A DNA stretch of 64,000 nt from Microbacterium ginsengisoli (lineage in GTDB: Bacteria; Actinomycetota; Actinomycetes; Actinomycetales; Microbacteriaceae). Shown in pieces: positions 1 to 64,000 of this stretch. Position numbers and translations under genes: made by a program. The DNA lies in the NCBI RefSeq assembly GCF_000956535.1, contig NZ_JYIY01000065.1, positions 1 through 64,000 of the forward strand. Reading direction: 5' to 3'. The notes under the pieces are model-generated. The model worked only from the letters and a program-made list of their open reading frames with translations, was not told where the DNA came from and did no database searches. Positions within the stretch are counted from its first letter, which is position 1, and every line of letters begins with the position of its first letter.

Positions 1-1
1 C

Positions 2-127
2 AACCGGCTCAAGCAGTGGCGCGGCATCGCGATGCGCTCCGACAAGCTCCTCCGCAGCTACCGAGCCGCCGTCAGCCTCGCCGCGACGCTCATCTGGATC
101 AAATCAGACTTGATCAACACGGCCTAG
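2..127 (+). CDS. IS5-family transposase, C-terminal end (partial)
   Basis: The window opens inside an open frame ending at TAG 125-127. The readable 41 residues (NRLKQWRGIAMRSDKLLRSY, then RAAVSLAATLIWI and a short tail) match the C-terminus common to IS5/IS427-type DDE transposases, where the R-G-I-A-x-R-x-D-K and Y-x-A-x-x-L-A-x-x-x-I-W-I pattern is typical. The rest of the gene and the left end of the element lie outside the window, so whether it is intact cannot be judged. The right terminal inverted repeat should fall within about 30 bp after the stop, but it cannot be identified without the other end. Confidence 0.75.
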   Translation, partial: NRLKQWRGIAMRSDKLLRSYRAAVSLAATLIWIKSDLINTA

Positions 128-158
128 CTCTGCTCTATTGCGAGCGCATTCCGCCGCT

Positions 159-1193
159 TCACGCGTTCCTGGTTGGGACGAGTTCCAGTACGCGTGATGT
201 CCGCAGGCGCCACCGCAGGAAGGCGAGATTCAGTCGTGTGCGGCCGATGCCGCTCATCGGATCGAATCCGAGCGTGTCGGTGATGATCTCCACTCGATCC
301 GTCATGGTGCTGTGGTGCACGTGGGCGATACGGGCTGCCTCCCGCACGGACCCCGACCGAACCAGCGCATCGATCGTGATCGCGCCCCAGCGGTGCGACG
401 CGATGATCTCGACCGCCATCTGGTCTCCGTCATCGTGGCGGTCGTCAGGGAGGTCGGCGAGCATCTCAGCAAGTCCTCCGAGATCGTCGGCTCGACTATT
501 CTCATTGCTCGAGCCGTCGTGGAGACGGAGCGCGATCATCGCCGTGCGGAACGATCGATCCATCTCTTCGACCTGGGCAATCGATCCGATACCGACAGGC
601 GATGCCGCAGGTGCGGCGTCGATGTCCACGACGGCGGCGTGGACGGGGCCGAACGGCGTCGCGACGACATCCTCCGGTCCGCGTGGGTTTCGCGTCCAGG
701 TCGCGAACAGTGGGGCGACGACGATCCGGTACCGGGCGTTCGTCGCGAGACCGAGCCGGGCCGCAGCATCCCGTCGGTCGGTGGCGGAGGATCCTCGCTC
801 GAGCAACAGGGTCATGTCGCGTGGCGGCACCGCCGACGTGCGCTTTGTGTCGAGCCGGATCAGGAGTGCGAGCGCGAGTCGCTCGAGGATGATGGCATCC
901 AGTTCAGCCGTCTCGTCGGCAGGGTTCTCGATCCAGACCTCGACATCGTCCATGACGGGATGCGCGTGGATGGGAGCTCCGACCGGATCCATAGACCCAC
1001 CATGGGAATCGACGCGCGTCACCGCCGTTCCCCGTGCCAGGCAGACCGGCCGACCGGCCAGTGCTGCGGCGGCGGACAGCAGTCCGTGGACGCCGACGTC
1101 TCCGGCGATGAGTTCGTCGAAGCAGGCGATGACCCGCAGGCTCTGCGACGCGGCAGGATCGAGAGCTGTCAGGCGGCCAAGCAACTCCTGCAC
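159..1193 (-). CDS. PucR/CdaR-type helix-turn-helix regulator
   Basis: 344-residue protein, GTG start. The C-terminal ~55 residues (from about 285) are a PucR-type HTH: G-S-V-R-E-A-A-R-I-A-H-V-H-H-S-T-M is the recognition unit, followed by the family's L-G-F-D-P..G-R-T-R-L-N-L-A-F-L-R-W-R-L end. The long N-terminal part would be the sensing domain; its ligand is unknown. The gene is last in a same-strand row behind an esterase (43 bp gap) and a serine hydrolase, which suggests it regulates them (inference). Its stop lies about 30 bp from the transposase end, so the insertion sequence did not cut the coding region. Confidence 0.8.
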   Translation of the reverse strand: MQELLGRLTALDPAASQSLRVIACFDELIAGDVGVHGLLSAAAALAGRPVCLARGTAVTRVDSHGGSMDPVGAPIHAHPVMDDVEVWIENPADETAELDAIILERLALALLIRLDTKRTSAVPPRDMTLLLERGSSATDRRDAAARLGLATNARYRIVVAPLFATWTRNPRGPEDVVATPFGPVHAAVVDIDAAPAASPVGIGSIAQVEEMDRSFRTAMIALRLHDGSSNENSRADDLGGLAEMLADLPDDRHDDGDQMAVEIIASHRWGAITIDALVRSGSVREAARIAHVHHSTMTDRVEIITDTLGFDPMSGIGRTRLNLAFLRWRLRTSRVLELVPTRNA

Positions 1194-1236
1194 GATGAGA
1201 CTCCTTCGTCCGTGAGTCGATTATCGCCCGGTTGGG

Positions 1237-2190
1237 TCAGTCCACCAACATCCGACGGAGCCACGCGCGTCGAGCGGCGATCATGCGTCGTGAGATGCCG
1301 GCGTGCGGAGCGAAGATGTCGCACGCGTGAAAGGCGCCGGGCCAGACGTGCAGCTCTGCCTCGCCGCCCGCTGCCCAGATTCCGCGCGCGTAGTCGACCG
1401 CCTCGTCGCGAAAGATCTCCGCTGCGCCGACGTCGATGAATGCCGGGGGGAGCCCGCCCAGATCGTCCGATCGGGCAGGCGCGGCGTAGGTCGGGACGGG
1501 ACGGATGCTCCTGAGCAGGGCGGCCCAGCCCGTCTCGTTGCTGACGCGATCCCACACCCCGATCCCGTCGAAGATCGCTGTCGACGGTGTCGGCCTGTCA
1601 TCGAGCATCGGGTAGTCGAGCAGCTGCCCGCGGATCCTCGGGCCGTTTCGGTCGCGAGCGGCGAGCGTGACGGCCGCGGCGAGCCCGCCTCCGGCGCTTG
1701 CTCCTCCCACGACGATCCGGTCCGGCCGGATCCCGAGGTCGTCGGCGTGGTCGGCCATCCAGACGAGTCCCGCGTAGCAGTCGTTGAACGGCGCGGGATG
1801 CGGGTGCTCGGGCGCCAGACGGTACTCGATGGTGAGCACTCGGACACCCAGATCCTCAACCCAATCGAGTGCATCGTCGATGCCGCTGAACCGGTCGCCG
1901 AACATCATGCCGCCTGAATGGAGCAGATACACTGCGCCGCAGGGCCCTGATGCGTGCGTCGGCGAGATTATCGAGGCGTCTATACCGCCATCCGGGCCGG
2001 GGATGAGGAGATCGACGATCTCGATCTCCCGCCCTGAGAGCAGGTCTGCTCGGGGCGCTGAGGCGTACGACTGACGCATGAACGGGATCAGCTCCGGCGT
2101 GATGGTCGGCGGGAAGACCCCGCCGACCACCGCCAGAGCAGCTCTGAGCTCGGGATCGAACACGCGGCGTGGATCGGACATGACATTCAT
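1237..2190 (-). CDS. alpha/beta hydrolase, HSL-type esterase
   Basis: 317-residue alpha/beta hydrolase of the hormone-sensitive-lipase group. The oxyanion-hole motif is HSGG (residues 91-94), a variant of HGGG. The nucleophile is in GASAGG (Ser165). The downstream acid is probably the Asp in EIFRDE and the catalytic His is in GAFHACD near the C-terminus. Expected activity is hydrolysis of short- or medium-chain carboxyl esters; the substrate is unknown. No signal peptide is visible, so it is probably cytoplasmic. It starts 29 bp after the stop of the serine hydrolase and precedes the PucR-type regulator, so the three are likely cotranscribed. Confidence 0.87.
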   Translation of the reverse strand: MNVMSDPRRVFDPELRAALAVVGGVFPPTITPELIPFMRQSYASAPRADLLSGREIEIVDLLIPGPDGGIDASIISPTHASGPCGAVYLLHSGGMMFGDRFSGIDDALDWVEDLGVRVLTIEYRLAPEHPHPAPFNDCYAGLVWMADHADDLGIRPDRIVVGGASAGGGLAAAVTLAARDRNGPRIRGQLLDYPMLDDRPTPSTAIFDGIGVWDRVSNETGWAALLRSIRPVPTYAAPARSDDLGGLPPAFIDVGAAEIFRDEAVDYARGIWAAGGEAELHVWPGAFHACDIFAPHAGISRRMIAARRAWLRRMLVD

Positions 2191-2219
2191 TCGTACCAGC
2201 CGATCGTGCCCGCGACGGG

Positions 2220-3422
2220 TCAGACTTCGACGAACGCGTTATATGCCGCGGTCTCGAACTCGACGAAGTCGGTGAACGAAGGACCGTCTGCGAACGGGAG
2301 GATCTGCGTTGCCCAGTAGCCGCCGAAGCCGTTGTCGCGGTCGATCCAGTAGAAGAGATTGGCCAGACCCGCCCATCCGATGGCGCCGGACGGTCGGCCC
2401 GTCGGCCATGGGTCCTCGGTGTACTGGAACGTGTAGGACCAGGTTTTCTTGAGGCCGGGGAAGAACTCGGCGTCGTTGGAGAGCCATCCGATGACGCCGG
2501 GAAGCATCGTCACTTGCAGGTTGGCCGGCAGCTGGTTGGTGAATCCGAGATCGACCGATGCCGGAGACAGTACCTGCTCGCCCGATGCGCTGCGGCCCTC
2601 GTTGAGCCACATGCGGATGAACCTCAGATAGTCGGGCACCGTTGAGAACAGGCCGTGTCCACCGAAGTCGACCTCCGGGGTGACGGGAGCGGCGAAGTCG
2701 CTCGGCGTCAGGGTCCCGTCTGCTTCGCGTTGGTGGTGCCGGACTTGTCGCGCCCGCATGTCCCCCGTGGGGGAGAACGCGGAGTCGTTCATCCCGAGCG
2801 GGGCGAAGATCCGCTCCTGGAAGACCTCTCCGAGTCGCTTGCCGGTGATCCCCTCGACGACCTGCCCTGCCCAGTCGATGTTGCTGCCGTACTCCCACTT
2901 GGTTCCCGGATCGAACAGCAGCGGCGTTCGGAGTGCCGCTCGGGTGGCGGTCGCGACGCTGGGCTGGCCGTGCTCCTCGGCGAGCCGGTTGTACGTCTCG
3001 TTGAAGAAGTCGTAACCGAAGCCCGCGGTGTGGGTCAGCAGGTGGTGGGTAGTGATGTCACTGGCCGGTGCCCGCAGGATCGGCTGGCCCGCGGCGTCGA
3101 AGCCCTCGATGACCTGCAGCTCGCCGATGGCCGGGGCGTACTCCTTCGCGGGGGCGTCCAGGTCGAGGTCGCCCGACTCGACGAGCTGCAGGCACGCGGT
3201 TCCGGTGATGGCCTTCGTCGTCGACCAGATGTTGAAGACCGTGTCGGTGGTCATCGCGATGTCGGTCGAGAGATCACGAACACCGGATGCACCGAGGTAG
3301 ATGTCTGAGTTGCGATCGGTGACGCCGGCGACGACTCCCGGAACCCTCCCCTCGCCGGAGACCGGTCCCTGTGAAGCATTCTGCACGACGGCGTCGACGG
3401 CGGCAGCAAGGCTCTCGCTCAT
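2220..3422 (-). CDS. serine hydrolase, class C beta-lactamase-like (EstB type)
   Basis: 400-residue protein of the beta-lactamase/transpeptidase-like superfamily. S-T-T-K at residues 67-70 is the catalytic SxxK, and Y178 in EYGSN is the equivalent of the YxN tyrosine. The [14 protein letters not shown] stretch is typical of EstB esterases and 6-aminohexanoate-dimer-hydrolase relatives. No secretion signal is seen, which favours an intracellular esterase or amidase over a true beta-lactamase. ATG start with GAAGGGA upstream. First gene of the hydrolase-esterase-regulator row; a perfect inverted repeat lies just upstream and may be its operator. Confidence 0.85.
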
Positions 3423-3440
3423 GAGATTCCCTTCGTAGAT

Positions 3441-3474
3441 GTTTCCACCTCGACCTCGTCGTTGAGGTGGAAAC
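3441..3474. promoter_or_regulatory. 11-bp perfect inverted repeat upstream of the serine hydrolase
   Basis: Arms GTTTCCACCTC (3441-3451) and GAGGTGGAAAC (3464-3474) are exact reverse complements separated by 12 bp. The repeat sits 19 bp before the serine-hydrolase start codon, a position suited to an operator overlapping the promoter or transcript start. No T-run follows on either strand, so a terminator is less likely. The PucR-type regulator at the end of the cluster is the obvious candidate ligand (inference). Confidence 0.55.
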
Positions 3475-3572
3475 TGTAGATTCGCACGGGCGTCGCGACT
3501 CCCGGTACCGACAACGCGTCGCCGATTCCCGTCCAGCTACCGACAGTTGGCGGGGCGCCGCAGTGCGGCCCA

Positions 3573-3848
3573 CTACCGGAGTGCTCTTGCCACGGTGTGC
3601 GGGCTGAAGCCTGTGACGCATGCGATGCTGTTGATTGACTGACCTGCCTCGCGCGCTCCCCGCGCGCGAGCGATGTCGTCGTCGCTCATCCGCCGGATGG
3701 TGAAGAAGCCTGCGTCCGTGAGGTACTTGCCCGCGGTCTGGCGTGTGATGCCGACAGCTTTCGCCGCGGTGGTGACGCTGCCAGTGTCGCGGTAGTGCGC
3801 AATGAGCGCCTCGATCTCGTCCGGCCGAAGCTGCCGGGCGCGCTTCAC
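3573..3848 (-). CDS. orphan double helix-turn-helix protein (resolvase C-terminal type)
   Basis: 91 residues that appear to hold two HTH units. The first is around residues 22-43 (GSVTTAAKAVGITRQTAGKY), the second at the C-terminus (SINSIACVTGFSPHTVARAL). This resembles the DNA-binding tail of actinobacterial serine recombinases, but no catalytic domain is encoded next to it. It may be a stand-alone DNA-binding protein or the remnant of a recombinase. ATG start; no partner gene is evident. The 150 bp on each side are non-coding apart from the inverted repeat and a terminator hairpin. Confidence 0.5.
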   Translation of the reverse strand: MKRARQLRPDEIEALIAHYRDTGSVTTAAKAVGITRQTAGKYLTDAGFFTIRRMSDDDIARARGAREAGQSINSIACVTGFSPHTVARALR

Positions 3849-3962
3849 CGCTGGCGCGCTGGCGCTCCTGCGCTCGAAGCCCGCGCCTTCCCGACCAGGC
3901 TATGTACCGGGGGAGCGCCGCCTGGTTGTATCGAGTAAACATGCAGTAGGTCCACCACACGC

Positions 3963-3991
3963 GAAGGGCTCCCGACCATCGGGAGCCCTTC
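3963..3991 (-). terminator. terminator hairpin downstream of the SDR gene
   Basis: GAAGGGCTCCCGA (3963-3975) and TCGGGAGCCCTTC (3979-3991) form a perfect 13-bp stem with a CCA loop, 13 bp beyond the stop of the SDR gene. No clear U-tract follows on the minus strand, which is common for actinobacterial terminators. Confidence 0.7.
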
Positions 3992-4004
3992 TTCGTTCCG
4001 TGGA

Positions 4005-5057
4005 TCAGGCGGCCGACCATCCGCCGTCGCTCGCGAGAACGACGCCGTTGACGTTCACACCGTCGTCGCTCAGCAGGAAGGTGATGGATGCCGCGAGCGC
4101 CTCGGCCTCCACGGCGCCCGGGATGAGCACCATCGCGGACTGCACACGTTCGGCGCCCAGAGGCGAGGCGAACGAGGCCTCGATGTTCGTGATCGTGGCG
4201 CCCGGTGCGACGGCGTTGACACGCAGGCCGCTCGGCCCGTACATGAACGCGCTCGACTTCGTGAGCCCCACCACTGCATGCTTCGAGGCGGTGTAGGCGG
4301 CGCCTGCGGCCGAGCCGCGGAGCGCGGCCTCGGAGGCGGTGTTCACGATCGCTCCCGATCCGCGCGCGACCATGCCGGGGATCACGGCACGCATGAGCTT
4401 CATCGTGCCCGTGACGTTGATCGCCATGACACGGTTCCACACCGCGTCGGTGAGCTCGCCCACGGGCGTCATGTCGTCCATGATGCCGGCGATGTTGGCG
4501 AGGCCGTCGACCGTGTTGCCCGCGGCGGCGATGATCGCGTCGACGCCCGCATCGTCGGTGATGTCGGCGACGATGGTCGTGACTGCGGCATCCGCATGTT
4601 CGCCGGCGAACTCCTCGAGACGCGGGGCGCTCACGTCGACGGCGATCACGTGGCCGCCCTCGCGCGCGATGCGCGAGGCGGTGGCGCGTCCGATGCCCGA
4701 GCCTGCACCGGTGACGATCACCGTCTTGCCGGCGAAGCGGCCTGCGTCGATCCGTTCGGTCCATGGTTCGACAGCGGGGACGGATGCCGCGGGCGGCGCG
4801 TCGGTGTCGATCGGTGCGGGTGCGCCCGCGGGCACTTCTCCCGATGCTGCGCGCCGCACGAGGTCATCCAGCATCTCCTGCGTGAACATTCCGCGGCTGA
4901 GCGGCACCAGGCGCTTGATGGCGAGCCGACGGACGGGCTTGAACACGTCGGGAGTCTGCCCGTTCTGAGCGAGCATCTCGGTGAGGATCGCGTTGCCCGC
5001 CGGGTCGGCGAGCCAGTCGGCAATGGAGGAGTTTGCGGTGAGCGTCGAGCCGGACAT
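4005..5057 (-). CDS. SDR-family NAD(P)-dependent oxidoreductase with N-terminal extension
   Basis: 350 residues. The Rossmann domain begins near residue 111 with TGAGSGIG (116-123); the NIAG motif is at 188-191 and the catalytic Ser242, Tyr255 and Lys259 (YTASK) are present, so a classical short-chain dehydrogenase/reductase is expected. The substrate is unknown. The first ~107 residues are not part of a normal SDR: they contain a helical region (ADPAGNAILTEMLAQ, then LSRGMFTQEMLDDLVRRA) and a Pro/Ala linker. A Shine-Dalgarno GAAAGGGGA precedes the ATG. The gene is divergent from a TetR regulator across a perfect palindrome and is likely its target. Confidence 0.87.
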   Translation of the reverse strand: MSGSTLTANSSIADWLADPAGNAILTEMLAQNGQTPDVFKPVRRLAIKRLVPLSRGMFTQEMLDDLVRRAASGEVPAGAPAPIDTDAPPAASVPAVEPWTERIDAGRFAGKTVIVTGAGSGIGRATASRIAREGGHVIAVDVSAPRLEEFAGEHADAAVTTIVADITDDAGVDAIIAAAGNTVDGLANIAGIMDDMTPVGELTDAVWNRVMAINVTGTMKLMRAVIPGMVARGSGAIVNTASEAALRGSAAGAAYTASKHAVVGLTKSSAFMYGPSGLRVNAVAPGATITNIEASFASPLGAERVQSAMVLIPGAVEAEALAASITFLLSDDGVNVNGVVLASDGGWSAA

Positions 5058-5070
5058 GGGGTCCCCTTTC

Positions 5071-5092
5071 TACCGGACAACTGTGTCCGGTA
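5071..5092. promoter_or_regulatory. TetR-type operator palindrome between SDR and tetR
   Basis: TACCGGACA (5071-5079), spacer ACTG, TGTCCGGTA (5084-5092): a perfect palindrome with 9-bp arms, lying in the 48 bp between two divergent starts. Its right end abuts the regulator's -10-like TAGGTT (5094-5099). It is ideally placed for the TetR protein to repress both genes. Confidence 0.8.
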
Positions 5093-5105
5093 TTAGGTTA
5101 TGCCC

Positions 5106-5693
5106 ATGTCGTCCTCCGCGAAAGATGCTGCTCGCCCCAATCGGGGACGCGCGGCCGGCCCGGCGAATCGAGCGGCACTTCTGGCTGCCGCGCGCGAGGT
5201 CTTCGGGGAGCAGGGACTCTCCGCGCCGCTGTCGGCGGTGGCCCGCCGGGCAGGGGTCGGCCAAGGCAGCCTCTATCGGCACTTCCCGACCCGCACGGCG
5301 CTCGCGGCTGCCGTGTTCGACGAGAACCTCGATGAGGTGGAGCAGTTCGTCGCGGCATCCGGCACCGGACTCACCGCCTTGTTCGACGTGGTCTGCGCTC
5401 AGGCCGTCGTCTCGACCGCGATGATCGACCTCGTCGAGGCAGACCGGCACGATCCCGACGTCGAGCGCCTCGGCGCGCGGTTCGCCGCGATCGTCGGACG
5501 CCTGGTGCTCACGGAGCGCGAGACGGGCGCACTCGCATCGCATGTCGACGTCGACGACGTGCTGCTGGCCGTCGGGATGATCGCGACGGTGCTGGCCCGC
5601 TCCGACGAGGACGAACGCGCGGCCCTCGCGACCCGCGGTCGGGCCATCTTCGCGCGGGCGTTCAGGCCCGCGGCGTCGTCAGACGCTCGATGA
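5106..5693 (+). CDS. TetR/AcrR-family transcriptional repressor
   Basis: 195 residues. The N-terminal TetR HTH runs from about residue 18 to 62, with RAALLAAAREVFGEQGL and the recognition part VGQGSLYRHFPTR. The C-terminal ligand domain is not diagnostic. The ATG at 5106 is preferred over the in-frame ATG at 5100 because TAGGTT at 5094-5099 lies exactly 6 bp upstream, matching the leaderless promoters elsewhere in this window. It is divergent from the SDR gene, with the palindromic operator in between, so autoregulation plus SDR repression is likely. The 3' end overlaps the convergent nucleoside hydrolase gene by 32 bp. Confidence 0.85.
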   Translation: MSSSAKDAARPNRGRAAGPANRAALLAAAREVFGEQGLSAPLSAVARRAGVGQGSLYRHFPTRTALAAAVFDENLDEVEQFVAASGTGLTALFDVVCAQAVVSTAMIDLVEADRHDPDVERLGARFAAIVGRLVLTERETGALASHVDVDDVLLAVGMIATVLARSDEDERAALATRGRAIFARAFRPAASSDAR

Positions 5694-6630
5694 GCACCGG
5701 CGCCAGTGCACGGTCGGTGTCGAGCACGATGCGCGTCGTCACGCCCGGGTGGTCGATGTAGCCCGTACGCGGCGCCCGCAGGTCGGCGATCGTCTGACCG
5801 CGCCCGGGACCATGGCCGGCATCGACCACCAGAGGAACGGCGGGTGCCACGGTGGGCGTCACGAGACCGATGGCGATCGCCGCCGCGAGGGGGTCGTGCA
5901 GCGCGCAGCTGCGCGTGCCGTAGAGGCCGACGTAGAAGTCGAAGTACAGGTCGAGGATGTCGCCGATCGCCCGTGCGAGAGGCAGCCCCGAGGCCAACAG
6001 CGCCGCCCGATCGTCCTCATCGAGACGGTGCTCGAGAGTCACGTCGAGCGGAACCAGGGTGAGCGGCCAGGATGCCTCGGCCACCTCGGCCGCGGCCTCG
6101 GCATCGTTGTAGATGTTCGCCTCCGCGACGGCGGTGATGTTTCCCGGAACGAGCGCCGCGCCCCCCATCGTGACGACGGAGGCGACGCGTTCGGGCAACG
6201 TCGGATCCGCACGCAGCGCCAGCGCGAGATTGGTGAGGGGACCCACCGTGACGACGACGAGCTCACCGGAGTGCGCGTGAGAAAGGTCGAGGAGGAGCTG
6301 CACGGCCGTGCGCGGGTCGGGCTCGATCGGGGACGTCGGCAGCACGACGTCTCCGACACCGTTGTGCCCGTGGATGTGAGGGACGCCGCCATCGTGCGCG
6401 TGGGAGAGATGGTCGTGGGCGCCTACGGCGACCGGCACGTCGTCGCGCGCCGCCAGAGCGAGCAGGTCGAGCGTGTTGCGGGCCGCCTGCGTCGAATCGA
6501 CGTTGCCGCTGACCGTGCCGATGCCGACCAGCGCGATCTCCGGCGATGCCAGCAGCAACGCGAGCGCCACGCTGTCGTCGACGCCCGTATCGCAGTCGAA
6601 GTAGACCGGGCGGGGACGTGCAGACGACAT
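5662..6630 (-). CDS. nucleoside hydrolase (inosine-uridine preferring type)
   Basis: 322 residues. The hallmark Ca-binding N-terminus YFDCDTGVDDSVALALLLAS (D-x-D-x-G-x-D-D) is intact, so it should cleave the N-glycosidic bond of ribonucleosides to give free base and ribose. Downstream, VTVGPLTNLALAL and the VTMGG motif also match the family. The start at MSSARPRP is chosen because it gives the canonical family N-terminus and has CGGAGAA upstream; a longer open frame would run into the divergent ribokinase gene. Pairing with a divergent ribokinase suggests that released ribose is phosphorylated by the neighbour. Confidence 0.9.
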   Translation of the reverse strand: MSSARPRPVYFDCDTGVDDSVALALLLASPEIALVGIGTVSGNVDSTQAARNTLDLLALAARDDVPVAVGAHDHLSHAHDGGVPHIHGHNGVGDVVLPTSPIEPDPRTAVQLLLDLSHAHSGELVVVTVGPLTNLALALRADPTLPERVASVVTMGGAALVPGNITAVAEANIYNDAEAAAEVAEASWPLTLVPLDVTLEHRLDEDDRAALLASGLPLARAIGDILDLYFDFYVGLYGTRSCALHDPLAAAIAIGLVTPTVAPAVPLVVDAGHGPGRGQTIADLRAPRTGYIDHPGVTTRIVLDTDRALAPVLIERLTTPRA

Positions 6631-6670
6631 GGTTCTCCGTTCGGACCACGCGCACGCGTAGCCTGGAGCG

Positions 6671-7552
6671 ATGCTAGACGCCGCAGATGTCGCCCGGATC
6701 ACACACCAGACGCGGTTGCTGGTGATCGGCAGCATCAACATCGACATCGTCGCCGATGTGGAACGTCTGCCTGCGGCGGGGGAGACGGTCGGAGGCGGGC
6801 GCCTGCGTCGATCGCCGGGCGGAAAGGGAGCCAATCAGGCCGCGGCGGCCGCGCGCCTCGGAGCCGCCACCGTGATGATCGGTGCGGTGGGCGACGACGC
6901 CGACGGGCGCGAGATGCGCGAGGCGCTGCGACAGGCCGGGGTGGATGTGTCCGCCGTCGGCACGAGTGTCGAGCCGACCGGCACGGCGCTGATCGCCGTC
7001 GACGCTGCGGGTGAGAACCAGATCGTCGTGTGCGCCGGGGCGAACGAGACGCTGACCGTGACGGACGAGGCGGTGGTGGCGGCATCCGTGATTCTCACCC
7101 AGCTGGAAATCCCTCTCGCCGTGATCGACCGGCTCGCATCCGAGGCAACCGGCTACCTCGCGATCAACGCTGCTCCCGCGCGCGCACTCAGCGGAGCCGC
7201 GATCGCGCGTGCGGACCTGGTGATCGTCAACGACAGCGAGTACGCGGCACTGCCCGCTCTGGCCACCGCACAGCGCGTCGTCGTGACGCACGGCGCCGGC
7301 GGTGCGTCATTGCTGGAGCGCGGAACCGAGATCGCGCGCGTGCCCGCCGAGCGCGTCACACCCGTCGACACCGTCGGCGCGGGAGACGCCTTCTGCGCCG
7401 CGGTGACGATCGCGCTCGCGGGCGGACTCGACGCGCACGTGGCGCTGACGCTCGCGTGCGCTGTCGGCGCGGACGCCGTGCGCGTGCGCGGAGCTCGCCC
7501 CGAGTTCGCACGCCTGGAGTCCTACGCCGAGCGGGTGAGCGCCGCGGTGTAG
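6671..7552 (+). CDS. rbsK: ribokinase (PfkB family)
   Basis: 293 residues. PfkB signature 1 is seen as GGKGANQAAAAARLGA and the catalytic signature 2 as DTVGAGDAFCAAV, with the aspartate base in GAGD. The N-terminal GSINIDIVADVERLP is typical of ribokinases. It should convert ribose to ribose 5-phosphate with ATP. The promoter TAGCCT (6659-6664) is 6 bp from the ATG, suggesting leaderless transcription. It is divergent from the nucleoside hydrolase, forming a nucleoside-salvage pair. The 3' end overlaps the next convergent gene by 31 bp. Confidence 0.9.
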   Translation: MLDAADVARITHQTRLLVIGSINIDIVADVERLPAAGETVGGGRLRRSPGGKGANQAAAAARLGAATVMIGAVGDDADGREMREALRQAGVDVSAVGTSVEPTGTALIAVDAAGENQIVVCAGANETLTVTDEAVVAASVILTQLEIPLAVIDRLASEATGYLAINAAPARALSGAAIARADLVIVNDSEYAALPALATAQRVVVTHGAGGASLLERGTEIARVPAERVTPVDTVGAGDAFCAAVTIALAGGLDAHVALTLACAVGADAVRVRGARPEFARLESYAERVSAAV

Positions 7553-8409
7553 TCCGCGTGCACCGCCAGGAGCGCGCCGCGAATCTCGTCCGCCCGTGCG
7601 GTGAAGGCGCGCTGGGCGCTCACATACGCCGCCTTGCCGTCGGGCGTCTCGATGCGCACGGGCTCGTACCCCCAGTCGCCGAGGTCGTACGGCGAGGCGC
7701 GCATGTCGAGTTCGCGGATGTCGCGGGCGAGCTCGAACGCATCTAGCAGCACCTCACCCGGCACGAGCGGACCGAGCTTGATCGCCCACTTGTAGAGGTC
7801 CATGTTGACGTGCAGGCACCCCGGCTGGTCGAAATCGCGCTGCATCTCCCGCGTCGGCCGGTGAGCGTTACGGGGCAGTGCCGCGGGTGTGAAGAAGCGC
7901 ACCGCGTCGACGTGCGAGCACTGCAGAACGGATGCCTCCACCACGGCGTCGGTGCCGGCGGACCCCAGCCGCAGCGGTACCTCATGACGCGTCTCGGGCG
8001 CTCGGTAGACCATCGCCCATTCGTGGAGGCCGAAGCAACCGTACATGCCGCGACGGGAGTGCACGGCCGTGAGCAGATCACCGACTCGTGCGATCAGGTC
8101 ACCGTGGGACTCGGCGAGAGCAACGGCGTGCACAGCGCTGACCCCGTCGTCCGTGCGGTAGTGACGCCACTGCGCGCGAACGCCGTCGGGATCCGCGAGT
8201 GCGACGCCGATGCCGGGGTGCCAGCGGCGCAGCACCGCAGGCTTGTAGCCGTAGTAGGTGAAGAGGAAGTCCTCGACGGGATGCTTCTCGCCGCGCGCCT
8301 TGCGCGCGCGATGCGCGGACGTCAGAGCGTCGGCACGGGCGGCATGAGCCGACTCGAGCGCATGCCAGACGGGCGGGGCCAGTGGCGCGGCATCCGTCTG
8401 AAGGGTCAC
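7522..8409 (-). CDS. conserved actinobacterial protein, often labelled 3-methyladenine DNA glycosylase
   Basis: 295 residues. Recognisable conserved blocks are HPVEDFLFTYYGYKPAVLRR, the CFGLHEWAMVYR stretch and CLHVNMDLYKWA. Homologues in Microbacteriaceae are commonly named 3-methyladenine DNA glycosylase, but I see no helix-hairpin-helix glycosylase motif, so that name is weakly supported. The GTG at 8409 is chosen because TATCCT lies exactly 6 bp upstream (leaderless) and the conserved sequence begins soon after. It lies 14 bp downstream of the SRAP gene on the same strand, which makes a link to DNA damage plausible. Confidence 0.7.
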   Translation of the reverse strand: MTLQTDAAPLAPPVWHALESAHAARADALTSAHRARKARGEKHPVEDFLFTYYGYKPAVLRRWHPGIGVALADPDGVRAQWRHYRTDDGVSAVHAVALAESHGDLIARVGDLLTAVHSRRGMYGCFGLHEWAMVYRAPETRHEVPLRLGSAGTDAVVEASVLQCSHVDAVRFFTPAALPRNAHRPTREMQRDFDQPGCLHVNMDLYKWAIKLGPLVPGEVLLDAFELARDIRELDMRASPYDLGDWGYEPVRIETPDGKAAYVSAQRAFTARADEIRGALLAVHADYTAALTRSA

Positions 8410-8423
8410 CGCACGAGGATACG

Positions 8424-9137
8424 TCAGGGACCGACCGGCAGGATGTTCGCGGGCGAGTCGTTGCGCACGTTGCCGACCTGCGACGCAACCGGCCAGTCGG
8501 CAAGCGACTCGGCCACGTCGGGCGCCGCATCGATGGCGGCGTCGAGCACGTCTCCGACGTTGTCGAGGTCGGTGTCCAGCCAGGCGTCGGCGAAGTCCGC
8601 ATCGACGAACAGGGGCATCCGCTCGTGGACGGAGCCGAGCCGGCCGACCGCCGACCGGGTGAGGATCGTGAAGCTCAGCAGCCACAGCGAGGGATCGTCG
8701 TCGGCCTTCGACGGGTCCTTCCACCACTCGTAGAGTCCCGCGAAGAACAGAGGGGCGTCATCGGCGGGATGGATGTAGTGGGGCACCTTGCCATCGGGCG
8801 TCTGCTGCCACTCGAAATACCCCGTCGCCGGCACGATGGCCCGACGCTTCACCAGCGCCGCTCGGAACATCGGCTTGTCCTCGACCTCTTCGCTGCGAGC
8901 GTTGAAGGCGCGCGTGCCGATGGACGGGTCCTTGGCCCAGGCGGGAACGAGACCCCACCGCGCGGCTTCGACGCGGCGGGTCGGGGGATCGGTCTTCGCC
9001 GAGTCGAGCACGATCGCCGCCCTCATCGTCGGTGCGACGTTGTACGAGGGCTGGGGCAGATCGTCCGCGATCGTGTCGACCCGCAGCACGCCGACGAGCT
9101 CGGATCCGACGTTCGCGACCACGAATCTTCCGCACAT
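8424..9137 (-). CDS. yedK: SRAP/HMCES-type protein (YedK), abasic-site DNA crosslink enzyme
   Basis: 237 residues. Catalytic Cys2 follows the initiator Met (MCGRF), as required for the thiazolidine crosslink to abasic sites in single-stranded DNA. Other SRAP landmarks are YNVAPT, WGLVPAWAKD, NARSEEV and the FYEW-like FAGLYEWWKD. The ATG is fixed by Cys2 and supported by TAGGCT 7 bp upstream; longer in-frame extensions would bury Cys2 and destroy function. It protects abasic sites during replication. It is followed by the glycosylase-labelled gene. Confidence 0.93.
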   Translation of the reverse strand: MCGRFVVANVGSELVGVLRVDTIADDLPQPSYNVAPTMRAAIVLDSAKTDPPTRRVEAARWGLVPAWAKDPSIGTRAFNARSEEVEDKPMFRAALVKRRAIVPATGYFEWQQTPDGKVPHYIHPADDAPLFFAGLYEWWKDPSKADDDPSLWLLSFTILTRSAVGRLGSVHERMPLFVDADFADAWLDTDLDNVGDVLDAAIDAAPDVAESLADWPVASQVGNVRNDSPANILPVGP

Positions 9138-9166
9138 GGCCCTGAGCCTAGGCCCGGGGTACGACG

Positions 9167-10210
9167 TCAGCGTCCCGACACGAGTCCGACGCCGGCGAGC
9201 TTCTTCATGAGCGCTGCGCCGTCGTCTCCGGTGACCCACGGCACGGATGCCGCGGAGTGGTCGTCAACCGCGGTCCGACCGCCCGCGAGCACGGCTTCCG
9301 CCGGTGTGAGGCGTCGGATGGCGACACCGGCGACGTTGTCGGGATGTGCGATCGTGAACGCCGTGTAGAGCGCGTCATCGTGCTGTCCGTCGTCGCCGAC
9401 GAGCAGCCAGCGCACGTGTGGGAACTCGCGGGCGAGCCGTTCGAGGTTCTCCTGCTTGTGGAGTCGACCGCTGCGGAACAGCCGGTCGTGGGTGGGTCCC
9501 CAGTCGGTGAGCAGCATGGCGCCTGCGGGGAACAGATGACGCCGCAGGAACCGGCGAAGAGTGGGGGCGACGTTCCACGCGCCCGTCGAGAGGTAGATGA
9601 CCGGAGCGCCGGGGTGCTGGGTCGCAAGTCGTTCGAGCAGCACCGCCATGCCCGGCACGGGTTGGCGGGCGTGCTCGTTCACGACGAACGAGTTCCATGC
9701 GGCGAGCAGCGGACGGGGGAGCGCGGTGACCATCACCGTGTCGTCGACGTCCGAGACCACGCCGAAGGTGACCTCCGCCCCGACGATGAAGGTGCGCATC
9801 GTGATCGGCTCGCCGCCTTCGACCGAGACGGAGAACTCCTGCCACCCGGGTTCGAGCCGGGCCGGAACCACGACGTCGACCACGCCGCCTGCGTCGGCGG
9901 TCACCTCATGCGCCGCCCCGTCGATGAGGACCTCGACCCGGGCATGGGCGATGGGCACCGCAGCGAAGCTGCGCCACCCGCGCACGCCGGTGTACGACGC
10001 CCGCGACGCACGAGATGCCGGCGGCACGATCATGACGCGGCCGAGCACACGTACCCAGTCCGCGCCCCCGTAGCCCGGGAACGCGGCGACGACAGGCGTC
10101 AGGCCGCGGCGGCGGGCGCGGCGCTCACGCCAGGCGTGGAATCGACGCTCCAGTCGGGCGAGCCAGAGCACCTTCGCGGGCCGGGGGGAATCGGTCGAGC
10201 GGGAGGGCAC
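9167..10210 (-). CDS. APP1-domain (DUF2183) phosphatase-like protein
   Basis: 347 residues. The HAD-like APP1 domain is in the second half: SDVDDTVM gives the DxDxT catalytic motif (starting near residue 170), followed by YLSTGAWN, LLTDWGPTHDRLFRSG and the late acidic motif LVGDDGQHD. Yeast App1 is a phosphatidate phosphatase; the role of bacterial relatives is not settled. The N-terminal ~150 residues look like a beta-rich domain. The GTG start has CAGACT 6 bp upstream. It starts 4 bp after the DedA stop and may share a lipid- or membrane-related function with it (inference). Confidence 0.82.
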   Translation of the reverse strand: MPSRSTDSPRPAKVLWLARLERRFHAWRERRARRRGLTPVVAAFPGYGGADWVRVLGRVMIVPPASRASRASYTGVRGWRSFAAVPIAHARVEVLIDGAAHEVTADAGGVVDVVVPARLEPGWQEFSVSVEGGEPITMRTFIVGAEVTFGVVSDVDDTVMVTALPRPLLAAWNSFVVNEHARQPVPGMAVLLERLATQHPGAPVIYLSTGAWNVAPTLRRFLRRHLFPAGAMLLTDWGPTHDRLFRSGRLHKQENLERLAREFPHVRWLLVGDDGQHDDALYTAFTIAHPDNVAGVAIRRLTPAEAVLAGGRTAVDDHSAASVPWVTGDDGAALMKKLAGVGLVSGR

Positions 10211-10214
10211 CCGT

Positions 10215-10892
10215 TCAGTCTGTCACGTCGGATGCCGCGCCCGTGGGCTCCCCGTCGGTCGCGAGGTGCTTGCGCTCGGCCCGTTCGATGACCTTCTTGA
10301 CGACATACACGAGCACGACGAACACGACGATGATGCCGACGAACACGTAGCCAGCGAAATGGATCTCGCCCGAGAGATCGCGGTACGTGCCCGACGCGAG
10401 GGCGGAGACTGTCACGTAGAGCGCCGCCCAGATGACGCACGCCGGCGTCGTCCATGCCAGGAAGCGCCGATACGAATACCCCGACATGCCGACGGTGAGC
10501 GGCACGAGCGAGTGCAGCACTGGCAAGAACCGCGACAGGAAGATGGCGATGCCGCCGCGGCGCTGCAGATAGTTCTCCGCCCGCAGCCAGTTGTGCTCGC
10601 CGATGCGACGGCCGAGGCGCGACATCCGGATCTTCGGCCCCAGGAACTTGCCGAGCGCATACCCGATCGACTCGCCGATGAGCGCCCCCACGACGGCGGC
10701 GGTCGCGATCGCGACGCCCTGCAGCGGGGTGGTGACGGCGGTCGCGGCGACGATCACGACGGTGTCGCCGGGAACGATGAGGCCGATGAGGATGCTGGTC
10801 TCGCACATCATCGCGAAGCCCACGATGAGCACGCGCACGAGCGGATCCACCGACTGCACGGCGTCGAGCAGCCACGTCAGAACCTGATCCAC
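10215..10892 (-). CDS. DedA-family membrane protein
   Basis: 225 residues with four to five hydrophobic segments. DedA features are E-T-S-I-L-I-G-L-I-V-P-G-D-T near residue 40 and the conserved FLSRFLPVLHSLVPLTVGMSGYSYRRF (G-x-x-x-M with an upstream Arg-Pro). The family acts in lipid-carrier or lipid flipping and membrane homeostasis. The GTG at 10892 is chosen because TACGCT lies 6 bp upstream and the residues that follow match family N-termini; the upstream open frame runs into pabB. The C-terminus is a charged cytoplasmic tail. Confidence 0.88.
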   Translation of the reverse strand: MDQVLTWLLDAVQSVDPLVRVLIVGFAMMCETSILIGLIVPGDTVVIVAATAVTTPLQGVAIATAAVVGALIGESIGYALGKFLGPKIRMSRLGRRIGEHNWLRAENYLQRRGGIAIFLSRFLPVLHSLVPLTVGMSGYSYRRFLAWTTPACVIWAALYVTVSALASGTYRDLSGEIHFAGYVFVGIIVVFVVLVYVVKKVIERAERKHLATDGEPTGAASDVTD

Positions 10893-10933
10893 GATGCGAG
10901 CGTAGGGGCGGATGCCGCATCTAACCTGAGTGG

Positions 10934-12202
10934 ATGGGCGTCGTGTCGCAACCGGATGCCGCGGCTCCGACGGCCGCGCGCCTGTTCGCTGCGCTGCGAC
11001 ACGAGCCGCACCTGTTCTGGATCGACGCCGGCACCGGACCGGACGGCGTCGACTGGGTCGGGATCGGCTCGCCGGTCTCGCCGGAGGAACCCCGACAGGT
11101 CGTGGTCGGCGGGCGCTCCGCCGGCGAGGCATCCCCCGACTGGGTCGGCTGGTGGGGGTACGACGACGCTGCACGGCGAGCGGGGGCCGACGTGCCCGCC
11201 GGCGGCCTGCCCGACGGGTGGCTGCGCGTTGAGGCGGTCGCGCGCATCGACCGCCGCACCGGCTACGTATCGCTCTCGGGACCGGCCGCCGATCGCCTGC
11301 GGGTGCCCCTCGCGAAAGCCCACCCTCCCGTCGCCCCGCCGCTCGGGCCGGCACACTCGCGCGACAGCCCCGACCTCTACGCCACGCTCGTCGAGCGATG
11401 CCGGGAGCACATCCGCCGCGGCGACGCGTATCAGCTCTGCCTGACGACCTCGATGAACGTCGATGCCGCCGTCGACCCGGTCGACGCGTACCTGCGCCTG
11501 CGCCGGCTCACGGGCGCGCGACGCGGGCTGTTCGTGCGCGTCGGAGGTGTGGCCCTCGCCGGCGGCAGCCCCGAGACGTTCCTGGAGATCGGGGGAGGAG
11601 TCGTGCGCACCAGTCCCATCAAGGGCACGCGGCGCCGCGCCGACGATGACGAGACGGATGCCGCTCTCGTCGCCGAGCTGCGCGAGAGCCCGAAGGAGCG
11701 GGCCGAGAACGTGATGATCGTTGACCTCATGCGCAACGACCTCGCCGTCATCTGCGACCCCGCGACCGTCACCGTCGAGAGCCTGCTGCACCTCGAGTCC
11801 ACACCCACCGTGCACCAGCTCGTCTCGACCGTCGCGGGGCGACTCCACCCCGGCACCACGCTCGACGAGGTGCTGCGGGCCACGCTGCCGGCAGGCTCGA
11901 TGAGCGGGGCGCCGAAGCTCGCGGCGATCGAGATCCTCGGGCGGCTGGAGGTCGAGCCGCGGGGCGCCTACGCCGGGTGCGCAGGGTGGGTGGCGGCATC
12001 CGGCACGGCGACCCTCGGCATGACCATCCGAAGCCTCCTCATCGAGCGCGACCGGGTGACGGTCGGCGCCGGCGGGGGCATCACCTGGGGCTCGACCGCC
12101 GCGGACGAGGTCGCCGAGGTCGCGCTCAAGGCGCGCGCGCCGCTCGCCGCGATCGGCGCGACGCTGCCACCGGACTGGGCCGAGCGCGGTCCGGTAGCCT
12201 GA
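10934..12202 (+). CDS. pabB: aminodeoxychorismate synthase component I (PabB)
   Basis: 422 residues of the anthranilate synthase I/chorismate-binding family. Motifs are SPETFLEI, PIKGTRRR (the PIKGT lysine distinguishes aminodeoxychorismate synthases from TrpE), ENVMIVDLMRNDL, LPAGSMSGAPK and the C-terminal GAGGGITWGSTAADEV. It converts chorismate plus ammonia to aminodeoxychorismate for folate synthesis; the glutaminase partner is not in the window. TAACCT (10922-10927) lies 6 bp before the ATG, indicating a leaderless transcript. It is divergent from dedA. Confidence 0.9.
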   Translation: MGVVSQPDAAAPTAARLFAALRHEPHLFWIDAGTGPDGVDWVGIGSPVSPEEPRQVVVGGRSAGEASPDWVGWWGYDDAARRAGADVPAGGLPDGWLRVEAVARIDRRTGYVSLSGPAADRLRVPLAKAHPPVAPPLGPAHSRDSPDLYATLVERCREHIRRGDAYQLCLTTSMNVDAAVDPVDAYLRLRRLTGARRGLFVRVGGVALAGGSPETFLEIGGGVVRTSPIKGTRRRADDDETDAALVAELRESPKERAENVMIVDLMRNDLAVICDPATVTVESLLHLESTPTVHQLVSTVAGRLHPGTTLDEVLRATLPAGSMSGAPKLAAIEILGRLEVEPRGAYAGCAGWVAASGTATLGMTIRSLLIERDRVTVGAGGGITWGSTAADEVAEVALKARAPLAAIGATLPPDWAERGPVA

Positions 12203-12250
12203 AGGTTGCGCTTCGGCGCGCCCCGCAGCATCCATCGGATAGGTATCTCT

Positions 12251-14839
12251 GTGTCGACGAACGCCCCCACCACCTCAGCCGCACCGTCTCCGTCGGACGA
12301 CGTGCACGCCATCCAGGCGAAGTGGCAGGAACGCTGGGCGACCGCGGACCCGTTCCGCGCCGGCGACGCCGCCGATACCCGCCCCCGCAAGTACGTGCTC
12401 GCGATGTTCCCGTACCCGTCGGGCGATCTGCACATGGGCCACGCCGAAAACTACCTCTACAGCGACATCGTCGCCCGCTACTGGCGGCACCGCGGGTACA
12501 ACGTGCTGCACCCGATCGGGTGGGACTCCTTCGGACTGCCGGCCGAGAACGCAGCCATCAAGCGCGGCGCGAACCCCGTGACGTGGACGTACGACAACAT
12601 CGCGCAGCAGCGCACGAGCCTCAAGGCCTACGGCGTCTCGTTCGACTGGTCGCGTGTGCTGCACACGAGCGACCCCGACTACTACCAGTGGAACCAGTGG
12701 CTGTTCCAGCGCCTCTACGAGAAGGGCCTGGCGTACCGCAAGGATGCGCTGGTCAACTGGGACCCGGTCGATCAGACGGTGCTCGCCAACGAGCAGGTGC
12801 TGGCGGACGGCACGAGCGAGCGCAGCGGCGCGCTGGTGGAGAAGAAGAAGCTCACGCAGTGGTTCTTCCGCATCACCGACTACGCCGACCGCCTTCTCGA
12901 CGACCTGAACCAGCTCGAGGGCTTCTGGCCGCAGAAGGTCATCCAGATGCAGCGCAACTGGATCGGACGCTCGGTCGGCGCCGACATCGACTTCGAGATC
13001 GAAGGCCGCGCCGACAAGGTGACGGTCTTCTCGACCCGCCCCGACACGCTGCACGGCGCGACCTTCATGGTGATCGCCCCCGACTCCGACCTCGCGGCGG
13101 AGCTGGCGGCCGGCTCCTCGGCCGAGGTGCGGCTGCGCTTCCAGGACTACCTGGCGAGCGTCCGCATGACGAGCGAGGTCGACCGTCAGAACACCGATCG
13201 GCCGAAGACCGGCGTGTTCCTCGACCGCTTTGCGATCAACCCGATCAACGGCGAGCGTCTGCCGATCTGGGCGGCCGACTACGTGCTGGCCGACTACGGC
13301 CACGGCGCGGTCATGGCCGTTCCCGCGCACGACCAGCGCGACCTCGACTTCGCGCGCGCGTTCGACCTCCCCGTGCGCGTCGTGGTCGACACGACGGCGC
13401 CCGTCACCGGGGCGATCCCGGTGATCGAGACGGGTGCCGCGGGCACGCCGCTCGACCTCGGCGCCGACGAGGCATCCCTTGCCGATCTCGACCCCGCCAC
13501 CACGGGCATCGCGCTCACGGGCGAGGGCCGCATGGTCAACTCGGGACCCCTCGACGGGCTCAGCAAGCGCAACGCCATCACGCGCGCGATCGAGCTGCTC
13601 GAGGCGGCCGGCACCGGCCGCGCGTCCCGCACGTATCGCCTGCGCGACTGGCTGATCTCCCGGCAGCGCTACTGGGGCACGCCCATCCCGATGCTGCACA
13701 CCGACGACGGGCGCATCGTGCCGGTGCCCGGCGACCAGCTGCCGGTGACGCTGCCCGCCTCGGAAGGCCTCGACCTGAAGCCGAAGGGCTCGTCGCCCCT
13801 CGGCGCCGCGACGTCGTGGGTCGAGAGCGTCGACCCCGAGACGGGGGAGCGGGCGCTGCGCGACCCGGACACGATGGACACGTTCGTCGACAGCTCGTGG
13901 TACTTCCTGCGCTTCCTCTCGCCCGGCGACGCCACGCAGGCGTTCGACCCGGCCGCGGCGCGCGCCTGGGCGCCGGTCGACTTCTACATCGGCGGAGTCG
14001 AGCACGCCATCCTGCACCTGCTCTACGCGCGCTTCGTCACGAAGGCGCTCTATGACATGGGTCTCGTCGACTTCACCGAGCCGTTCTCGAGCCTGATCAA
14101 CCAGGGCATGGTCATCCTCGACGGGTCGAAGATGTCCAAGAGCAAGGGCAACCTCGTGCTCTTCCAGGACGAGCTCGACGCGCACGGCGCCGACGCGCTG
14201 CGCGTGGCCCTCGCCTTCGCCGGCCCGGTGGAGGACGACAAGGACTGGAAGGACGTCTCGACGGTCGGGGCGGCGAAGTTCCTCGCGCGGGCGTTGCGCA
14301 TCGCCGGTGAGGTCACGAGCGACCCCGAGGTGGTCTGGGCCGACGGGGATGCCGCGCTCCGCCGCGTCACCCACAAGCTGTGGTCCGATGTGCCGACCCT
14401 CGTCGAGCAGACCAAGTTCAACGTCGTGGTCGCGCGCCTCATGGAGCTCGTCAACGCGATCCGCAAGACGATCGACGGGGGAGCCGGAGCGGGCGACGCC
14501 GCCGTGCGCGAGGCGATCGAGGCTGTGGCGCTCGTGCTCGACCTGTTCGCCCCGCACACCGCGGAGGAGATGTGGGAGCAGCTCGGCTACGAGCCCTTCG
14601 TGGGGCTCGCGGGATGGCGCCAGGCCGACCCGACGCTGCTCATCGAGGACGCCGTGACGGCTGTCGTGCAGATCGACGGCAAGGTGCGGGCCACCCTCGA
14701 GGTGCCGGCGCGCATCGGCGCGGAGGAGCTCGAGAAGCTCGCCCGTGCCGACGAGCGGGTCGTGCGCGCCCTCGGCGACAAGCAGATCGTGCGCGCGATC
14801 GTGCGCGCCCCGAAGGTCGTCAGCCTCAGCACGCGCTGA
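12251..14839 (+). CDS. leuS: leucyl-tRNA synthetase
   Basis: 862 residues, GTG start. Class I aminoacyl-tRNA synthetase: the HIGH motif appears as [10 protein letters not shown] and the KMSKS motif as [10 protein letters not shown]. The inserted editing (CP1) domain spans roughly 220-420, and the anticodon-binding and C-terminal domains complete the protein. GTG is chosen because the disordered STNAPTT start leads directly into the conserved [17 protein letters not shown] at 12195-12200, overlapping the end of pabB, would give a ~45-nt leader. That leader is too short for a T-box. Confidence 0.96.
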
Positions 14840-14928
14840 GCCCTCCACAGCGACGCCGGGGCACCGGTCGTCCACCCGGCATCGCGGTGGCGCCCGGGCC
14901 GCGAGACCGGCGCGCCTAGCGTCGGGGT

Positions 14929-15525
14929 GTGCGCGGCTCCGATGACCTCCCCACTGTGCGCCCGGGTGTGCGGGTGGGCGTCGGGGCGGCCGTGGTCGTC
15001 GTGCTCATCGCCCTCGGGGTGACCGTCGTCATCGGCATGGTGCGATCCGGCGGGTCGACAGAGGTGATGGATGCCGCGGCATCCACCTCGCCCTCTGCCG
15101 CGCCGTTCGGACAGGTCTACGTGCATGTCGCGGGGGCCGTGGCGACGCCCGGGATGTACCGGCTCGAGAGCGGCGCGCGCCTCGCCGACGCGATCGCCGC
15201 GGCGGGCGGGTTCACCGCCGATGCCGACCGGGCGGCCGTGAACCTCGCGCGCACCGTTTCCGACGGCGAGCAACTCGTCGTGCCGGTCGCCGGCACATCT
15301 CCGCAGGGCGGCACAGCGCCGGCGGCCGGCGACGGACTCGTGAACCTGAACACGGCGGATGCCGCGGCGCTCGACACCCTTCCAGGTGTCGGGCCGGCCA
15401 CCGCCGCGCGCATCCTCGCCTGGCGCGAGGAGCACGGCCGATTCGGCAGCGTCGATGACCTGCTGAGCGTGTCGGGGATCGGCGAGAAGACGCTCGACGA
15501 GCTGCGCGACAAGGTCACGGTGTGA
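14929..15525 (+). CDS. comEA: ComEA DNA-uptake receptor
   Basis: 198 residues: a short cytoplasmic N-terminus, one membrane helix (about residues 17-40), an extracellular SLBB domain (QVYVHVAGAVATPGMYRLE) and a C-terminal helix-hairpin-helix pair (VNLNTADAAALDTLPGVGP, then LLSVSGIGEKTLDEL). It binds incoming DNA at the outer face of the membrane. TAGCGT (14917-14922) sits 6 bp before the GTG, so the mRNA is likely leaderless. The comEC start follows 1 bp after its stop. Confidence 0.93.
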   Translation: MRGSDDLPTVRPGVRVGVGAAVVVVLIALGVTVVIGMVRSGGSTEVMDAAASTSPSAAPFGQVYVHVAGAVATPGMYRLESGARLADAIAAAGGFTADADRAAVNLARTVSDGEQLVVPVAGTSPQGGTAPAAGDGLVNLNTADAAALDTLPGVGPATAARILAWREEHGRFGSVDDLLSVSGIGEKTLDELRDKVTV

Positions 15526-15526
15526 G

Positions 15527-17848
15527 GTGGGTGCCTATCGCCTCGTTCCGGTCGCCGGTCTCACCTGGGCGGCCGCGGGCATCGCGCTGTTCGGAGGCGC
15601 GTCGATCGTTGCGGCGATTGGTGCAGCGGTTGCTCTCGGAGCCATCGTCACGCTGTGCTGTGCGCGCCGAGCCAGCGGTCGTGCGCGCGCGGCGCTGGTG
15701 GTCGCGGTGCTCGCGGCGTGCGGTGCGGGGGCCGCGGCATCCGCTGTCGTGTTCTCGATACCCGCGCGCGAGCAGGTACGTGACGCCCTGATCGATTCCC
15801 GCGCCGAGTCGGTGTCGGTGCGTGTCGTCGGCAAGGTCGAACCGCGCGCGCAGGGGTCTGCGTTCGACGCGCAGGTGGTGTCCGTCGACTCCCAATCCGG
15901 CGTGCGCCCCGGAAGTGCCGTTCCCGTCGTCGTGCTCGCGCGAGGCGGTGTCAGCGCAGGCACCGAAGTGGGCGCGGTCGTGCGCGTCGAGGCATCGGCG
16001 TTCGCGACCGACGCCGGCGATCGCGCCGTCGCCGTGCTCACGGCGGACGCGCCGCCCGACATCGAGCAGCCGGCCGCCGGCGTGCTCGCGGGGGTGGCCA
16101 CGTTGCGCCGCGCGCTCGCCCACGCCACCGTCGGCCTGCCCGGCCCGGCTGCGGGCCTCATCCCCGGGCTCGCGATCGGCGACACCGCACTCGTCGACGA
16201 CACGCTCGATGCGCAGATGAAGACCGCCTCCTTGACTCACCTCACCGCCGTGAGCGGGGCGAACTGCGCGATCGTCGTCGCGCTCGGCTTCGCCGCGGCC
16301 GCCGCGCTCGGCGCGCGCAGACGCATGCGCGTCGCTGTCGGCCTCACTCTGCTCGTCGGGTTCATCACGCTCACGACGCCCGAACCCAGCGTCGTGCGCG
16401 CCGGGGCGATGGCGGCGATCGCCATGATCGCCGTGCTGACAGGGCGCACCGCCACCGGCATCGGCGTCTGGTCGCTCGCGCTCACCGTGCTGCTCGTGCT
16501 CGACCCGTGGCTCGCCACTTCGATCGGCTTCGCTCTGTCTGCCGCGGCGACGGCGGCGCTGCTCGTGCTGGCGCGGCCCCTCGCCGCCGGGCTCGGCCGC
16601 GTGATGCCCCGTGCGCTGGCACTCGGCATCGCGGTGCCGCTGTCCGCCCAGCTCGTCTGTGCGCCGCTCATCGTCGTGCTCACCCCGACGGTGCCGATCT
16701 ACGGCGTCGTCGCCAACCTCATCGCTGCCCCGGCGGCGCCCGTCGCGACGATCGTCGGGCTCGTCGCCACGCTCGCCGCGCCCCTCCCGGTGCTGCAGCA
16801 GGGACTGGTCGCCGTGGCGTGGCTGCCGGCCGCGTGGATCGCCGAGACCGCCCGCCTCTTCGCCGCATTGCCGTTTGCGACCGCGCCGTGGCCGGGCGGC
16901 CCCCTCGGCATCGTCGCGCTCGCCCTCGTGGGCGCCGCCACGCTCGGACTGCTCGCGCCGCTCCCACGCCGGCGACTGCGCACCGTCACGCGCGCGGCAT
17001 CCGTTCTCGTCGTCTCGGTGACGGCGGGCACCACGATCGCCGCGACGGTGCTTCTCCCCGTGGTCTCACGAGGCACGATGCCACCGGACTGGAGCATCGC
17101 CATGTGCGACATCGGCCAGGGCGACGCGGTGTTGGTGCGCTCCGCGAGCGAGGTGGCGCTGATCGACACCGGAGACGATCCCGAGCTGTTGAGCGGATGC
17201 CTCGACCGCGCCGGGATCGACCGCATCGACCTGCTCGTGCTCACCCACTTCGACCGCGATCACGTGGGTGCCGCGCACGCAGTGAACGGACGTGTCGACA
17301 CCGTGATGCACGGTCCGACGACCGAACGTCGCGAGACGGACATCGTCCGCGCGCTCGGCGCCGTCCGCACCGTCGTCGCCCACGCGGGGATGAGCGGAAT
17401 GCTCGGCGATGCGCGCTGGCGCGTGCTGTGGCCCACGGCGACGGCGGGGGAGTTCGCCGAAGGCAACGACGGCAGCGTGGTCGTCGAGATCGGCGGGGGT
17501 GCGGTCCCGCCCGCGATCTTCCTCGGTGACCTCGGCGCGACGGCGCAGCGGGCGCTCCTGCGTTCCGGTGGAATGTCGTCGGGGCTGCAGGTGGTGAAGG
17601 TGTCGCACCACGGTTCCGGCGACCAGGACCCCGGTCTCTACCGTCGCATCGGTGCCGTCATCGGGCTCGTCTCGGTCGGTGCCGGGAACAGCTACGGCCA
17701 CCCGCGCGACACCGCACTCGCGCTGCTCGCCGCCGCCGCAACGACGGTCGTCCGCACCGACACCGACGGCATGGCTGCCGTCAGCGAGGTCGACGGGCGC
17801 CTCGTCGTCTGGCACGCCGGAGCCCGTGACGTCGGTAGCCCTCGATAG
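15527..17848 (+). CDS. comEC: ComEC/Rec2 DNA-translocation channel
   Basis: 773 residues. An N-terminal hydrophobic and beta-rich region is followed by the Competence channel domain (HLTAVSGANCAIV) with many membrane helices. A C-terminal metallo-beta-lactamase-like domain has DIGQGDAVL, THFDRDHVG and KVSHHGSGDQD, the metal-binding set expected of an active nuclease-like domain. It moves single-stranded DNA across the cytoplasmic membrane. The GTG start is coupled to the comEA stop. The downstream holA promoter overlaps its TAG. Confidence 0.94.
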   Translation: MGAYRLVPVAGLTWAAAGIALFGGASIVAAIGAAVALGAIVTLCCARRASGRARAALVVAVLAACGAGAAASAVVFSIPAREQVRDALIDSRAESVSVRVVGKVEPRAQGSAFDAQVVSVDSQSGVRPGSAVPVVVLARGGVSAGTEVGAVVRVEASAFATDAGDRAVAVLTADAPPDIEQPAAGVLAGVATLRRALAHATVGLPGPAAGLIPGLAIGDTALVDDTLDAQMKTASLTHLTAVSGANCAIVVALGFAAAAALGARRRMRVAVGLTLLVGFITLTTPEPSVVRAGAMAAIAMIAVLTGRTATGIGVWSLALTVLLVLDPWLATSIGFALSAAATAALLVLARPLAAGLGRVMPRALALGIAVPLSAQLVCAPLIVVLTPTVPIYGVVANLIAAPAAPVATIVGLVATLAAPLPVLQQGLVAVAWLPAAWIAETARLFAALPFATAPWPGGPLGIVALALVGAATLGLLAPLPRRRLRTVTRAASVLVVSVTAGTTIAATVLLPVVSRGTMPPDWSIAMCDIGQGDAVLVRSASEVALIDTGDDPELLSGCLDRAGIDRIDLLVLTHFDRDHVGAAHAVNGRVDTVMHGPTTERRETDIVRALGAVRTVVAHAGMSGMLGDARWRVLWPTATAGEFAEGNDGSVVVEIGGGAVPPAIFLGDLGATAQRALLRSGGMSSGLQVVKVSHHGSGDQDPGLYRRIGAVIGLVSVGAGNSYGHPRDTALALLAAAATTVVRTDTDGMAAVSEVDGRLVVWHAGARDVGSPR

Positions 17849-17858
17849 GCTTCTCGGC

Positions 17859-18884
17859 ATGGCCGCTCCCCGTAGACCCGCTCGCGCGAGCGCCATCCCG
17901 CAGCTCTCCTGGCGCACCCCGCAACCCGCGCCGATCGTGCTCGTCTCAGGCCCCGAAGAGGTCTGCGCACAACGGGCGACCAGCGGCATCCGCAGCTATC
18001 TGCGAGCCGAAGACGAGGCGCTCGAAGTCAGCGACATCGACGCGGCGGACTACACGGCGGGGTCACTGCCCGCCTACGCGGCGCCCTCGCTGTTCGGCGA
18101 ACCGCGCCTCATCCGCGTCACCTCGGTCGAGAAATGCAGCGATGCGTTCCTCGCCGACGCGCTCGCGTACCTCGCCGGCCCCCAGGAGGGCGCGACAGTC
18201 GTGCTGCGTCACACCGGCGCGAGCGTGCGCGGCAAGAAGCTGCTCGACGCCATCAGGGCGGGCGAGGGCGGAGGCGTCGAGATCGCCTGTCCCGCCATCA
18301 CCCGCGACGCAGACCGCGTCGACTTCGCGGCGGGCGAGTTCCGTGCCGCGAACCGCCGCATCGAGCCCACGGCGCTGCGCGCTCTCGTCGCCGCGTTCGC
18401 CGACGACCTCACCGAGCTCGGCGCCGCCTGCCAGCAGCTTCTCGCTGACGTCGACGGCACGATCGACGACCGCATGGTCGAGCGCTACTACGGCGGGCGA
18501 GTCGAGACATCCGCGTTCACGGTCGCCGACACAGCGATCGCCGGGCGGCACGGTGAGGCGCTGCTCGCGCTGCGTCAGGCGCTCGCCTCGGGCGCCGACC
18601 CCGTGCCCCTCGTCGCCGCGCTCGCCTCGAAGCTGCGCACCATGGCACGCGTGGTGGGCTCGCGGGAATCCGCGCCCGCCCTGGCCGCGCGACTCGGCAT
18701 GAAGGACTGGCAGGTCGACCGCGCGCGTCGCGATCTCAACGGCTGGTCGTCAGAGGCGCTCGGGGGAGCGATTCAGGCCGCCGCCCGCGCAGACGCCGAG
18801 GTCAAGGGCGCCAGCCGCGACGCGACGTTCGCTGTCGAGCGTCTTCTCACGATCGTGGCGACGCGGCGTCCGTACCCCGACTGA
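17859..18884 (+). CDS. holA: DNA polymerase III subunit delta
   Basis: 341 residues of the HolA/YqeN family: an AAA+-like N-terminal region starting PAPIVLVSGPEEVCAQ without a functional Walker A, then the delta C-terminal helical collar domain (ADTAIAGRHGEALLALRQAL). It is the clamp-loader subunit that opens the beta clamp. The ATG at 17859 is supported by TAGGCT (17846-17851) 7 bp upstream, overlapping the comEC stop codon. The comEA-comEC-holA order is common in bacteria. A tandem repeat and the rpsT terminator follow. Confidence 0.92.
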   Translation: MAAPRRPARASAIPQLSWRTPQPAPIVLVSGPEEVCAQRATSGIRSYLRAEDEALEVSDIDAADYTAGSLPAYAAPSLFGEPRLIRVTSVEKCSDAFLADALAYLAGPQEGATVVLRHTGASVRGKKLLDAIRAGEGGGVEIACPAITRDADRVDFAAGEFRAANRRIEPTALRALVAAFADDLTELGAACQQLLADVDGTIDDRMVERYYGGRVETSAFTVADTAIAGRHGEALLALRQALASGADPVPLVAALASKLRTMARVVGSRESAPALAARLGMKDWQVDRARRDLNGWSSEALGGAIQAAARADAEVKGASRDATFAVERLLTIVATRRPYPD

Positions 18885-18941
18885 GCACCGCGGCTTCGGC
18901 GTCACGCTCGCGCTCCACGCGCGCATGCCGGCCCCACGGTG

Positions 18942-19017
18942 TGCACGCGACCCCGCGCACACCACGCGACCCCGCGCACACCACGCGATCCCGCGCACAG
19001 CGCGCGACCCCGCGCAC
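18942..19017. repeat. four tandem copies of a 19-bp repeat
   Basis: Four head-to-tail 19-bp units, consensus ACCACGCGACCCCGCGCAC, begin at 18942, 18961, 18980 and 18999. Units 2 and 3 differ by one base; units 1 and 4 differ from the consensus mainly at their first bases. There is no spacer, so this is not a CRISPR array. It fills most of the space between the convergent holA and rpsT genes. The function is unknown; each unit contains CGCG steps and could act as a protein-binding or slippage-prone tract. Confidence 0.85.
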
Positions 19018-19060
19018 AAAACGTGAAGGCCCGCCCCGCCGAAGCGGTGCGGGCCTTCAC
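19018..19060 (-). terminator. rpsT intrinsic terminator
   Basis: GTGAAGGCCCG (19023-19033) and CGGGCCTTCAC (19050-19060) form an 11-bp stem that continues inward with further pairs around a CGAA loop. Read on the minus strand, the hairpin is followed by TTTT (19018-19021), and it starts 10 bp after the rpsT stop. This is a classical rho-independent terminator. Confidence 0.88.
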
Positions 19061-19069
19061 GATGGTCGC

Positions 19070-19330
19070 TCAGAGAGCGGAAACCTGCTTCGCGATCGCC
19101 GACTTGCGGTTCGCGGCCTGGTTCTGGTGGATGACGCCCTTGCTCACGGCCTTGTCGAGCTTCTTGGTCGCGGTGCCCAGAGCCTTCTCGGCGGCGGCCT
19201 TGTCGCCGGCGACGATGGCCTCACGGGTGCGACGCACCGCGGTCTTCAGCTCGCTCTTGACGGCCTTGTTGCGCTCGTGCGCCTTCTCGTTGGTCTTGTT
19301 GCGCTTGATCTGCGACTTGATGTTTGCCAC
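19070..19330 (-). CDS. rpsT: 30S ribosomal protein S20
   Basis: 86 residues, GTG start. The sequence [20 protein letters not shown] is the typical S20 N-terminus, and the protein is Lys/Arg/Ala-rich and all-helical as expected for this primary 16S rRNA-binding protein. It is monocistronic, with its own terminator directly downstream. The upstream 146 bp to the next gene hold no other gene. Confidence 0.96.
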
Positions 19331-19476
19331 GTGTGGTCAGACTTTCGTTTCGGTGTTGTCGTGGTGGTGCCGCGCAGCGAGAGAGGGGCGCTGTGCGGCG
19401 AATCGCGGGGGTCTGGGATTCCCCACACGCAAGCCAAAAGCCGAGTCTACCAAACGAGCGGGCTCCGCACGAAACG

Positions 19477-20223
19477 TCAGGCCACGGCATCCGTCTCGTC
19501 GACGTCGGTGCTCTCGATCGTGGCCAGCGCGAGATCGAGCACCGCATTGAACACGCGCGGTGCCATCGCCGTCACCAGGTGCGTGGTGTGGGGAACGACG
19601 ATCAGCTCGGCGTTGGGCAGGAGCGTCTGGAAGAGCTTCTCGCTCACGCGCAGCTGGTCCCACTGACCGTTCACGAACCACGTCGGCACCCGGATGCGCG
19701 AGACCGCCGCCATGAGGTCGAGGGCGCCGAGGGCGCGCAGCGCCGTGTCCTGCGACTCGAACGCGTACCCGCCCGCCCCGAAGTCCCACCGCGTCTCCGA
19801 CGGGAGGGTGCGATCGAGCACACGCTCTCCCAGCCATTCGCCGTGACCAGGAAGGCTGTTGAAGGTGCCGACCGCGGCGCGGTAGGCGACGAGAGGGATG
19901 CCGCGCGGCAGCGCCGTGCACGAGGCACCGATGTACGCGGCGATCGGGGGAGCGACCACGGCGCCGGCGTACTGGGTCGTGAGGAGTCCCCCGAGGGAGT
20001 GCCCGACCAGGAGCACGGGGCCCGTCTCCGCGGCCGCCCGCACCGCGTCGTTGATCGTGCGGAAGGCCTCATCGAGCGTGAACGGCTCGCCGCGCCGCGT
20101 GCCGTGTCCGGGCAGGTCGAGGGCGACAGCCTCCACCCCGCGCTGCTCGAGATGGATCACCTGCGCGCGCCACATGGTCGCGGACGTGCGGATGCCGTGC
20201 ACCAGCACCACGGTCGTCGCCAT
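19477..20223 (-). CDS. alpha/beta hydrolase
   Basis: 248 residues. A VLVHGIRTSATMW oxyanion segment, the nucleophile elbow GHSLGG, an Asp in NGQWDQL and a catalytic His in PHTTHLV form a complete triad; DLPGHGTRRG is typical of the epoxide hydrolase/haloalkane dehalogenase-like branch. The substrate is unknown. No signal peptide. TAGATT sits 6 bp upstream of the ATG, so it is probably leaderless, and it is divergent from lepA. The two -10 elements are separated by about 45 bp. Confidence 0.85.
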   Translation of the reverse strand: MATTVVLVHGIRTSATMWRAQVIHLEQRGVEAVALDLPGHGTRRGEPFTLDEAFRTINDAVRAAAETGPVLLVGHSLGGLLTTQYAGAVVAPPIAAYIGASCTALPRGIPLVAYRAAVGTFNSLPGHGEWLGERVLDRTLPSETRWDFGAGGYAFESQDTALRALGALDLMAAVSRIRVPTWFVNGQWDQLRVSEKLFQTLLPNAELIVVPHTTHLVTAMAPRVFNAVLDLALATIESTDVDETDAVA

Positions 20224-20295
20224 GTGCCCAATCTAGAACCGGCGGCTGGGCGTGAGGGCGGTGCATCCGAGGCGGCACCCTAGAATCGTCGGGAC

Positions 20296-22146
20296 ATGTC
20301 TCCGCGTGCCCTCTCTCCGCTGCTGCCCAGCGCCACCCCGCCGGCGAGCATCCGCAACTTCTGCATCATCGCCCACATCGACCACGGCAAGTCGACGTTG
20401 GCCGACCGCATGCTGCAGATCACGGGTGTCGTCTCCGACCGTGACATGCGTGCGCAATACCTCGACCGCATGGACATCGAGCGCGAGCGCGGCATCACGA
20501 TCAAGAGCCAGGCGGTTCGCATGCCCTGGCAGACCGCGGACGGCACGTTCGCGCTGAACATGATCGACACACCCGGGCACGTCGACTTCACCTACGAGGT
20601 GTCCCGGTCGCTCGCCGCCTGCGAAGGCGCGATCCTGCTGGTCGACGCCGCACAGGGCATCGAGGCGCAGACGCTCGCGAATCTCTACCTGGCGCTCGAG
20701 AACGATCTCGAGATCATCCCGGTGCTGAACAAGATCGACCTGCCCGCCGCCGACCCCGAGAAGTTCGCCGGCGAGCTCGCGAACCTCATCGGCGGGTCGC
20801 CCGACGATGTGCTGCGGGTGAGCGGGAAGACCGGCCTCGGCGTCGAGGAGCTGCTCGACCGCATCGTCGAGCGCATCCCGTCGCCGAAGGGGAACGCGGA
20901 TGCCCCGGCCCGCGCGATGATCTTCGACTCCGTGTACGACGCCTACCGTGGCGTCGTCACCTATGTGCGCATGGTCGACGGGAAGCTGGAGCCGCGGGAG
21001 CGCATCCAGATGATGTCGACCAAGGCGACGCACGAGCTGCTGGAGATCGGTGTCTCGAACCCCGAGCCGACGCCCACCAAGGGGCTCGGCGTGGGCGAGG
21101 TCGGCTACCTGATCACGGGCGTGAAGGATGTGCGCCAGTCGAAGGTCGGCGACACCATCACGAACCTCCGCAAGCCCGCGACCGAGGCACTCGCCGGATA
21201 CACGGACCCGAAGCCGATGGTCTTCAGCGGCATCTACCCGATCGACGGCAGCGATTACGCCGATCTGCGCGAGGCCCTCGACAAGCTCAAGCTCTCCGAC
21301 GCCTCGCTGCAGTACGAGCCCGAGACCTCGGTCGCCCTCGGGTTCGGGTTCCGCTGCGGGTTCCTCGGTCTGCTGCACCTCGAGATCATCACCGAGCGCC
21401 TGGCCCGCGAGTTCGGCCTCGACCTCATCACGACCGCACCGTCGGTCACTTACGAGGTCACGACCGACACCGGCGAGACCGTCGTGGTCACGAACCCGAG
21501 CGAGTACCCGGACGGTCGTGTCGCGTCGGTCTCCGAGCCGGTCGTGAAGGTCGGCATTCTGCTGCCGAAGGACTACGTGGGCACCGTGATGGAGCTCTGC
21601 CAGACGCGCCGCGGCACCCTGCTCGGCATGGAGTACCTCAGCGAGGACCGCGTCGAGCTGCGCTACAACATGCCGCTCGGCGAGATCGTCTTCGACTTCT
21701 TCGACCAGCTGAAGTCGAAGACCCAGGGGTACGCGAGCCTCGACTACGAACCCGCGGGATCCCAGACCGCCGACCTCGTCAAGGTCGACATCCTGCTGCA
21801 GGGCGACAAGGTCGACGCGTTCAGCTCGATCGTGCACCGTGAGAAGGCGTACTCGTACGGCACGATGATGACCGAGCGGCTGCGCAAGCTCATCCCGCGC
21901 CAGCAGTTCGAGGTGCCGATCCAGGCCGCGATCGGCGCCCGCATCATCGCCCGGGAGAACATCAGGGCGATGCGCAAGGATGTCCTCGCGAAGTGCTACG
22001 GCGGTGACATCACCCGAAAGCGCAAGCTCCTCGAGAAGCAGAAAGAGGGCAAGAAGCGCATGAAGATGGTGGGTCGCGTCGAGGTGCCGCAGGAGGCGTT
22101 CATCGCCGCCCTGTCGGGAGACGTGGACGGCAACGAGAAGAAGTAG
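20296..22146 (+). CDS. lepA: elongation factor 4 (LepA)
   Basis: 616 residues. Translational GTPase: the G1 region is [16 protein letters not shown]2 RGITIKSQ, G3 DTPGHVDF and G4 NKIDLP. The LepA-specific C-terminal domain is present ([28 protein letters not shown]). It acts on stalled or mistranslocated ribosomes. TAGAAT (20281-20286) lies 9 bp before the ATG, so the leader would be very short. The DUF1990 gene follows 4 bp after the stop. Confidence 0.96.
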
Positions 22147-22150
22147 GCGG

Positions 22151-22810
22151 GTGCACCACATGCGCAAGGGAACGACCCGGGACGGCGTCGTCGACTACGC
22201 GGCGGTCGGAGCCACACAGGCGGTCGACCTCATGCAGTACCCGCCGGAGCGGAGCCTCCCGGCAGAGTCGTCCTGGCGCATCGGCAGCGGCGAAGAGCGA
22301 TTCCGCGCGGCGGGCGACGCGCTGCTGAGCTGGCAGGCGCTGCGTGATGCGGGCCTCACCGTGAAGGACGTCACCCCCGCCGCCGGCCCCACCTACGCCG
22401 GGGTGAGCTTCGACGAGAACCGTCAGCCCATCGCGCCCAGCCGTCTCGAGGCCGATCAGCGCTTCGACGCCGACGGCACACCGTGGGTGGCCGCGGGAGC
22501 GAGCGTGCGACTGCACGGCCGTGTCGACGGCATGAACGCCGACGGGCACCTCCGGGTCATCTTCGTCACGGAGGAGCCGCGCCGCGTCGGATTCGTGCTC
22601 GGCACCCTCGGCGAGTCGGTGGTCAGCGGGGAGGAGTCGTTCCTCATCGAGTGGCTCCCGAACGATGAGGTGTGGTTCTCGGTGCGGGCCTTCGACAGCC
22701 CGACCGCGTTGTTGTACCGGGCGCTGCGCACCCTCGTGCGCCGTCGTCGTCGTGCGCTGTTCACCCGCTACCTGCGCGCGGTGTCGCCCATGTTCACCAC
22801 CCCGGCCTGA
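22151..22810 (+). CDS. DUF1990-family protein
   Basis: 219 residues, GTG start. It matches the DUF1990 family (YndH-like) by YPPERSLPAESSWRIGSGEERF near the start, LLSWQALRDAGL in the middle, and GTLGESVVSGEESF plus VWFSVRAFDSP toward the end. The biochemical function is unknown. It is translationally coupled between lepA (4-bp gap) and hemW (TGATG overlap), so it is expressed with housekeeping genes. Confidence 0.82.
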   Translation: MHHMRKGTTRDGVVDYAAVGATQAVDLMQYPPERSLPAESSWRIGSGEERFRAAGDALLSWQALRDAGLTVKDVTPAAGPTYAGVSFDENRQPIAPSRLEADQRFDADGTPWVAAGASVRLHGRVDGMNADGHLRVIFVTEEPRRVGFVLGTLGESVVSGEESFLIEWLPNDEVWFSVRAFDSPTALLYRALRTLVRRRRRALFTRYLRAVSPMFTTPA

Positions 22811-24024
22811 TGCCCTCAGCGCTTCCCCTCGGCGATCCGGCTCCGGCCGACGGCGGCCTGCCCGACCTGCTCCCGCCCGCGCACCCCGACTTCGGCGTGT
22901 ACGTGCACGTGCCGTTCTGCCGCGTGCGCTGCGGGTACTGCGACTTCAACACCTACACGGCGACGGAGCTGCGCGGCGCCAGCCAGGCGGACTATCCCCA
23001 CGACGTGGCGCGCGAGATCGCCTTGGCCGCACAGGTGATGGATGCCGCGGGTCGGCGGCGGGCGGCGACATCCGTGTTCTTCGGCGGCGGCACGCCGACG
23101 CTGCTGCCGGGCGATGCGCTCGCGCGCATGCTGGGTGACGTGCGCGACGCGTTCGGCATCGCCGCCGATGCGGAGGTGACGGTCGAGGCGAACCCCGACA
23201 CGGTCACACCGGCGCTGACGGCGAGGCTCGCTGAGGCGGGCGTCACACGTCTGTCGATCGGCATGCAGTCCGCTGTTCCGTCGGTGCTGGCGACCCTCGA
23301 CCGCACCCACGAGCCGGCCGCGGTCCCGCGGGCGGTCACTGCGGCGCGCGCGGCCGGGCTGCAGGTGAGCGTCGACGTCATCTACGGCACGCCGGGGGAG
23401 ACGCTCGCGGACTGGGAGCGCACCCTCGACGCCGTCACCGCTCTCGAGACCGACCACGTGTCGGCGTACGCGCTGATCGTGGAGGAGGGCACGGCGCTGG
23501 CCCGCCGCATCGCACGCGGGGAGATCGACACGGTCGACGACGACGTGCAGGCCGACATGTACGAGCTCACCGACGCGCGCCTCGCGGCGGCGGGGTACGG
23601 CTGGTACGAGGTGTCGAACTGGTCGCGCGATGAGGCGACCCGCTCGCGACACAATCTCGCCTACTGGCGCGGCGCCGACTGGTGGGGGTTCGGGCCGGGC
23701 GCCCACTCGCACGTCGGCGGCGTGCGCTGGTGGAACGTGAAGCACCCGGCGGCGTACGCGCAGCGCCTGTCGCTGGGTTCCTCGCCCGCGGCGGGACGGG
23801 AGACGCCCGATGCCGCGTCCCGCGCCCTCGAGCGCACGATGCTCGAGGTGCGCATCGCCGACGGGCTGGCCGTGGCGAGCCTGCCGGCCGCCGGTCGCAC
23901 GGAGGTGGCGGGACTCATCGCGGACGGACTGGTCGACGGGGCATCCGCCATCGCCGGGCGCCTCGTCCTGACGCTGCGCGGTCGACTCCTGGCCGACGCG
24001 GTCGTGCGACGGCTCACTGCCTGA
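22810..24024 (+). CDS. hemW: heme chaperone HemW (radical SAM)
   Basis: 404 residues. The radical-SAM cysteines are in HVPFCRVRCGYCDFNTYT (C-x3-C-x2-C), followed by FFGGGTPTLL and the VEANPDTV motif. The family binds heme and is related to, but distinct from, the oxygen-independent coproporphyrinogen oxidase HemN. The start ATG overlaps the DUF1990 stop (TGATG). HemW normally lies next to hrcA in actinobacteria, as it does here. Confidence 0.93.
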   Translation: MPSALPLGDPAPADGGLPDLLPPAHPDFGVYVHVPFCRVRCGYCDFNTYTATELRGASQADYPHDVAREIALAAQVMDAAGRRRAATSVFFGGGTPTLLPGDALARMLGDVRDAFGIAADAEVTVEANPDTVTPALTARLAEAGVTRLSIGMQSAVPSVLATLDRTHEPAAVPRAVTAARAAGLQVSVDVIYGTPGETLADWERTLDAVTALETDHVSAYALIVEEGTALARRIARGEIDTVDDDVQADMYELTDARLAAAGYGWYEVSNWSRDEATRSRHNLAYWRGADWWGFGPGAHSHVGGVRWWNVKHPAAYAQRLSLGSSPAAGRETPDAASRALERTMLEVRIADGLAVASLPAAGRTEVAGLIADGLVDGASAIAGRLVLTLRGRLLADAVVRRLTA

Positions 24025-24064
24025 GCCATGTGCGTCGCGCCGCGAGAGGCGCCCCGGTCCGCGC

Positions 24065-24095
24065 TAATATTGGCACTCACGTGATGTGAGTGCCA
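24065..24095 (+). promoter_or_regulatory. CIRCE element with -10 box, hrcA promoter
   Basis: TGGCACTCAC (24071-24080) and GTGAGTGCCA (24086-24095) form a perfect inverted repeat with a 5-bp centre. This matches the CIRCE core GCACTC-N9-GAGTGC to which HrcA binds. A -10 box TAATAT (24065-24070) immediately precedes it, so HrcA binding would block transcription start. The downstream SD GGGGAGG serves hrcA. Confidence 0.93.
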
Positions 24096-24110
24096 GCGAG
24101 GGGAGGCGGA

Positions 24111-25151
24111 ATGGTCAGCGAACGCGGCCTCGACGTCCTGCGGGCGATCGTGCAGGACTACGTGGCGACCCGCGAACCGGTCGGCAGCAAGTCGATCGTC
24201 GAGCGCCATGCCTTCGGGGTGTCGGCCGCCACCATCCGCAACGACATGGCGCTGCTCGAGGACGAAGAGCTCATCAGCGCGCCGCACACCTCGTCGGGAC
24301 GCGTGCCGACCGACAAGGGGTACCGCGTCTTCGTCGACCACCTCGCCGAGCTGCGACCGCTCAGCACTGCTCAGCGCAACGCGATCGCCACATTCCTCGA
24401 GGCCCCTGCCGACCTCGACGACCTGCTCGCGCGCACTGTGCGCGTGCTCACGCAAGTCACCGGCCAGGTCGCTCTCGTGCAGTACCCGTCGTTCGAGCGC
24501 GCGAACGTGACGCACATCGAGCTCGTGCACCTCGGCGGCCCGCGCGTCGTCGTCATCCTCGTCACCGACACCGGTCGTGTGTCCCAGCGGATCGCGAGCC
24601 TCGGGACCGACCTCGACGACGCGGATGTCGCGACCCTCCGCGCCCAGGTCTCGGTGCTGGTCACGGGCGGCTCGGTGCAGGAGGGCCTCGGCAAGATCGC
24701 CCACACCCTCGCCGAGACGCCCACCCGTTCACCGCGAGAGGATGCTGCCTCGCGCGCGCTGCTCGCTGCTGTCGCCGAAGAGCTCGAGGAGTTCCGTCAG
24801 GATCGCCTCGTGATGGCGGGTGCCGCGAACCTGGCGCGACGCGAGTCCGACTTCCAGGGAAGCATCTACCCGCTGCTGGAGGCGATCGAGGAGCAGGTGA
24901 CCCTGCTCAAGCTCATGACCGAGATGGCGGCCGACGCCGAGGGCCTGGCGGTCTCCATCGGCCGCGAGAACGAGGCGTTCGGGCTGAGCGAGGCATCCGT
25001 CGTGACCAGCGGCTATGCCGGCACGATCGGCGAGGCACGCCTGGGTCTGCTCGGGCCCACGCGCATGGACTACGCGACCAATCTCAGCGCCGTGCGCGCC
25101 GTGGCTCACTATCTGAGCCGCCTCATGGCCGACGACGAGCGCGCGCGATGA
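24111..25151 (+). CDS. hrcA: heat-inducible transcription repressor HrcA
   Basis: 346 residues. The N-terminal winged helix ([20 protein letters not shown], then [11 protein letters not shown]) and the HrcA core with [14 protein letters not shown] identify it. It represses chaperone genes by binding CIRCE and is itself autoregulated through the CIRCE just upstream. The ATG at 24111 is preferred because it has GGGGAGG at good spacing; an in-frame upstream start would lie inside CIRCE. It is followed by dnaJ after a small hairpin (25165-25179). Confidence 0.95.
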
Positions 25152-25191
25152 CGAATACGACCCTGCCCGCTTCGCGGGCGGAGAGGTGACT

Positions 25192-26301
25192 GTGGCCGAC
25201 CACTACGAGGTGCTGGGTGTCGAACGCGACGCGAGCCCCGAGGACATCAAGAAGGCGTATCGACGGCTGGCCCGCCAGCTGCACCCCGACGTCAACCCGA
25301 GCCCCGAGGCGGCGGAGCAGTTCAAGCTCGTCACCCACGCGTACGACGTGCTCAGTGACGCCGATCAGCGACGCGCCTACGACATGGGCGGCGAGACGGG
25401 ATCGCCGTTCGGCGGCGCCGGGTTCGGCGGCTTCAGCGACATCTTCGACACCTTCTTCGGCGGGGGCGGTGGGAGCCGGGCGCGCGCTCGTTCTCGCCGG
25501 GAGCGCGGCCAGGACGCGCTCGTGCGCGTGACGCTCGATCTCGCCGACGTCGTGTTCGGCGCGCATCGCGACCTCGAGGTCGACACCGCTGTGCTCTGCG
25601 AAACCTGCCAGGGCTCGTGCTGCCAGCCGGGGACGGCTCCCGTCACCTGCGACATCTGCCACGGCACCGGACACATCCAGCGCACGGTGCGCAGCCTCAT
25701 CGGCAATGTCGTCACGCAGCAGCCCTGCGCGAGCTGCCAGGGCTACGGCACGACCATCCCGTACCCGTGCGCCACCTGCCAGGGCCAGGGACGCGTGCGC
25801 TCGCGTCGCACGGTCTCCGTCGACATCCCGGCCGGCGTCGAGACGGGCCTGCGCCTGCAGCTGCCGGGCTCCGGTGAAGTGGGACCCGCGGGGGGCCCGA
25901 ACGGCGACCTCTACCTCGAGGTGACGGTCGCCCCGCACGACATCTTCAGCCGTGACGGCGACGACCTGCTCGCGACGCTCGAGATCTCGATGCCCGACGC
26001 GGTGCTGGGAACGACAACCCTGATCGACGCCCTCGACGGGCCCGTCGAGCTCGAGCTGCGCGCAGGGGTGCAATCGGGCGACGTGCTCACGATCAAGGGC
26101 CGCGGCGTCTCACCGCTGCGCGGCAGCGGCCGCGGCGACCTGCGCATCGGCGTGCATGTGCTCACGCCCTCTCGCCTCGACGCGAAGGAACGCGCCCTCA
26201 TCGAGGAGTTCGCCCGCAAGTCGAAGGCGCCGGAGCCGCAGCTTGCGCAGTTCCACCAGGGCCTCTTCGCGCGGCTGCGTGACCGGTTCCGGAACGGCTG
26301 A
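25192..26301 (+). CDS. dnaJ: chaperone DnaJ (HrcA-operon copy)
   Basis: 369 residues. It contains a J domain with HPD in ARQLHPDVN, a Gly/Phe-rich linker, four zinc-finger CxxCxG-type repeats (CETCQG, CDICHG, CASCQG, CATCQG) and the C-terminal substrate-binding domains. It is the co-chaperone of DnaK. The GTG at 25192 (ADHYEVLGV) is chosen over the GTG at 25186 because GGAGAGG (25180-25186) overlaps the latter and is correctly spaced for the former. Its position behind hrcA suggests heat-shock control through CIRCE. Confidence 0.94.
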
Positions 26302-26304
26302 TCC

Positions 26305-27036
26305 GTGGCGCTCCACTTCGTGGACGATGGCGCCGCCGCCGCGAGGGCCGGTGACACCGTCTCACTCACCGGGGCCGAGGCACATCACGCCGCCGCGGTG
26401 CGGCGTGTGCGCCCGGGGGAGAAGGTCACGGTCGGCGACGGCCGCGGCGTGTGGCTCACCGGCACCTGCGAGTCGGTCTCACCGAAGCTCGTCGTCGTGC
26501 GCATCGACGACCGACGGGTGGATGCCCCGCCCGCCACCCGTCTGCGCCTCGTGCAGGGCCTCGCCAAGGGCGATCGCGACGAGCTGGCCGTGCAGGCCGC
26601 CACTGAGCTCGGGGTCGACGAGATCGTGCCGTGGCAGGCAGCCCGCAGCGTCTCCCGCTGGGACGCGGGCAAGGCCGTCAAGGGACGGGACCGCTGGGAG
26701 GCGATCGCCCGGGAGGCGGGCAAGCAGGCCCATCGTGCGTGGCTCCCCGAGGTGAGCCCGCTCGTGACCACCCGTGAGCTCGCCGGCCGGGGTGCGGCAT
26801 CCCGTCTTCTCGTGCTCGAGCCGACCGCGAGCGTGCGCCTCGCCGACGCCGTGAGCAGCGACCTCGCCGATGTGACCTTCATCGTCGGCCCCGAGGGGGG
26901 AATCGCCCCCGACGAGCTGACCGCGCTCGCGGACGCGGGAGCGGAGCTCGTCCGACTCGGCGACACGGTGCTGCGCACCTCGACCGCCGGCCCCGCGGCG
27001 CTCGCCGCCGTGTCGGTGCTGCTCGGGCGCTGGTGA
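26305..27036 (+). CDS. rsmE: 16S rRNA (uracil1498-N3)-methyltransferase RsmE
   Basis: 243 residues, SPOUT/trefoil-knot methyltransferase. An N-terminal PUA-like part (LTGAEAHHAAAVRRVRPGEK) leads to the SAM knot: FIVGPEGGIAPDELTAL and RLGDTVLRTSTAGPAALA. It methylates U1498 of 16S rRNA. GTG start 3 bp after dnaJ, as is usual in actinobacterial hrcA-dnaJ-rsmE operons. Confidence 0.94.
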   Translation: MALHFVDDGAAAARAGDTVSLTGAEAHHAAAVRRVRPGEKVTVGDGRGVWLTGTCESVSPKLVVVRIDDRRVDAPPATRLRLVQGLAKGDRDELAVQAATELGVDEIVPWQAARSVSRWDAGKAVKGRDRWEAIAREAGKQAHRAWLPEVSPLVTTRELAGRGAASRLLVLEPTASVRLADAVSSDLADVTFIVGPEGGIAPDELTALADAGAELVRLGDTVLRTSTAGPAALAAVSVLLGRW

Positions 27037-27061
27037 GACGGGCGCCGGTAGACTCGTTCCT

Positions 27062-27409
27062 ATGAGCGAAGCCTCCGTGTTCAGCCGCATCCTCGCGCGT
27101 GAGATCCCCGCCGAGATCGTGGCCGAGACCGACACCCTCTTCGCGATCCGCGACATCGCGCCGCAGGCTCCGGTGCACCTCCTGGTGATCCCGAAGTCCG
27201 CCGAATACCGCGATGTCACCGAGCTCGCGGCCACCGACCCGGCCCTGCTGGCGGAGATCGTCGCCCTCGCCTCCGAGCTCGCGGCCCAGCACGCCGACGG
27301 CGACTTCCGGCTCGTGTTCAACTCGGGCGCCGGTGCCGGCCAGACGGTGTTCCACGTGCACGCCCATGTGCTCGCGGGCGGCCTTTCGGAGCAGGGGCTC
27401 GGTGCCTGA
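27062..27409 (+). CDS. HIT-family protein (HinT-like)
   Basis: 115 residues. The histidine triad is seen as TVFHVHAHVLAGG, and the N-terminus SVFSRILAREIPAEIV is typical of HinT purine-nucleoside phosphoramidases. TAGACT (27049-27054) is 7 bp before the ATG, a likely leaderless promoter starting the hinT-phoH-ybeY-CNNM-era row. Its end overlaps the phoH start by 8 bp. Confidence 0.92.
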   Translation: MSEASVFSRILAREIPAEIVAETDTLFAIRDIAPQAPVHLLVIPKSAEYRDVTELAATDPALLAEIVALASELAAQHADGDFRLVFNSGAGAGQTVFHVHAHVLAGGLSEQGLGA

Positions 27410-28481
27410 CTCCGAACCCGTCACCCGCCGCCTCCTCGCGGACGGCGTCGCCATGGTGCGTCTGCTCGGCCCGCAGGACCGCCTGCTGCGCGTCGTGGAG
27501 CGCGCGCACCCCGACGTGCAGGTGCTCGTGCGCGGCAACGAGATCACCCTCACCGGTGACGAGGATCCCGTGGCCCGCGCCGCCGAGCTCGTCGAGGAGC
27601 TGCTGCAGATGACCCGCAACGGCGTCGACCTGGATGCCGCGGGTGTCGCGTCGTCTGCCCGCATGCTGCGCACCGACGGGTCACCCCGTCCGTCCGAGGT
27701 CATGGGGGAGGCGATCCTGTCCTCACGCGGCAAGGTGATCCGCCCGAAGACCGCAGGGCAGAAGGCGTACGTCGACGCGATCGAGGAGAACACGATCGTC
27801 TTCGGCATCGGTCCGGCCGGCACGGGCAAGACGTACCTCGCGATGGCGAAGGCGGTGCAGGCCCTGCAGCGCAAGGAGGTCTCCCGCATCATCCTGACGC
27901 GGCCCGCCGTCGAGGCGGGGGAGCGGCTCGGTTTCCTCCCCGGAACCCTCACCGACAAGATCGACCCGTATCTTCGGCCGCTCTACGACGCGCTCAACGA
28001 GATGATGGACCCCGAGATCGTGCCGAAGCTCATGGCGTCGGGCACGATCGAGGTCGCGCCGCTCGCCTACATGCGCGGGCGCACGCTGAACGACTCGTTC
28101 GTGGTGCTCGACGAGGCACAGAACACGACTCCCGAGCAGATGAAGATGTTCCTCACGCGTCTCGGGTTCGGCACGCGCATGGTCGTCACGGGCGACATCA
28201 CGCAGATCGACCTGCCGCAAGGCGCGTCGGGCCTGCGGCTCGTCACCCGCGTGCTGTCGAACATCGACGACATCCACTTCTCCTACCTGACCAGCGACGA
28301 CGTCGTGCGCCACACGCTCGTCGGACGCATCGTCGACGCCTACACCGAGTACGACGAACGTCGACTCGCCTCCCGCCGCGAGCGGGACGAGGCATCCGAG
28401 TTCGCGGGGCGCGTCGAGCGACGCACCGCCGCCCGCGGGGGCTCCCCGCGGGACCACCTTCCGAAGCGGGGACGCACATGA
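27402..28481 (+). CDS. phoH: PhoH-family ATPase
   Basis: 359 residues. An N-terminal KH-like region is followed by the PhoH P-loop domain: Walker A FGIGPAGTGKTYLAMAKAV, Walker B SFVVLDEAQNTTPEQMKMFL and the TRLGFGTRMVVTGDITQIDLP motif. It is an RNA-associated ATPase that is nearly always next to ybeY. The GTG at 27402 overlaps the hinT stop, and the ybeY start overlaps its own stop (ATGA), so translation is coupled. Confidence 0.93.
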   Translation: MPDSEPVTRRLLADGVAMVRLLGPQDRLLRVVERAHPDVQVLVRGNEITLTGDEDPVARAAELVEELLQMTRNGVDLDAAGVASSARMLRTDGSPRPSEVMGEAILSSRGKVIRPKTAGQKAYVDAIEENTIVFGIGPAGTGKTYLAMAKAVQALQRKEVSRIILTRPAVEAGERLGFLPGTLTDKIDPYLRPLYDALNEMMDPEIVPKLMASGTIEVAPLAYMRGRTLNDSFVVLDEAQNTTPEQMKMFLTRLGFGTRMVVTGDITQIDLPQGASGLRLVTRVLSNIDDIHFSYLTSDDVVRHTLVGRIVDAYTEYDERRLASRRERDEASEFAGRVERRTAARGGSPRDHLPKRGRT

Positions 28482-28954
28482 CCATCGAGATCACCAACGA
28501 GTCGGGGGTGGCTGTCGACGAGACCGTGCTGCTGCGTCTCATGGAGCACAACTTCGCGGAGCTGCACATCAGCCCCGACGCCGACGTGGCGATCCTGCTG
28601 GTCGACGAGGGCGCGATGGAGTCGCTGCACGTGCAGTGGATGGACGAGCCCGGCCCGACCGACGTACTCAGCTTTCCGATGGACGAGCTGCGCCCCGGCA
28701 CCGAGGAGCAGCCCACCCCGCCGGGCCTGCTCGGCGACATCGTGCTGTGCCCGCAGGTCGCCGAGACCCAGGCGCGTGAGGCGTCGCCCGTGCATTCCAC
28801 GCAGGACGAGCTCGTGATGCTCACCACCCACGGCCTGCTGCACCTCCTCGGGTACGACCACGCCGAGCCCGACGAGTCGAAGGAGATGTTCGGCCTGCAG
28901 CGCGACCTCATCATCGCCTTCGCGCACTCCGAGCGTCGACGACCGGCGTCATGA
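28478..28954 (+). CDS. ybeY: endoribonuclease YbeY
   Basis: 158 residues. The zinc site H-x3-H-x5-H is intact in THGLLHLLGYDHAEP, and WMDEPGPTDVLSFPMDE and the GDIVLCPQV motif are family hallmarks. It participates in 16S rRNA 3'-end maturation and ribosome quality control. ATGA overlaps couple it to phoH upstream and the CNNM protein downstream. Confidence 0.95.
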   Translation: MTIEITNESGVAVDETVLLRLMEHNFAELHISPDADVAILLVDEGAMESLHVQWMDEPGPTDVLSFPMDELRPGTEEQPTPPGLLGDIVLCPQVAETQAREASPVHSTQDELVMLTTHGLLHLLGYDHAEPDESKEMFGLQRDLIIAFAHSERRRPAS

Positions 28955-30294
28955 CCGTCGCGCTCCTGCTGGTCGCCGCGGTGCTGCTGGTCGCCTTCGG
29001 CGGCCTCATGGCGGCGATCGACGCCGCACTCTCGGTGACCTCGACACAGGATCTGGACGAGCTCGCCGACGGCGCGCGGTCGTCGCGGGCGCTCCATCGC
29101 ATCGCGGCCGACCCCGCCGCGCATGCGAACTCGGTGGTCTTCATCCGCGTCCTCGCTGAAACCGGCGCCGCGGTGCTCACCGCCGCGGCCTTCATGCTCT
29201 GGTTCGACGACATCTGGTGGGCGCTGCTCGCGGCGGTCGTGCTGATGACCATCGCGTCGTTCGTGCTCGTGGGCACCTCGCCCCGGTCGGTCGGGCGTCG
29301 CAACGCGGCGGGGCTCCTGCGTGGCAGCGCCGGGCTCGTGCGCGGCATCCGTCTTCTGCTCGGCCCGATCGCGCACCTGCTCGTGATCCTCAGCAACCGG
29401 GTCACCCCGGGTGGGGCGCGGGCATCGAGCTTCACCTCCGAGGAACAGCTGCTGAGCATGGTCGACGAGGCCGCGCTGCAGGACCTCATCGAGGAGGACG
29501 ACCGCGAGCTGATCCACTCCGTGTTCGAGTTCACCGAGACCTACGTGCGCGAGGTGATGGTGCCGCGCACCGACATGGTCACGATCGGGGCGGATGCCTC
29601 CACCCGCGCCGCGATCGCGTTGTTCCTCGATCGCGGGGTGTCCCGCATCCCGGTGATCGGCGAGGACGGCGACGACGTACGAGGCGTGCTGTACCTCAAG
29701 GACCTGGTGCAGATCGCCTTCCGCGACGGTACGGTCGCGAGTGCGGTGCCGGTGGCGGGCATCGCCCGTCCGCCCGTGTTCGTGCCCGAGTCGATGCGCG
29801 CCGAGACACTGCTGCAGCAGATGAAGCGCGACGCGGTGCACGTGTGCATGGTCGTCGACGAGTACGGCGGCATCGCCGGCCTCGTGACCCTCGAGGACAT
29901 CATCGAGGAGCTCGTGGGGGAGATCGCCGACGAGTACGACCCCCGCGCCGACGAGGTGGTCGAGGTGCGCCCCGGAACGTTCCGGGTGAGCGCGCGCCTC
30001 GGCCTCGACGAGGTCGGCGAGCTGTTCGGGCTCGACCTCGACGATGAGGATGTCGACTCCATCGGAGGACTGCTCGGCAAAGCGCTCGGTCAAGTTCCGC
30101 AGCCGGGCGCGACGGCCGAGGCGCTGGGGCTCCTGCTCACCGGCGGCACCTCTCGCGGCCGCGGCCGCGGACTCGCGACGGTGTTCGTGACGCGTGCAGC
30201 CGACGCCGCGGCATCCGCTCCCGAGGAACACGCGACCGACGAGCACCCCGCCGGATCGAAGAAGAAGCGCACAGCGAAGGCGGCCCGCGCATGA
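28951..30294 (+). CDS. CNNM/CorC-family membrane protein (hemolysin C-like)
   Basis: 447 residues. An N-terminal DUF21/CNNM membrane domain (helices about 1-25, 60-85, 88-110) is followed by a CBS pair (YVREVMVPRTDMVTIGADAS and VVDEYGGIAGLVTLEDIIEE) and a CorC_HlyC transporter-associated domain near 350-420. A Lys/Ala-rich tail ends the protein. Related proteins move or regulate Mg2+ (and Na+). It lies between ybeY and era with ATGA overlaps on both sides. Confidence 0.9.
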   Translation: MTVALLLVAAVLLVAFGGLMAAIDAALSVTSTQDLDELADGARSSRALHRIAADPAAHANSVVFIRVLAETGAAVLTAAAFMLWFDDIWWALLAAVVLMTIASFVLVGTSPRSVGRRNAAGLLRGSAGLVRGIRLLLGPIAHLLVILSNRVTPGGARASSFTSEEQLLSMVDEAALQDLIEEDDRELIHSVFEFTETYVREVMVPRTDMVTIGADASTRAAIALFLDRGVSRIPVIGEDGDDVRGVLYLKDLVQIAFRDGTVASAVPVAGIARPPVFVPESMRAETLLQQMKRDAVHVCMVVDEYGGIAGLVTLEDIIEELVGEIADEYDPRADEVVEVRPGTFRVSARLGLDEVGELFGLDLDDEDVDSIGGLLGKALGQVPQPGATAEALGLLLTGGTSRGRGRGLATVFVTRAADAAASAPEEHATDEHPAGSKKKRTAKAARA

Positions 30295-31193
30295 CCGAAG
30301 ACAGCCCCTACCGCAGCGGTTTCGTCACCTTCGTCGGGCGGCCCAACGTCGGCAAGTCCACGCTGACGAACGCGCTCGTGGGCGAGAAGATCGCGATCAC
30401 GAGCGACAAGCCGCAGACCACGCGGCGAGCGATCCGCGGCATCGTCGACCGTCCCGACGGCCAGCTCGTCGTCGTCGACACCCCGGGCGTGCACCGCCCG
30501 CGCACTCTGCTCGGGCAACGTCTCAACGACCTCGTCGAGGACGTGCTCGGCGACGTCGATGTCATCGCCTTCTGCGCGCCGGCCGGGGAGCGCGTCGGTC
30601 CCGGTGACCGCCGCATCGCCGCATCGCTGGACGGCTATCCGCGATCGCGCAAGGTCGCGCTCATCACCAAGACCGACGCGGCGTCGCGCGATGAGGTGCT
30701 GGAGCGTCTCGCTGAAGTCGATGCGCTGCGCGAGGACTGGGCCGCGGTCATCCCCGTCTCGGCGCTCACGGGCGCCCAGCTCGATGTGCTGGCGGACGAG
30801 CTCCTCGGTCTCATGCCCGAAGGTCCGGCGCTGTACGAACACGGCGTCGTCACCGATGAATCCGAGAGCGACCGGGTGGCGGAGATCATCCGCGAGGCGG
30901 CACTGCGCGACGTGCGCGAAGAGCTTCCGCACTCGATCGCGGTGGTCGTGCAGGAGATGGGCCCGCGCGAGGACTCTGATCTGATCGACGTGTTCGCCGA
31001 CATCGTCGTCGAACGCGACAGTCAGAAGGCGATCATCATCGGCCGCAAGGGCGCGCACCTGAAGGATGTCGGCGCCCGCGCCCGCACGCAGCTCGAGGGC
31101 CTCCTCGGCTCGCGGGTCTATCTGTCGCTGCACGTGCGCGTCGCCCAGGAGTGGCAGCGCGACCCCAAGCAGCTCGGCCGGCTCGGGTTCTGA
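30291..31193 (+). CDS. era: GTPase Era
   Basis: 300 residues. The GTPase motifs are GRPNVGKSTLTNALVG (G1), the DTPGVHRP G3 motif and ITKTDA (G4). The C-terminal KH domain contains IIIGRKGAHLKDVGARARTQLE. It is a 16S rRNA-binding assembly factor for the 30S subunit. The ATGA overlap with the CNNM gene places it at the end of this row; the leuA leader begins ~45 bp after its stop. Confidence 0.95.
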   Translation: MTEDSPYRSGFVTFVGRPNVGKSTLTNALVGEKIAITSDKPQTTRRAIRGIVDRPDGQLVVVDTPGVHRPRTLLGQRLNDLVEDVLGDVDVIAFCAPAGERVGPGDRRIAASLDGYPRSRKVALITKTDAASRDEVLERLAEVDALREDWAAVIPVSALTGAQLDVLADELLGLMPEGPALYEHGVVTDESESDRVAEIIREAALRDVREELPHSIAVVVQEMGPREDSDLIDVFADIVVERDSQKAIIIGRKGAHLKDVGARARTQLEGLLGSRVYLSLHVRVAQEWQRDPKQLGRLGF

Positions 31194-31237
31194 CGCGGGG
31201 TCGCGGCATCCGTCATCGACCGGGGCTCACCCGGGTG

Positions 31238-33124
<1,887 letters not shown>

Positions 33125-33142
33125 ACTCAGGTCGCCGTCGGG

Positions 33143-33838
33143 TCAGTCGCTCTCCGGTCTCACGATCGGAATGGCGGATGTCTCGACGGCGACCTTTCGC
33201 CTGTAGAGCATGTGCTGCTCGGGCAGCGACAGGTCGAAGATGACGGCGAGGATGCGGATCACCGCGGTCACGAGGAATCCGGCGATGGCTGCGATGACGA
33301 TCGGCACGCCGAACGAGGAGAGCGCCACGAGCACGGTGCATCCGGCGCCGGCGGCGACCGCGTAGAGCGATCCCACGTGCATGATCGCGACGGGCAGTCC
33401 CATCATGACGTCGCGCAGGACCCCACCGCCGACGGCCGAGCAGACGCCGACGAACACAGCGGGAACGACCGGGAGCCCGAGCGCGAGCGCCTTCGTCGTG
33501 CCGAATGCGCCGAACATGCCGATCACGAGCGCATCGAGCGTGACGATGACGGCACTGATGCGCTGCAGCGGCCCGGCGAGGAGCATGCCGACGAGCGACG
33601 CCGCCGTCGCGGTGAGCAGGTACCAGTTGCTCTGCAGTGTCACGGGCGAAACGTTCAGCAGCAGATCGCGGATCAGTCCGCCGCCCATGCCCATGAGCAC
33701 ACCGATCAACGCCACCCCGAGAAGATCCAGACGACGCTGCCCCCGGAATCCGGAGGCGAACAGCGCGCCCTGGAGGCCGCCCAGGCCCACCGCGAGCAGA
33801 TCTGCCCACAGGGGGATGATGAACGTCGGCTCGGTCAC
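33143..33838 (-). CDS. TRIC-family (UPF0126) membrane channel
   Basis: 231 residues with about seven hydrophobic segments arranged as two related halves. Each half has the glycine-rich signature of the trimeric intracellular cation channel family: [16 protein letters not shown] and [17 protein letters not shown]. It probably forms a K+-permeable channel. The GTG at 33838 is chosen because GACAAT lies exactly 6 bp upstream; the long upstream open frame is the antisense of recO. It is convergent with leuA (18 bp between stops) and divergent from recO. Confidence 0.88.
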
Positions 33839-33874
33839 GCGTCTATTGTCGCAAGGCGCGACGATAATCGATGC
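33839..33874. promoter_or_regulatory. mirror-image leaderless promoters for the TRIC gene and recO
   Basis: The 36 bp between two divergent GTG starts hold GATAAT (33863-33868) reading right, 6 bp before recO, and GACAAT (complement of 33845-33850) reading left, 6 bp before the TRIC gene. The centre has near dyad symmetry (TTGTCGC..GCGACGA). The two transcripts would start on the first base of their start codons, and the RNA polymerases would compete for the same 36 bp. Confidence 0.65.
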
Positions 33875-34603
33875 GTGCCCACTTACCGCGACGAGGTCGT
33901 GGTCCTGCGCACCCAGAAGCTGGGGGAGGCGGACCGCATCGTCACCCTCCTCGGTCGTCAGCACGGACGCATCCGCGCGGTCGCGAAGGGGGTGCGACGC
34001 ACCTCGTCGCGCATCGGCGCACGGCTCGAGCCCTTCATGGTCGCCGACGTGCAGATCTACAAGGGGCGCTCGCTCGACATCGTGCAGCAGGCGGAGAGCC
34101 TTGCCACCTACGGTGCCGACATCGTCGGCGACTATGACCGCTACGTCGCCGCGAGCGCGATGGTCGAGACCGCCGACCGGCTGGGGGAGGCCGAGGCCAC
34201 TCCTCAGCAGCACATCCTCCTGCTCGGCGGTCTTCGCGCCCTGAGCCGCGGCGACCACCACCCCCGCAGCGTGCTCGATTCGTATCTGCTGAGGGCGCTC
34301 GCGATGTCCGGCTGGTCGCCGGGGCTCGACGACTGCGCCCGCTGCGGACGTCCCGGCCCGCACTCGTCGTTCCTCGCGCACGGCGGCGGGATGCTCTGCT
34401 CGTCCTGCGCACCGGCAGGGTCCGTGCGGGTCTCCGCCGACGTGCTCGCCCAGCTGCGTGCCCTGCTGCGCGGCGAGTGGGACATCATCGACGCGGTGTC
34501 CGACGCCGACCGGGCCGCGGCATCCGGTCTCGTCGCGGCGTTCACCCAGTGGCAGCTCGAGCGCGGCATCCGCTCGCTCGCCCACGTAGAGTCGGGGCGA
34601 TGA
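33875..34603 (+). CDS. recO: DNA repair protein RecO
   Basis: 242 residues. An N-terminal OB fold ([20 protein letters not shown], then [13 protein letters not shown]) is followed by a helical domain with a zinc-finger-like motif [24 protein letters not shown]. It loads RecA onto SSB-coated DNA with RecR. The GTG at 33875 begins the canonical PTYRDEV start, while an ATG 4 bp upstream is in another frame. TAGAGT inside its 3' end appears to be the uppS promoter; its stop overlaps the uppS ATG. Confidence 0.93.
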
Positions 34604-35403
34604 CTCCGAAGCCCTTCACCCACAAGGATGCGGTCGCGTACCGTCCGATCGACTGGACAGGCGTCTACCCGCCGGCGTTCCCCGCCGGGTCCGTGCCGAA
34701 CCATGTGGCGATCGTGATGGACGGCAACGGTCGCTGGGCGAACCGACGCGGCCTCACGCGGGTCGAGGGACACAAGGCAGGTGAGGCGGCGCTGCTCGAC
34801 GTCGTCGCGGGCGCCATCCAGGCGGGCGTGAAACATCTCTCGGTCTATGCGTTCTCGACCGAGAACTGGTCGCGCTCACCTGACGAGGTGCGGTTCCTGA
34901 TGGGGTTCAATCGCGACGTGCTGCACCGTCGACGGGATCAGCTCAACGAGTGGGGCGTGCGGGTGCGGTGGGCCGGGCGGAAGCCGCGCCTGTGGGGCTC
35001 GGTGATCTCCGAGCTGCAATTCGCGGAGCAGCTCACCCGTGACAACGACGTGCTGACGCTGACGATGTGCGTGAACTACGGGGGGCGCGTAGAGCTGGTC
35101 GACGCGATGCGTTCCATCGCCGACGACGTCGCCGCGGGCCGGGTGCGTCCGAGCGCCGTCAGCGAGAAGCTCATACGCCGGCGGCTCTACCAGCCCGACA
35201 TGCCCGACGTCGACCTGTTCGTACGTTCGAGCGGAGAGCAGCGCACCTCGAACTTCCTGCTGTGGGAGTCGGCGTACGCGGAGTTCGCCTTCCTCGACAC
35301 CCTCTGGCCCGACTTCTCGCGCACAGACCTCTGGCAGGCGATCGGGCTCTACCTGTCGCGCGACCGTCGGTTCGGCGGCGCGATCGACACGCCGACCACG
35401 TGA
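34600..35403 (+). CDS. uppS: isoprenyl (undecaprenyl/decaprenyl) diphosphate synthase
   Basis: 267 residues, cis-prenyltransferase. [18 protein letters not shown] carries the catalytic Asp, and [17 protein letters not shown] and the C-terminal [20 protein letters not shown] bind substrate. It makes the lipid carrier for cell-wall precursors. The ATG overlaps the recO TGA (ATGA); TAGAGT (34587-34592) 7 bp upstream may give an additional leaderless transcript. The recO-uppS order is conserved in actinobacteria. Confidence 0.93.
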
Positions 35404-35406
35404 CGG

Positions 35407-36519
35407 TCAGTACTCGACGGCGACGGCGTTCGCACTCGCCGAGAGCGGGATGGTCTTGCCTCCCGGGAAGAGCTGCTCGTCGGTGAACGAGTACTGACGC
35501 TGTACCCAGGCGCCGAAGCCGCGGCGTTGGAGGCACGCCTGGTCGGTGGCGCAGCCGATGACCTTGTCGTTCGCCGCGTACGCCCGGTACGCCAGGAGCT
35601 TCGTCGTCAGGGCTGCGCCGGTGATGTTGGCCGGCTGGAGATGCACGGGGTATCCCTCGAAGTAGCGCATCTCGGCGAGGTCGTACCCGGCCTTCTGCGC
35701 CGCTTCGCGGGTGAACGTGCCCACCGTGCTGTGGTCGGGATGATCGCCCTGCCAACCCTGCGCGGCAATGCTCGGGATCAGCGTTCCCACCATGGCGGGA
35801 TGGAACATCGTGATGAGGTCGGCCAGGGAGTCCCGCAGACTCACCGCCGACACCGCATCACCGCCGCCCACCGGGGTGAGCTTGTCGACGCGGCCGTCGA
35901 GGAGCATCCGGATCGTGACGGACCCGGTCGTCCGGAAGCCCTTGCCCTTCAGCCCCCCGTCGGGCAGGTGGAAGAAGAGCACCGAGACGTTCGTCGCGTC
36001 GACAGGAACGTACTGGGTGAGCTGCACTCCGGATGCGAGGGTCACGGTGGACTGCGTCCACTCGGCCGAGCTCCCGCGCATGACGTTGTACGCCTTGAGG
36101 ATGCCGAACTCACGAGCCTTGACGTAGGAGGCACCGAGGCCGCCGTCACCCGCGGTCACATAGGCCGTCCGGGCGCAGAATCCGCTCGAGATCGCCCCCT
36201 GCAGCGTCGGGTTCGCGAAGATCAGGTCATCGTCGTAGTGGGCCCAGACCGACAGCACCGTCTCGCCCTCGCATGTGGTGACGAGCGATCCCGGCGCAGG
36301 ATCCGAATTCACGACCGGCGCCGGCGCGGGAAGAGCGGGCCCGAGCGGCGTGGCCGAGGCGGACGGAGCGATCCCGCCCGGAGTCGAGAACGCGGTCGGC
36401 CACCACTGCGCGCGCGTCTGCACCGCTACCACGACCGCGCCGACAACTGCTGCGGCGACGATCACGACCGTCGATGCGAACAGGATGCGACCTATGCGGC
36501 GGCGCGCGCGAGCACCCAT
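35407..36519 (-). CDS. PIG-L family deacetylase, membrane-anchored
   Basis: 370 residues. A short basic N-terminus and one membrane helix (about residues 10-32) are followed by a Pro/Ala linker and an extracellular catalytic domain. The PIG-L motif appears as SVWAHYDDDLIFANP (H-x-D-D), and the third ligand is probably in the QGDHPDHSTVG segment. Relatives deacetylate N-acetylglucosamine-containing substrates. The start at 36519 is preferred over an upstream in-frame ATG (36549) because GAGAGAGGAA is well spaced before it. Confidence 0.85.
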   Translation of the reverse strand: MGARARRRIGRILFASTVVIVAAAVVGAVVVAVQTRAQWWPTAFSTPGGIAPSASATPLGPALPAPAPVVNSDPAPGSLVTTCEGETVLSVWAHYDDDLIFANPTLQGAISSGFCARTAYVTAGDGGLGASYVKAREFGILKAYNVMRGSSAEWTQSTVTLASGVQLTQYVPVDATNVSVLFFHLPDGGLKGKGFRTTGSVTIRMLLDGRVDKLTPVGGGDAVSAVSLRDSLADLITMFHPAMVGTLIPSIAAQGWQGDHPDHSTVGTFTREAAQKAGYDLAEMRYFEGYPVHLQPANITGAALTTKLLAYRAYAANDKVIGCATDQACLQRRGFGAWVQRQYSFTDEQLFPGGKTIPLSASANAVAVEY

Positions 36520-36658
36520 GCCGTTCCTCTCTCCCACCCCGATCCCCATCGGGCCCGCATCATGCTGACATATCCGCTCCCGGCGCGCCCGACACGACGC
36601 TGTGAATCCTGCTCACAGCGGGGGAATAGTCGGCGAACCCGCAGGCGTTGCACCCGTC

Positions 36659-37336
36659 ATGACAGACGCCATCTCGATCGACGTGTGGAGCGACATCGCC
36701 TGCCCCTGGTGCTACATCGGCAAGCGCAACCTCGAGAAGGGACTGGCGGACGCGGCATCCGATGACGACGCACCCGTGACGACCGTCACCTTCCACTCCT
36801 TCGAGCTGTCTCCCGACACGCCCGTGGACTTCGAGGGTGACGAGATCGACTTCCTCGCCGGACACAAGGGGATGCCGCGGGACCAGGTCTCGCAGATGCT
36901 GTCGAACGTGACGGGCGTGGCCGCGAACGCGGGACTGGAGTACCGCTTCGACCTGCTGCGTCACACGAACACGGTGAAGGCGCACGAACTGCTGCACTTC
37001 GCGAAGCAGGCCGGGCGCCAGCACGACATGGCGGAGCGCCTCATGTCGGCCTACTTCACCGAGGGGCGCCACGTCGGACGCATCGACGACCTCGTCGACC
37101 TCGCGACGGAGATCGGGCTCGACGGCGACGCCGTGCGCGACGCGCTCGAGAACGAGCGTCACCTGCCAGACGTGCGCGCCGACCAGGCGCAGGCCCAGGC
37201 CTACGGCATCAACGGAGTGCCGTTCTTCGTCATCGACGGCAAGTACGGCGTCAGCGGCGCGCAGCCGCCGGAGGCGTTCGCCCAGATCGCGCGCCAGGTG
37301 TGGGCGGAACGGCGGAGCGCGGCATCCGCTCTCTGA
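36659..37336 (+). CDS. DsbA-family oxidoreductase (FrnE-like)
   Basis: 225 residues. The thioredoxin-fold active site CPWC lies in WSDIACPWCYIGKRNLE near the N-terminus, and the cis-proline loop is GVPFFVIDGKYGVSGAQPPE. The insertion between them is helical, as in FrnE and 2-hydroxychromene isomerase relatives. No signal peptide, so it is a cytoplasmic disulfide or thiol oxidoreductase. It is convergent with the glutathione peroxidase-like gene (12-bp gap). Confidence 0.88.
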   Translation: MTDAISIDVWSDIACPWCYIGKRNLEKGLADAASDDDAPVTTVTFHSFELSPDTPVDFEGDEIDFLAGHKGMPRDQVSQMLSNVTGVAANAGLEYRFDLLRHTNTVKAHELLHFAKQAGRQHDMAERLMSAYFTEGRHVGRIDDLVDLATEIGLDGDAVRDALENERHLPDVRADQAQAQAYGINGVPFFVIDGKYGVSGAQPPEAFAQIARQVWAERRSAASAL

Positions 37337-37348
37337 CCGTCGCCGAGA

Positions 37349-37852
37349 TCAGGCGGGGAGTGCCGCCTCGATGACCGACACGACCGCCGGGTCGTCGGGC
37401 TTCGTCGACGGACGGAAACGGTGCACGTCTCCCGTGGGCGTGAGCACGAACTTCTCGAAGTTCCAGTGCACGAGTCCCCGCTCACCCTCGGGGTTCCTGG
37501 CCTTCTTCAGCGCCTTGTAGAGCGGCGCGACACCGGGTCCGTTGACCTTGATCTTCGCGTTGATCGGAAAGCTCACACCCCAGGTCGCGGAGCAGTACTC
37601 CAGGATCTCCTCGATCGAGCCCGGCTCCTGACCCATGAACTGGTTGCAGGGGAATCCGACGACGCTGAAGCCCCTCTCGCCGTACTCGCGCTGCAGCTGC
37701 TCGAGCGCCTCGTACTGCGGGGTGAGTCCGCACTTCGACGCGACGTTCACGACGAGGAGGACTTTGTCGCCGTAGTCGGCGAGCGTGCGCTCGGCCCCCT
37801 CGGCGTCGAGGAACGGGATGCTGCGCAGGTCTGCGCTGTCGGTGGCGGCCAT
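37349..37852 (-). CDS. glutathione peroxidase-like thiol peroxidase
   Basis: 167 residues. The peroxidatic Cys is in NVASKCGLTPQYEAL (Cys rather than selenocysteine), with VVGFPCNQFMGQEPG and WNFEKFVL completing the active-site tetrad. Actinobacterial members normally use thioredoxin or mycothiol systems rather than glutathione. TACGCT (complement of 37859-37864) lies 6 bp before the ATG, suggesting a leaderless mRNA. It is divergent from dusB. Confidence 0.92.
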   Translation of the reverse strand: MAATDSADLRSIPFLDAEGAERTLADYGDKVLLVVNVASKCGLTPQYEALEQLQREYGERGFSVVGFPCNQFMGQEPGSIEEILEYCSATWGVSFPINAKIKVNGPGVAPLYKALKKARNPEGERGLVHWNFEKFVLTPTGDVHRFRPSTKPDDPAVVSVIEAALPA

Positions 37853-37909
37853 GTGCCCAGCGTAGGCGCGGCGGGCCGCGGGAGGGTCGCCGTCTGGGAG
37901 AATGTCGGG

Positions 37910-39076
37910 GTGACCACGATCGCCCCCGCCACCCGGCCGTTACAGATCGGTGCGCTCACCCTCGACGCCCCGGTCGTGCTGGCGCCGATGGCGGGTATCA
38001 CGAACACCGCGTTCCGGCGGCTGTGTCGCGAGTACGGCGCAGGTCTCTACATCAGCGAGATGATCACGACGCGCGCGCTCGTCGAGCGGAACGCCACGAC
38101 GATGCGGCTCATCACGCACCACGAGTCCGAGACCCCGCGGTCGATCCAGCTGTACGGAGTCGATCCCGCGACCGTCGGCGCGGCCGTGAAGCTCCTTGTC
38201 GACGAGGACCGCGCCGACCACATCGACATGAACTTCGGATGCCCCGTCCCCAAGGTCACCCGCAAGGGCGGGGGAGCGGCGCTCCCCTGGAAGAAGGACC
38301 TCTTCGCCGACATCGTCACCCAGGCCGTCCGCAACGCCGGTGACGTGCCGGTCACTGTGAAGATGCGCAAGGGCATCGACGACGACCACCTCACCTATCT
38401 CGACGCCGCCCGCACGGCCGAGCGCGCCGGGGTGTCGGCGATCGCGTTGCACGCGCGCACGGCCGCGGAGTTCTACTCGGGGTCCGCCGACTGGAGCGCG
38501 ATCGCGCGTCTGAAGGACGAGATCCGTTCGGTGCCGGTGCTCGGCAACGGCGACATCTGGAGCGCCGACGACGCCGTGCGCATGATGGCGGAAACCGGAT
38601 GCGACGGCGTCGTCGTCGGCCGCGGCTGTCTCGGCCGCCCGTGGCTGTTCGGCGACCTCGCCCGCACGCTCGGCGGCGAGGACGCGGCCTATGGCGAGCC
38701 CGTGGATGCGACCCTCGGCTTCGTCGCTCGCGCGTTCCGCCGGCACGCGGAACTACTGGTCGAGTTCTTCGAGGACGAGGACCGCGGATGCCGCGACATC
38801 CGCAAGCACGTGGCCTGGTACTTCAAGGGCTATCCGGTGGGCGGGGAGCTGCGCGCGCAGCTGGCGACGGTGTCGTCGCTCGACGAGATCGATGCACTGC
38901 TCGCGACCCTCGATCTCGACGCGCCCTATCCGGGAGCCGCCGCCGAGGGACAGCGCGGTCGCGCGGGAACCCCGAAGCGTCCCGCCCTGCCCGACGGATG
39001 GCTCGACAGCCGGGAGATCCCCGCCGACGAGTCGTGCGCCCTCGCCGACGCCGAACTGGAGCACAGTGGCGGCTGA
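37910..39076 (+). CDS. dusB: tRNA-dihydrouridine synthase (DusB)
   Basis: 388 residues. FMN-binding TIM barrel: VLAPMAGITNTAFRRLCREY, HIDMNFGCPVPKVTRKGGGA (catalytic Cys in GCP), VKMRKGIDD, ALHARTAAEFYSG and GVVVGRGCLGRPWLF. It reduces uridines in the tRNA D-loop. The GTG at 37910 is 6 bp after GAGAAT (37898-37903). The end overlaps the dgt start by 11 bp. Confidence 0.93.
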   Translation: MTTIAPATRPLQIGALTLDAPVVLAPMAGITNTAFRRLCREYGAGLYISEMITTRALVERNATTMRLITHHESETPRSIQLYGVDPATVGAAVKLLVDEDRADHIDMNFGCPVPKVTRKGGGAALPWKKDLFADIVTQAVRNAGDVPVTVKMRKGIDDDHLTYLDAARTAERAGVSAIALHARTAAEFYSGSADWSAIARLKDEIRSVPVLGNGDIWSADDAVRMMAETGCDGVVVGRGCLGRPWLFGDLARTLGGEDAAYGEPVDATLGFVARAFRRHAELLVEFFEDEDRGCRDIRKHVAWYFKGYPVGGELRAQLATVSSLDEIDALLATLDLDAPYPGAAAEGQRGRAGTPKRPALPDGWLDSREIPADESCALADAELEHSGG

Positions 39077-40409
39077 GGCATCCGCGCTCGGTGTCGCCCT
39101 CGGGCGCCCGAGCGGCTACGACGATCGGGACGCTGAGCGCTTCGTCCCCGAGCAGCACCGCTCGCAGCGCGACGATTTCGCGCGCGACCGGGCGCGGGTG
39201 CTGCACTCCGCGGCGTTGCGCCGCCTCGGCGCGAAGACCCAGGTGCTCTCGCCTGCCAGCCCTGCGGATTTCGCCCGTAACCGGCTGACCCACTCGCTCG
39301 AGGTCGCCCAGGTCGGTAGAGAGCTCGCCCTCGCCCTGCGCCTCGCGCCCGACGTGGTCGACACCGCCTGCCTGAACCACGACCTCGGGCATCCGCCCTT
39401 CGGACACAACGGCGAACGGGCCCTCAACGACTGGGCCGAGGACATCGGCGGGTTCGAGGGCAATGCGCAGACGATGCGCATCGTCACCCGGCTCGAGCCG
39501 AAGGTGTTCGACGAGGAGGGGCATTCCGCGGGCCTCAACCTCACCCGCGCGAGCCTCGACGCGACCTGCAAGTACCCCTGGACCGACGAACATCCCCTGC
39601 CCGACCCGGGCGGTCGCCTCAAGTTCGGCGTCTACCCCGACGACGAGGCGGTCTTCCGCTGGTTCCGCGAGGGCGCGCCCGGCCGCGTGCGGTGCATCGA
39701 GGCCGAAGTCATGGACCTGTCGGACGACATCGCATACTCGGTGCACGACTTCGAGGACGCCATCGTCAACGGCTACCTCGATCCGCGCCGTCTCGTCGCC
39801 CCGAACGAGCACGAGGCCCTGATCGACGCGATCCAGGCGTGGGTCGGCTTCGACCTCACCCGCGATGCGCTCTCCGACGCGCTCTACCGGCTCACCCGGC
39901 TCCCCGAGTGGGTGCCGACGTTCGACGGATCCCGCCGCGACCTGGCCGGACTCAAGAACCTCACGTCCGATCTCATCGGGCGCTTCGCGCGGGCGGCGAC
40001 GGCGGCGACGCGCGACGCGTACCCCGCGGCATCCCTCACGCGCTATCGGGCGCGGGTCATGGTGCCCGCGGTCGTCGAGGCCGAGATCGCGGTGCTCAAA
40101 GGAATCATCGGTGCGACGGTGGTCTCGATCGATGGCCGCAAGGAGCTCTACAAGGAACAGCGGCGAGTGCTGAAGCGCCTCGCGTCGGCTCTGTGGGAGC
40201 GTCCCGACCAGCTCGAGCCGGTCTATCGAGGCGACTTCACCTCCGCGACGGATGACGCGGCTCGCCGCCGCGTCGTCGTCGACCAGGTCGCCGGACTCAC
40301 GGATCAGCTCGCGATCGCCTGGCATGAGCGTCTCGTCGCACCGCTCGATCCCACCTCACTCGGCGTGTGGGTGCCGCCGGTGCGGCCCGCGCCGGCAGGA
40401 CTCGCCTGA
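39066..40409 (+). CDS. dgt: deoxyguanosinetriphosphate triphosphohydrolase-like protein
   Basis: 447 residues. HD-domain metal ligands appear in RNRLTHSLEVAQVGREL, ACLNHDLGHPPFGHNGE and the later VMDLSDDIAYSVHD. It hydrolyses dNTPs to deoxynucleosides and triphosphate. The GTG at 39066 lies inside the end of dusB. Its TGA overlaps the dnaG ATG, so dusB-dgt-dnaG form a coupled unit as in many actinobacteria. Confidence 0.92.
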   Translation: MAAEASALGVALGRPSGYDDRDAERFVPEQHRSQRDDFARDRARVLHSAALRRLGAKTQVLSPASPADFARNRLTHSLEVAQVGRELALALRLAPDVVDTACLNHDLGHPPFGHNGERALNDWAEDIGGFEGNAQTMRIVTRLEPKVFDEEGHSAGLNLTRASLDATCKYPWTDEHPLPDPGGRLKFGVYPDDEAVFRWFREGAPGRVRCIEAEVMDLSDDIAYSVHDFEDAIVNGYLDPRRLVAPNEHEALIDAIQAWVGFDLTRDALSDALYRLTRLPEWVPTFDGSRRDLAGLKNLTSDLIGRFARAATAATRDAYPAASLTRYRARVMVPAVVEAEIAVLKGIIGATVVSIDGRKELYKEQRRVLKRLASALWERPDQLEPVYRGDFTSATDDAARRRVVVDQVAGLTDQLAIAWHERLVAPLDPTSLGVWVPPVRPAPAGLA

Positions 40410-42256
40410 TGCCCGGTCGCATCGTGCAGACCGACGTCGACGAGGTCAAGTCGCGCACCAACATCGCGGACATCGTGGGGGAGCGGGTCGCGCTGAAGCC
40501 CGCGGGCGTCGGCTCGCTCAAGGGGCTCTGCCCGTTCCACGACGAACGGAGCCCGAGCTTCCACGTGCGGCCGCAGCACGGCTTCTACCACTGCTTCGGA
40601 TGCGGCGCCTCGGGCGACGTCTACACGTTCCTGCGGGAGATGGACCACCTCTCGTTCACCGAGTCGGTCGAGCGCCTCGCGGGTCGGCTCGGCTACGCAC
40701 TGCACTACGAGGACGGCGGCCCCGCGGTGGAGACCTCCGGCCGGACCCGGCTCTACGCGGCGGGTGCCGCGGCCGCGGTGTACTTCCGCGAGCAGCTGCA
40801 GAGCGCCGAGGCCGAGACCGCGCGCGCCTTCCTCGGCGGCCGCGGATTCGATGCGGGAGCCGCCGCGCACTTCGGCGTCGGGTACGCGCCGAAGGGGTGG
40901 GGCAACCTGCAGCAGGCGCTGCGCGCCCAGGGCTTCAGCGACGAAGAGCTGCTCACCGCGGGACTGCTGTCGCAGGGGCAGCGCGGCGTGTACGACCGGT
41001 TCCGCGGGCGCGTGGTGTGGCCCATCCGCGATGTCACCGGCCAGGTCGTCGGCTTCGGGGCCCGCAAGCTCTACGACGACGACCAGGGGCCGAAGTACCT
41101 CAACACCCCTGAGACCCCGATCTACCGCAAGTCGCAGGTGCTGTACGGCCTCGACCTCGCGAAGAAGGACATCTCGCGGTCGCGCCAGGTCGTCGTGGTG
41201 GAGGGCTACACCGACGTCATGGCCTGCCACCTCGCCGGCATCACCACGGCGGTCGCGACCTGCGGCACCGCGTTCGGCTCGGAGCACATCACGGCTCTGC
41301 GTCGCGTGATGGGCGACGACTCGGCACACGGCGAGGTCGTCTTCACCTTCGACCCGGACGACGCAGGGGTCGGCGCCGCCATGCGCGCGTTCGCCGACGA
41401 GAAGCGTTTCGCCGCGCAGACCTACGTTGCCGTCGCTCCGCCCGGTCTCGACCCGTGCGACCTGCGCCTCGCCCGCGGCGACGGCGCCGTGCGCGCGATC
41501 ATCGAGTCGAAGGTGCCGATGTTCGAGTTCGCGATCGACCAGCGCATCCGCGGCTTCGACCTCGGCACCGTCGAAGGGCGGGCGGGGGCTCTGCGTGCCG
41601 GGGCGCCGATCGTCGCCGGCATCCGTGACCCCTCGCTGCAGCCGGGGTACGTGAAGGTGCTCGCCCGACGCCTCGGCCTCGAGCTCGGCGAGGTGTCCGG
41701 TGCGGTGCGACGCGCGTCGCGGTCGGTCGGTGCGCAGCGCGAGCAGGAGGAGATCCCGCACTCGGCCGAGACCCCCAGCGAGCTGAGGATCACCCTCCAG
41801 ACACTGCCGACCACAGCGGATGCCGCGCTCGAGCGTGATGCGCTGATGGGATTCCTGCAGTACGGGCACCTGATCGACGGCGAGCTCGTACGGCGCGCCC
41901 TCGACACCACATTCACCGTTCCGGGCCTCGACGCGGTGCGCGGCGTCGTCGCGGCGATGCCGGACTACTCGCACCCCGGATGGGCCGCCGCCGCGGTGCA
42001 GGCGGTGCGTGAGCCGTACCGTTCCCTCGCCGCCGAGCTGCTCACGGGAACGTTCCCCGCACGCGACGCTCTGCACGCCCAGTTGTCAGCCCAGGACCTC
42101 GCCAGGCGACTGAGCCTGCGCACCCTCGATCGCACGAAGAGCGAGCTGCTCGGTGCCATGCAGCGGGTGCCGGCCGACTCCGACGAGGGGCGTGCCGTGA
42201 GGCTGCGCCTGCGCGATCTGGATGTCGAGCGGCAGCGTCTCCTCGACGCCGGCTGA
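40409..42256 (+). CDS. dnaG: DNA primase
   Basis: 615 residues. The CHC2 zinc finger is seen as LCPFHDERSPSFHV..FYHCFGCGASGD, the DnaG N-terminal core follows, and the TOPRIM domain has VVVEGYTDVMACHLAG with the DPDDAG acidic motif. The C-terminal DnaB-binding region ends the protein. It synthesises RNA primers at the fork. The ATG overlaps the dgt stop. Confidence 0.96.
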   Translation: MPGRIVQTDVDEVKSRTNIADIVGERVALKPAGVGSLKGLCPFHDERSPSFHVRPQHGFYHCFGCGASGDVYTFLREMDHLSFTESVERLAGRLGYALHYEDGGPAVETSGRTRLYAAGAAAAVYFREQLQSAEAETARAFLGGRGFDAGAAAHFGVGYAPKGWGNLQQALRAQGFSDEELLTAGLLSQGQRGVYDRFRGRVVWPIRDVTGQVVGFGARKLYDDDQGPKYLNTPETPIYRKSQVLYGLDLAKKDISRSRQVVVVEGYTDVMACHLAGITTAVATCGTAFGSEHITALRRVMGDDSAHGEVVFTFDPDDAGVGAAMRAFADEKRFAAQTYVAVAPPGLDPCDLRLARGDGAVRAIIESKVPMFEFAIDQRIRGFDLGTVEGRAGALRAGAPIVAGIRDPSLQPGYVKVLARRLGLELGEVSGAVRRASRSVGAQREQEEIPHSAETPSELRITLQTLPTTADAALERDALMGFLQYGHLIDGELVRRALDTTFTVPGLDAVRGVVAAMPDYSHPGWAAAAVQAVREPYRSLAAELLTGTFPARDALHAQLSAQDLARRLSLRTLDRTKSELLGAMQRVPADSDEGRAVRLRLRDLDVERQRLLDAG

Positions 42257-42328
42257 CCCCGTCCCGGTTCGCGTCGCAGCCTCATCCTTTGCTACGATCT
42301 CAGGGTTGTCCTGATTCGGGATGACTCT

Positions 42329-42404
42329 TCCTCGGTAGCTCAATTGGCAGAGCAATCGGCTGTTAACCGATAGGTTCTTGGTTCGAGTCCAAGCCGGGGA
42401 GCCA
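42329..42404 (+). tRNA. tRNA-Asn (GTT)
   Basis: Full cloverleaf: the acceptor TCCTCGG pairs with CCGGGGA, the D-arm contains AGCTCAATTGGCAGAGC, the anticodon stem is ATCGG/CCGAT with loop CTGTTAA (anticodon GTT at 42362-42364), and the T-arm contains GGTTCGAGTCC. CCA is encoded at 42402-42404. TACGAT (42292-42297) is a plausible -10, and a strong terminator follows. Confidence 0.97.
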
Positions 42405-42406
42405 CG

Positions 42407-42446
42407 AGAAGATCCCGCCGCGTCGGTCGACGCAGGCGGGATTTCT
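42407..42446. terminator. bidirectional terminator between tRNA-Asn and def
   Basis: ATCCCGCC (42412-42419) pairs with GGCGGGAT (42435-42442). The stem is extended inward by GCGTC/GACGC and outward by AGAA/TTCT around one bulge. It lies 2 bp after the tRNA and 12 bp after the convergent def stop, so it can serve both. Confidence 0.85.
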
Positions 42447-42457
42447 CGTCTCGAGGT

Positions 42458-43024
42458 TCAGGCCTCGATGAGGTCGATCCCGGGCGTCCACGACTGACCG
42501 GGACGACCCCAGCCGCGCTTCTTCGCGATCTTCTGCACGGTCTTCCAGTCGCTGTCATCCAGCCGGTCGACGTACAGTACCCCGTCGAGGTGGTCGAACT
42601 CGTGCTGCAGGATGCGCGCACGCCATCCGGACACCTCGATGCGCACCTCGGCGCCCTCCAGGTCCGTGCCGATCAGCAAGGCGCGCTCGGCGCGGCGCAG
42701 CGGGAACCGTTCGCTGGGGAAGGACAGGCAGCCCTCGGACTCCTCGTCAGGGTCCGGCTGGCCGGGTTCGGCCGGGGAGATCCACAGCACCGGGTTGATG
42801 ACCACCCCGCGCCACGGAGCGCCGTCGTCGTCCTGGTAGGTGTACGTGAAGATCCGCAGCCCGACCCCCACCTGCGGTGCCGCAAGCCCCACGCCGGGCG
42901 CGGCATCCATCGTCTCGAACATGTCCGCCACCAGTGTGCGGATCTCGTCCGTGATCTCGTCGACGGGGGCGGCGGGGGAGTGGAGCACGGGGTCACCCAT
43001 GATGCGAATCGGCAGAACGGTCAC
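42458..43024 (-). CDS. def: peptide deformylase
   Basis: 188 residues. All three motifs are present: GVGLAAPQVG, EGCLSFP and HEFDHLDG, giving the Cys/His/His metal site. It removes the formyl group from nascent N-termini. The GTG at 43024 gives TVLPIRIMGDPVL, the expected beginning, and TAGGCT lies 7 bp upstream. It is divergent from the DMT-type transporter. Confidence 0.95.
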   Translation of the reverse strand: MTVLPIRIMGDPVLHSPAAPVDEITDEIRTLVADMFETMDAAPGVGLAAPQVGVGLRIFTYTYQDDDGAPWRGVVINPVLWISPAEPGQPDPDEESEGCLSFPSERFPLRRAERALLIGTDLEGAEVRIEVSGWRARILQHEFDHLDGVLYVDRLDDSDWKTVQKIAKKRGWGRPGQSWTPGIDLIEA

Positions 43025-43066
43025 GTCTTCGAGCCTATCGAGCCGGTCTCGGGATAGTGTCGAACG

Positions 43067-44044
43067 GTGATGACGGTGCCGCTTTCCATCGACGACGTCA
43101 CGAACAACCTCGTCGGGGTGTTCCGCGACCCCGCGATCCTCCTCGGTATCCCGTTGGCGCTTCTCGGAGCGGTGTTCATGTCGTTCGGCGCCCAGTACCA
43201 GCACCGCGGAGTCGTGAAGGTCAACCACGCGCTCGGCGGCACGAGCACGGGGCTCAGCGGCGCACAGCTGCTGCGACTGCTCGGCCGCCCCTCCTGGGTG
43301 CTCGGCACCGTGATGCTGGGACTCGCGATCCTCTGCCAGCTCGGGGCCCTCGCGATCGCGCCGCTCATCATCGTCCAGCCGCTCGGCGCGGTCTCCCTCG
43401 TGATCACGACACTGCTGAACGCCCGCATCTCCGGCCACCGACCCACCCTGAAATCGGTGAGATCGATCATCGCGTGCGTGGGAGGCATCCTCGTCTTCGT
43501 CACCATCGCCGCATTCGTCGCGACCGAGCAGCCCGTCGCCGACAGCGAGCTGCTCATCATCCTCGGACTTCTCGTGGTCGTGGTCGGGTCGCTCACGGCG
43601 ATCTGGTTGATCTGGGTGCGTCGGCGCGGTGGCCGCGCGCTCTTCTACATCGTCGCGTCAGGAATGATCTACGGCTTCGTCGCGACGCTCGCGAAGGTCG
43701 TGATCAAACGAGTGCAGGCGGGCGATTTCGAATGGCTCACCCTCACCTGTCTCGTCGCGCTCCTCGCCGCGGTCGCCCTCGGCGCCTACTTCGTTCAGAC
43801 GGCATACTCCGCGGGACCCCCTGACCTCGTCATCGCCGGCCTCACCGTCATCGACCCGATGGTCGCCGTGCTCATCGGTCTCGTCGTCCTCCAGGAGGCA
43901 GCCACCGCAGGCATCGGGCCGATGATCGGGTTCGTCGTCGCCGGCGCGATCGCGGTGTACGGCGTCTTCTCGCTGGCCCGCAACCATCCGCAGGTCATCA
44001 GCGACAGCCAGGAGCTGCCCATCCCGCGCGGCGGCTCCCACTAG
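43067..44044 (+). CDS. DMT-superfamily membrane transporter
   Basis: 325 residues with about nine or ten hydrophobic helices. GAVFMSFGAQYQHRGVVKV near the N-terminus, IIVQPLGAVSLVITTLLNAR and the second-half VIDPMVAVLIGLVVLQE match the drug/metabolite transporter fold, including actinobacterial relatives of NIPA-type Mg transporters. The substrate cannot be assigned. GATAGT (43053-43058) lies 8 bp before the GTG; an ATG directly follows the GTG and could be used instead. Confidence 0.8.
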   Translation: MMTVPLSIDDVTNNLVGVFRDPAILLGIPLALLGAVFMSFGAQYQHRGVVKVNHALGGTSTGLSGAQLLRLLGRPSWVLGTVMLGLAILCQLGALAIAPLIIVQPLGAVSLVITTLLNARISGHRPTLKSVRSIIACVGGILVFVTIAAFVATEQPVADSELLIILGLLVVVVGSLTAIWLIWVRRRGGRALFYIVASGMIYGFVATLAKVVIKRVQAGDFEWLTLTCLVALLAAVALGAYFVQTAYSAGPPDLVIAGLTVIDPMVAVLIGLVVLQEAATAGIGPMIGFVVAGAIAVYGVFSLARNHPQVISDSQELPIPRGGSH

Positions 44045-44068
44045 GCTCGCTGGTGCGGCGTGCCGCAC

Positions 44069-44142
44069 GGGGCGGTGGCCAAGCTGGTCAAGGCAGCGGG
44101 CTCATAACCCGACGATCGTGGGTTCAAGTCCCACCCGCCCCA
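44069..44142 (+). tRNA. tRNA-Met (CAT), elongator type
   Basis: The acceptor GGGGCGG pairs with CCGCCCC, the D-arm includes GGCCAAGCTGGTCAAGGC, the anticodon loop is CTCATAA (CAT at 44103-44105) and the T-arm is GTGGGTTCAAGTCCCAC. CCA is not encoded. The fully paired G1-C72 argues against initiator tRNA. tRNA-Ile with a lysidine-modified CAT anticodon cannot be fully excluded. TAGGCT at 44042-44047 may be its -10. Confidence 0.92.
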
Positions 44143-44257
44143 CTCGAATCACAGTCTTGTCATTCCGGCACCGACCGGGTGATAATGACCCCATAACCGA
44201 AGAGCCACCGTTCCGGTCAGGTCGTAGGGGAAGACGCACCTGACGAATGGAGAACCG

Positions 44258-44761
44258 ATGGCGACATCACAGACGCGCGGCGTGATCTACATCCACTCCG
44301 CGCCGAAGGCGTTGTGCCCGCACCTCGAGTGGGCCGCCGGTCGCGTGTTCGGCAAGGCGCTGAACTTCGAGTGGATCGCGCAGCCCGTGCTGCCGGGCGC
44401 TCGTCGCACCGAATTCGCGTGGGAGGGCCCGGCCGGCACCGGCGCGGCTCTGGCGAGCGCGATGCGCGGCTGGGAGCACCTGCGCTACGAGGTCACCGAG
44501 GATCCGGCTCGGGGCACGGACGGCGGGCGCTGGATGCACACACCGGACCTCGGCATTCACTTCGCGCCCACCGACGCTGCGGGCAACGTGGTCGTCCCCG
44601 AGGACCGGCTGCGTTACGCCCTCGAGGTGTCGCTGGGTGATGCGGCGGAGTTGCGACGTGAGCTGGATGTTGCTCTCGGAGCAGCGTGGGACGAGGAGCT
44701 CGAACCGTTCCGCCATGCGGGCGACGAGGTACCGGTCGTCTGGCTCCACAAGGTGGGCTGA
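44258..44761 (+). CDS. DUF3145 family protein
   Basis: 167 residues matching the actinobacteria-specific DUF3145 family by TRGVIYIHSAPKALCPHLEW, the WEGPAGTGAALAS segment and HTPDLGIHFAPTDAAGN. The function is unknown. SD GGAGAA precedes the ATG. The leader contains GATAAT at 44181-44186 and a 7-bp inverted repeat (GTCAGGT 44216-44222 / ACCTGAC 44238-44244). It faces fabF of the fatty-acid block across a strong terminator. Confidence 0.88.
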   Translation: MATSQTRGVIYIHSAPKALCPHLEWAAGRVFGKALNFEWIAQPVLPGARRTEFAWEGPAGTGAALASAMRGWEHLRYEVTEDPARGTDGGRWMHTPDLGIHFAPTDAAGNVVVPEDRLRYALEVSLGDAAELRRELDVALGAAWDEELEPFRHAGDEVPVVWLHKVG

Positions 44762-44845
44762 CCCAGACCCCGGGCAGACGACACGCCACTACCGAGCGCC
44801 GGTGAATCGTCCCGGCGGTGGGAACGCGGTCGATGCCCGACCATG

Positions 44846-44880
44846 ACGAAGGCCCCCGGCAGTGTGCCGGGGGCCTTCGT
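44846..44880. terminator. 16-bp perfect-stem bidirectional terminator
   Basis: ACGAAGGCCCCCGGCA (44846-44861) and TGCCGGGGGCCTTCGT (44865-44880) are exact reverse complements around a GTG loop. The hairpin lies between the convergent DUF3145 and fabF genes, 12 bp beyond the fabF stop. Confidence 0.88.
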
Positions 44881-44891
44881 GGTGTCGGTGG

Positions 44892-46130
44892 TCAGACGTT
44901 TCGGAACGCCACGACGGCATTGTGACCGCCGAACCCGAAAGAGTTGCTGATGGCGAGCTGGTCGCCGGCGCCGAGCGCCTGGGTGCTGCCCGACAGTCGG
45001 AACGGCACCTCCGGGTCCTGCTCGGTGAGGTTGATCGTCGGCGGCGCGATGCGCTCCTGGATCGCGCGGATCGTGAACATGGCCTCGAGGGCTCCGGTGC
45101 CGCCCAGGAGGTGACCGGTCGACGCCTTCGTGGCTGACACCGGGATCTCGTCGATCCGGGCGCCGAACACCGCTCGCAGGGCCTGGTACTCGTTCGGGTC
45201 GCCGACAGGGGTGGATGTCGCGTGCGCATTGATGTGCGTGACCTCGTCGGGGCTCGCACCCGCCGCCGCCAGCGCCTGCTGCACGGCACGCGCCGCGCCG
45301 CGGCCCTCGGGGTCATTGGCGGTGATGTGGTACGAGTCGGCGGTGACGCCGCCGCCGACGACGACCGCGTAGATCTTCGCTCCGCGAGCGAGAGCGTGGT
45401 CTTCACGCTCGAGCACGAGCGCCGCGGCGCCCTCGCCCATGACGAAGCCGTCGCGGTCGATGCTCGCCGGCCGGGACGCCGTGCCGGGCGAGTCGTTGCG
45501 ACGCGAGAGCGCCTGCATCGACGCGAACGCGGCGAGTGTGATGGGGTGAACGGCCGATTCGGTGCCGCCGGCGATCACGATGTCGGCGAGGCCGTCCTGG
45601 ATGTGCTCGACCGCGTTGACGATCGACTCGGTGCTCGACGCGCACGCGCTCGCGACGGTCCGGGCGAATGCCCGCGCGCCGAAGTGGAGCGACAGGTTGC
45701 CCGCTGCAGCGTTCGGCATGAGCATGGGCACCGTCATGGGCATGACCCGACGGGGACCCTTCTCACGCAGAGTGTCCCACGCATCGAGCAGCGTCCATAC
45801 GCCGCCGATTCCGGTCGCGAAGTCGACACCGAGACGCTCGGGCTCGACGTCGGGCGCACCCGCGTCGGCCCAGGCCTCCTGGGCGGCGACGAGGGCGAAC
45901 TGCGAGGCCGGATCGAGACGCTTGGCCACCGGGCGCTCCAGCACGGTATCGGGACGCACGAGCGCCTCGGCCGCGAAGGTGACCGGCAGCTCGTAGCGGG
46001 CGACCCAGTCGTGCTCGAGCGAGCGGGCGCCGCTGGCGCCGTCGAGGAGCGCGTTCCAGCTGTCGGGAGCCGTGCCGCCGATGGGGGACGACGCGCCGAT
46101 TCCGGTGACGACGATGCGAGGGGACGTCAT
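44892..46130 (-). CDS. fabF: beta-ketoacyl-ACP synthase II
   Basis: 412 residues, thiolase fold. The catalytic triad is Cys163 (VASACASSTES), His303 (NAHATSTPVGD) and His340 (TGHLLGG). It elongates acyl-ACP with malonyl-ACP. The residues after the Cys are ASS instead of the more usual ASG. AGGAAG precedes the ATG. It is the last gene of fabD-fabH-acpP-fabF, ending at a strong terminator. Confidence 0.94.
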   Translation of the reverse strand: MTSPRIVVTGIGASSPIGGTAPDSWNALLDGASGARSLEHDWVARYELPVTFAAEALVRPDTVLERPVAKRLDPASQFALVAAQEAWADAGAPDVEPERLGVDFATGIGGVWTLLDAWDTLREKGPRRVMPMTVPMLMPNAAAGNLSLHFGARAFARTVASACASSTESIVNAVEHIQDGLADIVIAGGTESAVHPITLAAFASMQALSRRNDSPGTASRPASIDRDGFVMGEGAAALVLEREDHALARGAKIYAVVVGGGVTADSYHITANDPEGRGAARAVQQALAAAGASPDEVTHINAHATSTPVGDPNEYQALRAVFGARIDEIPVSATKASTGHLLGGTGALEAMFTIRAIQERIAPPTINLTEQDPEVPFRLSGSTQALGAGDQLAISNSFGFGGHNAVVAFRNV

Positions 46131-46180
46131 ATTGCTTCCTGTTCTTCCCGGTGGGGGCTCACGCCCCCACCGGACGGGAC

Positions 46181-46429
46181 TCACGCCTGGTTCGAGGTGA
46201 TGAAGGTGACTGCGTCGCCGACGGTCTTGAGGTTCTTGACCTCGTCGTCGGGGATCGTCACGCCGAACTTCTCTTCGGCGTTGACGACGATGGTCATCAT
46301 CGAGATCGAGTCGATGTCGAGGTCGTCGGTGAACGACTTCTCGAGCGCGACCTCGTCGGCCGAGATGCCCGTCTCGTCGGTGATGAGCTCGGCGAGGCCG
46401 GCGAGGACCTCTTCGGTCGAAAGGGCCAT
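46181..46429 (-). CDS. acpP: acyl carrier protein
   Basis: 82 residues, acidic and helical. The phosphopantetheine attachment site is Ser41 in DDLDIDSISMM (DSI in place of the common DSL). It carries the growing acyl chain. It lies between fabH and fabF, with a GAAGGAGAAA-type SD. Confidence 0.95.
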   Translation of the reverse strand: MALSTEEVLAGLAELITDETGISADEVALEKSFTDDLDIDSISMMTIVVNAEEKFGVTIPDDEVKNLKTVGDAVTFITSNQA

Positions 46430-46504
46430 GGGTTTCTCCTTCTCTGTGGGGTGTGGACAGCAGCCGCAAGGCCGCGAATCAGTTTAGGGGCGCCGCTGCG
46501 GCGC

Positions 46505-47509
46505 TCACGGGAGCACGACCACCTGCGCGCCGTAGACGAGCCCGGCCCCGAATCCGATCTGCAGGCACAGGCCGCCGCTGAGCTCGGGGTGCTCTTCGAG
46601 CAGACGATGCGTGGCGAGCGGGATGGACGCCGCCGACGTGTTGCCCGTCGTCGCGATGTCACGGCCGATGACCACGCTCTCGGGCAGCCCCAGCTGCTTG
46701 GCGAACTCATCGATGATGCGCATGTTGGCCTGGTGCGGCACGAAGGCGGCCAGATCGGATGCCTCCACCCCCGCCTCCTCGAGGGCGAGGCGCGCGGCCT
46801 TCGCCATCTCCCAGACGGCCCAGCGGAAGACGGTCTGGCCTTCCTGACGGAGCGTCGGCCAGGCAGCCTCGCCGTCACGGAACTCGGTGAGGGTCGCGTT
46901 CATGCCGACGGCCTCGGCCTTGGAGCCGTCGGAGCCCCACACGGTGCGGGAGATGCCGGGGAAGTCACTCGGTCCGATGACCACGGCTCCTGCGCCGTCG
47001 CCCAGGAGGAACGAGATGCTGCGGTCGGTCGGGTCGACGACGTCGGAGAGCTTCTCGGCGCCGATGACGAGGGCGTAGTGCGCCCCGCCGGTGCGGATGA
47101 GTGCATCGGCCTGGGCGACACCGTAGGCGAATCCGGCGCACGCGGCGTTCGAGTCGTAGGCGGCGGCCGGGTTCGCTCCGACGCGGTCGGCGACGACGGC
47201 CGACATCGACGGGGTCTGGCGGGAGTTGCTGATGGTCGCGACGATGACGAGGTCGATCTGGTCGGCCGGCACTCCGGAACGCTCGATCGCCTCCCGACCG
47301 GCCGCGGTGGCGAGATCGGTCGCGCTCGTGCCGTGCACCGCGCGCGTCCGCGTGATGATGCCGGTGCGCTGGCGGATCCACTCGTCGCTCGAGTCGATCG
47401 CGGCGACCAGATCGTCGTTCGGCACCGCGTTCTCGCCACGGGCGGCCCCGTACGAGTAGATGCGGGTGAACGCGGGGCCGCTGCCCTGCTTCAGCACGGG
47501 TGCGCTCAT
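46505..47509 (-). CDS. fabH: beta-ketoacyl-ACP synthase III
   Basis: 334 residues. Catalytic residues are Cys124 (SNAACAGFAYG), His259 (VPHQANMRI) and Asn290 (TTGNTSAASIP). It initiates fatty-acid synthesis from acyl-CoA and malonyl-ACP; in this group branched starters are expected to dominate (family knowledge). The ATG overlaps the fabD stop by 4 bp. Confidence 0.95.
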   Translation of the reverse strand: MSAPVLKQGSGPAFTRIYSYGAARGENAVPNDDLVAAIDSSDEWIRQRTGIITRTRAVHGTSATDLATAAGREAIERSGVPADQIDLVIVATISNSRQTPSMSAVVADRVGANPAAAYDSNAACAGFAYGVAQADALIRTGGAHYALVIGAEKLSDVVDPTDRSISFLLGDGAGAVVIGPSDFPGISRTVWGSDGSKAEAVGMNATLTEFRDGEAAWPTLRQEGQTVFRWAVWEMAKAARLALEEAGVEASDLAAFVPHQANMRIIDEFAKQLGLPESVVIGRDIATTGNTSAASIPLATHRLLEEHPELSGGLCLQIGFGAGLVYGAQVVVLP

Positions 47510-48426
47510 GCGGCGGATCCCTTCAGCAGCGCGACGGCGGCGTCGAGGTCGTCGGGTGTCTTGACGGCAACCGACGGCACTCCGCGCAGCGCGCGCTTGG
47601 CGAGGCCGACGAGCGTTCCCGCCGGCGCGAATTCGATGATGCCCGTCACGCCCGCCTCGGCGAACGAGGCCATGCACAGATCCCAGCGCACGGGGGAGGC
47701 CACCTGTCCGATGAGCAGCTCGACCGCCCGGGGGCCGTCATCGACGACGGTGCCGTCGGCATTCGTCCAGAGGGTGGTCTGCGGGTCGCTCACCGCGACG
47801 GATGCCGCGGCCTCCCGCAGCGCGTCGACGGCCGGGGCCATGTAGGACGTGTGGAACGCGCCGGCGACCTGGAGCGGGATGACCCGCGTCGCCGGCACCG
47901 GCGCCTCGGCGAGGACTGCCAGGGCGGGGAGGGCGCCGGCGGCGACGATCTGGCCGGCACCGTTGTGGTTGGCCGGGGTGAGGTCGAGCTCGGCGAGACG
48001 CGCCAGCACCGCGGCTTCGTCGCCCCCGAGGATGGCGCTCATGCCGGTCGGCGTCTGGGCCGCGGCATCCGCCATCGCACGACCCCGCACGCCCGCGAGA
48101 GTGAGTGCGTCGACGGGGGAGAGCACGCCTGCCGCGGCGAGGGCGGCCAGTTCACCGACGGAGTGACCGGCCACACCCGCGGGCGTGGTGCCCGCCGCCT
48201 CGACGAAGGCGGCGTAGGAGAGGAGGCTCGCGCCGACGATGAGCGGCTGAGCGACCTGCGTGTCGCGGATCGCGTCGGCATCCCACTCGGTGCCGGCGGC
48301 GGCGAGGTCGACACCCGCTGCCTCCGAGAACGACGACAACCGGTCAGTCGCGCCGTCGAGCTCGAGCCAAGGACTGAGGAAGCCGGGGGTCTGCGAACCC
48401 TGACCGGGGAACACCGCGATGATCAC
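47506..48426 (-). CDS. fabD: malonyl-CoA:ACP transacylase
   Basis: 306 residues. The N-terminal VFPGQGSQTPG, nucleophile Ser89 in AGHSVGELAAL and His192 in GAFHTSYM are diagnostic. It charges ACP with malonate. The GTG at 48426 begins the canonical IIAVFPGQGSQ; the long upstream open frame is non-coding. The 91 bp between fabD and fasR carry an inverted repeat that may be the FasR site. Confidence 0.95.
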   Translation of the reverse strand: MIIAVFPGQGSQTPGFLSPWLELDGATDRLSSFSEAAGVDLAAAGTEWDADAIRDTQVAQPLIVGASLLSYAAFVEAAGTTPAGVAGHSVGELAALAAAGVLSPVDALTLAGVRGRAMADAAAQTPTGMSAILGGDEAAVLARLAELDLTPANHNGAGQIVAAGALPALAVLAEAPVPATRVIPLQVAGAFHTSYMAPAVDALREAAASVAVSDPQTTLWTNADGTVVDDGPRAVELLIGQVASPVRWDLCMASFAEAGVTGIIEFAPAGTLVGLAKRALRGVPSVAVKTPDDLDAAVALLKGSAA

Positions 48427-48469
48427 CGTTCCATCCTGCCAAGGAACCGGGCGGCGCACTGGCGAGGTA

Positions 48470-48498
48470 CGCACAAGGATGACCGGATGCTTTGTGCG
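48470..48498. promoter_or_regulatory. candidate FasR operator upstream of fabD
   Basis: CGCACAAGG (48470-48478) and CTTTGTGCG (48490-48498) form a 9-bp inverted repeat with one mismatch and an 11-bp centre. It sits 44 bp upstream of the fabD start in the only sizeable gap of the fatty-acid block. FasR of streptomycetes is known to act on the fabD promoter; binding here is an inference. Confidence 0.5.
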
Positions 48499-48517
48499 CG
48501 CCCTACAGCGACGTGGC

Positions 48518-49744
48518 TCATGCGCGCCGAGGAACACCGGCACGGCGACGCGTGACGTCACTGCCGATCGCCCCGAGAACGAGCGCCGTCTGCAGGATGA
48601 GCGCCTCGCGCGGACCCGTCGCGTCCCAGCCGATCACGTCCGAGACGCGCTTCAGTCGGTAGCGCACCGTGTTGGGGTGAACGAACAGCTCGCGAGCCGT
48701 CGCCTCGAGCGATCGGCCGTTGTCGAGGTAGCTCCAGAGCGTGGTCACGAGATCGGAGCTGTGGGCCTTCAACGGACGGTAGATCTTCTCGACGAGCGTG
48801 CGCTTGGCGAGCGGGTCGCCCGCGAGGGCACGTTCGGGCAGCAGATCGTCGGCGTCCACCGGACGCGGCGCGTTGCGCCATGCGCCGGCCACCGCGAACC
48901 CGGCGAGAGCCGCGCGGGCGCTCTGGCTCGCGTCGACGAGCGCCGGCACCGTCGGGCCGAGCACCAGGTGCCCCGTGCCGAATCCCGGCTCGAGGCGCCG
49001 GGCGATCTCGGGGAAGGGGAGGTCTGCGACATCCTCACCCGTGCGCTGGCCGGCCTCGCTGCGACCGATCACGAGCACGAGCCGCGAGCCCTGCACGCCC
49101 ACGAGCACGTCGACACCGAGCTTGCGCGCCATGCGGCGCAACTGGTCGACGTCGAACTGCGGGGGCGTCGTGCCCACGAGCACCGCGACCTCGCCGTGTC
49201 CGTGCCAGCCGAGGGCCGCGATACGGCTCGGCAGCTCGTCGTCGGCCTCGCCGCTGAGGATCGAGTCGACCACGAGCGCCTCGAGGCGCGCATCCCAGAG
49301 GCCCCGCGCCTCAGCGGCGCGGGCGTAGACGTCGGCCGCCGCGAACGCGACCTCGCGCGAGTAGAGCAGCGCCGCCTCGCGCAGGCGCGAGTCCTTGTCG
49401 GCGATGCGCTCCTCGGTGACCTCCACCGTCACCCGGATCAGCTGGAGCGTCTGCTGCAGGCTCACGCTGCGCAGCAGCTCCCGCGGCGCGGCGGCGAAGA
49501 TGTCCGACGCGATCCAGGGGGTCGACTTCGGATCGTCGTACCACTGGATGAACGAGGTGATGCCGGCCTGAGCGACCAGGCCCACCGCCGAGCGCCGCGC
49601 CGGCGGCATGTCGGAGTACCACGGAAGCGTCGCCTCGAGCCGGGTGAGCGTCGCCGTGGCGAGGTCGCCGGAGACCTTGCGCAGCCACGCAAGGGTCCCC
49701 GACTTGTCGACGGGCAGCTCGTGTCCGGGCGGCGTCGCCGGCAC
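48518..49744 (-). CDS. fasR: FasR-type (PucR/CdaR HTH) regulator of fatty-acid synthesis
   Basis: 408 residues. An N-terminal globular part and a GGDEF-like/CdaR middle domain lead to a C-terminal PucR HTH: LDNGRSLEATARELFVHPNT, then VRYRLKRVSDVIGWD. The place directly upstream of fabD-fabH-acpP-fabF is the same as for the streptomycete activator FasR, hence the name. The GTG at 49744 follows the aceE stop by 5 bp, so it is coupled to pyruvate dehydrogenase. Confidence 0.85.
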   Translation of the reverse strand: MPATPPGHELPVDKSGTLAWLRKVSGDLATATLTRLEATLPWYSDMPPARRSAVGLVAQAGITSFIQWYDDPKSTPWIASDIFAAAPRELLRSVSLQQTLQLIRVTVEVTEERIADKDSRLREAALLYSREVAFAAADVYARAAEARGLWDARLEALVVDSILSGEADDELPSRIAALGWHGHGEVAVLVGTTPPQFDVDQLRRMARKLGVDVLVGVQGSRLVLVIGRSEAGQRTGEDVADLPFPEIARRLEPGFGTGHLVLGPTVPALVDASQSARAALAGFAVAGAWRNAPRPVDADDLLPERALAGDPLAKRTLVEKIYRPLKAHSSDLVTTLWSYLDNGRSLEATARELFVHPNTVRYRLKRVSDVIGWDATGPREALILQTALVLGAIGSDVTRRRAGVPRRA

Positions 49745-49749
49745 GTCGG

Positions 49750-52479
49750 TCAGCTCTCGCCGCCGGCGTTGCCCGTCGTGCCCGCGGTCACGTCGTGCAG
49801 ACGGTACTTCTGGATCGCCTGACCGACCAGCGCACGATCGACCGCACCCTCGGCCGCGAGCGCCTGGAGGGCACGCACGACGATCGACGGTCCGTCGATC
49901 TTGAAGAAGCGTCGTGCCGCGGCACGCGTGTCGGAGAAGCCGAAGCCGTCGGCGCCGAGCGTCCAGAAATTGTGCTGCACCCACGGACGGATCTGGTCCT
50001 GCACGGCGTGCATGAAGTCGCTCACCGCGACGACCGGGCCGGGCGTTCCGGCGAGCTTCTGCGTGAGGTAGGCCGTGACCGGCTCCTCGTCGGGGTGCAG
50101 GAAGTTGTGCTCGTCGGCGGCGAGGCCGTCGCGGCGCAGCTCGGTCCACGAGGTGACCGACCACACATCCGAGCCCACGCCCCAGTCGTCCTTCAGGAGC
50201 TGCTGCGCCTCGAGCGCCCACGGCACGCCCACACCGCTCGCGAGCAGCTGCGCGTGCGCGGCGCCCTCGGCCGCGACGGTGGAGATGCGGTGGATGCCGC
50301 GCACGATGCCGTCGACGTCGACATCCGCCGGCTCGGCAGGCTGCACGATCGGCTCGTTGTAGACCGTCAGGTAGTACATGACGTTCGGGTCGCTGTGGCT
50401 GCCGCCGTACATGCGGTCGATGCCGGAGCGCACGATGTGGGCGATCTCGTAGCCGTAGGCGGGGTCGTACGAGACCGTGGCGGGGTTCGTGGCCGCGAGC
50501 AGGTGCGAGTGGCCGTCGGCGTGCTGCAGGCCCTCACCCGTGAGGGTGGTGCGACCGGCGGTGGCGCCGACCACGAAGCCGCGCGCCATCTGGTCGCCCG
50601 CGGCCCAGTTCGCGTCGCCGGTGCGCTGGAAGCCGAACTGCGAGTAGAACACGTAGACCGGGATGAGCGGCTCGCCGTGCGTCGCGTACGAGGTGCCGAC
50701 ACCGGTGAAGGCCGCGAGGGCGCCGGCCTCGTTGATGCCGACGTGGACGATCTGGCCCTGCGGGCTCTCCTTGTAGGCCAGTAGCAGCTCGCGGTCGACC
50801 GACGTGTAGTTCTGGCCGTTCGGGTTGTAGATCTTCGCCGTCGGGAAGTACGCGTCCATGCCGAAGGTGCGCGCCTCGTCGGGGATGATCGGCACGATGC
50901 GGTTGCCGAAGTCCTTGACCCGCAAGAGGTCCTTCAGCAGACGCACGAACGCCATCGTGGTGGCGATCTCCTGGGTGCCCGAGCCCTTCTTCGGCAGCGC
51001 GTAGGCCGCGTCGCCCGGCAGCTCGATGCCGACGTGGTGCGAGCGGCGCTCCGGCAGGTATCCGCCGAGGGCCTGGCGACGCTCGAGCAGGTACTGGATG
51101 GTCTCGTCCTGCGGTCCCGGGTTGTAGTAAGGGGGCAGGTACGGGTTCTCCTCGAGCTTCGCGTCCGTGACCGGGATGTGCATCGCGTCGCGGAACAGCT
51201 TCAGGTCGTCAAGGGTCATCTTCTTCATCTGGTGGGTCGCGTTGCGGCCCTCGAAGTGCGGACCGAGGCCGTAGCCCTTGATGGTCTTGGCGAGGATGAC
51301 GGTGGGTTGGCCCTTGTGCTCGACGGCGGCCTTGAACGCGGCGTAGACCTTGCGATAGTCGTGACCGCCGCGCTTGAGGTTCCAGATCTGCTCGTCGCTG
51401 TAGTCCTTGACCAGGGCGGCGGTGCGCTCGTCCCGGCCGAAGAAGTGCTGGCGCACGTAGGCGCCGTTCTCGGCCTTGTAGGTCTGGTAGTCGCCGTCGG
51501 GCGTGATGTTCATGAGGTTGAGCAGCGCGCCGTCGCTGTCGCGGGCGAGCAGGTCGTCCCATTCGCGGCCCCACACGACCTTGATGACGTTCCAGCCGGC
51601 GCCGCGGAAGAAGCTCTCGAGCTCCTGGATGATCTTGCCGTTGCCGCGCACGGGTCCGTCGAGGCGCTGCAGGTTGCAGTTGACGATGAACGTCAGGTTG
51701 TCCAGGCCCTCGTTGGCCGCGACCTGGAGCTGACCGCGGCTCTCGACCTCATCCATCTCGCCGTCACCGAGGAACGCCCACACGTGCGAGTCGGAGACGT
51801 CCTTGATGCCCCGGTTGGTGAGGTACTTGTTCGTCATCGCCTGGTAGATCGCGTTGATCGGCCCGAGGCCCATCGACACGGTCGGGAACTGCCAGTACTC
51901 CGGCATGAGGCGCGGGTGCGGGTAGGAGGGGAGGCCGTTCGGGAAGGCCGACTTCTCCTGGCGGAAGCCGTCGAGCTGCTGCTCGGTGAGGCGTCCCTCG
52001 AGGAACGAGCGGGCGTACATGCCGGGGGAGGCGTGGCCCTGGAAGAAGATCTGGTCGCCGCCCGAGGGGTGGTTCTGGCCGCGGAAGAAGTGGTTGAAGC
52101 CCACCTCGTAGAGCGCCGCCGACGACGCGTAGGTCGAGATGTGGCCGCCGACGCCGATGCCGGGACGCTGCGCGCGGTGCACGGTGATGGCCGCGTTCCA
52201 GCGGATCCACGCGCGGTAGCGGCGCTCGATCTCCTCGTCACCGGGGAACTCGGGCTCGTTCTCGGGCGCGATCGTGTTGATGTAGTCGGTGGTCGGCACC
52301 GTCGGCACGCCGAGGTGCAGCTCTCGCGAGGTCTTCAGCAGGCTGAGCATGATCTCGCGCCCGCGACCGTGACCCTTGGCGTCGACGAGCTGCTGCAGGG
52401 ATTCCTGCCACTCGGACGTCTCTTCAGGGTCGCTGTCGAGGGGGCCTTGCGAGTAGGGATCCTGGTCGTGAACAGTCAC
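49750..52479 (-). CDS. aceE: pyruvate dehydrogenase E1 component, homodimeric type
   Basis: 909 residues. Thiamine-diphosphate enzyme of the single-chain E1 type. The conserved N-terminal part has [20 protein letters not shown] and the ThDP motif [16 protein letters not shown]; the middle and C-terminal transketolase-like domains follow ([20 protein letters not shown]). It decarboxylates pyruvate and feeds acetyl groups to E2. The gene ends 5 bp before fasR, linking acetyl-CoA supply with fatty-acid synthesis. GTG start with AAAGG upstream. Confidence 0.95.
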
Positions 52480-52497
52480 GAGGCACCTTTCGTCGGG

Positions 52498-52514
52498 CTG
52501 GCAGGTCGTGCCAG
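52498..52514 (-). promoter_or_regulatory. inverted repeat in the aceE leader
   Basis: CTGGCA (52498-52503), five bases, TGCCAG (52509-52514) form a perfect 6-bp inverted repeat about 20 bp upstream of the aceE start. A -10-like TAGGCT (complement of 52568-52573) would start transcription near 52560, leaving the repeat in the untranslated leader. It could be an operator or an RNA hairpin; no regulator is assigned. Confidence 0.35.
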
Positions 52515-52674
52515 ATCAGATCACCGAGACCGGCGGCTTTGTCCGCGGTCTACAACGCCGACGGATAGCCTAGCGCCGCCGCAGACGAAGATCGGCGGCA
52601 CCGGTGTCAGCGCGCCCCACGCACCCTCTGATCGGGCCGCACGAAGAGCGGATGTCTCGTACACTCGGCCCCGA

Positions 52675-52747
52675 GGGCCTTTAGCTCAGCTGGTAGAGCG
52701 CCACGTTTACACCGTGGATGTCGTCGGTTCGATCCCGGCAGGGCCCA
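52675..52747 (+). tRNA. tRNA-Val (TAC), likely attachment site
   Basis: The acceptor GGGCCTT pairs with AGGGCCC, the D-arm has AGCTCAGCTGGTAGAGC, the anticodon stem CCACG/CGTGG encloses TTTACAC (anticodon TAC at 52708-52710) and the T-arm is TCGGTTCGATCCCGGCA. No CCA is encoded. TACACT (52659-52664) is a possible -10. A tyrosine integrase gene ends 26 bp beyond its 3' end, so the 3' half is the probable attB/attL core. Confidence 0.96.
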
Positions 52748-52772
52748 CTCAGACGGGAGTAGGTGAGGCGGG

Positions 52773-53900
52773 TTATCGCCCGCTCTCACGCTTCCTCCGC
52801 TTTGTATGGCGCGTCCCCCCGGCGTCCCCCGAGAGGGCGTCGTTCAGGCGTGCGATGCCCGCCGTATCAGCGTCACTGTGCATGTAGTGGCCGTAGGTGT
52901 CCAGGGTGAGTTTCGCGGTGCTGTGACCCAGCCAGTTCTGCACCGTCTTGATGTCTACGCCGTTGGACAAGGCGAGGGTCGCGAACGTGTGGCGGAGGTC
53001 GTGAACGCGGCGCCCGCGCTTCACGTCATCCCAGTGCGAATCGCGTTTCCAGTTGTTCTCAGCTCGGAACGATCCGACCGTGCTGGGGAACACGAGTTCG
53101 TTAGGTCCCCGCCCGTCGATGAGAAGGAAAACCATGGCGGCCACGTCCTCCGACATCGGCACTGTGCGGGGCTGCCCGCCCTTGGTGATGGTCCGGAGGG
53201 GTGCGCCGTCTGACTTTGACCGCGAGGGGCGTAGAGCGGGATACGGCAGTTCCTGAACGTCACGCACGCGAAGCGCGGACAGCTCGCCCCAGCGCAGACC
53301 TGTGAGGCCCAGCACAAGCAAGATATCCGCGTTCGACTTAGTGGTGCGTTCAGCCATAGCCGCATAGACGGCGCGAAGCTCTGCGAGGTTATACGGGAAG
53401 ATTTCGCGAGTCGCCCGCTCGGCGGTGCCTCGGGGTACGCGGGATGCACGGATGACGTTCGCGGGCACGATGTTCTCACCCACGGCCCACTCATACAGCG
53501 CGCTCATGCTGTCCCGGAAGCGCAAAACCGTGCTGCGCGCCGTTGTGCGCAGGAGCTTGGCGTAGAGCGCTTCCCATTCGCCCTTATCAAGGGCCGCGAT
53601 CGGGCGGTTGCGGAGTGCGTCTACGTGTTTGAGGGCGTACCCCTCGTTCCGGTAGGTCTTCACGCCAATGGTGCCCTCTCGCGCGGCGCGCCAGCGGTCC
53701 AGGACTGCGCCGAACTTCTCGTTTCCTGCCTTGGGGTGAACGAACGAGCCCAGGTGGTAAGCACGGAGCTGCGCGTCGTGCCAGGCCTCGGCGTCCTTCC
53801 TGCGGTCGAAAGTCTTCGAGGCAATGACGATGCGGCCCACCTTGGGCTTAGCCCGGTAGCGCTTCTTCCCCTGGGCGTTAATGACGACCTGAATGCTCAT
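52773..53900 (-). CDS. tyrosine-type site-specific integrase
   Basis: 375 residues. An AP2-like arm-binding N-terminus (KKRYRAKPKVGRIVIASKTF) and a SAM-like core-binding domain (about 60-165) precede the catalytic domain with the R-H-R-H-Y set: Arg in GLTGLRWGEL, HDLRHTFAT, LGHST and the nucleophile Tyr in TLDTYGHY. It catalyses integration and excision of the element at the neighbouring tRNA-Val. The ATG overlaps the excisionase stop (ATGA), so both are made from one mRNA. Confidence 0.95.
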   Translation of the reverse strand: MSIQVVINAQGKKRYRAKPKVGRIVIASKTFDRRKDAEAWHDAQLRAYHLGSFVHPKAGNEKFGAVLDRWRAAREGTIGVKTYRNEGYALKHVDALRNRPIAALDKGEWEALYAKLLRTTARSTVLRFRDSMSALYEWAVGENIVPANVIRASRVPRGTAERATREIFPYNLAELRAVYAAMAERTTKSNADILLVLGLTGLRWGELSALRVRDVQELPYPALRPSRSKSDGAPLRTITKGGQPRTVPMSEDVAAMVFLLIDGRGPNELVFPSTVGSFRAENNWKRDSHWDDVKRGRRVHDLRHTFATLALSNGVDIKTVQNWLGHSTAKLTLDTYGHYMHSDADTAGIARLNDALSGDAGGTRHTKRRKRESGR

Positions 53901-54067
53901 GCGCGCTTGCCCTCCGCGTAGGCGATCACGTCGCCTTGCGCGTACCTGATGATGCCGTCGAGGTTGGCGAACCGGGGACCGGTGCCCGCCTCGCGCCAGC
54001 GCGAGAGCGTCGATTCAGACACGTCCAGCATGCCCGCGACCTCCTTGCTCGTGAGTAGTTTCTGCAT
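53897..54067 (-). CDS. excisionase-like small HTH protein (Xis)
   Basis: 56 residues read directly from the minus strand, beginning MQKLLTSKEVAGMLDVSEST and continuing LSRWREAGTGPRF. This is the MerR-like winged helix of the excisionase/HTH_17 family. It is below usual ORF cut-offs. SD GGAGAA is 6 bp before the ATG, and its TGA overlaps the integrase ATG. It is expected to bias the integrase toward excision. Confidence 0.88.
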   Translation of the reverse strand: MQKLLTSKEVAGMLDVSESTLSRWREAGTGPRFANLDGIIRYAQGDVIAYAEGKRA

Positions 54068-54139
54068 GTTGTTCTCCTGCCCGAGGTATCTCCTCAGGGA
54101 GTGATACGCCGCTACGGGCGCGTTGCACAGGGTGCGGGC

Positions 54140-54376
54140 TCATGACTTGCTCACGTCCCCAGCGGCCCAGCGCTCCACGTCGGCGGGCGAGAGCGTATAG
54201 CCGTGGCTGAGGCTTTTTCCGGTGGGGTCCGCGACGCCGTAGAGGCCATAGTCGGTTGCGACGGACAGCCGGGAGCGGGATCGGGAGAGCGTCAGTCCCT
54301 GCACGGCGAGGCGTCGCCGCATGCGGTTCTCCCAAGCCTTGAACTGCTGCGGCGTCAGGTCGTCGTGGTTGGTCAT
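54140..54376 (-). CDS. small hypothetical protein of the element
   Basis: 78 residues, no recognised family. It starts MTNHDDLTPQQFKAWENRMR, is strongly basic in the middle (LSRSRSRLSV) and ends with a segment (GYTLSPADVERWAAGDV) suggestive of a short helical domain. GGAGAGTGGG precedes the ATG. Three 11-bp direct repeats lie just upstream, so its promoter may be controlled. It is upstream of xis-int on the same strand and may be a regulator or accessory excision factor (inference). Confidence 0.6.
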   Translation of the reverse strand: MTNHDDLTPQQFKAWENRMRRRLAVQGLTLSRSRSRLSVATDYGLYGVADPTGKSLSHGYTLSPADVERWAAGDVSKS

Positions 54377-54389
54377 CGTCCCACTCTCC

Positions 54390-54422
54390 GTACTTTAAAC
54401 GTACTGGAAACGTACCAGAAGG
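54390..54422. repeat. three 11-bp direct repeats (GTAC-led) upstream of the 78-residue gene
   Basis: GTACTTTAAAC (54390-54400), GTACTGGAAAC (54401-54411) and GTACCAGAAGG (54412-54422) follow each other without a gap. The first two differ at 2 of 11 positions; the third keeps GTAC and the purine-rich end. The 11-bp phase is about one helical turn, so a protein would meet all copies on one face. They lie between divergent small genes. Confidence 0.5.
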
Positions 54423-54458
54423 CAGCTCAGTGTCGTGGGCGCCGCGTAGCGTCCTGGC

Positions 54459-54704
54459 ATGCCCCGCCCCGGACTGAGCCCAGAAACGGCCCTAAACGTG
54501 CACCCGTCGGCCATCTGCACGCGCAACCAATACACGCACGATCCAGCGCCGGTCATTGCTGAGCTGCGACGCGTAGCTGGCGAGCGAACCGACATCCTGG
54601 CGCAGGTCGCTGGGCGAGTCGCGGGGTTCTATGACGGGCCGCACGCTTACGAGCTGTGCACCGCGCTGCGATCGGAGATAGAGGGCGCGCGGAGGAGTGG
54701 GTAG
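54459..54704 (+). CDS. small hypothetical protein
   Basis: 81 residues, no recognised family. The readable centre is ICTRNQYTHDPAPVIAELRR and the C-terminus is helical. Support for it being real: TAGCGT (54447-54452) sits exactly 6 bp before the ATG, the leaderless arrangement used throughout this window. It is divergent from the 78-residue gene across the 11-bp repeats. The next 163 bp hold no gene I can support. Confidence 0.55.
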   Translation: MPRPGLSPETALNVHPSAICTRNQYTHDPAPVIAELRRVAGERTDILAQVAGRVAGFYDGPHAYELCTALRSEIEGARRSG

Positions 54705-54867
54705 AGCTGGGCCGCGCTCGCCGCGGAGCTGGCGCCCACGGGACGGGCGGATTCGTCAGGGGCTCGTGACGGCGCCACAGCTCGGGCACCTCCAGCACGG
54801 GTCCGTGGCCGCGACAGTACGCCCGAAATGAACGCGAGCTGGCGGATATTCCAGCGCCTGGGGACCC

Positions 54868-55656
54868 TCAGCCGTTGGGCTCCGCGGTTGCGTCACGAGC
54901 ATGGCGGGTCTCCGCGTCACGGGCGATGCTCTCCCCAGTCGCGATTTCGCGCGTCAGTGCCGCATCCAGCGTTTCAGCGAAGTGGTGGAGGCGCCGCACG
55001 TGAGCAAGCCGGTAGATGCGGGCGCGGCCCTTCACCTTCGCCACCTGGAGGAGGCGGTATATCTGCACGGCGCTGTGCTCCCGCAGTGTTTCGCACTCTT
55101 CTATTGCGGCGTTGAGGTCTGCCGCGGTACTTGCCCCGTTGACCCTCTGGATAACGATGTCGCGCTGGTTGTCGAAGGCGTAGAACGCTTTCGCCAGGTC
55201 GCCGGACGTGTAGAACTGCGCTTCGGCCATCACCGCGCGCCATTCATCTGTGAGCCGGGCCACATGCGCTGACCGTTCTACGTCGAGGGTGAGCATCACG
55301 GTCACCGGCTGGCCGTTCGCAGGCCGCGCCAGCTCATCGCTACGGCGCTTCAAGTCTTCAATGAGGTGGTGGGTCGCTATGCCCAGGCTGGTCACGACGG
55401 AAACCGCCCGGACGCCGAACGCGCGTTCGTCCTCGGCTTCCTTCACGTTGAGGTCGATGAGACGGCTACGGAGTGCCGATCGCGCGGCGATCCACGCTCC
55501 CAGGGCTATCCCGGCGATACCGAGAAGCGCCAGCACGAGAGGAACCACGTATGCGGACATGGGGTCCGGCAGAGACTGCTGCAGCTCGGGGGCAGGAGTG
55601 GCCATGAGGGCGTACACAGCGGCATCCTCGCACGAGCCGCGCATGTGACTCGACAC
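54868..55656 (-). CDS. hypothetical protein with one membrane segment and helical cytoplasmic domain
   Basis: 262 residues from the outermost GTG; ATGs at 55644 and 55605 are alternative starts and more likely, because the GTG lies inside a 12-bp palindrome. One membrane helix (YVVPLVLALLGIAGIALGAW) is followed by a long charged, probably coiled-coil region (LIDLNVKEAEDERAFGVRAV and on). No family recognised. The topology is reminiscent of small membrane-anchored accessory proteins of islands, but no function can be assigned. Confidence 0.6.
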   Translation of the reverse strand: MSSHMRGSCEDAAVYALMATPAPELQQSLPDPMSAYVVPLVLALLGIAGIALGAWIAARSALRSRLIDLNVKEAEDERAFGVRAVSVVTSLGIATHHLIEDLKRRSDELARPANGQPVTVMLTLDVERSAHVARLTDEWRAVMAEAQFYTSGDLAKAFYAFDNQRDIVIQRVNGASTAADLNAAIEECETLREHSAVQIYRLLQVAKVKGRARIYRLAHVRRLHHFAETLDAALTREIATGESIARDAETRHARDATAEPNG

Positions 55657-55664
55657 CGCGGTGT
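55653..55664. promoter_or_regulatory. 12-bp palindrome between divergent element genes
   Basis: ACACCGCGGTGT is a perfect palindrome located between the membrane protein gene (minus) and the Cys-rich gene (plus). TAGCAT at 55685-55690 nearby could be the -10 of the plus-strand gene. Possible operator; no regulator assigned. Confidence 0.35.
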
Positions 55665-55723
55665 GCGAGGCGGCAGGCGTGCTCTAGCATCTGCTCACAC
55701 CGTTACCGCGCTGAGGGGGAAGC

Positions 55724-56176
55724 ATGGTTATCGCGAAGGTCACGCGACCAAAGACGGGCAAGGTGACAGTCCGCATTCCTTACACAGGCCACAGCTGGGA
55801 GGGTGTCATCCGTTCGATTCTTCCCACGGGGTCACAGGTCACGCGCGGCCCGCGGTCCGGGGATTGGCTCGTGGGTCGGAACCACCTCGGGATGTTGGTC
55901 GCAGGTCTGATGAAGCGGCCCGATATTGAAGACATCGACCTAGCGCTCTACCAGGGCCGGGAGGGCGGGTGTTCCAGCGCCTGTTACACGGGATCGGACT
56001 CTGACGAGGCGATCATGATGTGTCAGTGTGCCTGCGTTGGACTGAACCACGGCACTCAGAGTCCCCCTGCTGGCGCGAAGCACGTGGCGACCGTCGGAGG
56101 CGCTGGCGAGGTCTACCGCTACCCCGGTGGGGTCCGCCGCGTGAGGTACAGCCGACTCCGCGATGAGTTTCGGTAG
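55724..56176 (+). CDS. Cys-rich hypothetical protein
   Basis: 150 residues, no recognised family. The first half (MVIAKVTRPKTGKVTVRIPY) looks like a beta-rich nucleic-acid-type or wing-like domain. The second half carries five cysteines in a compact cluster, GGCSSACYTGSD then MMCQCACVGLNHG, which could bind a metal. The C-terminus is basic (YSRLRDEFR). SD GAGGGGGAAG precedes the ATG. It stands 71 bp before the ImmA/IrrE gene on the same strand. Confidence 0.65.
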   Translation: MVIAKVTRPKTGKVTVRIPYTGHSWEGVIRSILPTGSQVTRGPRSGDWLVGRNHLGMLVAGLMKRPDIEDIDLALYQGREGGCSSACYTGSDSDEAIMMCQCACVGLNHGTQSPPAGAKHVATVGGAGEVYRYPGGVRRVRYSRLRDEFR

Positions 56177-56247
56177 GCCGTGTCGGTGGCGTGCGCTGCA
56201 ATAGAACTGCGCGATAGTCTCACGTGAACCGTCGCCCGGAGGCCTGA

Positions 56248-57435
56248 GTGTCCCGCTCCATCCCTGCGTTCCCGAACCCCGACATGCTCGTGTGGGCTCG
56301 CGAAACGTCGCGCCTGGAACCTGCCGTGGCGGCTGCTCGCCTGTCCGTAGACGAGGCCCAGTTACTCGCCTGGGAGAGCGGGGACCCCGGTCTGACGGTG
56401 GCCAAGCTCCAGGCCGTTGCAGACCTGTACCGGCGCCCCCTGGCAGCGTTCTACCTCAGCGAGCGCCCTGAGGTGCCGGAGCGCGTCCGCGACTACCGGC
56501 GTCCCTGGCTCACCGCACGACGCCGAGAGAGCCCGATGCTCGCGGCTGAGATACGGCGAGCGGAGTTCCAGCGCGACAACGTGCTGGAAATCATGGAGCT
56601 GCGGGACCAGGAGCCGACCCATGTATGGAAAGAGCCTGCCGGGTTCGAGGACGTAGCGGCGCGCGCGCGAACGCTTCTGAATAAGCACTCCTTGATTGCG
56701 CGGCCCGGTCAGTCCGGCAAGCCAACGGACTGGTTCTTCTACTGGAGTAGCGCCCTGGAAGAGATGGGCGTACTCGTCGTCACGGCCAATGCTGTACCTG
56801 CCCAGGAGGCAGACGGCTTCTCCGTCGCTCTAGACCCTGTGCCGGTTGTGGGCGTCAACGGTGCTACCCATTTCAATCGCCGTATCTTCACGCTGCTCCA
56901 CGAGTACGCGCACCTGCTGCACAACACGTCCGCGCTCTGCGACCTCCACGAGGAATCGACGGGCGCGGATGACGTGGACCGCATCGAGGTCGAGTGCAAC
57001 TGGCTAGCCGCAGAGATTCTGGTGCCTAGCGCCGCATTCGCTCAACGCCCGATCGTGCTCGGCGCGCAGACTGGCGCGTCGGACTGGCAGCTGTGGCAGC
57101 TCCGTGACGAGGCGCGAGCCTGGGGCGTGAGTCCGGAAGTGATTCTGCGAAAGCTGTTCACCCATGGCAAGGCGAGCCAGGAGTTTTACGAGAACTGGCG
57201 CGAGGAGTACAACGACACCGACCGTTGGTCGAGCGGACCCGAACCGCGGAAGGCCAACGGTGGGGACGGCCTACGCACGAAGGTGCGCAACCTGGGGAAG
57301 GGCTACGTGCGGAACGTCGTCGGCGCGATGTCTGAGGGGCTATTGAGCACCTACGAGACCTCCAACATGCTCAACGCGAAGGTGGAGCAGATACCCAAGC
57401 TGCTCGATCGCGCGCGCGTGCCGGAGGTCGATTGA
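56248..57435 (+). CDS. HTH-ImmA/IrrE metallopeptidase (antitoxin-like)
   Basis: 395 residues, GTG start with CCGGAGG upstream. An XRE-like HTH region lies in the first 65 residues (VDEAQLLAWESGDPGLTVAK). The peptidase domain has the zinc motif H218-E-Y-A-H222 in TLLHEYAHLLHN and a glutamate in VECNWLAAEILVP as the third ligand. Such COG2856 proteins cleave repressors or act as antitoxins. The overlapping DUF4411 gene downstream makes a toxin-antitoxin pair the best reading; a role as repressor-cleaving protease of the element is the alternative. Confidence 0.88.
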   Translation: MSRSIPAFPNPDMLVWARETSRLEPAVAAARLSVDEAQLLAWESGDPGLTVAKLQAVADLYRRPLAAFYLSERPEVPERVRDYRRPWLTARRRESPMLAAEIRRAEFQRDNVLEIMELRDQEPTHVWKEPAGFEDVAARARTLLNKHSLIARPGQSGKPTDWFFYWSSALEEMGVLVVTANAVPAQEADGFSVALDPVPVVGVNGATHFNRRIFTLLHEYAHLLHNTSALCDLHEESTGADDVDRIEVECNWLAAEILVPSAAFAQRPIVLGAQTGASDWQLWQLRDEARAWGVSPEVILRKLFTHGKASQEFYENWREEYNDTDRWSSGPEPRKANGGDGLRTKVRNLGKGYVRNVVGAMSEGLLSTYETSNMLNAKVEQIPKLLDRARVPEVD

Positions 57436-57893
57436 TGTACTCAGTAGACACGAGCGTCCTCATCACAGCGTGGCGTGACCACTATTGGCCGGATGTGTTC
57501 CCCGGCTTCTGGGACCGCTTTAATGACGCTGTGGATGCCGGGGTGCTCCAGGCTATCGACCCCGTGAAGGGTGAGCTGACCAAGCGCGACGATGCAGTAG
57601 CCGCGTGGGCAAAGGCGCGACCGCACTTCTTCGTGCCCCTAGATACGGACATCCAGGCTGCGACGACGGACGTTCTGAGCACGCACCCCGGCCTAATCAC
57701 GCAGGGAGGCAAGCGGTCTACGGTGGACCCCTTTGTAATCGGCCTCGGCATAGCGCGCGGCTTCCCCGTCGTGACCTACGAGAAGGCGTCCAACAGCACG
57801 GTGAAGCCGCACATACCGAATGTCTGCAACGACAAGGGGCACCCAGTGATGGGTATGGAACAGCTCGCGCGGGCGCTGGGGTGGCAGTTCTAG
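57435..57893 (+). CDS. DUF4411 PIN-like protein (toxin-like)
   Basis: 152 residues. DUF4411 belongs to the PIN-like nucleases: Asp5 in MYSVDTSVLITAW, the acidic residues around VKGELTKRDD and DPFVIGLGIARGFPVVTYEK fit the usual PIN acidic pocket. It is expected to be an RNase toxin. The ATG shares its first base with the TGA of the ImmA/IrrE gene; a TTG 3 bp earlier is possible but less likely. The next ~190 bp contain no supported gene. Confidence 0.87.
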   Translation: MYSVDTSVLITAWRDHYWPDVFPGFWDRFNDAVDAGVLQAIDPVKGELTKRDDAVAAWAKARPHFFVPLDTDIQAATTDVLSTHPGLITQGGKRSTVDPFVIGLGIARGFPVVTYEKASNSTVKPHIPNVCNDKGHPVMGMEQLARALGWQF

Positions 57894-58083
57894 GACCGGA
57901 GTTCGACACGGCGCCTAGTGAGCGCAGGAACGAGCGGACGGGGACGGCAGACACGAAACGGCCCCCAGGGCGCCGTGTGTGGAGTTGATCGCTAAGTGGC
58001 GGTGTTCTGTGATCGCTCGGTGGCGTGGGCACGCGGTTTGGCACTGCTACAGGAGCTACGGCAAGGCGCTTGGTCCTCGGCGT

Positions 58084-58749
58084 ATGCTCACGAGCGTGGA
58101 AACTTACCCATACGATTCTTGGTTTCACCGAGCCGGTACGCGGGTTGCCGTGGCATTGCTGGTAGGCGCGATTGTCGGGGTCGCGGTAGGCGTGACGGTG
58201 CGGTGGGCGTTTGCGCCTGCGCTCGGCTGGGTAGCTGCGGTCGTGGTGTATTTGTGCTGGACCTGGAGCGTCATCGGGCGTTTCGATCATGCGCAGACCG
58301 CTCGTTACGCGACAGTGGAAGACCGCTCGCGCTTCGTGGCTGAAGTGCTGTTGCTGTGCGCGAGTATCGCAAGCTTTGGTGCGATCGCTTTGATCCTGAT
58401 CGAAGCTGCGAAGGTCCAGGGCGGGGCAAAAGTGGGGCTTGTAGCACTTGCGCTTGCCACCATCGCCGTCTCCTGGCTACTCGTAGGCACCGTTTTCACG
58501 TTGCGGTACGCGCACTTGTACTACCGCGGTACTCAGGGCGGCATCAGTTTCAATCAGCCAGAACCTCCCCGGTACACCGACTTCGCCTACCTTGCTGTCA
58601 CAATCGGAGCGACCTTTCAGGTCTCCGACACCAACATTGAGAACCATGAGATTCGGATGACGGCGCTTCGCCACTCCCTGCTGTCCTATGTCCTCGGCGT
58701 CGGTGTCCTAGCGACCACGGTCAACCTGGTATCCGGGCTGGCCCACTAG
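58084..58749 (+). CDS. DUF1345 membrane protein
   Basis: 221 residues with four to five hydrophobic helices. The DUF1345 hallmark is the C-terminal half: YTDFAYLAVTIGATFQVSDT followed by LRHSLLSYVLGVGVLATTVNL. The function is unknown; the fold resembles small ion-channel-like proteins. An in-frame GTG at 58096, 7 bp after TATGCT (58083-58088), is a credible leaderless start and would remove four residues. Monocistronic by appearance. Confidence 0.8.
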   Translation: MLTSVETYPYDSWFHRAGTRVAVALLVGAIVGVAVGVTVRWAFAPALGWVAAVVVYLCWTWSVIGRFDHAQTARYATVEDRSRFVAEVLLLCASIASFGAIALILIEAAKVQGGAKVGLVALALATIAVSWLLVGTVFTLRYAHLYYRGTQGGISFNQPEPPRYTDFAYLAVTIGATFQVSDTNIENHEIRMTALRHSLLSYVLGVGVLATTVNLVSGLAH

Positions 58750-58917
58750 CGACTGCGGAATCTGGAAGGTCAGACCCGGTCTGTTAGCCCGCGTGCCGAT
58801 CTCAGTGTCGATGATCGCCGAATCGGTTTGCGCGTGGAGGGCGAAACTGTCCCGATTTTTCTGGCGGTGCGCCATCGGGTACGGCCCGATTCCCGAGGCA
58901 TCTCTTGGCGGAGTCTG

Positions 58918-60258
58918 TCAGTTCCCCTTGGTGCATGTCTGCTGAGCAGCTGTCTGCCCGGTGACTGAAGACGGAAGGGGGATCGCGGTCGCCGTCGGCG
59001 CTGGCGTAGCTGCGCCCGGGGCGGACGACGGTCGAGCCGGGCTTACTGACGCTGGTGGGGGCGGTGTGGGGCTTGGCGTGGTGGTGGCGGCTGCTGGCGC
59101 GGGTCGTGACCCGGGGGCAGCGACGGCTCCCACCCCGAGGTTCCCGCTCAGCACGAGAGGCGTGTCGTTCCTGAGTGCGGAAACCAGTAGAGGCGCGGCC
59201 GAGGAATCGGGGACGACGCGATTGGGGTCGGAAGGGTCGGTGCCGACGGGATATTGAACAAATACCATGTTCGACATGCTGATGCTCTTCAGCGTCAGCG
59301 CAAGCGACACCAGCGAGGTCGGTTGGGAGATCGTATCGGACAGTTGCACGTTCGACACGGCAGCGTGGGCCAGCTGATACAGCGTGAGCGGGTTGCTCAG
59401 GACCCCGGCGCTGTCGATCTTGCGCAGCAGAGCGGAGAGGAACAGTTGCTGGTTGCTGATGCGGCCTAGGTCGCTGCCATCACCGATTCCGTGCCGGCTA
59501 CGGACGAAAGCCAGCGCCTGCGACCCGACGAGGGTCTGAGTTCCCGCGGCAAGATCGAGTCCGGCATAAGGGTCGTGGATGGGGGTGGCAATGCAGACCG
59601 CCACGCCGCCGACTGCGTTCGACATGGCGATCACTCCGTCGAAACTGATCAGGGCCGCGTCGGGGATGCTGAGGCCGGTCAGTTGCTCGGCCGTGAGAAC
59701 GACGCAGGACAGTCCTCCGCGTGAGAGAGTGGTGTTGAACATGCCAGCGTCCGCGCCGGGGACGGTCCCGCCATTCGGGCCCGGGCAGTCCGGTATCGGT
59801 GCGATCAGATCACGGGGAATGGAAATCACGGTGGCGTGGGTGTGGTCGGCACTGACATGCAGCACCATGGTCACGTCGTTGCTGCCGGCACCGGAGCTTC
59901 CGGCCAGATCCGCCGAGTTGTTGAACTGACCGCCTTGACCGGTGCGGGTATCCGTCCCCGCGAGCAGGATGTTTACGGCACCCGACTGCGCATCCACCTG
60001 TGGCGCAGCCGGGGTCTTCCCTTTCGCGGTGACCAGATGGATGCCCGGTTTGATCGATTGCACCGTGTCCGCAACACCGTACGCGCCCACGATGGCACCG
60101 CTGGCGACCACGACGCCCACCGCGGCGGCAAGCACCCTCAATACGAAGCCGTAGGGGCGACGCTCGGGCAGCCGACCATGGCGGACACCGACTCCGTGGG
60201 TGCGTCGTGGACGACGCACTTCACCACCGTTGTCCGCTGAATCACCGCTAGAAAGCAC
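58918..60258 (-). CDS. LCP (LytR-CpsA-Psr) family cell-wall ligase
   Basis: 446 residues. A basic cytoplasmic N-terminus, one membrane helix (FVLRVLAAAVGVVVASGAIV) and the extracellular LCP domain with NILLAGTDTR, VISIPRDLIAPIP and the FVRSRHGIGDGSDLGR arginine cluster. A Pro/Ser/Thr-rich tail ends with CTKGN. LCP enzymes transfer glycopolymers from lipid carriers to peptidoglycan. The GTG at 60258 is chosen because TATCGT lies exactly 6 bp upstream; a longer in-frame start at 60315 has no such signal. Confidence 0.9.
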   Translation of the reverse strand: MLSSGDSADNGGEVRRPRRTHGVGVRHGRLPERRPYGFVLRVLAAAVGVVVASGAIVGAYGVADTVQSIKPGIHLVTAKGKTPAAPQVDAQSGAVNILLAGTDTRTGQGGQFNNSADLAGSSGAGSNDVTMVLHVSADHTHATVISIPRDLIAPIPDCPGPNGGTVPGADAGMFNTTLSRGGLSCVVLTAEQLTGLSIPDAALISFDGVIAMSNAVGGVAVCIATPIHDPYAGLDLAAGTQTLVGSQALAFVRSRHGIGDGSDLGRISNQQLFLSALLRKIDSAGVLSNPLTLYQLAHAAVSNVQLSDTISQPTSLVSLALTLKSISMSNMVFVQYPVGTDPSDPNRVVPDSSAAPLLVSALRNDTPLVLSGNLGVGAVAAPGSRPAPAAATTTPSPTPPPPASVSPARPSSAPGAATPAPTATAIPLPSSVTGQTAAQQTCTKGN

Positions 60259-60367
60259 CCTTGGACGATAACGTCTCAGCCTGGAAACCGCTCCGGACCT
60301 ATCTGGAAACTGCACACGTACTCATGCGAAACTGCACAAACGAAGGTTCGCTCTACGACCCGAGGGG

Positions 60368-61624
60368 TTAGGCGAGTGTGATTGGCGCCGTCGCGGTGGA
60401 GTGGGTCTGCGGTTCACGGCGGCGCCAGTCCTCGGGGATTGCAGCCTCCAGCGCGTCGTCCACGGTGACCACACCGAGGAGGAGCCCTTGCGGGTCGGTG
60501 ACGGGCAGCACCATGAGGTTGAAGTCGGCCATCCTTGTGGTGACGTCGACGACATCGTCCTGCGGCGAGGCGTACACCGGTTCGGAGTCCGCGATCTCCG
60601 CCAGTGGAGTATCCGGGTGGGCCTGAAGTGCCTGGACGAGCCCGACAGACCCGCATAGCGCGCCGCTCTCGTCGACGCAGAAGATGGTGAGGAGGGCCTC
60701 GGCCTGCTGGTCTCGGGCGGAGCGGATGCGCTCGATCGCCGCGCGTACCGTCGCCGTACCGGGAAGGGCAACGAAGTCGAGCCCCATCAGGCCGCCGGCT
60801 GTTTCACCGTGGTAGCCCAGGAGACGAAGAATGGGCGACCGCTGTGCGGTGGGCAGCAGATCCAGGACCGCCTGGCGGCGCTGCTGCGGCAGGTCGAGGA
60901 TGGCGTCGGCGGCGTCGTCGGCGCGCATCCGGCCAAGCACGGAGGCGACCTCGTCCAAGCTGCGGGTTTTGAGTAACTGGGCTTGGCTGTCGTCGTCGAG
61001 CTCTTCGAAGACGTCGGCTTCCAGTTCGGGGTCGCTGTGCACCTGGGTGAGCAGGTCGTCTTGCTCTTTGCTGGAGGCGGATTCGATGATGTCGGCGATC
61101 TGCGCGGCCTTCAGCCGCCGCAACTGACCAAACGGGGACCGGACCAGAGCGGAGGGTTCGTGTCCGATGAGTGCCTCGAAGGAGCGCCAATCGCGGACTG
61201 GCTGGGTTCCGCGTGAGCTGGTGCCGAACCATCGTTGCCGGTGGACATCGAGGCCGGTCACGATCCACCCTTCGGCGGTCTGGGTCAGTGTGATGTCGTG
61301 GGCGCGCACGAGGGCGGCTCGGTCGATGTCGATCAGTCGGTGCCCGAGCACGTCGGCGTTCAGCAGCACTTCGCCGTCGCGGCGCTCGAACGGACGGAGG
61401 TCGAGCCGGGCGGTCGAGAGGGTGATGCGGTCGCGGGTGATCTCGGTCACCGCCGTCACGGGGACGAAGATGGCGGCGGACCCGACCCGGACCACGAGTC
61501 CGGCGAGCTCCGGGTAGTTGTCGGCTCGCAGCCGTACGATCATGTCGGAGAGCTTGCCGAGCGGTTCGCCCTTCGCGTCGATCACGGCATGCTTGAGCAG
61601 TTCGGCCAGTGTGACCGTGTTCAT
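60368..61624 (-). CDS. soluble PRC-barrel/MgtE-N/CBS protein, candidate Mg2+ sensor
   Basis: 418 residues without any membrane segment. Order: PRC-barrel-like N-terminus (LKHAVIDAKGEPLGKLSDMI) with a second similar stretch near 85-135; MgtE intracellular N domain of helical repeats (about 150-280, e.g. ELDDDSQAQLLKTRSLDEVA and MRADDAADAILDLP); GYHGETAGGLM, the counterpart of the MgtE linker; then two CBS domains (about 285-405). In MgtE these domains sense cytoplasmic Mg2+ and gate the pore, but the pore is absent here. It starts 43 bp after the NRAMP-type gene, so the two are probably made together. Confidence 0.88.
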   Translation of the reverse strand: MNTVTLAELLKHAVIDAKGEPLGKLSDMIVRLRADNYPELAGLVVRVGSAAIFVPVTAVTEITRDRITLSTARLDLRPFERRDGEVLLNADVLGHRLIDIDRAALVRAHDITLTQTAEGWIVTGLDVHRQRWFGTSSRGTQPVRDWRSFEALIGHEPSALVRSPFGQLRRLKAAQIADIIESASSKEQDDLLTQVHSDPELEADVFEELDDDSQAQLLKTRSLDEVASVLGRMRADDAADAILDLPQQRRQAVLDLLPTAQRSPILRLLGYHGETAGGLMGLDFVALPGTATVRAAIERIRSARDQQAEALLTIFCVDESGALCGSVGLVQALQAHPDTPLAEIADSEPVYASPQDDVVDVTTRMADFNLMVLPVTDPQGLLLGVVTVDDALEAAIPEDWRRREPQTHSTATAPITLA

Positions 61625-61667
61625 TGCAGGACTCCTTTGAACAGGTTCGAGTGTACGGGTGAGCCGT

Positions 61668-63296
61668 CTAGTGGCCCAGAGCCAATTGGATGACTCGGAC
61701 CACCACCAGGACCATGGCCACCAGCAGATACGTGCGCAGGACGGTCAGCCCGATACGCCGACCGGTCGACAGTTCGGGGCGCGAAAGCAGGGCCAACGGT
61801 GGCATCCGCCACGTCGCGCGCTGACTGCGGTCGGGGACGTCGTGCGGCGCAGCCTTCCTGCCGTGTCGTGCGATCGCGAATGCGATGGCGCCGATGACGG
61901 CGATGGCGCTTCCGCCACCGAGGATCCAAAGGATCGTGGGGGCCGTGATGTCGGGGAACAGCACACTCGCGGTCAGCACGATTGACAACATGACGAGGAT
62001 CGCGATCACGGCCGAGGTGAAGATGTTGAGCCACCGACCGTTGACCCACGGCCCGAGGACTTGCTTGTCGTTGCAGAGCAACAGTAGGAACACCGTCGCC
62101 GATGGCAGCAGGACACCGGCGAGGGTCTGCACGCCGACGGTCAGCAGACCGAGCGGGCTGCCGGGGATGAGCACGATGGTCGCAGACACCAGCAGCAACC
62201 CGGCGAACACGGCGTAGAAGCCTTTCGCCTCACGTGGTTTGCGGTGCAGTGAGTGCTTGAGGCCGAGCACGTCCCCGAGCGCGTACGAGGTCGACAGTCC
62301 GACCGCCGCCGCCCCGATGATCGACGCGTCGATCAACGCGATCGCGAACAGAACCCCGGCCACCGGAGCGACGTATTTTCCCAAGCCCTGGGCCACGCCG
62401 AGCGCGTCAGTGAGGTTGCCAAACTCGTGCCGGCCGGCGAAGGTCGCGGCGGTGAACGAGACTATCGCGGCCGCACCGACGATCACGATCGCAATGCCGA
62501 CCCACAGGTCGACTTTCTCGTAGTTCATGAATCGTGGGGTGATGCGCTTGTCGATCACGTAGGACTGCTGGAAAAACAACTGCCACGGCGCCACCGTCGT
62601 TCCCACGATTCCGATAATCAGCAGCATCACCGTCGACAGTTCCGCGCCTGCCGGCATCCCGGGGATGACGAAATCGCGTGCGATCTGCCCCAGCGGCGGG
62701 TGCACCATGACGAAGATCGGGATCAGCAACAGGGAGCCGACGATTAGCACCATGCAGACCCGTTCGAACCGTTTGAACGACCCGGTGCTGACCGCGGCAA
62801 TCACTGCCAGCGCTGCCACGATCACACCGGGAATCTGCGGGATCCCCAGGTAGCTTAGGCCCAGGCTGATGCCGATGAACTCAGTCACGATCGTCAAAGC
62901 GTTCAGAATGAACAGATCGATCACGCTAAACGCGCCCCAGAACTTCCCGAACCGCTCCAGGATCAGGCGCGCGTGACCGACACCGGTGACCGCACCCAGG
63001 CGTAACACCATCTCCTGATTGACATACAGCACCGGCACCAGCAGCAGCAACGTCCACAGCAGGGTTGTTCCGTAGTTCTGTCCGGCCTGCGTGTAGGTGC
63101 CGAACGCTCCAGCATCATTGTCGCCGACCATCACGATCAGGCCGGGGCCGACGATCGCCAGCAGGGTGCGGAATTTCGCGGACAGTTTCTGACGCGGCGC
63201 ATCGTCACCGACCCGGATCGTGCCAAGAGCGCCCTCGATATCCCCGACGTGGGCGGAATCGAGAACGGCGCTGGTGTTATCAGTATTCGTGGTCAT
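61668..63296 (-). CDS. NRAMP-superfamily transporter, probable NrmT-type Mg2+ transporter
   Basis: 542 residues with 11-12 membrane helices. The fold is NRAMP (GPGLIVMVGDNDAGAFGTYT in TM1), but the metal-site motif DPGN is replaced by DNDAG (59-63), and TM6 reads VAPWQLFFQQ (235-244) instead of the usual A-x-x-M-P-H-N. Loss of the TM6 Met is the feature separating NRAMP-related Mg transporters from Mn/Fe NRAMPs. An M-box in its leader supports Mg2+ as substrate. GGAGGAGG precedes the ATG. Charged N-terminus, about 40 residues. Confidence 0.9.
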   Translation of the reverse strand: MTTNTDNTSAVLDSAHVGDIEGALGTIRVGDDAPRQKLSAKFRTLLAIVGPGLIVMVGDNDAGAFGTYTQAGQNYGTTLLWTLLLLVPVLYVNQEMVLRLGAVTGVGHARLILERFGKFWGAFSVIDLFILNALTIVTEFIGISLGLSYLGIPQIPGVIVAALAVIAAVSTGSFKRFERVCMVLIVGSLLLIPIFVMVHPPLGQIARDFVIPGMPAGAELSTVMLLIIGIVGTTVAPWQLFFQQSYVIDKRITPRFMNYEKVDLWVGIAIVIVGAAAIVSFTAATFAGRHEFGNLTDALGVAQGLGKYVAPVAGVLFAIALIDASIIGAAAVGLSTSYALGDVLGLKHSLHRKPREAKGFYAVFAGLLLVSATIVLIPGSPLGLLTVGVQTLAGVLLPSATVFLLLLCNDKQVLGPWVNGRWLNIFTSAVIAILVMLSIVLTASVLFPDITAPTILWILGGGSAIAVIGAIAFAIARHGRKAAPHDVPDRSQRATWRMPPLALLSRPELSTGRRIGLTVLRTYLLVAMVLVVVRVIQLALGH

Positions 63297-63426
63297 GGGG
63301 CACTACCTCCTCCCGCCGAAACGGGATGCGCAAAATGGTCGGGTGATCGGAGGTTCTCCTGCGCCCAGCATCTGTACACGCCCGACCTGAACGTCGCGTA
63401 GCGACGCGGTGAACGCGCTTCCGGTT

Positions 63427-63443
63427 CGCCCGATCAGCGGGCG
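63427..63443 (-). other. leader hairpin overlapping the small-ORF stop codon
   Basis: In the RNA (minus strand) CGCCC and GGGCG pair around a 7-base loop containing the UGA stop of the 16-codon ORF. A second perfect hairpin, CGTCGC-GTA-GCGACG (63392-63406), follows downstream, and near the coding start TCCCG/CGGGA can pair just before GGAGG. Ribosomes on the small ORF could influence these structures (inference). Confidence 0.5.
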
Positions 63444-63484
63444 GCGGACGGGGGCAGGAGACACATATTATGGCTCTCGCTCAT
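63434..63484 (-). CDS. 16-codon leader ORF between the M-box and the transporter
   Basis: Reads MSESHNMCLLPPSAAR and then TGA. AAGGAG (complement of 63492-63497) lies 7 nt before the ATG, an ideal Shine-Dalgarno and better than that of most genes here. It contains a Pro-Pro pair and sits between the riboswitch and the transporter gene. Proline-containing leader ORFs are known in other Mg2+-transporter mRNAs (for example mgtL), but this one has no recognised homologue. Chance occurrence is possible. Confidence 0.5.
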   Translation of the reverse strand: MSESHNMCLLPPSAAR

Positions 63485-63550
63485 CGACGTGCTCCTTCCA
63501 CTCAGCCGGCACACACGACGAGGCCCAGCGAAACCGCCGGGTTGCACCTC

Positions 63551-63706
63551 TCCTCGTAAGACCTTTGGCACTTCGCGGCGTGAACCCGTCAACGGGAGCC
63601 AATCGGGGCCACCCCTTAAGCCGGGAGGGCCTGTCCTGACCCGGGGCGTCTTTCGACGTTCGGGGTCGCTGGCTTGTATCCGCGAAGGAGCCTCAGCTAA
63701 CGATCA
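63551..63706 (-). ncRNA. M-box (ykoK) magnesium riboswitch
   Basis: Read on the minus strand, the conserved blocks appear in order: ATCGTTAGCTGAGGCTCC (63704-63687), GGATACAAGCCAGCGACCC, AACGTCGAAAGACGCC, a GGGTCAGGACAG segment and the closing GTGCCAAAGGTCTTACGAG (63571-63553). These match the M-box consensus (GUUAGGUGAGGCUCC, CAAAGACGCC, GGGUCA, GUGCNAAAGCUCUACGA), including the 5'/3' closing helix. It senses Mg2+ and lowers expression of the downstream transporter when Mg2+ is abundant. The 255 nt to the coding start hold the expression platform, hairpins and a small ORF. Confidence 0.93.
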
Positions 63707-63722
63707 GCACCTTGCGGCCCCG

Positions 63723-63751
63723 ACTATACGCTCCGGTAGAGGCTCCCGCAA
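63723..63751 (-). promoter_or_regulatory. promoter of the M-box operon
   Basis: On the minus strand TTGCGG (63751-63746), 17 bp, TATAGT (63728-63723). This is a good housekeeping-type promoter with ideal spacing. The transcript would begin about 10 nt before the first conserved M-box base. Confidence 0.75.
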
Positions 63752-63849
63752 ACGGTGCGAAATCGATGCGCTGCAGGTGAGGATCGCCTACCCTGCCTCG
63801 CCGAGCAGAGACACATGTGGTTATCTGGCAGCTCAGAAGGAGGAGGAAC

Positions 63850-64000
63850 ATGAGCGATTTTGGATACCTGCTCCTGCTCACATCAGACGCGCCGAGCGGC
63901 TCCGAACTCGGGCAGCCCGCGCAAGCGATAGCCGCTGCGATCGCGGAGAGCGGGATCCAGATCGACTCGATCATTACCGGTAGCGATGCCCGTGAAAGTG
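63850..64000 (+). CDS. N-terminal part of a possible DsrE/TusD-like protein (partial)
   Basis: An open frame starts at ATG 63850 behind a strong SD (AAGGAGGAGG) and runs off the window after 50 codons. It begins MSDFGYLLLLTSDAPSGSEL and continues with a helix rich in Ala (QAIAAAIAESG) and the strand IDSIITGSDA. The strand-helix-strand pattern resembles DsrE/TusD sulfur-relay proteins, where a hydrophobic first strand is followed by a long helix, but the diagnostic cysteine region lies outside the window. It is divergent from the M-box operon. Confidence 0.45.
   Translation, partial: MSDFGYLLLLTSDAPSGSELGQPAQAIAAAIAESGIQIDSIITGSDARES

Follow-up and report, generated by a model that had tools for sequence, protein, structure and literature searches.

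The window, the whole stretch of 64,000 nucleotides from Microbacterium ginsengisoli that we analysed, carries on its minus strand an M-box Mg2+ riboswitch, a short open reading frame (uORF), an Nramp-related transporter gene and a second gene behind it. The features of the locus are as follows.

60368..61624, minus strand: MgtE_N/CBS protein, second gene (PF03448, PF00571).
61668..63296, minus strand: Nramp-related transporter (PF01566; best PDB sequence match 7qia).
63306..63326, minus strand: short hairpin directly beside the SD of the transporter (AGGAGG, 63311-63306); z -1.03, not significant.
63427..63443, minus strand: hairpin with the uORF stop codon in its loop; -11.1 kcal/mol, not conserved.
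63434..63463, minus strand: 3' half of the uORF, C-rich and G-poor (rut-like composition); the last 21 nt (63454-63434) have C 0.62 and G 0.24.
63434..63484, minus strand: uORF MSESHNMCLLPPSAAR; ATG at 63484, TGA at 63434, 16 codons.
63467..63472, minus strand: uORF core codons 5-6, CAT AAT (the family most often has GAT AGT or CAT AGT).
63480..63522, minus strand: OFF hairpin enclosing the uORF SD and ATG; -18.6 kcal/mol, z -3.4.
63492..63497, minus strand: Shine-Dalgarno of the uORF, AAGGAG, read from the sequence; 7-nt spacer.
63518..63523, minus strand: CCTCGT, candidate anti-TIR from duplex and fold results; its partner is 63557-63552 or the uORF start region.
63543..63711, minus strand: M-box (ykoK) Mg2+ riboswitch aptamer, RF00380, 126.2 bits, full length.
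63552..63557, minus strand: ACGAGG near the aptamer 3' end, overlapping the P1 3' strand; candidate anti-anti-TIR and perfect complement of 63523-63518.

The transporter matched PDB entry 7qia best (E 1.2e-53), which we take to be an NRMT structure, followed by 10ky (5.8e-22) and MntH chains (1.8e-16 and weaker). Judged by these matches, it is nearer to NRMT than to MntH and probably an NRMT/NrmT-type Mg2+ transporter. An M-box was found in one of the 59 genomes of the genus sample, the window's own, and loci related to this one lie on Leifsonia, Arthrobacter and Pseudarthrobacter plasmids; the M-box locus (63711-60368) was therefore probably acquired. The source assembly is listed with 6.3% contamination. 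A second Nramp gene of the genome lies at G000:C55:15420-16502, and the sole M-box of the genome is that of the window. A divergent ORF on the plus strand (63850-64000), beginning MSDFGYLLLLTSDA, has no Pfam match for the 50 residues that fall within the window; a similar ORF adjoins the M-box of a locus from another genus of the family (L096).

The uORF lies between the M-box and the transporter with AAGGAG 7 nt upstream, all positions being as the first-pass annotation had put them, and starts at +59 behind the aptamer. The same annotation pointed to three structures further downstream. The hairpin around the stop codon is as stable as claimed (-11.1 kcal/mol, z -3.1, equalled by none of 200 shuffles); a role for it is not supported, the stop falling in a hairpin loop in 32 of the 97 leaders of the family described below vs 17-36 of 97 at four shifted positions. 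The second hairpin, which had been called perfect (z -0.66), and the structure touching the transporter SD (z -1.03) were no better than shuffles. The most significant of the hairpins folded in the window is the OFF hairpin at 63522-63480 (1 of 200 shuffles as good), which had been overlooked. A simple scan for intrinsic terminators found 0 terminator-like sites in 63200-64000.

We compared the uORF with other M-box leaders. Overlapping genome samples were searched for the M-box at the level of the genus (1 of 59 genomes), the family (19/398), the order (15/396), the class (26/394) and the phylum (34/396), giving, with 17 further regions and the 33 M-box+Nramp leaders described below, a set of 140 M-box leaders. 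A short ORF of one family was assigned to 97 of these, nine of them uncertain members (L061, L095, L101, L154, L159, L169, L176, L178, L188). The 97 rows are not independent: the genome samples overlap, 14 leaders belong to the Streptomyces type, and 29 come from a single genus that its PE genes and several M-boxes suggest is mycobacterium-like. The other 43 leaders comprise two duplicates (L003, L028), two in which a uORF is present, with an N-run or a distant SD (L119, L078), three with the core and no usual start codon (L132, L137, L145) and 36 in which a family ORF is absent or unclear. The leaders outside the family came mainly from the phylum-wide search and from a group of the same order (L180-L187), in which the main gene stands close behind the aptamer. 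Family ORFs are 13-106 codons long (median 25, three over 50), start with ATG (75), GTG (14), TTG (7) or ATT (1, the mycobacterium-like L151) and begin 51-243 nt behind the aptamer (median 87).

Among the best 80 matches to the Nramp protein, 33 have an M-box and 47 do not, and a family ORF stands behind the M-box in all 33, with a weak or distant SD in L012 and L078. A written motif, composed after the sequences had been seen, found 26 of the 33 leaders vs 0 of 330 shuffled ones (missing L012, L015, L024, L061, L070, L078 and L080). The plasmid loci L082-L084, L192 and L193 also carry the uORF, the M-box of the last two being recognised by sight only. Ten sampled downstream genes encode a P-type ATPase (two), CorA, MgtE_N/CBS, MgtE, MgtC, PE, Nramp and an ABC permease (two). 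The comparison of sequences thus indicates that the uORF is no chance ORF and that it belongs to a family placed ahead of many actinobacterial Mg2+ transporters.

The family shares a core, (Gly/Ser)-(Asp/His/Ser)-Ser-(Pro/Arg), which stays in frame with the start although the start distance varies by whole codons. The Ser codon of the core is AGT in 77 of 97 leaders, or 81 of 97 with L128-L130 and L178 re-indexed by one codon. AGT against other Ser codons stands at 77:2 in the core and at 66:312 at codons 3 and later of the same ORFs (Fisher p 2e-44), statistics that are partly circular because the start was placed manually in 26 leaders, for which the rule had chosen another ORF or none, and the core codon index by rule plus hand. 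Codon 2, where Ser is AGT in 37 of 50 cases, was left out of this comparison; in eleven Nramp genes of Streptomyces-type loci, a further comparison for the core Ser codon, AGT accounts for 1 of 255. Where the core codon is not AGT, it is AAA, AGA, AAT, GAA or one of a few others; 11 leaders carry a residue other than Ser6 (Lys, Arg, Asn or Glu). The codon before the core AGT ends in T in 74 of 97 leaders, and a -1-frame stop lies across the core junction in 69 of 97 (73 with the four rows re-indexed), including 9 of the 11 leaders with AAA, AAT, AGA or GAA at the core. We do not claim frameshifting at this stop, as leaders with GAC AGT have none.

The window copy reads AAT (Asn6) and ATG (Met7) at the core, unlike the usual Ser6 and the frequent Pro7 of the family (48 of 97 members). 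AAT also occurs in L009, and the opening MSESH is identical in L002, where the start is GTG and the Nramp protein is 88% identical to that of the window. We therefore file the window uORF, by position and kinship, as a divergent member. Stalling at its Pro-Pro, as suggested by the first-pass annotation, is not borne out in the family, where only 11 of 97 peptides contain Pro-Pro.

The conserved product might itself be the functional unit, a micropeptide acting for example as a partner of the transporter, with the position behind the M-box setting its expression only. Such a role was suggested for Rv1805A of Mycobacterium tuberculosis by its authors, who describe an M-box-independent paralogue, Rv0115A (PMC12810186), and our Streptomyces-type set shows good conservation of the C-terminus, often SSGTR or SGTR. 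Set against this, C-termini differ between clades, lengths spread over 13-106 codons around the median of 25, the ORF precedes unrelated transporter families and the constancy of AGT lies at the level of the codon. Purifying selection on the peptide was not significant, with pN/pS at 0.64-1.11 in five runs, three under the shuffled mean (16-27% of shuffles as low) and two above it. We regard a micropeptide as unlikely. The lack of significant peptide selection together with a core at the codon level suggests that the thing kept is a translated frame with particular codons, not a protein.

Conversely, the RNA alone might matter, with the AUAGUCC core serving as a binding site for a protein or an RNA and the ORF being incidental. 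Across 73 comparable leaders, nucleotides +13 to +19 of the core show 71-95% conservation, and the mycobacterium-like L132, L137 and L145 have the core but no usual start codon. This reading sits poorly with a core that is in frame with the start at varying distances. Nor did we find a complementary partner clearly above chance in the aptamer, linker or downstream region: in almost all regions and registers, exact complements of the core were no commoner than expected by chance. When G-U pairs were allowed, 6-mers in one register reached 48 of 97 in the aptamer vs 35.6 expected, and 12 vs 6.2 in the TIR and early ORF, while other registers and 7-mers in the aptamer were at or below expectation. 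Outside Mg2+ leaders the motif is at background level, the exact pattern giving 25 matches in 148 genomes vs 29 for the reversed control; 11 of the 25 are in frame, including the 4 that lie in known M-box leaders. An RNA site with an incidental ORF thus seems improbable to us.

Next, we examined the 47 M-box-less Nramp loci among the best 80 relatives, 18 of them actinobacterial and 29 proteobacterial by record titles, which are uneven labels (L004, L019, L021 and L022 stand under proteobacterial titles). M-box-less status was first assigned by the Rfam gathering score and then searched at E<=1 in a set without L032 and L074. The uORF is kept in 13 of the 18 actinobacterial loci, namely L007 (weakly), L008, L013, L014, L020, L025, L026, L027, L034, L037, L047, L053 and L059, four of them with aptamer stubs; in L032, L033, L048, L052 and L074 there was no uORF or no clear one. 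In the thirteen uORF-keeping loci cmscan found no RF00380 at E<=1. The written motif occurs in 14 of the 18 (the thirteen and L048, which we did not count) vs 1 of 180 shuffled sequences.

Several of these leaders align with intact ones from within or behind the aptamer. By local alignment, in which divergence could mimic part of a loss, homology starts at aptamer position 136 of 181 in L037 and 152 of 176 in L047 and L053, a stub begins at position 125 of 170 in L025, and in L020 and L027 homology starts 33-47 nt behind the aptamer, past the anti-SD. We read such loci as cases, in several lineages, where the aptamer was probably lost and the uORF stayed. A tree of 62 Nramp proteins gave 10 changes for the M-box and 2 for the uORF, counts from a quick search without bootstrap that left 22 of 59 branches open, with states scored by eye, and which horizontal transfer (plasmid copies L082-L084, L191-L193) may blur. 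The first-pass annotation had taken the uORF for a second control layer and had named conservation of the reading frame in relatives as a check. The frame is conserved, so that this check did not refute the claim; from the 13 of 18 retained uORFs and the 10 vs 2 changes, the uORF looks like a separable layer of control. Loci with the uORF and no riboswitch have already split the two in evolution and allow a direct test, in harmless soil bacteria, of what the uORF does by itself.

Ten of the thirteen loci (L008, L013, L014, L020, L027, L034, L037, L047, L053, L059) carry a TTGCG/CGCAA-like element upstream of the uORF, present only as GTGCGCAAG in L047 and L053; the dyad pattern was likewise composed after the sequences had been seen. 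Upstream of the M-box, the element occurs in 5 of 140 M-box leaders (L036, L039, L043, L055, L081). Divergent genes with an ArsR-type HTH_5 domain adjoin L008, L014 and L191, the last a plasmid locus with the same type of leader as L008; the frame adjoining L059 had no match. The element is possibly an ArsR-type operator. In the plasmid Nramp loci L194-L197, neither the M-box core nor the uORF was found in the roughly 500 nt inspected; in L194 and L196 a CBS protein gene comes first and Nramp second, and in L197 Nramp stands behind hisE.

Among the 29 M-box-less loci with proteobacterial titles, a first strict pattern found none. The written motif occurs in two, L068 (Pseudomonas fluorescens) and L075 (Methylocapsa), vs 1 of 290 shuffled sequences. 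Both ORFs are SD-led, and their peptides (MDPSNSSPVTL... and MNDGPSRPADR...) look like family members, a hint that the gate may travel even with the transporter.

We then considered how the aptamer might reach the uORF. In the window, the aptamer end and the linker are predicted to form a duplex of -19.7 kcal/mol, and CCTCGT (63523-63518) extends into the 5' side of the hairpin enclosing the uORF start. Coupling of the uORF to the riboswitch is plausible on this basis, since the start-region hairpin is predicted to compete with the aptamer 3' end; base pairing between the uORF and the SD of the transporter is not supported, at a mean z of +0.11 over 96 leaders. Across the 97 leaders, aptamer-end-linker pairing was better than shuffles (mean z -0.60), and linker-TIR pairing was no better than with shuffled linkers (mean z -0.07). 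The predicted openness of the SD over 96 leaders rose from 0.22 to 0.32 with the aptamer 3' strand (0.27 with a shuffled strand), and that of the whole TIR from 0.35 to 0.38 (shuffled 0.35; p 5e-4 vs shuffled; 65 of the 96 leaders exceeding the shuffled mean), so the modelled opening is a small effect. In the same ensemble calculation the window showed no gain, with a TIR openness of 0.24 both without and with the strand. For the window, a translational platform is thus plausible; for the family, it has moderate support. We also tried the uORF as an anti-SD of its own SD and set this aside as weak (mean z -0.45 over 97).

On balance, and by a modest lean, we favour the reading that the uORF is an actinobacterial regulatory leader-peptide gene before Mg2+-transport genes, acting as the output gate of the leader, with the M-box as one of several possible inputs. 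The family, its position, the SD, the in-frame core and the retention without an aptamer follow from comparing sequences; that the window uORF is translated we infer. With Mg2+ bound, the 3' strand would stay within the aptamer and CCTCGTCG, a segment of the linker, would fold onto the uORF start region, leaving the uORF untranslated. At low Mg2+, the ACGAGG at the aptamer 3' end would capture CCTCGTCG and the uORF would be translated; its translation would cover the C-rich, G-poor 3' half, deny access to Rho and let RNA polymerase reach the transporter. In aptamer-less loci the uORF would survive, because the Rho-denial step needs the uORF only, and a promoter-level regulator would be in charge. 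Beyond nucleotide 30, C exceeds G in 88 of 97 family ORFs, a C-richness that is weak evidence for what we consider the likeliest form of control, a translation-gated one of the Rho type. In the M. tuberculosis pe20 leader, lacZ fusions supported such a platform, with Rho-dependent termination; the main termination site there lies upstream of uORF2 (PMC12810186), so Rho need not depend on the translation of uORF2.

The main rival to the Rho-type gate is that the uORF is a Mg2+ sensor read by the ribosome itself, in which early acidic and proline codons would destabilise ribosomes at low Mg2+ and alter Rho access or folding, with the M-box as a second, dispensable sensor. Asp and Glu make up 17.8% of residues 2-7 vs 4.0% of the rest, at least one acidic residue stands at 2-7 in 81 of 97 peptides, Pro7 is present in 48, several classes of Mg2+ transporter are found among the ten sampled downstream genes, and the uORF is kept after loss of the M-box. 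MgtQ works through Asp2 and Glu5 (PMC8092293) and MgtL through EPDP (PMC11282234). However, acidic residues are absent from positions 2-7 in 16 of 97 peptides and number at least two in only 22; the M-box-less L008, L013, L025 and L034 have none there either. Nor does peptide chemistry account for the constancy of AGT, and 11 leaders have Lys, Arg, Asn or Glu instead of Ser6. We consider a ribosome-based sensor of this kind doubtful. A broader generalisation, that the actinobacteria-wide leader ORF is a self-standing, ribosome-read sensor of Mg2+ (or of translation state), more stable than the M-box and with riboswitches and ArsR-type regulators as interchangeable inputs, is put forward tentatively, as a possibility that we would sooner doubt than expect.

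We compared the leader to known systems. The nearest is the pe20/rv1535 leader of M. tuberculosis, in which an M-box, a pyrimidine-rich anti-SD and an SD-led uORF2 (Rv1805A) follow one another, the pairing competes with the aptamer end, and Rho acts with no intrinsic terminator (PMC12810186). The published peptide has Pro7, as do the mycobacterium-like loci here (MSPGDSP), of which L131 precedes a PE-family gene; the window copy does not. The genes downstream there are pe20 and rv1535, whereas an Nramp-related transporter follows here. uORF2/Rv1805A appears to belong to the same family as our uORF. Its authors call it mycobacteria-specific and its role unclear (PMC12810186), whereas the uORF here is found in many Actinomycetes and also without an M-box; this wide distribution questions the published confinement of the peptide to mycobacteria. 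In M. abscessus, ribosome profiling found a ribosome-protected uORF, a VcgB homologue, behind the M-box of the Mg2+ transporter gene mgtE, and the authors mention tandem Mg2+-transporter attenuators (PMC4974804). The reported distribution of VcgB, restricted to Rhodococcus equi and mainly pathogenic mycobacteria (PMC4974804), is narrow in comparison with that of the uORF here. The published M-box uORFs among the open-licence papers listed are mycobacterial only (PMC12810186, PMC4974804), an absence that carries little weight. The distribution of the uORF, the core at the codon level and the retention without a riboswitch are new here.

The likeness to the enteric mgtL leaders, also put forward by the first-pass annotation, holds in principle only. 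In mgtL and mgtQ a short ORF with early acidic residues precedes a Mg2+ transporter and its translation controls downstream expression (PMC11282234, PMC8092293). The window peptide has one acidic residue (Glu3) and neither an EPDP-like motif nor paired acidic codons, and the family shows no pairing to the SD of the main gene. The clostridial M-box-Nramp (NrmT) leaders share the M-box, the Nramp-related Mg2+ transporter and an MgtE_N-like partner gene, and differ in having an intrinsic terminator (PMC4072509). The term Actinobacteria does not occur in that paper, and the passages considered make no mention of a uORF (PMC4072509). The window also differs from ykoK-type transcriptional M-boxes, the simple scan having found no intrinsic terminator behind the aptamer.

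Finally, in L089 and L126 an M-box and a uORF stand before an ABC permease (BPD_transp_1), and L090 has a similar protein. This permease is possibly a further Mg2+-related transporter.
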